Positions 1 through 37,211 of a stretch of DNA of 37,211 nucleotides are shown here, piece by piece (position 1 is the stretch's first letter; the number at the start of each line of letters is the position of its first letter). The stretch is taken from contig JABDJB010000064.1 of the NCBI GenBank assembly GCA_013003425.1, positions 1 to 37,211 on the forward strand. Reading direction: 5' to 3'. Under the pieces are notes generated by a model, which ran no database searches, was not told where the DNA came from, and saw only the letters and a list, made by a program, of their open reading frames with translations. This DNA comes from Gammaproteobacteria bacterium (GTDB lineage: Bacteria; Pseudomonadota; Gammaproteobacteria; Steroidobacterales; JABDKV01). Made by a program: the position numbers and the translations under genes.

Positions 1-1
1 G

Positions 2-3000
2 CTCACAAATCAAACTGCCGGCAATATCGTGCGTATCGCGGCGCCGACGGTGCAGTTGCTGCCCGGCTCCAACGAAGCCGGCAACTTTGGTGCCACGTCG
101 CAGCCGGTCATCACCGAGATGCAATGGAACGACAGCGGCCAGCTGCTGGCGACCATCGACGCGGAAGGCAATGTTGTTGCCAACAGCTACTACCCGGCCA
201 ACGATCCCGACGGCGATGGCGTTCCGAGTGTCACTCCGCTGGGCGATCCAGGCACCGCTGCAACCGGTTACGTGGAAACGTCAACTCGCGATGCCGCCAA
301 TTCGCCCCGACGCACCAGCCCGGTACCGCCGGTGCAGCTCGAGACGCACTTCAGCTACGACGCGGTCGGCAACATCATCGCCACACGTAATCCACGTGGC
401 GTGGTGACAACCGTCGAGGTCAACCAGCTCAACGAACCGGTGGTGATCACCCGCGGCGCTGATGTGACCGAGGCCGCCGCCTCGGGCCAGCTGATCACGG
501 GAGAGGCACCGTTCGCCTACCAGCTGCGCAACACCTACGATTACAATGGCCGGGTGATCCTGCGCGAGATCGAGAACCGCGACGGTAACACCGCTGGCGT
601 AGGCGGATTTGTCGGGTACGGCTTTACCTACGACATACTCAACCGCCTGGTGACCAGGACCGTTGAGATTGACAGTGACACCACCCTGGTTACCCAGTAC
701 CGCTACGACGCCAACGAGAACCTGGTGTCGGTCACTCAGCCTGAAGGCAATGAGACCCGCAGCGTTTACGACGAACGAGACCTGTTGTTCACGGCCACCC
801 GCGGTTTCGGCTCGCCCGATACATCGACCACACAGCGTGACTACGACCTCAACGGCAACCCGGAGCGCTTCATCGATGCCGCCGACAACGACGGCGACAG
901 TGATCCGGAGCAGACCATCACTGCCTACGACGGTTTCGACCGGGTGATCCAGGTGACCGACGCGCTGGGAAACTTCATACAGACCAGCTACGACCCGGCT
1001 TCGAACGCTGTACAGCAGCAGGTTTTCGGTCACCCTCCGGATTCGCCCGGTAGCGCGCCAACTCCGCTGCGCGATACGCGTACCGCCCACGATGAGCTGA
1101 ACCGGGTCTTCCAGACGGACCAGGCGCTGTTTCTCGCAGCCGGCTATACCACGCTCAACCCGGTCAACCTTCTCGACGACAACAGCGACGGCTTTGTCAC
1201 GGACCGCTTTGAATATGACGCGCTGTCGCGGCCAACCTTCCGGGTGGAAGACGACGGCGAAGTCACACAGACGGTCTACGACGGCGCCAGCCGGATGATC
1301 TCCACCATCGATGCGCTCGGCAACCGCACTGATATGCAGTACGACCAGAACTCCAATGTAGTACTGAGCAGCAGCGTCGAGCTGTCACCCGAAGCGCTGG
1401 TACCCGATGAGACGTTTACCACGCGTAATGTCTACGACCAGCTCGACCGCCTCGTGCGCACCACCGACAACATCGGCCAGACCAGCTATTACAGCTACGA
1501 CTCGCGCGACAACCTGATCGACAGCCGCGACGCGCAGGCCGCGACGCTGCCCGACCCGCTGGGTGTCTTTCCTGGCGACATCAATGTTCCGGGCAACTCG
1601 ACAACGTATGTGTATGACGGGCTCGACCGGCGCATCCAGGCCATCTATGACCTGCGTGTGGGAGGCAGCGGCGACGGCGCGCTGGATACTTCGAACCCCG
1701 CCAACCCGGATGGCCAGGTAACCCGCGGCTACACTTACGATGGCAACTCACGGCTGACAGGCATGAGCGACGACAAAGGTAATACAACGTCGTTCGGCTA
1801 CGATGCGCTGGACCGGCGCATTTCGCAGGCGAATGCCGATTTGACCGCGCATGCCTACAGCTATGACGGCGACGACAACCTGGTACAAAGCGTCGACCCG
1901 AACGCCTCGGTGGTGATCAATACCTACGATGCCATCAACCGGCTGGTGCAGGTGGACATCAGCCGCGGCAGTGGCGTGGCTGGCACCACGCGACAGACTT
2001 ATTCTTATGACGGACTGTCGCGGCTGACCGCCAGCAGTGATGACAACGGGGATGCAGGCACCCTGCTGCAGCAGACCGAACTGGTTTACGACTCGCTGTC
2101 ACGCGTGCTGGAAGAACGCCAGAACGGCAAACCCGTTTCGCGCACCTTTTCCGGTGACGGCGACAAGCTCAGCTGCACCTATCCCGGCGGGCGGACTCTC
2201 ACCCACACCTACGATGCCATCGACCGGGTCAAACTGACCAGCGATGGAGGCGGTCTGATCACCGACAGCAACTGGATCGGGCCCGGCTACCGCGAACTGC
2301 GCCGGCTGGCAGGTAACGGCACATCGCTGAGCTATCTCGATGAGACTGATTCGATCGATGTCGGTTATGACGGCATCAAGCGGGTTGTAGCGCAGCAGTG
2401 CCTGCTGGCCGACGGCACCACGGCTTTCATGGACCGCGGCTATGACTACAACCGCGCCAACCAGCGCCTCAGTGAGCATCGCTTCGACGATGGCAATCTC
2501 AGCGACGAATACGTCTATGACTCGCTTTACCGCATCACGACGACCCGGCTGGACCAGGCCGGCATGCGCGGTCCCGGGGCAACGCGTGGCGTCGATGAGA
2601 TCACCTACCAGCTCGACGGCGTCGGCAACCGCACTGAGGTGATCGCGACGGTCGACCCGACCATCGTCGATATCGATGGCGACGGCCTGGTCGGCGCTGC
2701 TGACAACTGCCTCGAAGTGGCAAATCCGGACCAGCGTGACACTGACAGCGACGGCTATGGCAATCTCTGCGATGGCGACGTCGACAACAGCGGCGCAGTC
2801 GATCTGCAGGACCTGGCGATATTCCGCATATTTTTCCTGAGCCCGGGTGACCTCGACACCGATCTCAACGGTGACGGCTCCACGGACCTGCTCGATCTCG
2901 CCATCCTGCGGGCACTGTTCCTGAAAGCGCCCGGCCCGTCCGGTGCCGCCGGCCCCGGCATTGCAGGTCCGCTGGTCGATAGCTACACCAGCAACGAGAT

Positions 3001-4267
3001 GAACGAATACGACGAGATCACAGGCGCTACGCGCACGCACGACGAAAATGGCAATTTGCTAACCGATGGCACGCGGACATTCAGCTACGATTATCGCGAT
3101 CGATTGGTCAGCGTCAGTGACGGCAGCCGTGGGCCACTCAGTAATTATCTTTATTACGCCGACAACCGCCGCGCCGCGAAAGACGCCGGCGGTGCCACGA
3201 CCAGCTATTACTACTACGGCTGGCAGCCCGTCGAGGAACGCAATGCGGCCGACCAGACGATCATCACCTACGTGTGGGGGCCAGGCGATATTGACGAGCT
3301 GGTGCAGTTCGAACGCTCGACCATTCATCCGCTCGGCGCCGGCACGTTCTTTGCTCATCAAAACGTCCGGTCTGACGTAGTGTCGCTGACCGATGCCGCC
3401 GGTAACCTCGCCGAAACTTATCGTTACGACGACTTCGGCAATGTCGAGGCGCCGTCGGCGCTGGGCAATGAGTTCCTGTTCCAGGGCCGCCGCTTTGACG
3501 CCGACACCGGTCTCTATTACTTCCGCAACCGCTATCACGATCCGGTCACCGGGCGGTTCCTGCAGCGGGATCCTGTTTCCTCAGATCTGGACCTCGGAAA
3601 TCGTTATGCCTTCGTCGCCAATCAACCAGCATCACTTCGCGATCCGTTAGGTTTAGACCCGGAGTTTTATGATCCTGATCGCGAGCTTACAAGCCGATAC
3701 GCAGATTTTGCACTGTCAGAAGCTGGAGATGAAGTGACTGAAAAAGCCCTCACAAAAGTGGGGGAATCATTAGGCCAAGCCATAGGTAGAAAAGTAAAGA
3801 AAAAAATACAAGGGAAAATCATTGGCGGTGCGGCAACCGGTGGCCTATATGCTATCTATGATTTCGTCAATGATGCAGCGGAGGCCTCTAAGCAGTATCG
3901 TGAACTGGCTGTTTCAACGTATTACGATTATATCTCAGCCAGCGATCCTGAATGGGAGCAACGCGCCAAGGAAGAGCGCGCTCGTTACAACGCAGAAATC
4001 GAAAGATGGCAAGACTGTCTTGAGGAAAAAAGACTTAAAGAAGCAGATGAAAAATTTAGCGAAATGATGGCATTGACTGTTCGATCCTACCAACAAGAGA
4101 ACGCGCCACCGACGCCTCGGAGCCCAGAGCCAGACAATCCGTTACCTGAAAATGATCAATCACCGGACCTCGACGAAGAACTGCGCAAGCGAATGAGCGG
4201 CAGCTCCCGGAAAGGCAAATCGCTGGCAGAACGACTAAGAGGCGTGGAATCCCATGCCGTTGAGTAA
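2..4267 (+). CDS. RHS/YD-repeat surface protein, 5'-truncated by the window
   Basis: The frame is open from base 2, so the gene almost certainly begins upstream; the GTG at base 29 is only the first possible start seen here. The protein is a long array of YD repeats (many copies of YDxxxR/N-L patterns) ending in an RHS core signature around bases 3480-3655 (RFDADTGLYYFRNRYHD, then GRFLQRDP and a DPLGLD end). Residues about 880-972, counted from base 29, hold Asp/Asn-rich calcium-binding loops of thrombospondin type 3 and dockerin I character. After the DPLG boundary the tail of about 200 residues is Lys/Glu-rich and coded by clearly AT-richer DNA. RHS proteins are large secreted or surface proteins that often carry exchangeable C-terminal effectors. 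I recognise no toxin fold in this tail and see no same-strand immunity gene after it. Family is sure; function of the tail is unknown. Confidence 0.9.
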   Translation, partial: LTNQTAGNIVRIAAPTVQLLPGSNEAGNFGATSQPVITEMQWNDSGQLLATIDAEGNVVANSYYPANDPDGDGVPSVTPLGDPGTAATGYVETSTRDAANSPRRTSPVPPVQLETHFSYDAVGNIIATRNPRGVVTTVEVNQLNEPVVITRGADVTEAAASGQLITGEAPFAYQLRNTYDYNGRVILREIENRDGNTAGVGGFVGYGFTYDILNRLVTRTVEIDSDTTLVTQYRYDANENLVSVTQPEGNETRSVYDERDLLFTATRGFGSPDTSTTQRDYDLNGNPERFIDAADNDGDSDPEQTITAYDGFDRVIQVTDALGNFIQTSYDPASNAVQQQVFGHPPDSPGSAPTPLRDTRTAHDELNRVFQTDQALFLAAGYTTLNPVNLLDDNSDGFVTDRFEYDALSRPTFRVEDDGEVTQTVYDGASRMISTIDALGNRTDMQYDQNSNVVLSSSVELSPEALVPDETFTTRNVYDQLDRLVRTTDNIGQTSYYSYDSRDNLIDSRDAQAATLPDPLGVFPGDINVPGNSTTYVYDGLDRRIQAIYDLRVGGSGDGALDTSNPANPDGQVTRGYTYDGNSRLTGMSDDKGNTTSFGYDALDRRISQANADLTAHAYSYDGDDNLVQSVDPNASVVINTYDAINRLVQVDISRGSGVAGTTRQTYSYDGLSRLTASSDDNGDAGTLLQQTELVYDSLSRVLEERQNGKPVSRTFSGDGDKLSCTYPGGRTLTHTYDAIDRVKLTSDGGGLITDSNWIGPGYRELRRLAGNGTSLSYLDETDSIDVGYDGIKRVVAQQCLLADGTTAFMDRGYDYNRANQRLSEHRFDDGNLSDEYVYDSLYRITTTRLDQAGMRGPGATRGVDEITYQLDGVGNRTEVIATVDPTIVDIDGDGLVGAADNCLEVANPDQRDTDSDGYGNLCDGDVDNSGAVDLQDLAIFRIFFLSPGDLDTDLNGDGSTDLLDLAILRALFLKAPGPSGAAGPGIAGPLVDSYTSNEMNEYDEITGATRTHDENGNLLTDGTRTFSYDYRDRLVSVSDGSRGPLSNYLYYADNRRAAKDAGGATTSYYYYGWQPVEERNAADQTIITYVWGPGDIDELVQFERSTIHPLGAGTFFAHQNVRSDVVSLTDAAGNLAETYRYDDFGNVEAPSALGNEFLFQGRRFDADTGLYYFRNRYHDPVTGRFLQRDPVSSDLDLGNRYAFVANQPASLRDPLGLDPEFYDPDRELTSRYADFALSEAGDEVTEKALTKVGESLGQAIGRKVKKKIQGKIIGGAATGGLYAIYDFVNDAAEASKQYRELAVSTYYDYISASDPEWEQRAKEERARYNAEIERWQDCLEEKRLKEADEKFSEMMALTVRSYQQENAPPTPRSPEPDNPLPENDQSPDLDEELRKRMSGSSRKGKSLAERLRGVESHAVE

Positions 4268-4275
4268 TTGAGAAT

Positions 4276-4309
4276 AATTGGGGTCAGACCGAGATTATTT
4301 GTAACAATC
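4276..4309 (+). repeat. REP-like repeat, family A, left copy
   Basis: The core GGGGTCAGACCGAGATTATT (4280-4299) is followed by TTGTAACAAT-like sequence that also continues in the right-hand copies. The stop codon of the transposase (4295-4297, minus strand) lies inside this repeat, so gene and repeat form one unit. Confidence 0.75.
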
Positions 4310-5002
4310 GTCGACCGGGCGCTTTCGCGGGCGCCCGGCCTTGCCCGGCCGCACTGAGCGGCCAAGCATGGCTTCAACCTGGTCCCTGAACCTGTCGTTA
4401 CCCAGTACCCGGCACGAGTTGGTTACTGTCCTGATCTGATCCAACTCGTCTGGGGATAGGCTATCGGCAAACAAACCCCGGTAAGCATGCCGCCGTTCCT
4501 CATCGGACTGACCAAGGCATTGATATACCGAGTGCGGCACGACAATGGGGTCACCTTTGCCGTTTGCGTTGCACTGGTAGCTCGACCATAGATACTCCGC
4601 AGGATGGCGCACCATCCCGGCTCTGACCGGATTCAGTTCGATATAGCGGTGACAGGTCAATAAGTAGCGGTCCGTTTGTACCAGGCTCGCCTTGTAGCGT
4701 GCCTGCCACAACGTGCCCGTCCGGTTGTAGCGCTTGTTTATCGGCTGCACATAGTGCCGCCCTATCACCTGCATCAGCAAGGGAATCGACCTTTCATTTC
4801 CTGGCGAAACCAACAGGTGCGTGTGGTTGGTCATCAGAACATACGCATGCACCGGGCAGTCGTGCTGCTGCGAGGCAGCACGGAGCACCTGCAAATAGAG
4901 TTCGTAATCTGCTGTCTCGAAGAATGTGGGCTGCCGATCGACGCCACGCTGAATAACGTGTTGAGGGATTCCGGGTATGAAATAGCGTGGCGGGCGCGGC
5001 AA
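4295..5002 (-). CDS. REP-associated tyrosine transposase (Y1_Tnp, IS200-like)
   Basis: The 235-residue protein belongs to the Y1/HUH single-strand DNA transposase superfamily, in the RAYT branch. The metal-binding HUH pair is H60 and H62 in MTNHTHLLV, and the catalytic tyrosine is expected to be Y120 in RYIELNPVRAGM. The N-terminus (MPRPPRYFIPGIPQHVIQRG) is the usual one for the family, which supports the TTG at 5002 as start; no in-frame ATG lies nearby upstream. An ATG 28 bases upstream is in another frame. The C-terminus is Arg/Lys-rich (PGKAGRPRKRP). RAYTs bind and cut REP hairpins as single strands and are thought to spread them. The gene stops within its left repeat and faces the RHS gene convergently. 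It looks intact. Confidence 0.88.
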   Translation of the reverse strand: MPRPPRYFIPGIPQHVIQRGVDRQPTFFETADYELYLQVLRAASQQHDCPVHAYVLMTNHTHLLVSPGNERSIPLLMQVIGRHYVQPINKRYNRTGTLWQARYKASLVQTDRYLLTCHRYIELNPVRAGMVRHPAEYLWSSYQCNANGKGDPIVVPHSVYQCLGQSDEERRHAYRGLFADSLSPDELDQIRTVTNSCRVLGNDRFRDQVEAMLGRSVRPGKAGRPRKRPVDDCYK

Positions 5003-5081
5003 TTGGGCAGTCCGGTCGGGTTTGCGTCATTACAGGGCCTGCGTGGCTTGCACACCAGCCGGAAATCACACTGGTTGAGGC

Positions 5082-5155
5082 AATTGTGGCGAATAATCCC
5101 GGTCTGACCCCGATTAGTAATTGTGACGAATAATCTCGGTCTGACCCCGATTAGT
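5082..5155 (-). repeat. REP-like repeat, family A, tandem pair (period 37)
   Basis: Two abutting 37-base copies occupy 5082-5118 and 5119-5155. Each contains GGTCTGACCCCGATTAGT and is inverted relative to the copy at 4276. By eye they differ at two positions (GGC/GAC and CCC/CTC). They lie just upstream of the transposase on its own strand. Confidence 0.8.
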
Positions 5156-5227
5156 ACATTTCACGATTGACGGCTTTCGTCAGCAGGCTAACCCTGTACT
5201 CAGGTCCAGTTCGCGCGAACTGCGCGC

Positions 5228-5233
5228 AAGGAG
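5228..5233 (+). promoter_or_regulatory. Ribosome binding site of the YbaK-like gene
   Basis: AAGGAG is a near-perfect Shine-Dalgarno sequence. It lies 6 bases before the ATG at 5240 but only 3 before the in-frame GTG at 5237, so it favours the ATG as start. Confidence 0.7.
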
Positions 5234-5239
5234 TACGTG

Positions 5240-5710
5240 ATGACCATTCCTGCAAGAGTCTTGGACTATGTCGAAGAGAAAAAGGTCGATTGCACCGTGG
5301 TGCCCCATCCCCGTTCGGAATCCAGCCTGGAGACCGCCCACTCCGCCCATATCAGTGGCGAACAGCTGGCAAAGGCCGTGCTGCTGACAGCGTCCGACAG
5401 CTACGTGCTGGCGGTACTGCCGGCAAGTCACGAATTACAGATCTCACGGGCAGAGGACTATTTCGGCACCGATCTGAAGCTGGCGCCGGAAAGTGACCTG
5501 CCGCAGGCATTCGACGACTGCACGCCGGGCGCAGTGCCCGCACTGGGCGGCGCTTACGGCATCAAGACGATTGTCGACAAGATGCTGACGATGCGATCGG
5601 ACGTCTATTTTGAGGCTGGTGATCACGAGGACCTGATTCGCGTCAGCAGCAAGGGCTTTCGTGAGCTGATGGCGGATGCCGATTACGCTCACATCAGCGA
5701 GCACAAGTAA
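5240..5710 (+). CDS. YbaK/prolyl-tRNA deacylase-domain protein
   Basis: The 156-residue protein fits a stand-alone YbaK/aminoacyl-tRNA editing domain (usual length 150-180). Members hydrolyse mischarged aminoacyl-tRNAs such as Cys- or Ala-tRNA(Pro) in the cytoplasm. Visible family features are the early HPRSESSLETAH segment, the LAKAVLL strand with the conserved lysine, and a Gly-rich turn near residues 105-115 (PALGGAYG). The specificity (YbaK, ProXp-ala or another) cannot be told from sequence by eye. The N-terminal IPARVLDYVEEKKVDCTVV matches the family fold, so the gene is full-length. It stands alone, between RAYT unit 1 and a convergent gene at 5859. Confidence 0.82.
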   Translation: MTIPARVLDYVEEKKVDCTVVPHPRSESSLETAHSAHISGEQLAKAVLLTASDSYVLAVLPASHELQISRAEDYFGTDLKLAPESDLPQAFDDCTPGAVPALGGAYGIKTIVDKMLTMRSDVYFEAGDHEDLIRVSSKGFRELMADADYAHISEHK

Positions 5711-5762
5711 CAGCACCGGCCGCTGAACGGATTTACTCCGGCAGCCGGCAGGTACCTGGGGA

Positions 5763-5787
5763 TTGATGCCGCCAACGCCGGCATCAA
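5763..5787. terminator. Stem-loop between convergent genes, candidate bidirectional terminator
   Basis: A perfect 9-base inverted repeat (TTGATGCCG / CGGCATCAA) encloses a 7-base loop. GGG before it and CCC after it could extend the stem with a small bulge. It lies between the ends of the YbaK-like gene and the convergent gene at 5859. There is no T-run on either side, so it is not a classical intrinsic terminator. Confidence 0.35.
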
Positions 5788-5858
5788 CTCCCTGTCATGC
5801 AGGCGCGGTGCAAAGCCGATTCTGCCATCGGGGTGTTGTGACCGCTGCCCGGATAAAC

Positions 5859-7445
5859 CTAGTGTGCCGTCGGCCTGGCGACCCACTCGCGGTCCCAGGA
5901 GGTGACTTCGTAGCGTGAAGTCATCGGGAAACCCGGTGGGCGCATGTGTTCGAGCCGTTTGTCGAAACTGATCCTGGTGCGAAACCGCGGCTCGGTGGCC
6001 GACACGGTACCGGCGCTGATGCTGCCGTAGATGGCCAGCAAACCGTCCGGGCCGCGACGGTAGCCACGCACCGCGAAACGGCCCCTGGCATAGATGGAGC
6101 CGTGTATGGTCAGGTCCCCTTCGCCGGTCACGTCCGCAGCGGCAATTTCGACGTCGCGATCGGACACCAGCCCGAGGAAGTCGTCGCTGTCAGCGAAACG
6201 TTCCGGGTGTCGCGAGTAGACCAGGTCACCTTCGATGACGACCTTGCGCGGTGAATACACCAGCACCCGGCCGCGCACGGTCCCGCTCACATACAATCTC
6301 GCCCTGCGCCCTGCCAAGAGGTAAATCTCGTCGCCGATGTCGCGGCGTTCCTCGAAGCTGTCACGTCCCGCCCTGCTCCAGCCATAGGTTCCATCCGCGT
6401 GAAAACGAATGCGCGTGTCGCTGGTTAAACGATGGATAAGCCCCTCATCGACATGGCGGTCTTCAGGAAACGGCAGGAAACGGTCCGGCAGCCTGATAGC
6501 TTTCACCCCCGTCTCCAGCCCGCCGAGAAAAATATCATCGTGATGCACGCGGCCCTCGCTGTCCAGATTCACTCCGCGCGCGGCTACCGAAACCTTGCCG
6601 TGAAAACGAGGCCGACCGTCGCGCGACGACAACAGGTTGATGCTGGTATTGGAATGAAAACGACCGTCCATTTCGTCGCGGTGAATCTGCACTTGCGGAT
6701 CCCAGCGACCGACAAACTGCGTGAAGTTGGAAAACGCCAGCCGCCGCATCGTGAGCTCCGTCGTCATATGACTGCCATCCTCGAACTTGCTCACCTCGAC
6801 CGTCACACGCTCAATCTCCGTGTTGCCGCGTATATCGTCGCGACGTATGCGGGCGGTATATTCCTGGCCGCGATGCTTCCAGGACACTTGCTGCAGGTCA
6901 GGCGGCATGCGTGCAATCTGGTCCTGCAGCTTATCGATGCGCTGTTCCAGCATACGCCGCTCTCTTGCCGCCAGCGCAAACTTTGCAACCGGCTCGGCTA
7001 CCGGCTCCGGTGGCGCGCCTGGCACTTCTGCATCGCTTGCGCCGGTTGTCGTGACTATCGCTTCGGCCTGCACCGGGGCGGGGGCGGCGGCCGCCTGCCT
7101 GACCGCCTGCCTGACCGCCGGCCTTACTGATGCCGGCTGCTGCCGGGCCGGTCGCGCCGGCGGCGGCGCAGGCTGCGACGGTGACGCGGTTGCCGGCTCA
7201 GGCGGCGACTGTGCCACGCTTTTCTCGGGCACCACAGCCGGCGCACTGGCAACAGACACGCGTTCGCGCTTCTCCAGGCCTTCCTCGCTCAGCGTGGGCT
7301 GAATACTTACTGTCAGCAAGCGCGTGTAGATAGAGGGGTCGAACTCAAAAGTGACGAACAACGCCACCGCGACAAAAGCAATCACATGGACAGCCGATGA
7401 CAGGCCTAATGCGATTGGAAACGAGCGGTTTGTTCTGGTTGCCAT
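5859..7445 (-). CDS. TonB-like N-terminal anchor, proline-rich membrane protein of unknown function
   Basis: From the chosen ATG (7445) the protein has 528 residues. It has a short basic N-terminus and one transmembrane segment near residues 9-32 (FPIALGLSSAVHVIAFVAVA), followed by a Pro/Ala-rich spacer of about 100 residues, a layout like TonB or TolA. A coiled-coil patch follows (ERRMLEQRIDKLQDQIARM), then a large beta-rich domain. Its final third (VSGTVRGRVLVYSPRKVVIEGDLVY, and GDLTIHGSIYARGRF) repeats short beta-helix-like coils. These recall DUF4900/bactofilin-like segments, but I do not recognise the family with confidence. An in-frame ATG at 7502 is an alternative start; the ATG at 7445 has GGA seven bases upstream. 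Probably inner-membrane anchored with the bulk in the periplasm. The gene is monocistronic as far as can be seen. Confidence 0.7.
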   Translation of the reverse strand: MATRTNRSFPIALGLSSAVHVIAFVAVALFVTFEFDPSIYTRLLTVSIQPTLSEEGLEKRERVSVASAPAVVPEKSVAQSPPEPATASPSQPAPPPARPARQQPASVRPAVRQAVRQAAAAPAPVQAEAIVTTTGASDAEVPGAPPEPVAEPVAKFALAARERRMLEQRIDKLQDQIARMPPDLQQVSWKHRGQEYTARIRRDDIRGNTEIERVTVEVSKFEDGSHMTTELTMRRLAFSNFTQFVGRWDPQVQIHRDEMDGRFHSNTSINLLSSRDGRPRFHGKVSVAARGVNLDSEGRVHHDDIFLGGLETGVKAIRLPDRFLPFPEDRHVDEGLIHRLTSDTRIRFHADGTYGWSRAGRDSFEERRDIGDEIYLLAGRRARLYVSGTVRGRVLVYSPRKVVIEGDLVYSRHPERFADSDDFLGLVSDRDVEIAAADVTGEGDLTIHGSIYARGRFAVRGYRRGPDGLLAIYGSISAGTVSATEPRFRTRISFDKRLEHMRPPGFPMTSRYEVTSWDREWVARPTAH

Positions 7446-7646
7446 GTCGTTGTGTCCGGCCGCCACTGGTGCTGCACCGATCTGTTTCAGCAGCTTAGCC
7501 ATCGCCTGCCAGCATCTCCAGAATGGCGCGGTATATTGTTGAATGTGAGATGAAAACCGCGCCAGCAAGGATCGATGCCGCGCAACCGTTTGGCAAATTT
7601 GGCGGCGCCTGTTCCGTCGAGCCGCGCGTCACCGCCGCATCACCGG

Positions 7647-8831
7647 TCAGGGGACGATCTTGTGAATGTCGCCTGACACGAATGAGATGACGTAAAGCTC
7701 GCCGGCGCTGTCGCGGGCAAACGAGACAATGGACAGGTTCGTCTCGGCGATCAATTCGTTAGCGAAACCACTCTGAGTCTGCTCAAGGGCCCAGATGTTG
7801 CCGGTAATGAAATCACCGTAGACAAACTTGCCTACCAGGTCGGGAATGGCGCTGCCACGGTAGACCAGCCCGCCCGTGATCGATTGCGCGCTATCGCGAC
7901 TGAGTTCGGCGATTGGCGTCTCAGTTCCGGAGCGGTCGGGACAACCGGACTCACCACTGAAGCTGGCGCTGCCCTCATAGCAGTTCCAGCCGTAGTTGCC
8001 GCCCGCTACCCCCAGGTTGATTTCCTCGGTGGAATTCTGGCCGACGTCGCCAAAATAGAAATTACCGCTGACTGTGTCCTGATCAAAACGCCACGGGTTG
8101 CGCACGCCGTAAAGAAAAATTTCCGGACGGCCACCGGCGCCGCCGGCAAATGGATTGCCCGACGGAATCGCTACCGCGTTGGGCGTCGTCAGGTCCAATC
8201 GCAAAATCGTGCCAGACAGACTGGCCGTGTTTTGACCGTTACCGCCGGGGTCCCCGCCACCGCCGCCATCGCCCTGACCCCAGTACAGGTTCATCGTGCC
8301 GGGCTCGAACGACAGGTCGCTGCTGTTGTGATTGGTATTTGGCTGCGGCACCGTCAATAGTATTTGCTCGCTGGCGGCATCTATCGTGGCGGTACCCGAA
8401 TTAAAGGCGAAATAGGACAGACGGGCCTCGAGCGGATTGCCTCCGGTATAGGAAACATACATCGCGCCGTTGGCACCGACTTCGGGATGAAACTCAAATG
8501 CCATCAGGCCGTTCTCACTGGCATTGCTGACAACCCGATCGGAAATATTCATTGCCACCTGGGTACCACCACGGCCGGTACCGCTAAACGTATAAATAAT
8601 CCCGCCGCGCTCGGCGACATACCAGCGTCCATCCTGCTCGATCAGGTCGAGCGGCTGGTTGAAGCTTTGACCAGCGAATACCGGTGTGGTGTTCACCGTC
8701 AACTGTGTCGGCGGCGGTGGTGGCTGATTGGGTAGCGCTGGCGGCGGCGTGCCGCCACCGGAGCTGCCACCGCCACAGCTAGTGGCAAACAATGCGGCCA
8801 CGACCATGGTGGCCCGGAGCGGATTTTTCAT
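7647..8831 (-). CDS. PQQ-dependent sugar dehydrogenase family lipoprotein (GSDH/HHIPL beta-propeller)
   Basis: The 394-residue protein starts with a lipoprotein-like signal (MKNPLRATMVVAALFATSC, Cys19), then a Gly/Pro linker, then a glucose/sorbosone dehydrogenase propeller. Family marks are NQPLDLIEQDGRWYVAERGG, NHNSSDLSFEPG, WGQGDGGGGGDPGGNGQN, LYGVRNPWRFD and GDVGQNSTEEIN. Known members oxidise aldoses in the periplasm with PQQ and calcium, although many lipoprotein homologues have no proven substrate. The ATG at 8831 was chosen because it gives a normal signal peptide; the frame also runs 14 codons further upstream. A divergent small gene starts at 8958. Family is firm, substrate unknown. 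Confidence 0.85.
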   Translation of the reverse strand: MKNPLRATMVVAALFATSCGGGSSGGGTPPPALPNQPPPPPTQLTVNTTPVFAGQSFNQPLDLIEQDGRWYVAERGGIIYTFSGTGRGGTQVAMNISDRVVSNASENGLMAFEFHPEVGANGAMYVSYTGGNPLEARLSYFAFNSGTATIDAASEQILLTVPQPNTNHNSSDLSFEPGTMNLYWGQGDGGGGGDPGGNGQNTASLSGTILRLDLTTPNAVAIPSGNPFAGGAGGRPEIFLYGVRNPWRFDQDTVSGNFYFGDVGQNSTEEINLGVAGGNYGWNCYEGSASFSGESGCPDRSGTETPIAELSRDSAQSITGGLVYRGSAIPDLVGKFVYGDFITGNIWALEQTQSGFANELIAETNLSIVSFARDSAGELYVISFVSGDIHKIVP

Positions 8832-8957
8832 CAGTGTCGGCTCATCTCGATTCCACAGTGTAAGACAGATCAATCAGCACCGTACAATGTGACGGCGGTC
8901 TGGGCCTGCTGCAGCTGCCCGCGCCAAAATTCGTGTTTTTGCATCGGCCTGTTTTCA

Positions 8958-9236
8958 ATGACCGATCTGCTGCTGTTCACCGTCGCCGCGCTGATTTTCG
9001 CCTGCATTGCTGTTGCAGCCGCGGCAGTCGACGCCCATCTGGCCTCAATCGCCGAATACGCTTACCACGATTTCCAGGGCTACATGGCCAATCTGGCCTC
9101 CACCGCGCAGGCCTGCGCAACCCCTGGCAAGGGCAACATGCCGTGCACCGACGGCAGGGCACGCCAGTCATCGATGTTGTTGCAGGCGATTGCTGCAACG
9201 CGCCCCGACCTGGCGACTAGCGACTACGGCGAGTAA
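8958..9236 (+). CDS. Small single-pass membrane protein, hypothetical
   Basis: The predicted protein has 92 residues. It has one hydrophobic helix at residues 3-25 (LLLFTVAALIFACIAVAAAA), then a polar region with two cysteines (TAQAC and NMPC) that could form a disulfide outside the membrane. Third codon positions are rich in G/C, as in neighbouring real genes, and this is the main argument that it is coding. I do not recognise the family. Its last 20 bases overlap the end of the convergent PEP-CTERM gene. The frame is open a further 23 codons upstream, but the ATG at 8958 gives the cleaner membrane start. Confidence 0.5.
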   Translation: MTDLLLFTVAALIFACIAVAAAAVDAHLASIAEYAYHDFQGYMANLASTAQACATPGKGNMPCTDGRARQSSMLLQAIAATRPDLATSDYGE

Positions 9237-9807
9237 TACCCAGCCCGATCAGTCCGGCGCCGAGCAATAAGACGACGCCGGGCTCGGGGACGAGTACGCG
9301 GGCGGAACGGTGAAACCAACCTCCGATCTGGTAGTTGGTGATGTCCTTGTCTATGTTGTCGCCAGTAAACGCCTGGTCCATATACGGGAAGTCGACAACT
9401 CTCGCAGCTCTGCCCCTGGTCGCAGTCGCTTCATCGCGGGACCAACCCCACGCGACCGGATATTGGCCCGGTGCCGGATCGAATAGTTCAAAAAAAGCCG
9501 GTGCCCATTCGCTGTACGGAAATTGCAGGTTAGAGATTCCGCCCGGATGCCCAAATAGGGTAGAGAAGAGATCACCAATTTCGTAAATGCCGGCCCACGT
9601 CCAGCCATCGAAACTGACTTCGCCAAGATTGCCGGAACACGCACCAGAATCAGGATCACAGACCGACGCAAAGTCGTTCCAGCTGAAACCGAGTGTGTCA
9701 GTAACCTGGCGCCACTCGAGGTCGCCGACCGTAACCGGCGTGGCTAACGAAAACCCAGGAGCTGCCAGCAGCAACACCAATGTCAGGTTGGAAAACAAAT
9801 TTTTCAT
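9217..9807 (-). CDS. PEP-CTERM sorted exported protein
   Basis: The 196-residue protein has a Sec signal peptide (residues 1 to about 23, ending SLATP) and a PEP-CTERM tail: VPEP, a hydrophobic stretch and the final ITRRSR. PEP-CTERM proteins are exported, cut by exosortase and usually end at the cell surface or in extracellular matrix. The central part is Trp-rich (GWTWAGIYEIGDLF, VAWGWSRDEATATRGRAAR) and contains a CDPDSGAC pair, probably a disulfide. I know no enzymatic function for it. No exosortase gene is in the window, so it must be elsewhere if the signal is used. Start: ATG 9807 with AAGGG about 7 bases upstream. Confidence 0.82.
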   Translation of the reverse strand: MKNLFSNLTLVLLLAAPGFSLATPVTVGDLEWRQVTDTLGFSWNDFASVCDPDSGACSGNLGEVSFDGWTWAGIYEIGDLFSTLFGHPGGISNLQFPYSEWAPAFFELFDPAPGQYPVAWGWSRDEATATRGRAARVVDFPYMDQAFTGDNIDKDITNYQIGGWFHRSARVLVPEPGVVLLLGAGLIGLGITRRSR

Positions 9808-10026
9808 AATGGCACCCTTGCAGGTTCGCAAACGTCATTGCCTGGAAAGATGCAAAAGCGGGGCCGGTTTGCTGCGCAGGAGCGCTATGTAAAGCAACGC
9901 TGGTGTTTTGCCGCACAAACTGCGAACGGTTTTACCCCTCGCTGTTCGTTATGTAGCGTGAATTTCGGGCGCAACCGTTGGCATCAGCACAGGATGTAAA
10001 GCGAGCCGACACCGCGGCCGTGGTCG

Positions 10027-10738
10027 CTACAGGGCGAGCCAGCCCGGCACGCTGGTACGGGCCTGGTCGAGGCGGCGTTCCAGCGCGAGAAAATTTGGCT
10101 GGTGTTTTGCCAGCAGGCGCCAGAAGCGGCGCGAGTGATTCAGGTGCCTGGTGTGGCACAGCTCATGGAACATCAGGTGCTTGACCAGTTCCGGTTCGAG
10201 GAACAGCAGGCAATAGTTGATGCTGATGGTGCCGCTGGATGAATAGCTGCCCCAGCGGGTTTTCTGGCCGCGTACCTGGACGCGTTTGAATTCGAAGCCG
10301 TGTTCGGCGGCGATACGTTCGAGCTGCGGCACCAGCTCCTGGCGTGCCTTGGTTTGCAGCCAGCGACGCAGGTGCTGCCGGCAGGCCGGGCGATCCTCGT
10401 GCACCGCGGGCACTTCAATTACGTCATCACGCTCATGCAGCCGCTTGTGAGCATATTCCACCCGCCAGCATGCACCGAGCGCCGGCAGCTCGATGCTGTC
10501 GGGCATCGAGCGCATTGCCGGGGAAACATTCTTTTCCACTTCCCCAAGCGCGCGGTCGATCCACTGGCGGTGCTGGCTGACAAACTGCTGCACCTCGCCG
10601 GGCCGGGTATGCCGCGGCACCACGACTTCCACAACACCGTCCACATTGACATGGATTGCCATGTGATGGGCGCGGGGACTCTCTCTGATAATGAAGCGCG
10701 AATCGGGCGCGTGCGGCGCGAGCAGGTCAAGCTGCGCT

Positions 10739-10746
<8 letters not shown>
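10027..10746 (-). CDS. YgjP-like M48-type zinc metallopeptidase
   Basis: The 239-residue protein has the YgjP/WLM-like (DUF45) zincin motif HELCH at residues 194-198, with a further histidine at 204 (LNHSRRFW). Before it lies the conserved RGQKTRWGSYSSSGTISIN segment, which is typical of the family. E. coli YgjP is a cytoplasmic protein reported to hydrolyse UTP, and the fold is that of a zinc peptidase, so the true substrate here is open. The ATG at 10746 overlaps the stop of the preceding lipoprotein gene by 8 bases (ATGGCTGA), which implies translational coupling. It is the last gene of the minus-strand chain that begins at 17843. It is intact and of normal length. Confidence 0.85.
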
Positions 10747-14650
<3,904 letters not shown>

Positions 14651-14651
<1 letters not shown>

Positions 14652-15928
14652 CAGGCCTTCCTCAGCGCATCGGCAATTTGCAACCGCAGTGCCTGGCTGG
14701 CGGGGATCGCGCTGGCTATAAGCCCGAACACTGCCATCAGTATGATGCCAATCCACAGTGCGCTGTCAGGGATATCAAAAACGGCAAGGTACTGTCGTAG
14801 TTTGTCACCCGCCGTAAGGACCACCAGCTGAGCCAGCCCCAGCCCGGCCAGCCCGCCGATGAATGTAATTAACAGTGCTTCGGCGATAACCAATACGGTA
14901 ACCCGGGTATTGGTAAAACCCAGCGTCTTGAGTACCGCCAGCTCACTGGTGCGCTCGCGCAGCGACTGGCCCATGGTATTGGCAGTTACCAGCAGCATCG
15001 TGAAAAACACGGCGGTTACAACTGCGGTAACAATAGCGCCAACATTACCAACCTGATTGGCAAAACCCGCCGCCATGGCTTTTTCTGATTCGGTCTTTGT
15101 CTCTACCGGTGAATTGGCAAACAAATCGTCGATAGCCTGCGCCACTTCGGCGTTGCGATCGGCATCGGCGACCCTGATGACATACCAGCCAACCTGGTCA
15201 CGCCAGCTTTCCGGCAATGTTTCGTTGAAAAAGTCGTTGTGCAGCATGACGGCCGTCGGGTCGCCCTGGTTGTCCTTCGGCCGGTAGATAGCGCGCAGGG
15301 TCATATCCCAGGTATCGCTGCCGTCGGCGCGACGATAAATTTCTGACCGTATCGGGTAGGACTCGCCCACTTCCCAGCCGTACCGCTCAGCCACGGCATA
15401 GCCGGCGGCAAACCCGGTGCGGTCGGCAAGCAGCGCTTCTTTCTGGTCCGGCGGAATTTCCAGCTCCGGGTAAATCCGCAAGTAGCTCTCAATGTCGGCG
15501 GGAAAAGTTGCGACGAAATTTTTCGGCTCTTTGAAATATCCGCCAAACCACGTTGCATGGGTCACGTCAGCCACGCCGTCGATAGCGCGAATTCGGTTGA
15601 GATAGGAAATCGGCAGCAGCTGAATCCAGGTGACCTTGTGACGGGTCACCATGCGGTCGGCGCCGGCGATGTCGACGCCGGCGGAAAAAGCCTTGTCGAG
15701 CGCCGACAGCAGGCCGAACATCATGAACGCAATCATGATCGACCCCACCGTCAAAAAAGTGCGCAGCCGCTTGCGAAACAGGCTGGCGCTGAGCAGGTTG
15801 CCGTTGGCACCGGCCAGCTTCAGCAGCAGCCAGGCCAGTCCCAGCGGGATGCCGATGACCAGCGTCAGCACGACGATGACGCCGGCCAGCCCCAGCAGCG
15901 CCATGCCGAGCTGGGCCAGGATGGTCAT
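14651..15928 (-). CDS. ABC transporter permease (FtsX/MacB type), first subunit
   Basis: The 425-residue protein has two hydrophobic N-terminal segments (residues about 5-37 and 60-80), a periplasmic domain with YFKEPKNFVATFPADIESYL, and three C-terminal helices of the FtsX domain (ERTSELAVLKTLGFTNTRV is the conserved coupling segment). The extra N-terminal helix compared with the partner is seen in many heterodimeric systems of this class. The start ATG overlaps the ATPase stop (ATGA). The C-terminus (ASQALRLQIADALRKA) is normal for the family. The substrate cannot be inferred; antimicrobial efflux or envelope-lipid handling are possibilities. Confidence 0.88.
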
Positions 15929-16614
15929 GCCGCCTCCGCGACGCTGAGCCGACCCTTGTCCAGATGCACGATCCGTTTAGCCCGCTCCGCCGCACGCGGA
16001 TCGTGCGTCACCATAATGATGGTTTTGCCCTGCGTCTCGTTCAGCGCAACAAGCAGTTCCAGCACCTCGTCACCGGATTTTCGGTCCAGATCGCCGGTCG
16101 GTTCGTCACACAGCAGTAATTCGGGGTCGGTGACGATGGCGCGGGCGATGCCGACGCGCTGCTCCTGGCCACCGGAAAGCTGCGATGGCTTGTGCGAGAT
16201 GCGGTCTTCGAGGCCCACCAGCGACAGCGCAGTGCGGGCTCGTTCGCGCCGCTCGGAGCCGCTCATGCTGGTCAGCAACAGCGGCAATTCGACGTTGCGT
16301 TCCGCGGTCAGCACCGGCAGCAGGTTAAACATCTGGAATACAAAACCAATATGACGTGAGCGCCAGTGCGCCAGGGCGCGATCACTGAGCTGGTCGATGC
16401 GCTGCCCGTCAACGTCAATGCCGCCGCTGTCGGGCCGGTCGATGCCGCCAATCAGGTTCAGCAGCGTGGTCTTACCTGACCCCGACGGCCCCATCAGCGC
16501 GACGAAATCACCACGTTCGACCTCGAGATCGAGATTATCCAGAACATGCAGTTCTTCCGAGCCACGTTTGTAGGTTTTTGTCAGTGCACTGATTCGTACC
16601 AGGGGATCACTCAT
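15925..16614 (-). CDS. ABC transporter ATP-binding protein (LolD/MacB-type)
   Basis: The 229-residue protein is a complete nucleotide-binding domain. The Walker A motif is GPSGSGKTT (42-50), the Q-loop glutamine is Q94, the signature is LSGGQ (146-150), Walker B is LLLCDE (166-171), and the switch histidine is H204 (VTHD). The signature is followed by EQRVGIARAI, where QQRVAIARAL is more usual. The domain drives the two FtsX-type permeases encoded next. The start ATG overlaps the adaptor stop by four bases (ATGA). Confidence 0.93.
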   Translation of the reverse strand: MSDPLVRISALTKTYKRGSEELHVLDNLDLEVERGDFVALMGPSGSGKTTLLNLIGGIDRPDSGGIDVDGQRIDQLSDRALAHWRSRHIGFVFQMFNLLPVLTAERNVELPLLLTSMSGSERRERARTALSLVGLEDRISHKPSQLSGGQEQRVGIARAIVTDPELLLCDEPTGDLDRKSGDEVLELLVALNETQGKTIIMVTHDPRAAERAKRIVHLDKGRLSVAEAA

Positions 16615-17843
16615 AATTCATTTACCTTGTCGCCGTCTGCCAGGTCAACGCGCGCTATCGTTACCACGCTATCACCCGGCTCGATGCCGGCGGTTATTTC
16701 TACCTTGTTACCCTTGCGTCGTGCAGTTGAGACTGCACGGCGCTCTATTTCGCCGCCCCGCACACGCCAGACGTAGTCGGTACCGTTGTCGCTGCGAATA
16801 GCGGTGGCCGGTACTACTGCGCGAACTTCGGGCCCTTCGCGTTCGACCAGCGCTTCTTCGTTGAGAAAACGTACTTTCACACCCATGTCCGGCAGGATAC
16901 GTGCATCAAGCTGGTCGAATGCGATGCGTACCTTGACGGTAGCGCGCTGGCGATCAGCCGTCGGCACGATGTTGATAACACTCGCCGGGATATCCCAGTC
17001 GTTATAGGCATCCAGGGTAGCCACGACGCGCTGGCCAGGTGAAACCCGGTTGATGTATGCCTCGTTGACGTCGACCTCAATTTCACGCGAATCCATATCG
17101 ACAATCGTGCCGATGCCGGTGCGGGTGAAACCACCGCCGGCGGAAACCGGCGAAATCATCTCGCCCGGCTGGGCGTTTTTGGAAATCACGATGCCGGCAA
17201 ACGGCGCTCGTATCTGCAAATCGTCGAGCTGCTGTTGTTGCACTGCCAATGATCGCTCGGCAACTTTTACATTCGAGCGCGAGGCCGAAAGACGCGCGCG
17301 CAGCGCATCAACCTCCGAGCGGGCACTATCGAGCGCCACCTCGCTTACCAGGTTTTCGTTACGCAGTTTCTCGGTACGCGCCAGCTGGCGTTCAGCCTCG
17401 GCCAGACGCACGCGTGTTTCGTCGAGGTTGCGCCGTGCGGATTCCAGCTGACTCTCGACCAGCCCGTAGGCCGCTCGAACCGTGCTGTCATCGAGCTGCG
17501 CCAGCAGCTGGCCCTGTTCGACGGCCATGCCCTCCTCTATTAATACCTCGTCCACGCGGCCGGTGACCTTGGAACTCACCGTCGCAATGCGACGTGCGAC
17601 AACGTAACCGGAAGCGTCGAGCACCGCATCCTGCGCCGCGCCCGGTCTTTGCGCCGTCGCGGTTTCCAGCGGCGGCGGTGCATCAGCCTCGGGCTCGGCA
17701 AAGAACTGCATGCCGGCGATCACCGCGATTACCACGGCTACCAGAACAGCTGCACCGGCGATATACGGGCCGATACCGCGCCCGGCGACGCGCTGCTGCG
17801 GCTCGATGCGCAGCTTTGCCAGCTTGTCTTTATCCAGGGCCAA
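16611..17843 (-). CDS. Periplasmic adaptor (HlyD/MacA-like membrane fusion protein)
   Basis: The 410-residue protein has one N-terminal membrane helix (residues about 27-47, IAGAAVLVAVVIAVIAGMQFF). Next come a lipoyl half-motif (ATVSSKVTGRVDEVLIEEGM), a long alpha-hairpin coiled coil (about 115-210), the second lipoyl half (LQIRAPFAGIVISKNAQPGE), a beta-barrel and a membrane-proximal domain. Adaptors of this type link an inner-membrane ABC exporter to an outer-membrane channel. No TolC-like gene is nearby, so an unlinked TolC would be needed. The start appears to be TTG at 17843 (TTG GCC CTG GAT): there is no in-frame ATG before the membrane helix, and no strong ribosome site is seen. It is the first gene of the overlapping chain. 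Confidence 0.87.
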   Translation of the reverse strand: MALDKDKLAKLRIEPQQRVAGRGIGPYIAGAAVLVAVVIAVIAGMQFFAEPEADAPPPLETATAQRPGAAQDAVLDASGYVVARRIATVSSKVTGRVDEVLIEEGMAVEQGQLLAQLDDSTVRAAYGLVESQLESARRNLDETRVRLAEAERQLARTEKLRNENLVSEVALDSARSEVDALRARLSASRSNVKVAERSLAVQQQQLDDLQIRAPFAGIVISKNAQPGEMISPVSAGGGFTRTGIGTIVDMDSREIEVDVNEAYINRVSPGQRVVATLDAYNDWDIPASVINIVPTADRQRATVKVRIAFDQLDARILPDMGVKVRFLNEEALVEREGPEVRAVVPATAIRSDNGTDYVWRVRGGEIERRAVSTARRKGNKVEITAGIEPGDSVVTIARVDLADGDKVNEL

Positions 17844-17967
17844 TGCTTTGTGACGCGCCGTGCGCGATCCCCCGCTGTCTTATAAGTATCCGGAACCGCC
17901 CGCCGTGGGTCTGCCCCGAGCGCGCTAGGTTATAGTACCGGGCTGGTTTCCCGCCACTTTTCACGCC
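17844..17967. promoter_or_regulatory. Divergent intergenic promoter region
   Basis: These 124 bases separate the head-to-head adaptor and tatD genes, so both promoters must lie here or nearby. On the plus strand TATAGT (17931-17936) could be a -10 box for tatD. On the minus strand a TTATAA-containing site around 17879-17884 could serve the adaptor operon. Neither has a convincing -35 box. Confidence 0.35.
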
Positions 17968-18780
17968 ATGACGCACGAAAAAGCGCTGCAATTGATCGAT
18001 ATCGGGGCCAATCTGGCCCACGACAGCTTTGACCATGATCGCCAGGCGGTCATGGCGCGCGCTGCCGCCGCCAGTATCGTACAGATGGTCATCACCGGCA
18101 CCAGCGTCGCCGGCAGCAGCGCCGCGGCCGAACTGGCTGCGGACCACCCCGGTGTGCTCTATGCCACCGCCGGTATGCACCCGCACCATGCCGGCGAATT
18201 CGACGACGACGCCACCGGGCAGTTTCGCCAGCTGGCCGGGTTACCCCAGGTTGTCGCCGTGGGCGAATGCGGGCTGGATCATTTTCGCAATTTCTCCACC
18301 CCGGCCGAGCAGGAACACGCGTTTCTCGCACAACTGGAACTTGCCGTCGAGCTGCAGCTTCCGGTGTTCCTGCACCAGCGCGATGCGCACGAAACATTTA
18401 TTACCATCGTGCGCGAATACCGCGACCGTATCAGCGCCGCTGTGGCGCACTGTTTCACCGGCAGCAAAGCCGAGCTTTACGACTGCCTCGACCTGGATCT
18501 GCATATCGGCGTTACCGGCTGGATCTGCGACGAACGCCGCGGTCACGACCTGCAGGAGGCCGTGGCCGGAATTCCGCCCGGCAGGCTCATGATCGAAACC
18601 GACGCGCCGTACCTGTTGCCGCGCGACCTCGAGCCGAAACCCAAAACCCGGCGCAACGAGCCGATGCATCTGCCGCACATACTTGCCGCCGTCGCCCGTC
18701 ACAGTGGCCGGGATTTCAACGAACTGGCGCGGGAAACCACGGCCACAGCCCGCGAGTTCTTCAAGCTGGGGGGCGCCTGA
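17968..18780 (+). CDS. tatD: TatD-type metal-dependent deoxyribonuclease
   Basis: The 270-residue protein matches the E. coli TatD branch rather than YcfH/YjjV. Segments closely resembling E. coli TatD are DIGANL near residue 11, VGECGLD (98-104), NFSTPAEQEHAF, HCFTGS (161-166), GVTGWICDERRG (181-192) and METDAPYLLPRDL-like ETDAPYLLPRDL (210-221). Expected metal ligands are E100, H136, H161 and D212. TatD is a cytoplasmic TIM-barrel exonuclease linked to DNA repair and quality control. The name comes from the E. coli tat locus, but no tat genes are present here. Start ATG at 17968; the gene is full-length. Confidence 0.92.
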   Translation: MTHEKALQLIDIGANLAHDSFDHDRQAVMARAAAASIVQMVITGTSVAGSSAAAELAADHPGVLYATAGMHPHHAGEFDDDATGQFRQLAGLPQVVAVGECGLDHFRNFSTPAEQEHAFLAQLELAVELQLPVFLHQRDAHETFITIVREYRDRISAAVAHCFTGSKAELYDCLDLDLHIGVTGWICDERRGHDLQEAVAGIPPGRLMIETDAPYLLPRDLEPKPKTRRNEPMHLPHILAAVARHSGRDFNELARETTATAREFFKLGGA

Positions 18781-18826
18781 GTCGCGAGCCGGTTAAACTG
18801 GTGTGTCCGCAGAAGGAAAAAGAAAC

Positions 18827-19465
18827 ATGCTTCACAAGATATCGATTGCCCTGCTACTGGCTGGCCTGCTGGCCGGTTGCTCCAGTGCCTATTACAACAC
18901 TCTGGAGCAGTTCGGCATTCACAAGCGTGAAATACTGGTCGACCGTGTCGCCGAGGCGCGCGAATCACAGGTCGAAGCCAAAGAGCAGTTCGAGAACGCG
19001 CTCGAACGCTTTCGCAGCGTCGTCGAATATGACGGTGGTGAGCTGGAGTCGCGCTACAAGGACCTGAATCGTGAGCTCGAACGTTCCGAAGCCAAAGCTG
19101 AAGAGGTAGGCAGCCGCATCGACGCCATTGAGGATGTTGCCAGCGCACTGTTTCGTGAATGGGAAGACGAGCTGGACCAGTACAGCAGCGCCAAGCTGCG
19201 CTCCCAGAGCGAACAGCAGCTGCGCGAAACGCAGCGTCGCTATGATGGCATGGTCGCGGTCATGCGCCGCGCAGAAGCGCGCATCCAGCCGGTACTGAAC
19301 CCGTTTCGCGACCAGGTACTGTGGCTGAAACACAACCTGAACGCGCAGGCGATCGCTTCGCTGCAGGGCGAGGTTGCCGTGATTGAAAGCGACGTTGCAT
19401 CATTGATTGCCGATCTCGAGCGTGCCATTGCCGCCGCTGACGAGTTCATGCAGAACACCGGATAG
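18827..19465 (+). CDS. DUF2959 family lipoprotein
   Basis: The 212-residue protein has a lipoprotein signal (MLHKISIALLLAGLLAGC, Cys18). The remainder is almost entirely alpha-helical with heptad-like spacing (residues about 40-150), as expected for the DUF2959 family seen in proteobacteria. Its function is not known. The ATG at 18827 is preceded by AAGGA (18813-18817). The gene ends nine bases before the M20 peptidase start, so the two are likely co-transcribed, probably together with tatD 46 bases upstream. Family assignment is by recall of the SSAYYNTLEQFGIHKREIL N-terminus. Confidence 0.82.
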   Translation: MLHKISIALLLAGLLAGCSSAYYNTLEQFGIHKREILVDRVAEARESQVEAKEQFENALERFRSVVEYDGGELESRYKDLNRELERSEAKAEEVGSRIDAIEDVASALFREWEDELDQYSSAKLRSQSEQQLRETQRRYDGMVAVMRRAEARIQPVLNPFRDQVLWLKHNLNAQAIASLQGEVAVIESDVASLIADLERAIAAADEFMQNTG

Positions 19466-19474
19466 GAGACAACC

Positions 19475-20899
19475 GTGGATAGCAAAAAAGCCCAGCAGTT
19501 TATAAACGGAATGTGGGACGACTCGATCGTGCCGCAGCTGGTCGACTACGTCGCCATTCCCAACAAGTCGCCGCTCTTTGACCCCGACTGGGCCGAGCAT
19601 GGTTACATGGACCAGGCTGCCGACCTTGCCGAAAAATGGTGCCGCGAGCAGCCAATCAAGGGACTGCGGGTTGAAGTCGTGCGACTGCCGGGGCGTACGC
19701 CGCTGTTGTTCGCGGAAGTGCCAGGCGACAACGACGACACGGTGCTGCTGTACGGGCACCTGGACAAGCAGCCGGAATTTACTGGCTGGGAAGACGATCT
19801 TGGCCCGTGGAAGCCGGTCATCCGCGACGGCAAGCTCTACGGACGCGGGGGCGCGGACGACGGGTATGCAGTGTTTGGCTCACTCACCGCTATTCGCGCG
19901 TTGCAGGAGCAGAATATTCCGCATGCTCGCTGCGTAGTGGTCATTGAGTTCTCCGAGGAAAGCGGCAGCCCCGATCTGCCCGCCTACATCGAACATCTCG
20001 CCAATCGCATTGGCACGCCCAGCCTGGTGGTGTGCCTCGATGCCGAGTGCGGCAATTACGACCAGCTTTGGTGCACCACCACGCTGCGCGGAAATCTCGT
20101 CGGCACTTTGTCAGTCGACGTACTCACCGCAGGTGTTCACTCGGGTGGTGCCAGCGGTATCGTGCCGTCGAGCTTTCGGGTGCTACGGCAGCTGCTGACG
20201 CGCCTGGAGGACGAAAACAGCGGCGCTACGCGCGTACCGTTGCTGGAACCGGATATCCCGCAGTCGCGCATTGCAGAAGCTGCTGCCACCGCCGATGTGC
20301 TGGGCGATGGTGTTCACCAGCGCTATCCGTGGGTGGAAGGCATGCGTCCGATCAGCGAGGACCGCGTGGAACTGCTGCTGAATAACTGGTGGCGCTCAAC
20401 CTTGTGCGTCACCGGCGCCGACGGTATCCCCGAGCTGCAGCAGGCCGGCAACACTCTGCGACCGAACACCTCGGTGAAATTATCGTTCCGGCTGCCGCCT
20501 ACCGGCGACGCCACCGCGGCCGGTCAGCAGGTAAAGCAGATGCTGGAGACCGATCCGCCGTACGGCGCCCGGGTGCACTTCGAAGTGGAATCGGCGATGG
20601 AAGGCTGGAGCGCCCCGGAAATTGCCCCATGGCTGGCCGATTCGATGGCGCAGGGATCGAAAGCATTCTTTGGCGCCGACGCCATGTATATGGGCACCGG
20701 CGGCAGCATCCCGTTCATGGCCATGCTGGGCGAAAAATTCCCCGGAACGCAGTTCCTGGTAACCGGCGTACTCGGGCCGCACTCGAATGCGCACGGGCCA
20801 AACGAGTTCCTGCACATTGATACCGGCAAGAAAGTCACCTGCTGCGTCGCCCGGGTGCTGACGGATCACTTCCACCGAGCTGACCGCGCCGCCGCCTGA
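19475..20899 (+). CDS. M20-family metallopeptidase (dipeptidase/carboxypeptidase-like)
   Basis: The 474-residue protein is a two-domain di-zinc hydrolase of the M20 clan. Metal ligands and catalytic residues can be placed: H95 and D97 (YGHLDKQP), bridging D128 (RGGADDGY), general base E161 with ligand E162 (EFSEESGS), D189 (CLDAE), and the C-terminal H440 (GPHSNAHGPNE). The dimerisation lid lies between about 205 and 330 (VLTAGVHSGGASGIVPSSFR at its start). The substrate is probably a dipeptide or N-acyl amino acid, acting in the cytoplasm, since no signal peptide is seen. The start is GTG 19475 with AGGAG six bases upstream. The end is followed directly by REP-like repeats. Confidence 0.9.
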   Translation: MDSKKAQQFINGMWDDSIVPQLVDYVAIPNKSPLFDPDWAEHGYMDQAADLAEKWCREQPIKGLRVEVVRLPGRTPLLFAEVPGDNDDTVLLYGHLDKQPEFTGWEDDLGPWKPVIRDGKLYGRGGADDGYAVFGSLTAIRALQEQNIPHARCVVVIEFSEESGSPDLPAYIEHLANRIGTPSLVVCLDAECGNYDQLWCTTTLRGNLVGTLSVDVLTAGVHSGGASGIVPSSFRVLRQLLTRLEDENSGATRVPLLEPDIPQSRIAEAAATADVLGDGVHQRYPWVEGMRPISEDRVELLLNNWWRSTLCVTGADGIPELQQAGNTLRPNTSVKLSFRLPPTGDATAAGQQVKQMLETDPPYGARVHFEVESAMEGWSAPEIAPWLADSMAQGSKAFFGADAMYMGTGGSIPFMAMLGEKFPGTQFLVTGVLGPHSNAHGPNEFLHIDTGKKVTCCVARVLTDHFHRADRAAA

Positions 20900-20903
20900 A
20901 AGC

Positions 20904-20973
20904 AAAGGGGTCAAGTCTACGCATTACGCATTTTCCGGCAAAGGGGTCAAGTCTACGCATTACGCATTTTCCG
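20904..20973 (+). repeat. Solo REP-like repeat, family B, tandem pair (period 36)
   Basis: Two copies with core GGGGTCAAGTCTACGCATTA start at 20907 and 20943. The sequence is identical to the terminal repeats of RAYT unit 2 at 23148 and 24216 for at least 27 bases. It lies directly downstream of the M20 peptidase gene and has no transposase of its own here, so it is a non-autonomous copy pair. Confidence 0.85.
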
Positions 20974-21050
20974 AAATGCCCGATGCGGAAGGGCAAAAAT
21001 TCTCACATTAAACATTTTTTTCACCGGCGCCCGGCGCGGTTACAGAACAA

Positions 21051-21068
21051 AAATGCGGACTTGACCCC
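21051..21068 (-). repeat. Degenerate inverted copy of repeat family B
   Basis: AAATGCGGACTTGACCCC is the reverse complement of the family B core with its internal TACGCATTACG part lost. It faces the tandem pair at 20904, so the stretch 20904-21068 has the same head-to-head layout as RAYT unit 2 but no gene inside. Confidence 0.55.
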
Positions 21069-21080
21069 CATGACTCACAA

Positions 21081-21203
21081 CCGCTGCTTAAGCGCGTTCT
21101 GTCATGAGTCCAGGTCGGAATGACTCGCCGTTAACGCCCCCGATATGCCTGCCTCCCCGGCCTGTCACGCACTTTCAGTCCGGTCTTTATCTTTCCTATC
21201 CGC
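21081..21203 (+). repeat. Diverged direct repeat, copy 1
   Basis: This 123-base stretch matches 22243-22384 at roughly nine of ten aligned positions, with one insertion of about 17-19 bases in the other copy. Shared blocks include GGTCGGAATGACT, CCCCGGCCTGTCACG, ACTTTCAGT and GTCTTTATCTTTCCTATCCG. It is not part of any convincing gene. Confidence 0.8.
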
Positions 21204-21594
21204 CTCAGAGCACTGTTCTTTCGGCCGCCCGGTCCGGCCGGAGCGCTTGCCCTGTTCGGTGCCGGGCACAATCGCCTTTGGAGAACGAAATGACCTTTTC
21301 GTTGTTCGAGACGGGTGCCGCCGCCTTTGTCGAGCAGCCGGAATACATCGAAACGTGTCGAAGACGGTTGCCGCCGGTTTGGAGGTGGTCTAGATCGGGC
21401 TTCCAGATGCGATCATGCAAAGCATCCGAAACGGGCACTACCCGCATGGGTTTCTGGTGGCAACGCAAAGGACATAAAATTGTGCAGCGCAAATTGAAAA
21501 CGACCAGAAACACAACTAGCTTTCTGAGTACACCGCGAAGTGAATATGCGGACTCCCCTACACTCGATCTAATCTCTATTTTGAAGGAAAGGAA
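21204..21594. other. Non-coding leader region before the low-GC gene
   Basis: I see no convincing gene, tRNA or hairpin terminator here. GC falls toward the right end (about 45 percent in a line I counted). The only clear signal is the purine-rich AAGGAAAGGAA just before the ATG at 21595, which serves as ribosome binding site. An open frame crossing it is argued against below. Confidence 0.5.
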
Positions 21595-22008
21595 ATGAAA
21601 AATACATTAATCAAAATGGCGGCGACGTCTTTGCTTTTAGTTTTTTCGCAGAGTGTTCTTGCATGGATTGATCCAGCCGCGCCGTCTGCTTCGCACCATC
21701 TGGAAGACGCCGCTACGGCTATTCATGACTATCTACACGATGAATATAGCTCTTCATTCGGTGCTCACGGTATGGAAGAGGCAAGCGATGCCTTGCACAG
21801 TATTTTACACGACTGGTCGCATGGTGAAGCGACTGAAGCGGAGGTGGTTGTTGCCAAGGACGCGTTAAAAGAAGCATGGAACAATTTCCGTCAGACCATT
21901 AACCCTGCTGGAATATTGAACAGCGGAGACACGCAACTCGACGATATGTATCAGGAGGTTAAGAGTGCATATAAAGAGGTTCGCTGGCTGCTCCGCAAAG
22001 CGAAGTAA
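21595..22008 (+). CDS. Small low-GC periplasmic helical protein, hypothetical
   Basis: The 137-residue protein has a clear Sec signal peptide (MKNTLIKMAATSLLLVFSQSVLA, cleavage before WIDP). The mature part is predicted helical and rich in His, Asp and Glu (HHLEDAATAIHDYLHDEY, HSILHDWSHG), which might bind metal. The spacing resembles a four-helix bundle, but I cannot name a family. The first 60 bases are about 37 percent GC, far below the core genes of this window. The gene lies between the two direct-repeat copies at 21081 and 22243. It has a strong ribosome site and an intact frame. Recent transfer is likely. Confidence 0.75.
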   Translation: MKNTLIKMAATSLLLVFSQSVLAWIDPAAPSASHHLEDAATAIHDYLHDEYSSSFGAHGMEEASDALHSILHDWSHGEATEAEVVVAKDALKEAWNNFRQTINPAGILNSGDTQLDDMYQEVKSAYKEVRWLLRKAK

Positions 22009-22242
22009 AGTTCAGCGGGCACCGCGCTGGCAAAATTCAGCGAGGGCGTGACGACAAAAGCTGGCGTGATCGCCAATCGACATCGTCGCGCTCTCGCGCC
22101 AGGAAAACCCAATCTCCGGGTGTAAAATGACGTGCAAAATGACTTTGTCGTTTTTGTCCGAGAGCCTGACGGGAAATATCGGTGACAATTAGAGATACAA
22201 CATGCACGTGCCAATTTACGGCGCCGGAGCTCCGCCACACAG
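22009..22242. other. Intergenic stretch without a recognised gene
   Basis: No supported gene or RNA is seen. The start (TTCAGCGGGC / TTCAGCGAGG, around 22011 and 22035) carries two similar decamers. Frames open on the minus strand here have no homology or ribosome site that I can see. Confidence 0.4.
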
Positions 22243-22384
22243 CCGGTGCTTAAGTGCGTTCTGTTATGAGTCGAGGTCGGAATGACTCCCCGTAAACGCC
22301 CCCCGATATGCCCGACCAACTCCCTGGTTGCGTCACCCCGGCCTGTCACGTACTTTCAGTAGAGTCTTTATCTTTCCTATCCGC
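22243..22384 (+). repeat. Diverged direct repeat, copy 2
   Basis: This is the second copy of the 21081-21203 element in the same orientation, about 1160 bases downstream. Relative to copy 1 it carries an extra 17-19 bases (around GACCAACTCCCTGGTTG) after the shared GATATGCC. It ends about 155 bases before the CIA30-domain gene. Confidence 0.8.
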
Positions 22385-22538
22385 GTGTCGTTCATGATCT
22401 TGTGGAGTGTTTTGTCTTTTTCTGGGTGTTTGTGCTCGGTATGCCAGTTGGCCCGGCACGCCGACCTGTTGCGGCCTGGACTAGTCTCAAAACAACCCCG
22501 GCTCGCCCACTAAACAAATATCCGTAACCACACCTGTC

Positions 22539-23147
22539 ATGAATCGAGCTAACATTCTGTCGCCTCTGTTGCTGTTTATTGGATACCTGCTGATGACTCT
22601 TTCCAGCCTGCCTGCAAACACATCTGCTTCTACCCGCGAGGGAGAGCGCCTGCTGACTGATTTCACAGCCGGAACGTCTGACTTCGGCTGGTATGTGGTC
22701 AATGACAATGTCATGGGGGGGCGCAGCGACGGCGGCTTCGAACTGGAACCGGAGCAGCTACTTTTTACCGGCACGACGAATACCGATGGTGGCGGATTCA
22801 GTTCGATACGCACCGCGCCAATGCAGCTGGATCTGTCGAGCCAGGCCGGCATACGGCTGGTCGTGAAAGGTGATGGTCGCCGCTATACCTGGCGGCTGAC
22901 CAGTGACGCCCGCTGGCGCGGCAGACTGATCAGTTACTGGGCGGATTTCGAAACGCGTAATGGCGAATGGACTACAGCCAACCTGCCCTTCTCCAGCTTT
23001 ATCCCCAGATCCCGCGGCTATCAGCTCGATGGGCCAGCGCTGGATGCCGGACAGATTACCGGGATGGGTCTGATGATCTACGACAAGCAGGATGGCCCTT
23101 TTCATTTGCAGCTGGCCAATGTCAGCGCTTATTCCAAAGAAAAATAA
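22539..23147 (+). CDS. CIA30-domain (complex I intermediate-associated protein 30-like) exported protein
   Basis: The 202-residue protein has an N-terminal hydrophobic segment (residues 7-27, LSPLLLFIGYLLMTLSSLPA) that acts as signal or anchor. A CIA30 beta-sandwich follows, recognised by WYVVNDNVMGGRSDGGF (residues about 50-67), GFSSIRTAPM and the C-terminal DAGQITGMGLMIYDKQDGPFHLQL. In mitochondria CIA30 is an assembly factor for complex I. Bacterial homologues resemble carbohydrate-binding folds and have no settled role, and an exported copy like this one is unlikely to act on complex I. Its stop codon touches the left repeat of RAYT unit 2, so that insertion came to rest immediately behind the gene. 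Confidence 0.85.
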   Translation: MNRANILSPLLLFIGYLLMTLSSLPANTSASTREGERLLTDFTAGTSDFGWYVVNDNVMGGRSDGGFELEPEQLLFTGTTNTDGGGFSSIRTAPMQLDLSSQAGIRLVVKGDGRRYTWRLTSDARWRGRLISYWADFETRNGEWTTANLPFSSFIPRSRGYQLDGPALDAGQITGMGLMIYDKQDGPFHLQLANVSAYSKEK

Positions 23148-23174
23148 GGGGTCAAGTCTACGCATTACGCATTT
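23148..23174 (+). repeat. Family B repeat, left end of RAYT unit 2
   Basis: Begins GGGGTCAAGTCTACGCATTA and is identical to the solo copies at 20907 and 20943 over 27 bases. It contains the transposase stop codon (23158-23160, TAG on the minus strand). Confidence 0.85.
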
Positions 23175-24126
23175 TCGAGAGGCGGGTGCGTAGCCAGGCC
23201 AGTTCGCCGGCCACGGCAGGGTCTCGCGTCGCCCTGTCGCGACAGCGGCTGATGGCAGAGGCGACGGTGGTGTAGGAGGTGGGGCCGAAGGTGTCGGCGA
23301 GGTCTCGCAACGTCAGTCCGCCATATTGTTGTCCGAGCAGCATAGCGAGAGCCCGTTGCTCACGTGCATGGCGGTCAGCGGCTTCGAGAATCTCCTGTCG
23401 CGATCGGGCGGAGCGGGCGCAAACAACAGCGATAATTTCGTCCAGCGATAACATTGTGGTTGATAACTTTGACTGGGGAATTTCATAGTCAGACGACCCA
23501 CGTCTTTGCGAAGCGGAGACGAACTCTTTGGAACCCAGCACGGCGGCGTACCGGCTGGAGGCAGCCGACAGTAGCAGGTCATCGTCGTGTTCATCTGTTT
23601 GTCCCTCAACAAAGGCGCAATAGCCCCCGGCTGATTGGAACGGAGCGATCGTGTGACGCAGGTGCAACCAGCCCGGTACCGGGCGCAACCCGGCAAAGCA
23701 GCGATAGCTGGACCATGGATAGTCAACCAACCGGTCGCACAGGCCGGCCGCAAGCGGGTTGCGGTGCACGTAACGGCTGACACACAGCAAATAACTGTCC
23801 TGTTCGATTAGCTGCGCCTTATAGCGTCCGCGGAATAACGGGCCGTCGGTTCTCAGGTGACGGTTGTGTCGTTGTGCGTAAACACTGTCGAGATGTTGCA
23901 TCGCCCTACCGAGGTTGGCGAGCCTGGTTTGCACGAGCAGATGGTAGTGATTACCCATTAAGCAGTAGGCGTGGCAGCACACCCGGTATCTGTCATGCAG
24001 GTCACTAAGCAAGTCGAGGAATTGCTGACGCAGGTAATCGTCAGGAAAAACCTGGCACCGCCCGGCACCACGATTCATAACGTGATACCAGGCGCCGGGG
24101 TATTCGATTCGCAGTGGGCGCGCCAT
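23158..24126 (-). CDS. REP-associated tyrosine transposase with C-terminal DnaA-like helix-turn-helix
   Basis: The 322-residue protein is a Y1 transposase of the longer RAYT class starting MARPLRIEYPGAWYHVMNRG. The HUH histidines are H60 and H62 (MGNHYHLLV), and the catalytic tyrosine is expected to be Y119 (RYVHRNPLAAGL). The C-terminal 110 residues hold a domain resembling DnaA domain IV (LTLRDLADTFG ... YTTVASAISRCR), known from this class and presumably used for repeat recognition. The ATG at 24126 was chosen because AAAGGA precedes it by seven bases; a TTG two codons upstream is possible. It differs clearly from the 235-residue RAYT at 4295, so two separate systems coexist. The gene is intact. 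Confidence 0.9.
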   Translation of the reverse strand: MARPLRIEYPGAWYHVMNRGAGRCQVFPDDYLRQQFLDLLSDLHDRYRVCCHAYCLMGNHYHLLVQTRLANLGRAMQHLDSVYAQRHNRHLRTDGPLFRGRYKAQLIEQDSYLLCVSRYVHRNPLAAGLCDRLVDYPWSSYRCFAGLRPVPGWLHLRHTIAPFQSAGGYCAFVEGQTDEHDDDLLLSAASSRYAAVLGSKEFVSASQRRGSSDYEIPQSKLSTTMLSLDEIIAVVCARSARSRQEILEAADRHAREQRALAMLLGQQYGGLTLRDLADTFGPTSYTTVASAISRCRDRATRDPAVAGELAWLRTRLSKMRNA

Positions 24127-24215
24127 CGACAAGTCCTTTTATCGAACTGACTTGGACTAAATGATGATGCGTGCTACCGAGGTGGGCGAGTCCGAAAACT
24201 GGTACTCAGTTCGAT

Positions 24216-24242
24216 AAATGCGTAATGCGTAGACTTGACCCC
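24216..24242 (-). repeat. Family B repeat, right end of RAYT unit 2
   Basis: Exact reverse complement of 23148-23174. It lies about 90 bases upstream of the transposase start codon and could also contain or overlap its promoter. Confidence 0.85.
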
Positions 24243-24292
24243 TATTCTTGTAGGCCCGCCGCCAAGTCCGCCGCCAAATCTGCTGCAAGCAG

Positions 24293-24315
24293 TCGCGGCT
24301 GGAAGCCGCTCCCAC
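24293..24315. repeat. Palindromic REP of the GCGGCTGGAAGCCGC type
   Basis: GCGGCT (24295-24300) and AGCCGC (24304-24309) form a 6-bp GC stem around GGA, followed by TCCCAC. This resembles the GTGGGAGCGGCTTCCAGCCGCGA elements known from many gammaproteobacteria such as Pseudomonas. It sits immediately after the stop of the DUF885-like gene and could stabilise or end that transcript. Confidence 0.65.
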
Positions 24316-24316
24316 G

Positions 24317-25615
24317 TTAGGGTTGCAGCGTCGAAGCGCTGACCGGCGTCGAGATAACCTTTTCGAATGCAGCCCAGCGCGTCTCCAGACCACGCCCGGC
24401 GCCTTCGACATACTCGCGCACGATGTCCTTGCCGAGGTTGTAGTTGATCACATAGGCGCGGTACTTCTCGATGAACTTCAGCCGCTGTTCGGCACGTTCC
24501 TGCGACATCAACGCATAGTCCTGCAGCCACTGCACCGCAGCAGCGGCGTCGATGTCACCATCCAGATAGCGCCGGGCAGCCTCGTTACCGGCATAGTTCA
24601 GGCGACTGACCAGTTCATCGACCCGGTAGTATTCTTCAACCCGGCTGGCATCCAGCCCGGCCAGCGGGAACAGCACATTGCGCTCGAACTGCTGCCGCTC
24701 CTGCCCGGGAAACGCCATGTTGATGCCGTAATTAGCGCTACCTTCGGCAATCAGGCTCATCGGGCTGAACAGTGCATACACCGAGTACTCGACCCAGCCG
24801 CGCTTGTCGACCAGCTCACGTTCCAGCAGCGTGTTGAATACGTGATGCCCGGGATAACCCTCATGACAGGCCAGGTCGATGGCGCGGTCAATAAATATGG
24901 GCAGGTCGGTATTGAGCTGGATCAGGCTGTAGGCATCGCCCTGGAACCAGTTGTAGCCACTCCACGGTTTGTCGTTTACATACTCCACGACAAAGCGCTC
25001 GCCTTCGGGCAGCGGTATGCGGGCAACGGTGCGGCGACGACATTCATCAATTGCGGCAGCAAAAACCGTGTCCAGCTTTTCCGTTGGAATGACAAAATCC
25101 TGGCGAAACGCGTCCAGGCGCTGCGACAGCGCGCCGCCACCAGGCAGCAAAGCGTCCAGTTCACGGTTCAGCGCAATAAAGTGGCTGGCCTCGTGTCGTG
25201 GTGCGCGTGCGTCGTATAACAGCCTTGCTTCCTGGTCGAAACTGAACTGCTTGCCGCGCAACATGTCGGCCCGCGTCTGCACTGCCGTGAGCTGCTTCAT
25301 CAGCAGTGCGCGCCGTTGCGCTACCAGTGGCGTATCACGACCCAGGTCTCCGGCATTGATCGTGCTGCGCAGCAGTCCGGATTCAATTGCGATTGCATCG
25401 AGCGACAGCTCATCGCGTTCGGCAGCTTTGCGCCATTGCTCCGGTCCATGGTAAGCATCAACGAAATCCGCATCATGCCGACCCAATGCCAGCACCAGCC
25501 GTACGTAAGCTTCAGCCTGCGCATTGAGGTCGCGCGGCGTCACGGCAGGTGTGGTTGTGCAGGCACAAAGCAGTACTGCAGCCACCGTGGCGGCTGCCCC
25601 GAGCTTGGAAAGCAT
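24317..25615 (-). CDS. DUF885-like metallopeptidase lipoprotein
   Basis: The 432-residue protein has a lipoprotein-like signal (MLSKLGAAATVAAVLLCAC, Cys19). It is mostly helical and carries HEGYPGHH at 251-258 with a following glutamate in AEGSANYG (E291), the zinc-site layout of DUF885 proteins (gluzincin-like peptidases). A second HExxH-like string (HEASH, 141-145) is also present but lacks a known third ligand. Length is shorter than typical DUF885 proteins (550-600). It is likely periplasmic and lipid-anchored; the substrate is unknown. Start ATG 25615 is preceded by GAGGG. The NERD gene ends 30 bases upstream, so the two are probably one transcript. Confidence 0.75.
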   Translation of the reverse strand: MLSKLGAAATVAAVLLCACTTTPAVTPRDLNAQAEAYVRLVLALGRHDADFVDAYHGPEQWRKAAERDELSLDAIAIESGLLRSTINAGDLGRDTPLVAQRRALLMKQLTAVQTRADMLRGKQFSFDQEARLLYDARAPRHEASHFIALNRELDALLPGGGALSQRLDAFRQDFVIPTEKLDTVFAAAIDECRRRTVARIPLPEGERFVVEYVNDKPWSGYNWFQGDAYSLIQLNTDLPIFIDRAIDLACHEGYPGHHVFNTLLERELVDKRGWVEYSVYALFSPMSLIAEGSANYGINMAFPGQERQQFERNVLFPLAGLDASRVEEYYRVDELVSRLNYAGNEAARRYLDGDIDAAAAVQWLQDYALMSQERAEQRLKFIEKYRAYVINYNLGKDIVREYVEGAGRGLETRWAAFEKVISTPVSASTLQP

Positions 25616-25645
25616 ATTAGAAAACCCTCGCAGGTGTTTGTTTTT

Positions 25646-26200
25646 TCAGGCTGCAGCCGCAGCCTCGCGTAGCTTCAACCACTCACTATAGAACGCATCG
25701 ATCGCCCTGTCTGCCGCTGCGTTACCAGCCTTGTCGAATTGCTTGCACAGGTCGGTTACGGAAACTACCTGCGGCAGGTCGTCACCGCGGAATTCGGCAT
25801 TGTCGTTGAACACAATACGTCCATGTACCGGTACATCCGGCACCAGGCGTTTTACCGCGACGATGCGCGCCATTGATGGTCCGACAGGATTGGTAATGCT
25901 GAAGCGCTCGGTGCCATCCATAATTGCCCAGCGGTCGAGTGTGCTGCCCGCAAAAACTGTTCCGCCGATTTCCCTGACATCAAGCACCAGTAGCCCGCGC
26001 GAAGTCAGCAGCAGGTAATCGAGCTCGATCTTTCCATCGAGGCCGTCCGGTACGATGACCCGCTCCATGTAGTCATGGGAGATTGCGCGAATAGTTTTCA
26101 GCAGAACACGACGGGCGCGCCGACGGGAATTTGATATGAAAGCAATCAATCCCGCCGACGCCGCCACAAAAGAAAAGGTAGCCGTCAATTCCAGTGCCAT
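25646..26200 (-). CDS. NERD-domain membrane protein
   Basis: The 184-residue protein has one N-terminal membrane helix (residues 3-22, LELTATFSFVAASAGLIAFI), a basic stop-transfer patch (SRRRARRVLLK), and a NERD (nuclease-related) domain. The domain is recognised by DGKIELDYLLLTSRGLLVLDV (about 55-75) and WAIMDG ... NPVGPSMARIVAVKRL. NERD domains share the core of restriction-like nucleases. The acidic and glutamate positions D60, E/D in LDVREI fit only loosely, so activity is uncertain. The domain should face the cytoplasm. It is probably the first gene of a pair with the downstream lipoprotein. Confidence 0.8.
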   Translation of the reverse strand: MALELTATFSFVAASAGLIAFISNSRRRARRVLLKTIRAISHDYMERVIVPDGLDGKIELDYLLLTSRGLLVLDVREIGGTVFAGSTLDRWAIMDGTERFSITNPVGPSMARIVAVKRLVPDVPVHGRIVFNDNAEFRGDDLPQVVSVTDLCKQFDKAGNAAADRAIDAFYSEWLKLREAAAAA

Positions 26201-26275
26201 TCCGACGCTCGCGTTCTCAGTCCATTCGCTGCGTATCTTACTCTTTGTACGCCCGCGACGAGAAACCCGACACGT

Positions 26276-26284
26276 TTATCCACA
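26276..26284 (+). promoter_or_regulatory. Perfect DnaA-box match
   Basis: TTATCCACA equals the consensus DnaA box. It stands in the 221-base gap between thrC and the NERD gene, about 75 bases upstream of the NERD start. A single box can occur by chance, so a role is not established. The rest of the gap shows no gene and no clear terminator for the thr operon. Confidence 0.4.
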
Positions 26285-26421
26285 ACATGTTTAATTCAAT
26301 CAGCGGGTGATAAAGCGCGCCGAAAAAACTGATTCGTCATCGAATCTTTGCCAAAAGCAGCTCGGCGGGACGCTCATGCCCCTGCATGGTCATCAATGGC
26401 AAGAATCTGTAACTGCGCTGA

Positions 26422-27708
26422 TCAGGCTGCTGTGAGCGCCTGCCGAAAGGCTGCGTAACCGGTCTCCAGATCGGTGCAGCGTTGTGGCAGGTGCAGCAGG
26501 CGCTCCAGCGCCGGCGGTACTGCTACTGTGCTGCCAATCAGCGGCTCGATGACTGTTTCGAACTTTGCCGGATGCGCGGTAGCAACCATGATGTATTCGG
26601 CCGCGTCGTCCAGGTAGTTTTCATGCACGTAAGCTGCTGTCGCGGTATGCGGACACCACAACTCCTCGCATTTGTTGTAGTCAGTCAGTATCTGCCGCCT
26701 GATTTGTTCATCGTCTACGGCCCATGCGGCAATATCCTTGTCATCGAGCTTTGGGTAAAGGTGGCGAAGTCGTTCCATGTTACTCGGGTCACCGACATCC
26801 ATAGCCGATGCCAGCGTTGCCAGGCTTTGCCGCGGCTCCCAGACCCCGGTAGTCAGGAAATCAGGGATCACCCGGTTGGCGTTTGTTGCCAGTACCACCT
26901 GGTTGATCGGCAGGCCCATGTGGCGCGCCCAGACACAGGCCACGGCATTGCCCAGGTTGCCGGTGGGCACAATAAAAGACGGCTCACGCCTGCAACGCCG
27001 GTAGTGCCACAACGAGGCCGCGGCGTAATACACGGCCTGCGGCAGCAGCCGGCCGATACTAATGCTGTTGGCAGATGTCAGCCGCTGCTCCGCGCGCAAG
27101 CCGGTGTCGGCGAAGGCCTGCTTGACCAGCCGCTGGCAGTCATCAAACACGCCGCTGACACGAAACGCCCGCACGTTGTCGCCCCAGCAGGTCAGCTGCT
27201 GTTCCTGTCGGGGTGAGACCATGCCGGCCGGATACAGCACATACACCTCAATCCCGGACCGGCTATGAAACGCGGCCGCCACAGCGCCACCGGTATCGCC
27301 GGACGTGGCAACCAGGACTTTCAACGGTCTTTGTGCGTCGCCCTCCAGGCGCTGCATGCAGGCCGCGAGAAAAGCTGCGCCGACATCCTTGAAAGCCGCC
27401 GTTGGGCCATGGAATAGTTCCAGCACCGACAGACGCGCCTTGTTGTGCACGTCACGCAGCGGCAGCGGAAAACCGAATGCGTCGCGGCAGATTGCTGCCA
27501 GTTCCGGCTCCAGCACGTCCCCGGCAAAAAACGGCGCCAGCAGCAGCGCCGCAATGTCTGCAGGCTGCTCCGCGCCATCAAAATCACTGATCTCGAAGCG
27601 CGGGTACTTTTGTGGAACGTACAGCCCGCCGTCTTCGGCCAGCCCGCGCCTGAGCGCATCGCTGAAGGCTGCAGGCTGTGCGCCGGCACGTGTGCTGACA
27701 AATTGCAT
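26422..27708 (-). CDS. thrC: Threonine synthase
   Basis: The 428-residue PLP enzyme converts O-phosphohomoserine to threonine, the last step of the pathway. The PLP lysine is K107 in HGPTAAFKDVG, and the phosphate-binding SGDTGGA loop and the SANSIS segment are present. Length and the N-terminus (MQFVSTRAGA, then EDGGLYVP) fit the E. coli type. The ATG at 27708 shares one base with the thrB stop (TGATG), so translation is coupled. It is the last gene of the operon. Confidence 0.95.
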   Translation of the reverse strand: MQFVSTRAGAQPAAFSDALRRGLAEDGGLYVPQKYPRFEISDFDGAEQPADIAALLLAPFFAGDVLEPELAAICRDAFGFPLPLRDVHNKARLSVLELFHGPTAAFKDVGAAFLAACMQRLEGDAQRPLKVLVATSGDTGGAVAAAFHSRSGIEVYVLYPAGMVSPRQEQQLTCWGDNVRAFRVSGVFDDCQRLVKQAFADTGLRAEQRLTSANSISIGRLLPQAVYYAAASLWHYRRCRREPSFIVPTGNLGNAVACVWARHMGLPINQVVLATNANRVIPDFLTTGVWEPRQSLATLASAMDVGDPSNMERLRHLYPKLDDKDIAAWAVDDEQIRRQILTDYNKCEELWCPHTATAAYVHENYLDDAAEYIMVATAHPAKFETVIEPLIGSTVAVPPALERLLHLPQRCTDLETGYAAFRQALTAA

Positions 27709-28640
27709 CAGCGCTCCACGTGGGCACCGGGCGCATCGAGCGGTGACAGCCAGCAGTCGCTGGCCAGCCCGTGCGCCGCAAAGGCCGCCTGCATTGCGGC
27801 TGCCACGTGGTCACGATCCGCATCGGCCGTCCAGGCGAACATGCTTGGACCGCTGCCCGACAGTGAGCAACCCAGCGCGCCGGCATCGAGCGCTGCCTTC
27901 TGCACGTCGCGAAAACCCGGCACCATGTGTGCGCGTTGCGGCTCGACGATTACATCGATCAGTGAACGGCGGATCAGTGCCGGATCGTCGCGATAACAAC
28001 CGGCGACAAAGCCGGCCAGTGCGCCAAGCTGCTCCACAGCCTCACTCATCGGTACCGTAGCGTGCAGCCCTTCACGAGCAGCACTCGTCGGTAGCACCAA
28101 CGCCGGATGCACCAGTACGCTGCGCAGGCCGGACGGCACCGGCAGCGATACGACGTGCTGATCACTCCAGCCCTGTACCAGTGTCAGCCCGCCTAACAGC
28201 GATGGCGCAACGTTGTCAGCATGTGGAACCGCACCGCTGGCCAGCGCTTCGCCGGCCAGTGCATAGGCTAACAGGCATTCCTGCGACAGCGGTTCATCGA
28301 GCAGTGCATTGACAGCTACGACGGCAGCGACAGCAGACGCCGCTGAACCACCCATGCCTGAGCCAAGTGGTATACCTTTATGTATTATCAGCTCCGCACC
28401 AAAATCGGCATCGGCCGCTTCGAGCAGGCTGATGGCCGCCGCGCCCGCCGTGTTTTTCTCTGCTGTGACCGGCACCGCACAGGGCAAACCTTGCACCGCC
28501 TTGATCGTCACACCCTTTGCGCTGGTGAGCCGCGCCGTGCAGCGGTCGCCGACCCCGGCGATCGCCTGGCCCAGCACGTCAAAACCAACCGCGACGTTGC
28601 CGATCGACGCCGGCGCGAAGGCAGTCACCGCGGCAGTCAT
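27708..28640 (-). CDS. thrB: Homoserine kinase
   Basis: The 310-residue GHMP kinase phosphorylates homoserine. The N-terminal signature is APASIGNVAVGFDVLG and the ATP loop is PLGSGMGGSAAS (about residues 89-100). The C-terminal GCSLSGSGPSMFAW motif is also intact. The start is the ATG at 28640, which overlaps the thrA stop (ATGA); longer frames run back into thrA and have no homology. It ends on the thrC start. Confidence 0.95.
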   Translation of the reverse strand: MTAAVTAFAPASIGNVAVGFDVLGQAIAGVGDRCTARLTSAKGVTIKAVQGLPCAVPVTAEKNTAGAAAISLLEAADADFGAELIIHKGIPLGSGMGGSAASAVAAVVAVNALLDEPLSQECLLAYALAGEALASGAVPHADNVAPSLLGGLTLVQGWSDQHVVSLPVPSGLRSVLVHPALVLPTSAAREGLHATVPMSEAVEQLGALAGFVAGCYRDDPALIRRSLIDVIVEPQRAHMVPGFRDVQKAALDAGALGCSLSGSGPSMFAWTADADRDHVAAAMQAAFAAHGLASDCWLSPLDAPGAHVER

Positions 28641-31114
28641 ACCGAGGCGCCCAGGTAGCCGGCCAGACGCAGCAGGTCGGCAAATACGCCGCCGGCCGTT
28701 ACCGCCGGCCCGGCGCCGGGGCCCTGCACGACTAACGGGTTGTCGCAATAGCGTGCCGTCTGGAACTGGACAATATTGTCGGTGAGATTGATATGGGCAA
28801 ACGCCGAGTCCGCGCTGACGGGGGTGAGTCCAACACTGGCGCTGCCGTCGGCCTCGAGACGGCCGATGTAACGCAGTACCTCGCCAGCGTTTGCGGCCTG
28901 CCGGTAAACCTCTGCAATCACGTGATCGTAATCGGCCAGACCATCGAGGAACTGCTCGATCGAGCAGTCCCGGAGAACTTCAGGCACCAGGCTTTCCAGC
29001 TGGATGTCGTCGAGCTCCAGTTCCAGCCCCATCTCGCGACCGAGGATTACCACCTTGCGCGCGACGTCCATGCCGGACAGGTCGTCGCGTGGATCCGGTT
29101 CCGTGTAACCCAGTTCACGCGCCTCACGCACCAGCGCCGAAAAAGGCCGGGTGCCGTCATAAAGATTGAACAGGTACGCCAGGGTCCCGGAGAAGATGCC
29201 CTCGATACGAGTTATGCGGTCGCCTGTCTCGCGCAGGTCACGTAACGTCTGGATGATGGGTAGCGCGGCCCCGACCGTGGTCTCGTAGAGAAATCGCGCG
29301 TCGCCAGCGCGGCGTTCGCGTATCAGTTGCTGGTAATACTCGAAGCTGCCGGAATTTGCTTTCTTGTTGGGGGTGACTATATGAATGCCGCGCCCCAGCC
29401 ACCCAGCGTACTCGGCAGCGACAATGTCAGACGAGCTGCAATCGATAATGAGCGAATGCGGCAGGTGTTCCGTTTTTATGTGGTCGGCAAAGCGGGAAAG
29501 GTCTAGTGGCGTGCCGTTTGCGCCGAGACGATCACGCCAGCCGTCGAGTTCGATACCGCGCTCGTCGAGCACCATGTGACGTGAGGTTGCCAGCGCCCGC
29601 ACCCGCAGGTCGAGATTGAGCTCATCAGCCAGGCGTGTCGCTTCGCCGGACATCTGTTCCAGCAGCACGCTGCCAACCGAGCCCGGCCCGATGAAACCAA
29701 TCGAGAGGGTCTGCGGCGATAGATAGAAGCCGGCGTGTACCGCACGCAATGCGCGCACGGTGTCACTGTCGTCGATCACCGCTGATATGTTGCGTTCTGA
29801 CGAGCCCTGGGCAATGGCACGGACATTGACGCCGGCACGGCCGAGGCTGCCGAACACCTTTGCCGCTACGCCCGGTATGCCGGCCATGCCGTCGCCAACC
29901 ACGGCGAGGATGCTGCATCCCGGTGTGACTTCTATCGACTGCAACTGGCCGGTGTCGAGTTCCGGCCGAAAAGCATCAGACAGGACACCGGAAACGCGGC
30001 CGGCATGCTCATCGCGCACGGCGAAACAGATCGAGTGCTCCGAGCTGCCCTGCGAAATCAAAACTACCGAGATCCCGGCATCGCGCAGTGCCCCGAACAA
30101 TCGCCATGCGGTACCCGGTACGCCGATCATGCCGGCACCTTCAACATTTACCAGCGCCATGCCATCGATAGCGGTAATGCCCTTGACCACGCTGGAGGCG
30201 GACGCCTTGCTGCCTATGCGGGTGCCTGCAGTCGTGGGTGCAGCGCTGTCACGAATGTAGATTGGAATCCCGCTGTCGACCGCAGGCGCCATCGTGCGCG
30301 GATGCAGCACCTTGGCACCGAAGTAGGCAAGCTCCATCGCTTCGTCATAGGTCAGCTCGGCGATCACCGCCGATTCGGCAACCAGTCGCGGGTCTGCGCT
30401 CATTACACCGGGCACGTCAGTCCAGATATTGACCTGGCTGGCATCGAGCAAAGCGGCAAAAATCGAGGCCGAATAGTCGCTGCCGTTGCGGCCCAGTGTC
30501 GTTTGCACGCCATCGCGATCGCGTGCGATGAAGCCGGTGATCACCACCGTACCGTGAAAATCACCCAGACGGCGGCGCAGCCGCTGGCGTGACTCATCCC
30601 ACAGCACATCAGGCCCGAGCTCACTGTGCTCGATAACCAGCACCTCGCGCGCATCGAGCCAGTCAACCGAATCGTCCGCCGCATCCTGCTGCAACAGCCC
30701 GGCCAGCAGTTGCGCCGACCATAGTTCGCCAGCGCCGGCAACAACGTCGCGCACCTGGGGAACCTCGGACCCGATCAGTGCCGTTGCATGCAGCACATCA
30801 GCCATGTCGGTACAGCTGGCATCAAAACTGGTCTGGAAGGCCTGCCGTGCCGACTCGTTGGCCAGCAATTCGTCGGCCAGCCGCTCGTGGTCGGCACGAA
30901 TGGCAGCCAGCCCGTCCTTGTAGCCGTTGTCGCGGGTGCGTGCCTGATCGACCATTCGCAACAGGCGGTCGGTAACGCCACCCACGGCCGAAACCACGAC
31001 GGCCCGCGGCACCCCCTGGCGGGAATCGACAATCGACGCTACACGACGAAAACAGTCGGCATCAGCCAGGCTGCTGCCGCCGAATTTGTGCACTATCCAT
31101 GGTTCAGAGGTCAT
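28637..31114 (-). CDS. thrA: Bifunctional aspartokinase / homoserine dehydrogenase
   Basis: The protein has about 825 residues and catalyses the first and third steps from aspartate to homoserine. The N-terminal kinase begins with VHKFGGSSLADA. Two ACT regulatory segments lie around residues 310-450 (VNVEGAGMIGVPG; ILAVVGDGMAGIPG). The dehydrogenase begins near residue 465 with GFIGPGSVGSVLLEQM and contains NKKANSG and the catalytic region GIFSGTLAYLFN. The fused architecture is typical of gammaproteobacteria, and feedback inhibition by threonine is expected through the ACT part. The start is uncertain: ATG 31114 (MTSEPWIVHKFGG) fits homologues best, and ATG 31135 is an alternative; neither has a clear ribosome site. 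pdxJ ends 43 bases upstream. Confidence 0.94.
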   Translation of the reverse strand: MTSEPWIVHKFGGSSLADADCFRRVASIVDSRQGVPRAVVVSAVGGVTDRLLRMVDQARTRDNGYKDGLAAIRADHERLADELLANESARQAFQTSFDASCTDMADVLHATALIGSEVPQVRDVVAGAGELWSAQLLAGLLQQDAADDSVDWLDAREVLVIEHSELGPDVLWDESRQRLRRRLGDFHGTVVITGFIARDRDGVQTTLGRNGSDYSASIFAALLDASQVNIWTDVPGVMSADPRLVAESAVIAELTYDEAMELAYFGAKVLHPRTMAPAVDSGIPIYIRDSAAPTTAGTRIGSKASASSVVKGITAIDGMALVNVEGAGMIGVPGTAWRLFGALRDAGISVVLISQGSSEHSICFAVRDEHAGRVSGVLSDAFRPELDTGQLQSIEVTPGCSILAVVGDGMAGIPGVAAKVFGSLGRAGVNVRAIAQGSSERNISAVIDDSDTVRALRAVHAGFYLSPQTLSIGFIGPGSVGSVLLEQMSGEATRLADELNLDLRVRALATSRHMVLDERGIELDGWRDRLGANGTPLDLSRFADHIKTEHLPHSLIIDCSSSDIVAAEYAGWLGRGIHIVTPNKKANSGSFEYYQQLIRERRAGDARFLYETTVGAALPIIQTLRDLRETGDRITRIEGIFSGTLAYLFNLYDGTRPFSALVREARELGYTEPDPRDDLSGMDVARKVVILGREMGLELELDDIQLESLVPEVLRDCSIEQFLDGLADYDHVIAEVYRQAANAGEVLRYIGRLEADGSASVGLTPVSADSAFAHINLTDNIVQFQTARYCDNPLVVQGPGAGPAVTAGGVFADLLRLAGYLGASV

Positions 31115-31157
31115 CGTCGCGGCAGCGTACGCCATGGCGTGGCGCACGACAAGAAAC

Positions 31158-31892
31158 TCAGGGCAGCTGCGCCAGGTAGCGCCGGACTGTCTCAGCCAGG
31201 CCAAACTGCAGCGCATCGGCAATCAGCGCGTGACCGATGGATACCTCGGCAACACCACCGATCGCGAGAAAGGCAGCCAGGTTGTCACAATCGAGGTCAT
31301 GTCCGGCATTGACCTTGAGCCCGGCCTCGCGGGCAGCGGCGGCTGCGCCACGGTATTGCCCCAGCACCTCGCCCTGCCTGGCCGTGCCCCAGGCTCGCGC
31401 ATAGGCTTCTGTGTACAGCTCTATCCGATCCGCGCCGAGTTCACGCACCAGCCCATACTCCCGCGGGTCCGGATCCATGAACAGGCTGACACGACAGCCC
31501 AGCTCGCGGCACTCGGCGATTACCGGTGCCAGCGCGGCGGCATGATGCGCAACCGGCCAGCCGTGATCCGACGTTACCTGGTTGTCGCCATCAGGCACCA
31601 GCGTCACCTGGGTCGGCAGCACATCGCGGATGAGCTGCATGAACCCGGGATAGCCGCCAGCCGGCCCGGCAAAGGGATTGCCTTCGATGTTGTACTCGAC
31701 CTGCAAAACCTCGGCCAGCGCGTACACGTCATCAGGCCGGATGTGACGCATGTCGGGTCGCGGGTGCACGGTAATGCCATGGGCACCCGCGGCAACGCAG
31801 GTTTGCGCTGCTGCCACCACGTCCGGGCGGCTGCCGCCGCGCGCATTACGCAGCACTGCCACCTTGTTGACGTTGACACTGAGACGCGTCAT
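31158..31892 (-). CDS. pdxJ: Pyridoxine 5'-phosphate synthase
   Basis: The 244-residue TIM-barrel enzyme joins 1-deoxyxylulose 5-phosphate and aminoacetone 3-phosphate to form pyridoxine 5'-phosphate. Active-site landmarks are NVNKVAVLRNARGG (N-terminus), HPRPDMRHI, the glutamate in NIEGNP, ELYTE, and NAGHDLDCDNL near the C-terminus with SIGHALI. The wording of these motifs (SVNVNK, HPRPD, LVPDGDNQVTSDHGW) resembles the Bacteroidetes-type PdxJ that I recall more than the E. coli type (VNIDHIATLRNARG, HLREDRRHI). The ATG at 31892 shares one base with the stop of the upstream GFA gene. The usual neighbours recO and acpS are absent; thrA follows instead. Confidence 0.93.
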   Translation of the reverse strand: MTRLSVNVNKVAVLRNARGGSRPDVVAAAQTCVAAGAHGITVHPRPDMRHIRPDDVYALAEVLQVEYNIEGNPFAGPAGGYPGFMQLIRDVLPTQVTLVPDGDNQVTSDHGWPVAHHAAALAPVIAECRELGCRVSLFMDPDPREYGLVRELGADRIELYTEAYARAWGTARQGEVLGQYRGAAAAAREAGLKVNAGHDLDCDNLAAFLAIGGVAEVSIGHALIADALQFGLAETVRRYLAQLP

Positions 31893-32293
31893 CAGTGCAC
31901 CTTGCGCGGCAGGCCGATCTCCCACTCCGGTATCCAGCTGGCTTTGGCCTCGAGGTAGGCGTGCCCTTCCGGCTCACGATCGATTGGCGTTGCGATATTG
32001 GCCAGCACGACGTGGACTTCTCCCGGCCACTTCTGCGACTCGAACAACATCGTGCTGCCACAGGAGGCACAGAAACTGCGTATCGCTTCATTTGACGAAC
32101 GAAACCGGTGCAGCTGGTCCTCGCCGGCGGTAATCAGGAATTGCTCCGCATCCACGCCAACCCAGGTGACAAAACCCGCGCCATGGGCGCGCCGGCATAT
32201 CGTGCAGTGACAATGCGCGCACCACTTGGTTGGCAACCGCAACTCAAACCTGACTGTGCCGCACAGGCACCCACCGGTGGCTTTCTTGCTCAT
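31892..32293 (-). CDS. GFA-family zinc protein (DUF636)
   Basis: The 133-residue protein has the GFA (glutathione-dependent formaldehyde-activating-like) zinc fold. Cysteines are C9 and C11 (GGCLCGTVRF), C28, C30 and C33 (CHCTICRR), and C75 and C78 (FCASCGS), the full set expected for two zinc sites. The original formaldehyde function of the family is doubtful for most members, so I give no reaction. It lies just downstream of tRNA-Lys and overlaps pdxJ by one base, and may be the first gene of the pdxJ-thr operon. Confidence 0.88.
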   Translation of the reverse strand: MSKKATGGCLCGTVRFELRLPTKWCAHCHCTICRRAHGAGFVTWVGVDAEQFLITAGEDQLHRFRSSNEAIRSFCASCGSTMLFESQKWPGEVHVVLANIATPIDREPEGHAYLEAKASWIPEWEIGLPRKVH

Positions 32294-32321
32294 GGGTGAA
32301 TAATACCGGGGATTTGGAAGA

Positions 32322-32397
32322 TGGTGGGGGCACTAGGATTCGAACCTAGGACCAGCGGCTTAAAAGGCCGATGCTCTACCGACTGAGCTATACCCCC
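32322..32397 (-). tRNA. tRNA-Lys (anticodon UUU)
   Basis: A 76-base cloverleaf can be written out by hand. The acceptor is GGGGGTA paired with TGCCCCC (one G-T pair), the D arm is GCTC/GAGC, the anticodon loop is CTTTTAA (TTT at positions 34-36), the T arm is CTAGG/CCTAG, and ACCA is encoded at the 3' end. Base pair 27-43 is T/C, a mismatch at the top of the anticodon stem. A tRNA-Lys after queC is a common gammaproteobacterial arrangement. Confidence 0.95.
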
Positions 32398-32457
32398 AAT
32401 CCGGGTCGGGTCAGTTCAAGCGGCGCATGATACCGCACCGTGACGGCGGTTCAAGCA

Positions 32458-33135
32458 TCAACGGTAGCGCGTGGGATCGGCAGCTCCGGCAGCGGCAAAG
32501 CCATCCCGGCGCAGCTGGCACGATTCGCAGCGCCCGCAGGCCCGGCCGGTGCTGTCGGCCTGATAGCAGGAGACGGTAAGCGCATAATCCACACCAAGTT
32601 CCAGGCCGCGGCGGATGATGTCGCCCTTGCTCAGATCGATCAGCGGCGCATGGATGCGCAGTGGCCTACCCTCTACGCCTGCCCGGGTGGAAATACCGGC
32701 CAGTTGCTCGAAGGCATCAATAAATGCCGGTCGGCAATCAGGGTAGCCCGAGTAGTCAACCGCGTTGACGCCAATAAATATGTGCTCGGCTTCTATGACC
32801 TCTGCGTAACCCAGTGCCAGCGCAAGCAGCACCGTGTTGCGTGCCGGTACATAGGTAACCGGAATTCCCGTGGACCGTTCTTCCGGTACGTCAATGTCAC
32901 TGTCAGTCAGCGCCGAGCCGCCGATTACGCCCAGGTCGACACCAATCACCCGATGCTCGTGTGCGCCAAGCATTGCCGCGATCTGCTCGGCGGCGGCCAG
33001 CTCTGCATCGTGACGCTGGCCATAAAACACGCTCAAGGCATGGCTTTTGTAACCCTCGTGCCGCGCCAGAGCCAGAACCGTGGCCGAATCCAGCCCGCCC
33101 GACAGCAGCACAACGCCGGTTTTAGTATCACTCAA
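32458..33135 (-). CDS. queC: 7-cyano-7-deazaguanine synthase
   Basis: The 225-residue ATP-dependent enzyme turns 7-carboxy-7-deazaguanine into preQ0, the precursor of queuosine in tRNA. The PP-loop is SGGLDS (12-17), and the C-terminal zinc cysteines are C190, C200, C203 and C206. The start is TTG 33135, which overlaps the queE stop in TTGA. This gives [16 protein letters not shown], the normal beginning for the family. The frame is open far upstream but only inside queE. Confidence 0.93.
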
Positions 33136-33803
33136 TGCCCGGCCTCCTCGCCCCACAGCAGCTTGTGCAGCTGCAGCTGGAAGCGCACTGGCAGCTTGTC
33201 CGCCAGTATCCACTCCGCCAGCTTTACTGGCTGCATCTGGCCGTAGCTTGGTGAAAAAAGAACCTCGGCCTGTGTCTCGCTGTGCGCAACGAAATCTCGC
33301 GCCCACTCATAGTCTTCGCGTCCGCAAATGACAAACTTGACCTGGTCACGGGCGCGCAGCATAGGCAGGTTTTCGGCCCGGTTTCGCTGCGCCTCGCCCG
33401 AAGCGGGTGTCTTTACATCCATGACGATCGTGACGCGCTCGTCCAGGTTGCCGACATCAAATGCGCCGCTGGTTTCAATCGATACGGCATAGCCGGCATC
33501 GCACAGGCGTGCCAGCAGTCCGGGGCAGTTTTTTTGTGCCAGTGGCTCCCCACCGGTGACGCAGACATATCTGGCACCGAGCCCGGCAACCCGCGCAAGA
33601 ATGTCGTCGTAGGACATCCATTCACCACCAAAGAATGCGTAACTGGTATCGCAGTACCGGCAGCGCAGCGGGCAGCCGGTTAGTCGCACAAATACCGTTG
33701 GTATACCGACACTGACGGCCTCACCCTGCAGGGAATGAAAGATCTCGGTGATTTTCAGCCGTTCGCCGGCTGGCAGATCTTCTTTGCGCGTCACGCTGTT
33801 CAT
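33132..33803 (-). CDS. queE: 7-carboxy-7-deazaguanine synthase (radical SAM)
   Basis: The 223-residue enzyme converts carboxytetrahydropterin to 7-carboxy-7-deazaguanine. The radical SAM cluster cysteines are C44, C48 and C51 (CPLRCRYC, the normal CxxxCxxC). [24 protein letters not shown] is the family N-terminus, and VTGGEPL and METSG-like IETSG follow. The ATG at 33803 was chosen over a TTG four codons upstream. cpoB ends 30 bases upstream and queC overlaps at the end. Steps queD and folE (GTP cyclohydrolase) are not in the window. Confidence 0.93.
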
Positions 33804-33833
33804 AGCTGCCGGCAAAAACCGGGTCTGGCGCTA

Positions 33834-34601
33834 TCAGCGGCCCTCGCCGCTCATCCGCTCCAGCCGCTGACGTGCCAGCCGTGCGGCAGTCGAATCGGGA
33901 TGCTCTGCGACGACCCGCTCCAGCGCCGCACGCGAGTCGGCGTATTTTTTAAGTTCGTAGTGGCTGTACCCGATTTTTAACAGCGCATCGGGAATCTTGC
34001 GCGAGTCCGGATATTCGCTGACTACCCGCTGGAACTCCGTAAGCGCCTTGCTGAACTGCCGCTCAACGTAAAGGGCTTCGGCGAACCAGTACTGCGCATT
34101 GTCGACGAGGCTGCTCTGCGGATAGCGCGCGACGAATTCAGCGAATGCCGTCCCCGCCTCGTCATAACGCCCTTCTTCGAGCAATCCAAAAGCCGCCTTG
34201 TAGGCATCACGGTCGCTTACCGCCTGGGTGGCCGCGTTGCCGCCATCAGACGTCACCGGCGCAGCCAAACCACCGGCCGCACCGCTTTCCAGCGCATTAA
34301 GCCGGCCGTCTATATCAACGTACAGATCGCGCTGCCGGTTGCGTGCGCCCTCACTTTCGAACTTAAGCGTTTCGACCTCATTGCGCAGCTCGGCCAGTTC
34401 GGCTGTGACCTGTTGCAGCTCCGTGAGCAGACTTATCAGGCTCTGGTTTTCCATTACCCGCTCTACCTGCATCAGCCGCCCCTCGAGCTCGGTGAGTTTG
34501 AGCAGGACCGGGTCTTCCTCCGGTGGCACGGTAGCGCAGGAAGCAAGGGCTGCCGCCACCAGTAGCAGCGGCAGCCTTGTAACTGACGACAGTTTACTCA
34601 A
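33834..34601 (-). CDS. cpoB: Cell division coordinator CpoB (YbgF), TPR protein
   Basis: The 255-residue protein has a signal peptide ending at or near Cys22 (LALASC-like ALASCAT), so it could be a lipoprotein. E. coli CpoB is soluble, so this is a difference. A coiled coil for trimerisation spans about residues 35-105. Three tetratricopeptide repeats fill residues about 130-250 (AFGLLEEGRYDEAGTAFAEF; AQYWFAEALYVERQFSKAL; IGYSHYELKKYADSRAAL). CpoB links Tol-Pal constriction to PBP1B-driven wall synthesis. The start is TTG 34601, overlapping the pal stop in TTGA. Confidence 0.9.
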   Translation of the reverse strand: MSKLSSVTRLPLLLVAAALASCATVPPEEDPVLLKLTELEGRLMQVERVMENQSLISLLTELQQVTAELAELRNEVETLKFESEGARNRQRDLYVDIDGRLNALESGAAGGLAAPVTSDGGNAATQAVSDRDAYKAAFGLLEEGRYDEAGTAFAEFVARYPQSSLVDNAQYWFAEALYVERQFSKALTEFQRVVSEYPDSRKIPDALLKIGYSHYELKKYADSRAALERVVAEHPDSTAARLARQRLERMSGEGR

Positions 34602-35119
34602 CGGTAAATAATCTCCACCCGTCGATTACGCGACCAGGCCGACTCGTTGTGACCGGGATCAGCCGGGCGCTCCTCACCGTAGCTGACGGTGCTGACCTGA
34701 CTGGCGCTTACACCTTGCAGCAGTAATGCACGACGCACAGCATGGGCACGTCGCTCGCCCAGACCGATGTTGTATTCGCGCGAACCACGCTCGTCGCAAT
34801 GACCCTCGAGCATAATACGCTGCGACGGATTGCGTGCGAGATTGCGTGCGTGAGCCTCGATAATATCGACAAACTCGCGACGAATTTCGCTGGTGTCGAA
34901 ATCAAAATACAGCGTGCGCTGCCCAAGCAGCTGCTGCAGCGCCATTTCGCGCATCTCTTCCGGCGTTGGACCCGGTGGCGGCGGTGGTGGCGGTGGTGGC
35001 TGAGTTACCGGTGGCGGCTCGGGCATTGTGTCCGGCGGCGTTTCCACTGCCTGCTGCCCGCCGCAGGCGACGAGCATCAGCGCCAGCGCAGTCAAAAAAA
35101 CAGATCGCATATTGATCAT
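34598..35119 (-). CDS. pal: Peptidoglycan-associated lipoprotein Pal
   Basis: The 173-residue protein has lipobox LVAC (Cys19), then a proline-rich linker with nine consecutive prolines (within PPPPPPPPPG), then an OmpA-like domain (TLYFDFDTSEIRREF, EGHCDERGSREYNIGLGERRA, SRNRRVEI). Pal sits in the outer membrane, binds diaminopimelate of peptidoglycan and interacts with TolB. The start is ATG 35119 with AGGAG seven bases before; a second ATG at 35110 is less well placed. Confidence 0.95.
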   Translation of the reverse strand: MINMRSVFLTALALMLVACGGQQAVETPPDTMPEPPPVTQPPPPPPPPPGPTPEEMREMALQQLLGQRTLYFDFDTSEIRREFVDIIEAHARNLARNPSQRIMLEGHCDERGSREYNIGLGERRAHAVRRALLLQGVSASQVSTVSYGEERPADPGHNESAWSRNRRVEIIYR

Positions 35120-35148
35120 GAACCCTCTCCTAAGATTTAGTGCAGCAA

Positions 35149-36438
35149 CTACGGCACAGCGAAGGGCGACCAGACCGGTTCGCGCACATCTCCCAGGCGG
35201 GAAACGAGCTGCTGATGAAACCGACCGTCAGTAGATACAGCAGCCAACACGCCCAATCCGCTGTCTTCAGTAGCATAGATGATCATACTGCCATTTGGTG
35301 AAAAACTTGGCGACTCGTCCAGCCTGCCTTTGGTCAGAACCTGGGTCGCCCCGCTGCCGAGATCAACAAGAGCAATTCGGTAATTACCGCGGTCGTTGTG
35401 CACGACAGCGATCTTCTGCTGGCTCGGTGCCAGTCGCGGGCGGGCATTGTAGTTACCCTCAAAGGTGACGCGCTGCGGCTTGCCGCCGCCGGCGGCCACC
35501 TGGTAGATCTGCGGCCCGCCGGCCCGGTCAGAGGTAAAAAACAGGCTTTTTCCGTCCGCTGACCATACCGGCTCGGTGTCGATTGCCGAGTGCCGGGTAA
35601 CCCGGTCCAGCGTGGCGGTGGCGAACTCCACGACGTGTACATCGACGTTGCCCCAGTCGTCCGACAGGGCCAGTGCCAGCCGTTTGCCATCAGGCGACCA
35701 CGCCGGAGCGCCGTTGACTCCGGGCCGCGCCGAAACCCGGCTGCGCTGTCCGCTGGCCAGTTCCTGCACGTATACCGCGCTGCCATAGTTCTCAAAAGCC
35801 ACGTAGGCAAGGCGCGTGCTGTCGGGTGACCAGGCCGGCGACATGAGCGGCTCGTCTGAGCGCACCACGACCTGCTGGTTGGCGCCATCGGCGTCGGCAA
35901 CGATCAGTTCATACTCGCCGTCCTTGCTGCTGATGTACGCAATTCGGGTAGAAAATGCACCCCGCTCGCCGGTCAGTGCCTCGTAGATAAGGTCGCTGAC
36001 CTGGTGCGCTGCCGCACGCAGCGCGTCCGGCCGGGCCGGGATGGTGTAAGCCAGCAGCTGCTCGCCACGTACCACGTCAAACAGCTGGAAGCCGATAGCA
36101 TAGCGCCCGTCCGGTGACTCACCAACGCTGCCCACCGCGACAACTTCAGCCCCGAGCAGACGCCAGTCCGCAAAATCGACCTCGCTGCCCGACGTGGGCT
36201 TTTCGATCATGTCACCACGGTCCATCGGCGCGAAGCGACCGCTGCGCGCGAGGTCGGCATCGACGACCGCGGCGATGTCGAGCGGCGGGCTGGTGCTGCC
36301 GCTGACTCCGAACGGAATGATGGCTACGGGTATGGCGTCGGAGACGCCCTCGCGGATAACCACCGTCAGGTCGGCAGAAACAACCGTGCTGCACAACGCG
36401 GCAAATAACAGGGCAACAAGTCTAGTTTTCAGGTTCAA
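35149..36438 (-). CDS. tolB: Tol-Pal system protein TolB
   Basis: The 429-residue periplasmic protein has a signal peptide (residues 1-22, ending VVSA before DLTVVI). An N-terminal alpha/beta domain (about 30-160) and a six-bladed beta-propeller with repeated SPAWSPDSTRLAYVAFE-type blades follow. TolB binds Pal with the propeller and TolA with its N-terminus. No ATG exists at the proper place: the start is TTG 36438, 17 bases inside the end of tolA, and it gives NLKTRLVALLFAALC as a normal signal. pal follows after 29 bases. Confidence 0.94.
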   Translation of the reverse strand: MNLKTRLVALLFAALCSTVVSADLTVVIREGVSDAIPVAIIPFGVSGSTSPPLDIAAVVDADLARSGRFAPMDRGDMIEKPTSGSEVDFADWRLLGAEVVAVGSVGESPDGRYAIGFQLFDVVRGEQLLAYTIPARPDALRAAAHQVSDLIYEALTGERGAFSTRIAYISSKDGEYELIVADADGANQQVVVRSDEPLMSPAWSPDSTRLAYVAFENYGSAVYVQELASGQRSRVSARPGVNGAPAWSPDGKRLALALSDDWGNVDVHVVEFATATLDRVTRHSAIDTEPVWSADGKSLFFTSDRAGGPQIYQVAAGGGKPQRVTFEGNYNARPRLAPSQQKIAVVHNDRGNYRIALVDLGSGATQVLTKGRLDESPSFSPNGSMIIYATEDSGLGVLAAVSTDGRFHQQLVSRLGDVREPVWSPFAVP

Positions 36439-37211
36439 AAAGCACTCTCACTCTGCGTTCAAATAATCTCGGGTCTCGCGGCGGTGGCAGCGGCGAGGCC
36501 TTGTAGACGGCCGCTTCGATCGAGCGGACCACGGCAGCGTCGCCGTTACAGCTGACAATCTTTACGCCGGTCACTTCGCCACCCGGTATCTGGGTCAGCA
36601 GCAACTCGCACTTCAGCCCGCTCAGGGCGCCGGGGGGCTGGATCCAGTTGCGTACGATGCGCTGGCTGATCAAAGTCTTGTATTCATCCAGCAGTCCGGA
36701 CTCTACTGCATCTCGCCGTGCTGCTTCTTCGGCAATCTGGCGGCGCAATTGTTCCTCTCTTTCTTCCTGTAACTGCGCCTCGCGCCGTGCCGCTTCTTCC
36801 CTGCGGCGTTTTTCTGCCAACGCCGCCTGCTCCTTTTTCACACGCTCGGCTTCCAGCTCGGCCAACCGCTGCTGCTCAGCCTCTGCTTTCGCTTCGCGCT
36901 CGGCGGCGGCCTTCTGCTCCGATTCCTGCTGCGCCTTGCGCTCGGCGGCGGCCTGCTGCTCGCGCTCCCTGCGCTGCTGCTGTTCCTCGCGCTCGGCTGC
37001 CTGGCGGCGTCGTTCTACCTCGGCCAGGCGCTGCTCCTCGCGCTCGCGCTCGGCACGCGCCCTGGCCGCCTGTTCATCCAGCTCACGCTGCACCTCGGCA
37101 GCCCGGATGGCCTCGTCTGCGGCCTGCAGTTTTTCCAGCTCGGCCGCGATCAGTGATTCGTCGACTACCGCCGCCTGGATCGCCAGCGGTGGCGACTCGG
37201 ATGCCGCGGTA
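36422..37211 (-). CDS. tolA: TolA, C-terminal part (cut by window edge)
   Basis: The frame is open to the right edge; about 262 residues are visible and the N-terminal membrane anchor lies outside. Visible are the long Ala/Glu/Arg/Lys-rich helical domain II (repeats of E-R-E, A-E-R, Q-Q-R) and the globular domain III (residues after VESGLLDEYKTLISQRIVRNW, with LKCELLLTQIPGGEVTGVKIV). TolA joins TolQR in the inner membrane to TolB and Pal. It ends 17 bases beyond the start of tolB. The beginning of the real gene is not visible. Confidence 0.93.
   Translation of the reverse strand, partial: TAASESPPLAIQAAVVDESLIAAELEKLQAADEAIRAAEVQRELDEQAARARAEREREEQRLAEVERRRQAAEREEQQQRREREQQAAAERKAQQESEQKAAAEREAKAEAEQQRLAELEAERVKKEQAALAEKRRREEAARREAQLQEEREEQLRRQIAEEAARRDAVESGLLDEYKTLISQRIVRNWIQPPGALSGLKCELLLTQIPGGEVTGVKIVSCNGDAAVVRSIEAAVYKASPLPPPRDPRLFERRVRVLFEPEN

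Follow-up and report, generated by a model that had tools for sequence, protein, structure and literature searches.

In the 37,211-nt stretch of gammaproteobacterial DNA analysed here (the window), a repeat of 27 bases lies at both ends of a RAYT gene and recurs elsewhere in the same stretch. The locus raises the question of whether these repeats belong to a mobile element, and which part of the transposase would recognize them. The original prediction listed four identical copies, which are all present (Table 1), and one degenerate inverted copy, which is real, albeit as a gapped remnant with only its outer bases intact. No fifth site with 9 or fewer mismatches was found in an ungapped search of the whole window. 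The rest of the assembly (3.26 Mb in 115 contigs, 95.5% complete) contains two more exact 27-mers, forming an inverted pair in contig C103, and near copies in C93 (2 mismatches) and C29 (3 mismatches); those in C103 and C93 are inverted doublets and that in C29 is a related palindrome. The reversed pattern gave 0 matches in the whole assembly. GGGGTCA, with which the repeat starts, occurs 13 times in the window, compared with 3.75 expected from shuffles.

Table 1. Repeats, genes and elements at the focal locus and at the first RAYT of the window (TIR, terminal inverted repeat).
Feature	Position	Strand	Remarks
First RAYT element	4280..5148	-	235-aa RAYT, GGGGTCAGACCG TIRs, 37-bp near-exact tandem at right end
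Stretch without counterpart in G002, G003, G004	20900..24323	.	G001: ~280 other bases there
36-bp exact tandem duplication, [GCAAA + TIR + TCCG] x2	20902..20973	+	
TIR copy 1 of tandem	20907..20933	+	exact 27-mer
TIR copy 2 of tandem	20943..20969	+	exact 27-mer; left arm of decayed inverted doublet
Degenerate inverted copy	~21048..21068	-	right arm of decayed doublet; outer 11 bases intact, then gapped; folding z -5.0
TIRtron, GGGG to CCCC	23148..24242	-	1095 bp; RAYT gene between perfect TIRs
Left TIR	23148..23174	+	exact 27-mer; starts right after TAA stop of CIA30-domain gene; holds RAYT stop codon
RAYT/TIRYT gene	23158..24132	-	324 aa; Y1/HUH domain + putative DnaA domain IV (residues 228-323)
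Right TIR, upstream of RAYT gene	24216..24242	-	exact 27-mer

The repeats beside the gene are element ends, as had been proposed: inverted arms of 28 nt, 100% complementary and 1041 nt apart, enclose the RAYT gene, which is single copy in its own genome. Pairs of related elements with differing flanks place the probable element boundary at GGGG. The protein matches Y1_Tnp (E 4.6e-10) and Bac_DnaA_C (E 7.6e-5, weaker than Pfam's own cut-off); the latter profile is found in 71 of 75 members of an alignment made of the focal protein (P0001) and 74 of 80 relatives, after removal of five with stops or frame breaks and of L068, which is nearly identical to L054. H62, H64 and Y121 are invariant across the 75 proteins. 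In the predicted structure (pLDDT 89.6), residues 3-188 resemble TnpAREP (4er8, Z 16.6), and residues 228-323 match the DNA-binding domain of DnaA (3pvp, Z 17.0, rmsd 1.3 over 95 residues; 1j1v, Z 16.7). Judged by this model, the C-terminus is DnaA domain IV, in agreement with the predicted long RAYT class with a DnaA-like C-terminal domain. RAYTs of this group occur in 69 of 369 genomes of the class, the organism's own included (E up to 1e-40). The first RAYT gene of the window (4295-5002), situated between GGGGTCAGACCG... inverted repeats, gives no DnaA_C match in a profile search even at E up to 10. Its repeats have the outer GGGGTCA in common with the focal TIR, which supports the suggestion of one core shared by two distinct enzymes, one RAYT with the DnaA-like domain and the other without a match.

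Relatives share the layout of the focal element: a motif-free search for the best inverted repeat, applied to 78 of 80 loci (two were too short), recovered GGGTCA in both arms at 56 of the 78. The 48 elements with both ends were collected with exact GGGGTCA, so that the invariance of the seven bases in this set is partly by construction. No target-site duplication was found in any of the 48, and base 8 is A at 88 of their 96 ends and G at the other 8. Two further candidate motifs were rejected. A CTAA/CTAG tetranucleotide, suggested by the NORP103 copies, is not part of the element because L031/L033 and L067/L090 differ there; a GTCAA...TTGAC hairpin does not hold as a general TIR rule, as it is missing from the focal TIR, with TTGAC found at one end or both in 22 of the 48 elements (2.4% per shuffled TIR). 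The pattern GGGGTCAN{3,12}GGGGTCAAGTCT, with one match each in 5 of 229 whole genomes (reversed control 0), was too rare to serve as a further probe.

The two leftmost copies had been read as mobilised repeats that form a solo pair. Instead, they are one exact 36-bp tandem duplication, made in place from a single TIR and its flank and including 5 bases outside the repeat. Tandem duplication of a TIR with its flank is a recurrent feature of TIRtron ends, present at 51 of 284 TIR ends but at only 5 of 5146 control anchors. Endpoints were analysed in 43 of the 51, the other eight being arrays of more than two units with more than 3 nt of overlap. Plain replication slippage at the foot of a hairpin, with no part for the enzyme, is a possible though not the favoured explanation: microhomology at the junctions is mostly 0-3 nt, the unit varies from 8 to 58 bp, and the doublets fold strongly (z -5.0 to -12.4). 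Slippage fits less well with the sharp peak of the inner breakpoint just after GGGGTCA (24 of the 43 two-unit cases are compatible with a break right after base 7) and with flank lengths of 5-13 nt only. Visual inspection of the flank breakpoints revealed no consensus. The preferred reading is that these duplications of flank and GGGGTCA may arise as side products when strands are cut and rejoined, or when the template slips, at the hairpin foot.

Which domain would read the rest of the repeat is suggested by covariation. Thinning at 85% identity and a rule on C-terminal coverage left 79 of the 100 proteins for which a TIR was found. Among these, distances in TIR 8-24 correlate with those of the C-terminus given the Y1 and middle regions (partial Mantel r=0.24, p=0.001), and not with those of the middle once the other regions are accounted for (r=-0.01). 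TIR 25-32 (r=0.05, p=0.12) and TIR 33-40 (r=0.05, p=0.06) lack the signal. Across 39 disjoint pairs, rho is 0.73 for the recognition region 283-300 and 0.62 (p=0.0002) given the middle. The two strongest of all column couplings link T288 and S286 with TIR 14; by alignment these residues correspond to DnaA T435 and D433, and the top couplings also include the Y1 residues C52, Q68, H54 and L115. One DnaA study (PMC5742627) reports a DnaA-box binding defect for T435M and places helix 434-451 in the major groove. The recognition-helix window was examined once the coupling scan of these sequences had been made, and it is also the published major-groove helix of DnaA. The bootstrap interval for helix minus middle runs from -0.01 to 0.44.

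With 60 further loci added (the orders searched hold only 4, 3 and 1 genomes), the enlarged set comprises 171 full ORFs from 189 loci, of which 143 have a TIR at one or both ends, thinned to 63 discovery and 25 replicate proteins. The small replicate set bears out the covariation only partly. Its partial Mantel values are weak but positive (helix 0.17, p 0.01; C-terminus 0.14, p 0.03), with Y1 equally strong (0.18, p 0.015), and its 12 pairs give -0.02 (p 0.53) for the helix given the middle and 0.61 (p 0.016) for Y1 given the C-terminus. Y1 also retains signal in the pooled set (0.13, p 0.003).

It is conceivable, though rather unlikely, that the DnaA-like domain, instead of reading the TIR, finds replication forks or the replisome, the covariation reflecting common ancestry. 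DnaA domain IV normally binds origin DNA (PMC5742627), uncorrected TIR distance correlates with the Y1 and middle regions too, and the replicate pairs do not separate the domains. Common ancestry alone sits poorly with the equally diverged middle region, whose correlation is lost once the C-terminus is removed while the C-terminus keeps its own, in the pooled set as well. Nor does it account for a helix signal specific to TIR 8-24 and absent from 25-40, or for its maximum on the recognition helix. Divergence of TIR 8-24 appears to track the DnaA-like domain, above all its recognition helix, beyond the rest of the protein.

Identity of the copies had been taken as a sign of recent movement. Movement is supported, yet identity alone gives it no date because tandem copies may match perfectly in the absence of transposition; the two identical copies in C103 are better evidence than the tandem. 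In sister genomes the genes flanking the focal stretch are nearly adjacent, and the stretch is missing at the corresponding place in three relatives. An 81-bp TIR doublet in a 23S-5S spacer likewise has a clean empty site in G004. DNA identity of the flanking genes to these distant relatives is ~71-78%, which leaves room for minor later changes at the empty sites. These comparisons indicate that the focal element is not ancestral at its present site. Its transposase appears to have spread short hairpin copies of the repeats through the genome. In another genome, near-identical elements occupy different sites (L048 versus L054/L068). Among plasmids, 22 records, all below 60% identity, included no close relative for polymorphism, and viral contigs gave one fragment only.

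The stretch 20902-24243 also contains the CIA30 gene, a small ORF and an unrelated direct-repeat module. A single move of this whole stretch as a composite, bounded by inverted TIR copies with the CIA30 gene and small ORF as cargo, is quite improbable. Its outer arms, at 20894-20933 and 24216-24255, show 90% complementarity along 40 nt, the stretch is missing in G002-G004, and the CIA30 gene has matches at other loci in order-level relatives. Against this, the inner TIRs already bound the RAYT gene, the left copy has been duplicated and forms a pair with a decayed partner of its own, and no second composite copy was found in the genome; given the direct-repeat module, stepwise growth is simpler. 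That the 27-mers are immobile terminators or regulatory hairpins under selection is very improbable: two copies lie directly or 7 nt after stop codons and two doublets behind tRNA genes, but the pattern is missing from nearly all relatives (present in 5 of 59 genomes, own included), the rRNA site is cleanly empty, and the sequence is identical to the transposase-gene ends.

The reading that we consider probable is a TIRtron in which the HUH domain acts at GGGGTCA and the DnaA-like domain reads TIR 8-24. The insertion-sequence-like element of ~1.1 kb has as its sole gene a RAYT-family Y1/HUH single-strand transposase fused to a predicted DnaA domain IV. This enzyme would act on its own inverted repeats, both as element ends and in the form of short doublets, which fold into hairpins along their full length. 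Its HUH domain would engage the invariant outer end, and its DnaA-like domain the variable positions, which may restrict each enzyme to its own repeats. The unit from GGGG to CCCC would have moved into A-rich sites without target-site duplication. A more general proposal seems to us evenly balanced: that TIRYTs are two-part readers, in which a single-strand HUH nuclease cuts at the invariant GGGGTCA (perhaps between bases 7 and 8, the breakpoint of edge duplications) and a captured DnaA domain IV binds the adjoining 16-17 bp of duplex through the recognition-helix residues of DnaA, changes in this helix giving private repeat families and the stuttered ends being a fossil record of cutting.

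The focal element belongs to a kind already described, the TIRtrons, and its RAYT probably falls in TnpAREP subclass 2.1. TIRYTs and TIRtrons were described in 2013 (Di Nocera et al., 2013; PMC3733652). As in the focal element, their RAYT-like gene is flanked by long TIRs and not by GTAG hairpin REPs, the spacing between gene and TIR is similar, and further TIR copies occur in the genome singly, as dimers or in groups. The motif GGGGWSAS is published for some TIRs only and so does not strictly define them; seven of its eight bases fit the focal TIR, in which base 8 is A. A recognition code, edge duplications and an empty site are absent from the portion of that account considered here. Neither a recognition code nor edge duplications of TIRYTs were found in print within the literature searched, and among the matches listed for GGGGTCAAGTC-type strings no title concerns TIRtron elements. 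Subclass 2.1, equal to RAYT group 1, likewise has a C-terminal HTH extension matched by Bac_DnaA_C; in the available part of PMC6006769, no REP-like sequences were found nearby, the subclass probably equals TIRYT, and the role of the C-terminal domain in target recognition is left open. The covariation found here speaks for such a role.

REPtrons, with RAYTs and REPINs (TnpAREP, 4er8), resemble the focal system in the Y1/HUH fold, inverted hairpin doublets and mostly one transposase gene per repeat family. In contrast to them, the focal RAYT gene itself has TIRs, in which the GTAG-foot hairpin was not recognized; a scan found no inverted repeat of at least 14 nt, its minimum length, within the TIR. 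IS200/IS605 elements (IS608, ISDra2) share the HUH-Y1 fold and the lack of target-site duplication, but have two subterminal hairpins where the focal element has inverted repeats at both ends, and the focal transposase has an extra DNA-binding domain. The covariation offers a direct, swappable hypothesis for the role of this domain in a common RAYT group. Combined with the candidate cutting position that the edge duplications suggest, it makes testable how a relative of single-strand, hairpin-reading transposases may use ordinary inverted repeats.

The focal element is real and looks mobile, was correctly described from the sequence, and is of a published kind. RAYTs flanked by terminal inverted repeats (TIRs) were named TIRYTs, and their elements TIRtrons, in 2013, with a GGGGWSAS motif and TIR dimers (PMC3733652); TIRYTs probably correspond to TnpAREP subclass 2.1, with a Bac_DnaA_C-like extension (PMC6006769). 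As the original prediction held, four copies of the 27-base repeat are identical and two of them are element ends, enclosing a 1095-bp unit whose left TIR encodes the last codons of the RAYT gene (MRNA, stop). The degenerate inverted copy was also recovered, decayed, near 21048-21068, where it pairs with the 20943 copy. The supposed solo pair is instead one exact 36-bp tandem, which includes five outer bases beyond the repeat.

Features of the window and of related loci
Feature	Location	Strand	Remarks
27-mer GGGGTCAAGTCTACGCATTACGCATTT	20907, 20943, 23148	+	exact copies
27-mer GGGGTCAAGTCTACGCATTACGCATTT	24216-24242	-	exact copy
RAYT gene	23158-24132	-	sole gene of the 1095-bp unit
CIA30-domain gene	22539-23147		its stop immediately precedes the 1095-bp unit
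Direct copies of a ~130-bp stretch	21076-21203, 22238-22384		89-92% alike
137-aa ORF	21595-22008		no known family
GTGG-type REP-like repeat	24256-24316		copies in contigs C10, C58, C75, C87, some as arrays
rRNA-spacer doublet	L005:1501-1581 (G000:C103:27425-27505)		perfect-arm hairpin element between 23S and 5S
Shortened RAYT relative	G022:C298 (L213)		beside many surviving TIR copies
Lone element end	G003:C29 (L129)

Elsewhere in this genome, two more exact 27-mers form an inverted 81-bp doublet on contig C103, between what we take by eye to be 5S and the 3' end of 23S rRNA. A 27-mer with two mismatches is part of a doublet downstream of tRNA-Gly (contig C93), and a palindrome on contig C29 belongs to a related repeat family. 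Three doublets adjoin stable RNA genes: that of the rRNA spacer and, in two genomes, one 68 nt behind tRNA-Gly (L007:1501) and one 9 nt behind tRNA-Gln (L133:1501). The ~130-bp direct copies in the window enclose a 1.1-kb piece with the 137-aa ORF, and no further copy was among the matches of the comparison with this genome and relatives. The GTGG-type repeat has no relation to the GGGGTCA family.

Eighty relatives were taken from genome contigs and 78 were tested for inverted repeats. A motif-free search placed GGGTCA in both arms of the best inverted repeat in 56/78. Exact GGGGTCA at both ends defines 48 elements, mostly of ~1.0-1.1 kb, among which no target duplication was found. Related elements with differing outer flanks set the boundary at GGGG, and the flank outside it is A-rich (A at -2 in 69/95, at -1 in 60/95). 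In 14/48 elements the RAYT frame reads on through the right TIR to a stop codon supplied by flank bases 2-4. TTGAC, the reverse complement of the core GTCAA, lies inside the TIR at one or both ends of 22/48 elements, at two spacings, and possibly forms a small hairpin or serves as a dimer site. In one MAG, two contigs (L054, L068) have the element and right flank in common (99.7% over 1.7 kb) and left flanks that differ up to CTAA, explicable by either a chimeric assembly or recombination between the copies.

The suggested movement is supported by empty sites. The genes flanking the focal locus are nearly adjacent in three other genomes (G002, G003, G004), and G001 has ~280 other bases at the corresponding place. 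The rRNA-spacer doublet is missing in G004, which reads GCGTT-TC-CGCAAATT versus GCATT-(81 bp)-GCGCAAATT here. This empty site reads as a small hairpin, TTGCG-TTTC-CGCAA, which puts the insertion in or beside the hairpin loop; an effect of an 81-bp insert in the 23S-5S spacer on rRNA processing is possible. The 27-mer pattern (≤3 mismatches) occurs in 5/59 relatives, own genome counted. In G022, 20 variant copies occur together with a truncated relative of the gene (open frame 64 aa), and G003 has seven copies and no RAYT gene match, yet one end fragment of the element, implying that copies outlive the gene.

Exact tandem duplications over the outer TIR edge were present at 24/153 ends of a first set (control anchors 6/2648), 5/28 and 5/30 ends of two further sets (2/420 and 0/559) and 14/83 ends of later-fetched loci (1/1413), giving 51/284 distinct ends against 5/5146 in controls; at GGGG without a following TCA the count was 28/6721. 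Counted inward from the outer GGGG, the inner breakpoint of 43 two-unit cases peaks after base 7 (24/43 compatible; 6 fits nine, 9 fits five), and the flank part spans 5-13 nt. The 36-bp duplication in the window is of a long minority type (breakpoint 31). A near-exact 37-bp tandem (two differences) lies at the right end of the window's first RAYT element. Immediately outside the left TIR of another locus (L222, G558:C5) lie about a dozen head-to-tail 9-mers, GGGGTCACA.

The focal RAYT matches Y1_Tnp (4.6e-10) and Bac_DnaA_C (7.6e-5, below the Pfam cut-off), as do 75/75 and 71/75 aligned members, respectively. H62, H64 and Y121 are invariant, presumably as the HUH pair and catalytic tyrosine, judging by position and family knowledge. 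In the predicted structure (pLDDT 89.6), residues 3-188 align with TnpAREP (4er8, Z 16.6), and the DnaA DNA-binding domain aligns over residues 228-323 (3pvp, Z 17.0, rmsd 1.3 Å over 95; 1j1v, Z 16.7), in agreement with the proposed DnaA-like C-terminal domain. The TIRs of the first RAYT also carry GGGGTCA, as had been noted, and a profile search found no DnaA_C match in that protein, as expected of it. The simplest reading is that the common Y1 part reads GGGGTCA and the DnaA-like part reads TIR 8-24.

Distances of TIR 8-24 correlate with those of the C-terminus given Y1 and middle (partial Mantel r 0.24, p 0.001, n 79). The corresponding value for the middle region is -0.01 despite equal divergence (mean 0.71 vs 0.73), and the C-terminus effect is 0.05 on both TIR 25-32 (p 0.12) and TIR 33-40 (p 0.06). 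Across 39 disjoint nearest pairs, rho is 0.65 for the C-terminus and 0.73 for region 283-300 (0.62 given middle, p 0.0002; 0.53 given remaining C-terminus, p 0.0008), with 288-299 and 284-295 the best 12-residue windows. An unsupervised scan of 312 protein columns against TIR positions 8-40 ranked TIR 14 with T288 and with S286 as the two strongest couplings. These residues align to DnaA T435 and D433; T435M is described as defective for binding to the DnaA box, with helix 434-451 entering the major groove (PMC5742627). Against a code, the top couplings include Y1 residues too, and a replicate set (25 proteins, 12 pairs) did not separate the domains in pairs (helix given middle -0.02, Y1 given C-terminus 0.61), though the partial Mantel of that set was weakly positive for the helix (0.17, p 0.01) and just as much so for Y1 (0.18, p 0.015). 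Pooling gives the helix 0.66 given middle (44 pairs, p 0.0002) and Mantel values of 0.28 for helix and 0.13 for Y1. We regard a recognition code between TIR 8-24 and the DnaA-like domain as likely rather than proven. Both this covariation and the edge duplications that break after GGGGTCA go beyond the published accounts, as far as their accessible text extends.

Follow-up and report, generated by a model that had tools for sequence, protein, structure and literature searches.

Diverged direct repeats around an orphan gene in a species-specific insert may be the remnant of a local duplication

Results

The window, that is, the whole 37,211-nt stretch of DNA that we analysed, contains a segment of ~3.4 kb (20900–24316) between an M20 peptidase gene (19475–20899) and a converging gene (24317–25615). 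The converging gene has no Pfam or NCBIfam match, and we take it, from its sequence, to be DUF885-like. The two flanking genes lie ~10 bp apart in the related genomes G003 and G004, ~90 bp apart in G035 and ~280 bp apart, with other sequence between them, in G001. In these four genomes the junction is on a single contig; the G002 contig stops just beyond the M20 gene. Because the flanking genes are close in the relatives, the 3.4 kb between them is an insert in the species of the window. The four genomes lack the whole segment, including both direct repeats and the orphan gene described below; therefore, the repeats came with the insert or after it.

The outer edges of the insert bear inverted REP-like units. 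At the left edge, sequence comparison identified a REP-like unit (GGGGTCAAGTCTACGCATTACGCATTTTC; 20902–20937, plus strand), followed by a second unit with a degenerate inverted partner (21046–21070). This doublet (20938–21070) forms a REPIN-like hairpin upon DNA folding, with a z of −3.63 for 20935–21075, and the identical REP sequence also folds into strong hairpins elsewhere in the same genome, on the contigs C103 and C93. Contig C103 (L103 1545–1813) carries, beside a REPIN, two copies of an 84-nt stretch that includes a terminator-like hairpin; the copies are 185 nt apart. On C93 (L104 1914–3121), the 3′ end of a tRNA-Gly gene is repeated as a 46-nt copy 1133 nt downstream of the gene, and a REPIN lies in between. 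This arrangement resembles the two ends of a small element that has inserted at the tRNA gene.

The right part of the insert (23148–24245) holds a RAYT-like Y1 transposase gene (23158–24132, minus strand) with inverted REP-like units on both sides, at 23149 (plus strand) and 24241 (minus strand). Its product scores above the Pfam cut-off for Y1_Tnp (PF01797) and reaches 65.3 bits with the NCBIfam RAYT model NF047646, the cut-off of which is 80. The C-terminal region of this protein has some likeness to the DnaA DNA-binding domain (Bac_DnaA_C, E = 7.6e-5, below the Pfam cut-off). A second RAYT-like gene (4295–5002, in segment 4263–5155) is found elsewhere in the window; it has its own, different flanking repeats of the GGTCTGACCCC type and directly follows a long ORF, named by eye as RHS/YD-repeat-like.

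Two further components lie to the left of the RAYT-like gene. The first is a degraded 3′ end of a gene for an AbgT-family transporter (22385–22485, plus strand), recognised by its DNA identity to AbgT genes. It corresponds to the last ~30 codons, is frameshifted, shares 77% DNA identity over 81 nt with the AbgT gene of G022 and scores above all 200 shuffles for 11 out of 11 AbgT genes. The G022 gene, from another family, is nearer to the remnant than the intact AbgT gene of the same genome as the window (G000:C29:21356–22897; 72%). In phage and plasmid records, matches were to this remnant only, in one plasmid. The second component is a CIA30-domain gene for a probable exported protein (22539–23147, plus strand; Pfam PF08547, E = 2.7e-40), the closest relatives of which sit in other families of the order and are 60–66% identical. 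Its own genus offers only a 40% identical relative, in G002. This distribution would be consistent with either horizontal gain or loss in sister lineages. The insert is a patchwork of foreign DNA, present only in this species among the relatives compared.

Inside the insert, at least 176 nt from its edges, we delimited two direct repeats by pairwise comparison. Copy 1 (21076–21203, plus strand) is 128 nt long and copy 2 (22238–22384, plus strand) is 147 nt long. Over the 128 aligned bases, 114 are identical (89.1%), the differences being seven transitions and seven transversions, and the longest identical run is 21 nt. The alignment has one 18-nt and one 1-nt gap, copy 2 being longer by CGACCAACTCCCTGGTTG (18 nt) and one C. 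The 150 nt beyond either repeat edge score no higher than shuffled sequence; the similarity thus ends sharply on both sides. An earlier note on this DNA had described non-coding repeats of the same orientation and ~90% identity around a low-GC gene for an exported protein, and our comparison confirms that description. The repeats start ~5 nt further upstream than stated there and measure 128 and 147 nt rather than 123 and 142.

The gene between the repeats (21595–22008, plus strand) would encode a small, mostly helical and probably exported protein of 137 residues. It is separated from copy 1 by a 391-nt stretch (21204–21594) with no match in relatives or Pfam, and from copy 2 by a 229-nt stretch (22009–22237) for which no match was found. 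Its GC content is 0.478 (GC3 0.486), compared with 0.56–0.64 for five other genes. Shuffling the region gives an ORF of this length in 3.4% of cases, so that length is only modest evidence of a real gene; the purine-rich AAGGAAAGGAA ahead of the ATG and a start that by eye resembles a signal peptide add to the case. Searches of 59 near relatives, 396 genomes of the order and 369 of the class gave no relative of the protein, nor did peptide patterns in GTDB genomes and viral contigs or searches of phage and plasmid records. The single-sequence structure model has poor confidence (pLDDT 58), and a Foldseek search with it returned nothing below E = 0.24 and no informative fold. Weak matches to SopD (E 0.006–0.008) fall far below curated cut-offs and were set aside.

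We next consider what the repeats are. When copy 1 was searched against the whole assembly, a fragmented draft of 3.26 Mb in 115 contigs that is 95.5% complete, copy 2 was the sole match, and its E-value of 3.5e-31 excludes a chance likeness of the two. This genome-wide search, which the earlier note had suggested, thus revealed no further occurrence, and a two-sequence profile found no third copy in the assembly. There was also no copy in 396 genomes of the order, apart from one partial resemblance of 47 nt with 79% identity (G003 C2:11443; E = 8e-4 in the 396-genome search and 0.014 with the two-copy model), which we judged to be chance because a control pattern matched relatives about equally often. 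A 21-nt match in G138 was no better than chance level. A blastn search of phage and plasmid records gave no match to the repeat.

Both copies lie upstream of, and on the same strand as, genes with probably exported products, as the earlier note had stated. This placement favours the idea that a regulatory RNA or 5′ leader was duplicated and would govern the two genes. However, copy 1 is 391 nt and copy 2 only 154 nt from the respective start codon, the AbgT remnant separates copy 2 from the CIA30 gene, and the loci of the CIA30 relatives (L009–L017) contain no copy. Rfam returned no family over the repeat region even with E allowed up to 1. Folding of both copies on both strands gave z values of −0.42 to +1.43 relative to shuffles, with no excess stability and no hairpin, the two sequences being too few for covariation, and promoter and terminator scans of the region stayed at chance level. 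Taken together with the lack of further occurrences in the genome and the order, this leaves the proposal of an RNA or leader unsupported, and we regard it as very improbable.

The repeats could instead be the ends or attachment sites of a non-autonomous mobile element or gene cassette, a reading that suits direct repeats around a single gene that has an unusual composition and for which no relatives were found. An element of this kind is improbable in our view, given that no other copies were found in the genome or in the 396 genomes of the order and that exact patterns, which diverged copies may escape, had no match in GTDB genomes or viral contigs. Moreover, the repeats lack the marks of such units. 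No attC core motif (RYYYAAC or GTTRRRY) lies within 300 nt around either copy on either strand, which sets the repeats apart from integron gene cassettes with attC cores in a foldable site. The best match between ends is 8/12 for copy 1, where shuffles mostly give 7–8, and 7/12 for copy 2, and there is no target-site duplication, the flanks of the repeats being unlike each other; terminal inverted repeats and target-site duplication, by which MITEs and insertion sequences are recognised, are thus both missing. Nor do the repeats consist of two inverted REPs in a hairpin, as a REPIN does, although the adjoining 20935–21075 folds in this way. The earlier idea that they are the ends of a cassette accordingly finds no support. 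That they are paired sites of an undescribed small cassette with the orphan exported protein, its recombinase supplied from elsewhere, we consider exceedingly improbable.

The edges of the repeats are informative. Copy 1 starts 6 nt past the REPIN-like doublet, and the sequence on that side of copy 2 is unrelated. Copy 2 stops a few bases from the start of the AbgT homology, and the sequence on that side of copy 1 is unrelated. We also compared the repeats with 11 AbgT genes, and neither copy was consistently above shuffles (best p = 0.02 in 22 tests), so that the repeat was not accepted as part of an AbgT gene. The trimming of a longer duplication predicts a foreign junction at each edge in exactly one of the copies, and both observed edges fit this prediction.

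The explanation that we favour, with about an even chance of being correct, is an old local tandem duplication within the insert that was later trimmed at both ends, so that the repeats are the overlap still left of it. A unit of ~1.16 kb would have been duplicated head to tail, in the order [22009–22237-like]-[repeat]-[21204–21594-like]-[orphan gene]. The REP/REPIN cluster, which now ends just before copy 1, would then have taken the place of the first unit's left end, and the second unit would have lost its right part when the block of AbgT remnant and CIA30 gene became attached where copy 2 ends. Only the segment between the two cuts would have stayed doubled, with 11% divergence and the gain or loss of 18 nt to follow, and it would have no function of its own. 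We infer that the original unit was larger and that events followed this order; the repeats, their limitation to two copies, the insert, its neighbours and the foreign junction at each outer repeat edge are observed. A duplication cut by these two blocks would explain the edges without further assumptions on the repeat, a proposal on which our confidence is evenly balanced. It is also in line with the presence of two copies only in the assembly and with the lack of any indication that the repeats are a mobile unit or a structured RNA.

Further support for a duplication comes from contig C29 (L101 2128–2417), where the 3′ end of the intact AbgT gene occurs twice (64 nt, 89% identity, 238 nt apart) around a REP pair of the GGAGCGGCT type, that is, as another local duplication at a REP site. 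On the other hand, no second copy of the orphan gene or of the adjoining stretches survives, even in part, and the larger duplicated unit is therefore not seen directly; duplication of a 130-nt segment alone could give the identical picture. No relative with an intermediate state of the locus was found, and the fragmentation of the draft assembly also counts against the favoured reading.

A duplication could also have arisen during insertion, when the gene segment was joined into a site with one repeat, leaving one copy on each side. We see this as the main alternative, rather unlikely overall. Either an incoming molecule might have brought its own diverged version of the repeat and recombined with the site, or repair synthesis might have duplicated the site. 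Repeat-gene-repeat is the expected product of such an event, and the low GC of the orphan gene and its absence elsewhere fit foreign DNA. The 64-nt duplication on C29 and the partial tRNA-Gly duplicate on C93 are cases of an insert plus a duplication in the same genome. However, no relative has an empty site with a single copy, the repeat itself being missing there, and duplication upon insertion alone leaves unexplained why the outer edges fall at the REP cluster and at the AbgT junction. The earlier note had suggested looking in relatives for one copy with no gene, and had considered that recombination could also delete the gene. The gene is indeed missing in G001, G003, G004 and G035, but so are both repeats, and no such deletion is seen in these genomes. 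Of the origins proposed there, a trace of recombination is the one that survives.

Discussion

The repeat pair looks like an ordinary scar of genome plasticity and not like a new regulatory RNA or gene cassette. The locus is a readable case of how an intergenic space at a REP/RAYT site gathers orphan genes, gene fragments and local duplications, and its significance beyond the locus is small. A cassette, if real, would be a new route of gene gain; the evidence runs against it.

Short variable segments between conserved neighbours have been described in intergenic regions and largely attributed to illegitimate recombination; 10–18% of the small segments are flanked by repeats, and 66–94% of those repeats are under 30 nt (Genome Biol. 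2010;11:R45, PMC2884548). The locus resembles these segments in being a short intergenic insert with conserved neighbours and direct repeats. Segment 20900–24316 occurs in one genome, and between conserved flanks it is missing or different in G001, G003, G004 and G035, a comparison that is made here between species and in the cited study between strains. Unlike in the described segments, the repeats are 128–147 nt long and lie inside the insert rather than at its base, where repeats are an optional feature.

The second known system consists of REPINs and REP-associated tyrosine transposases (PLoS Genet. 2011;7:e1002132, PMC3116915). The direct repeats differ from REPINs in that they share no REP sequence and form no hairpin, and only their left edge touches the REP doublet. 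The insert as a whole, in contrast, contains parts like those of REPIN/RAYT systems: an inverted REP doublet resembling a REPIN, and a RAYT-like gene flanked by REP units.
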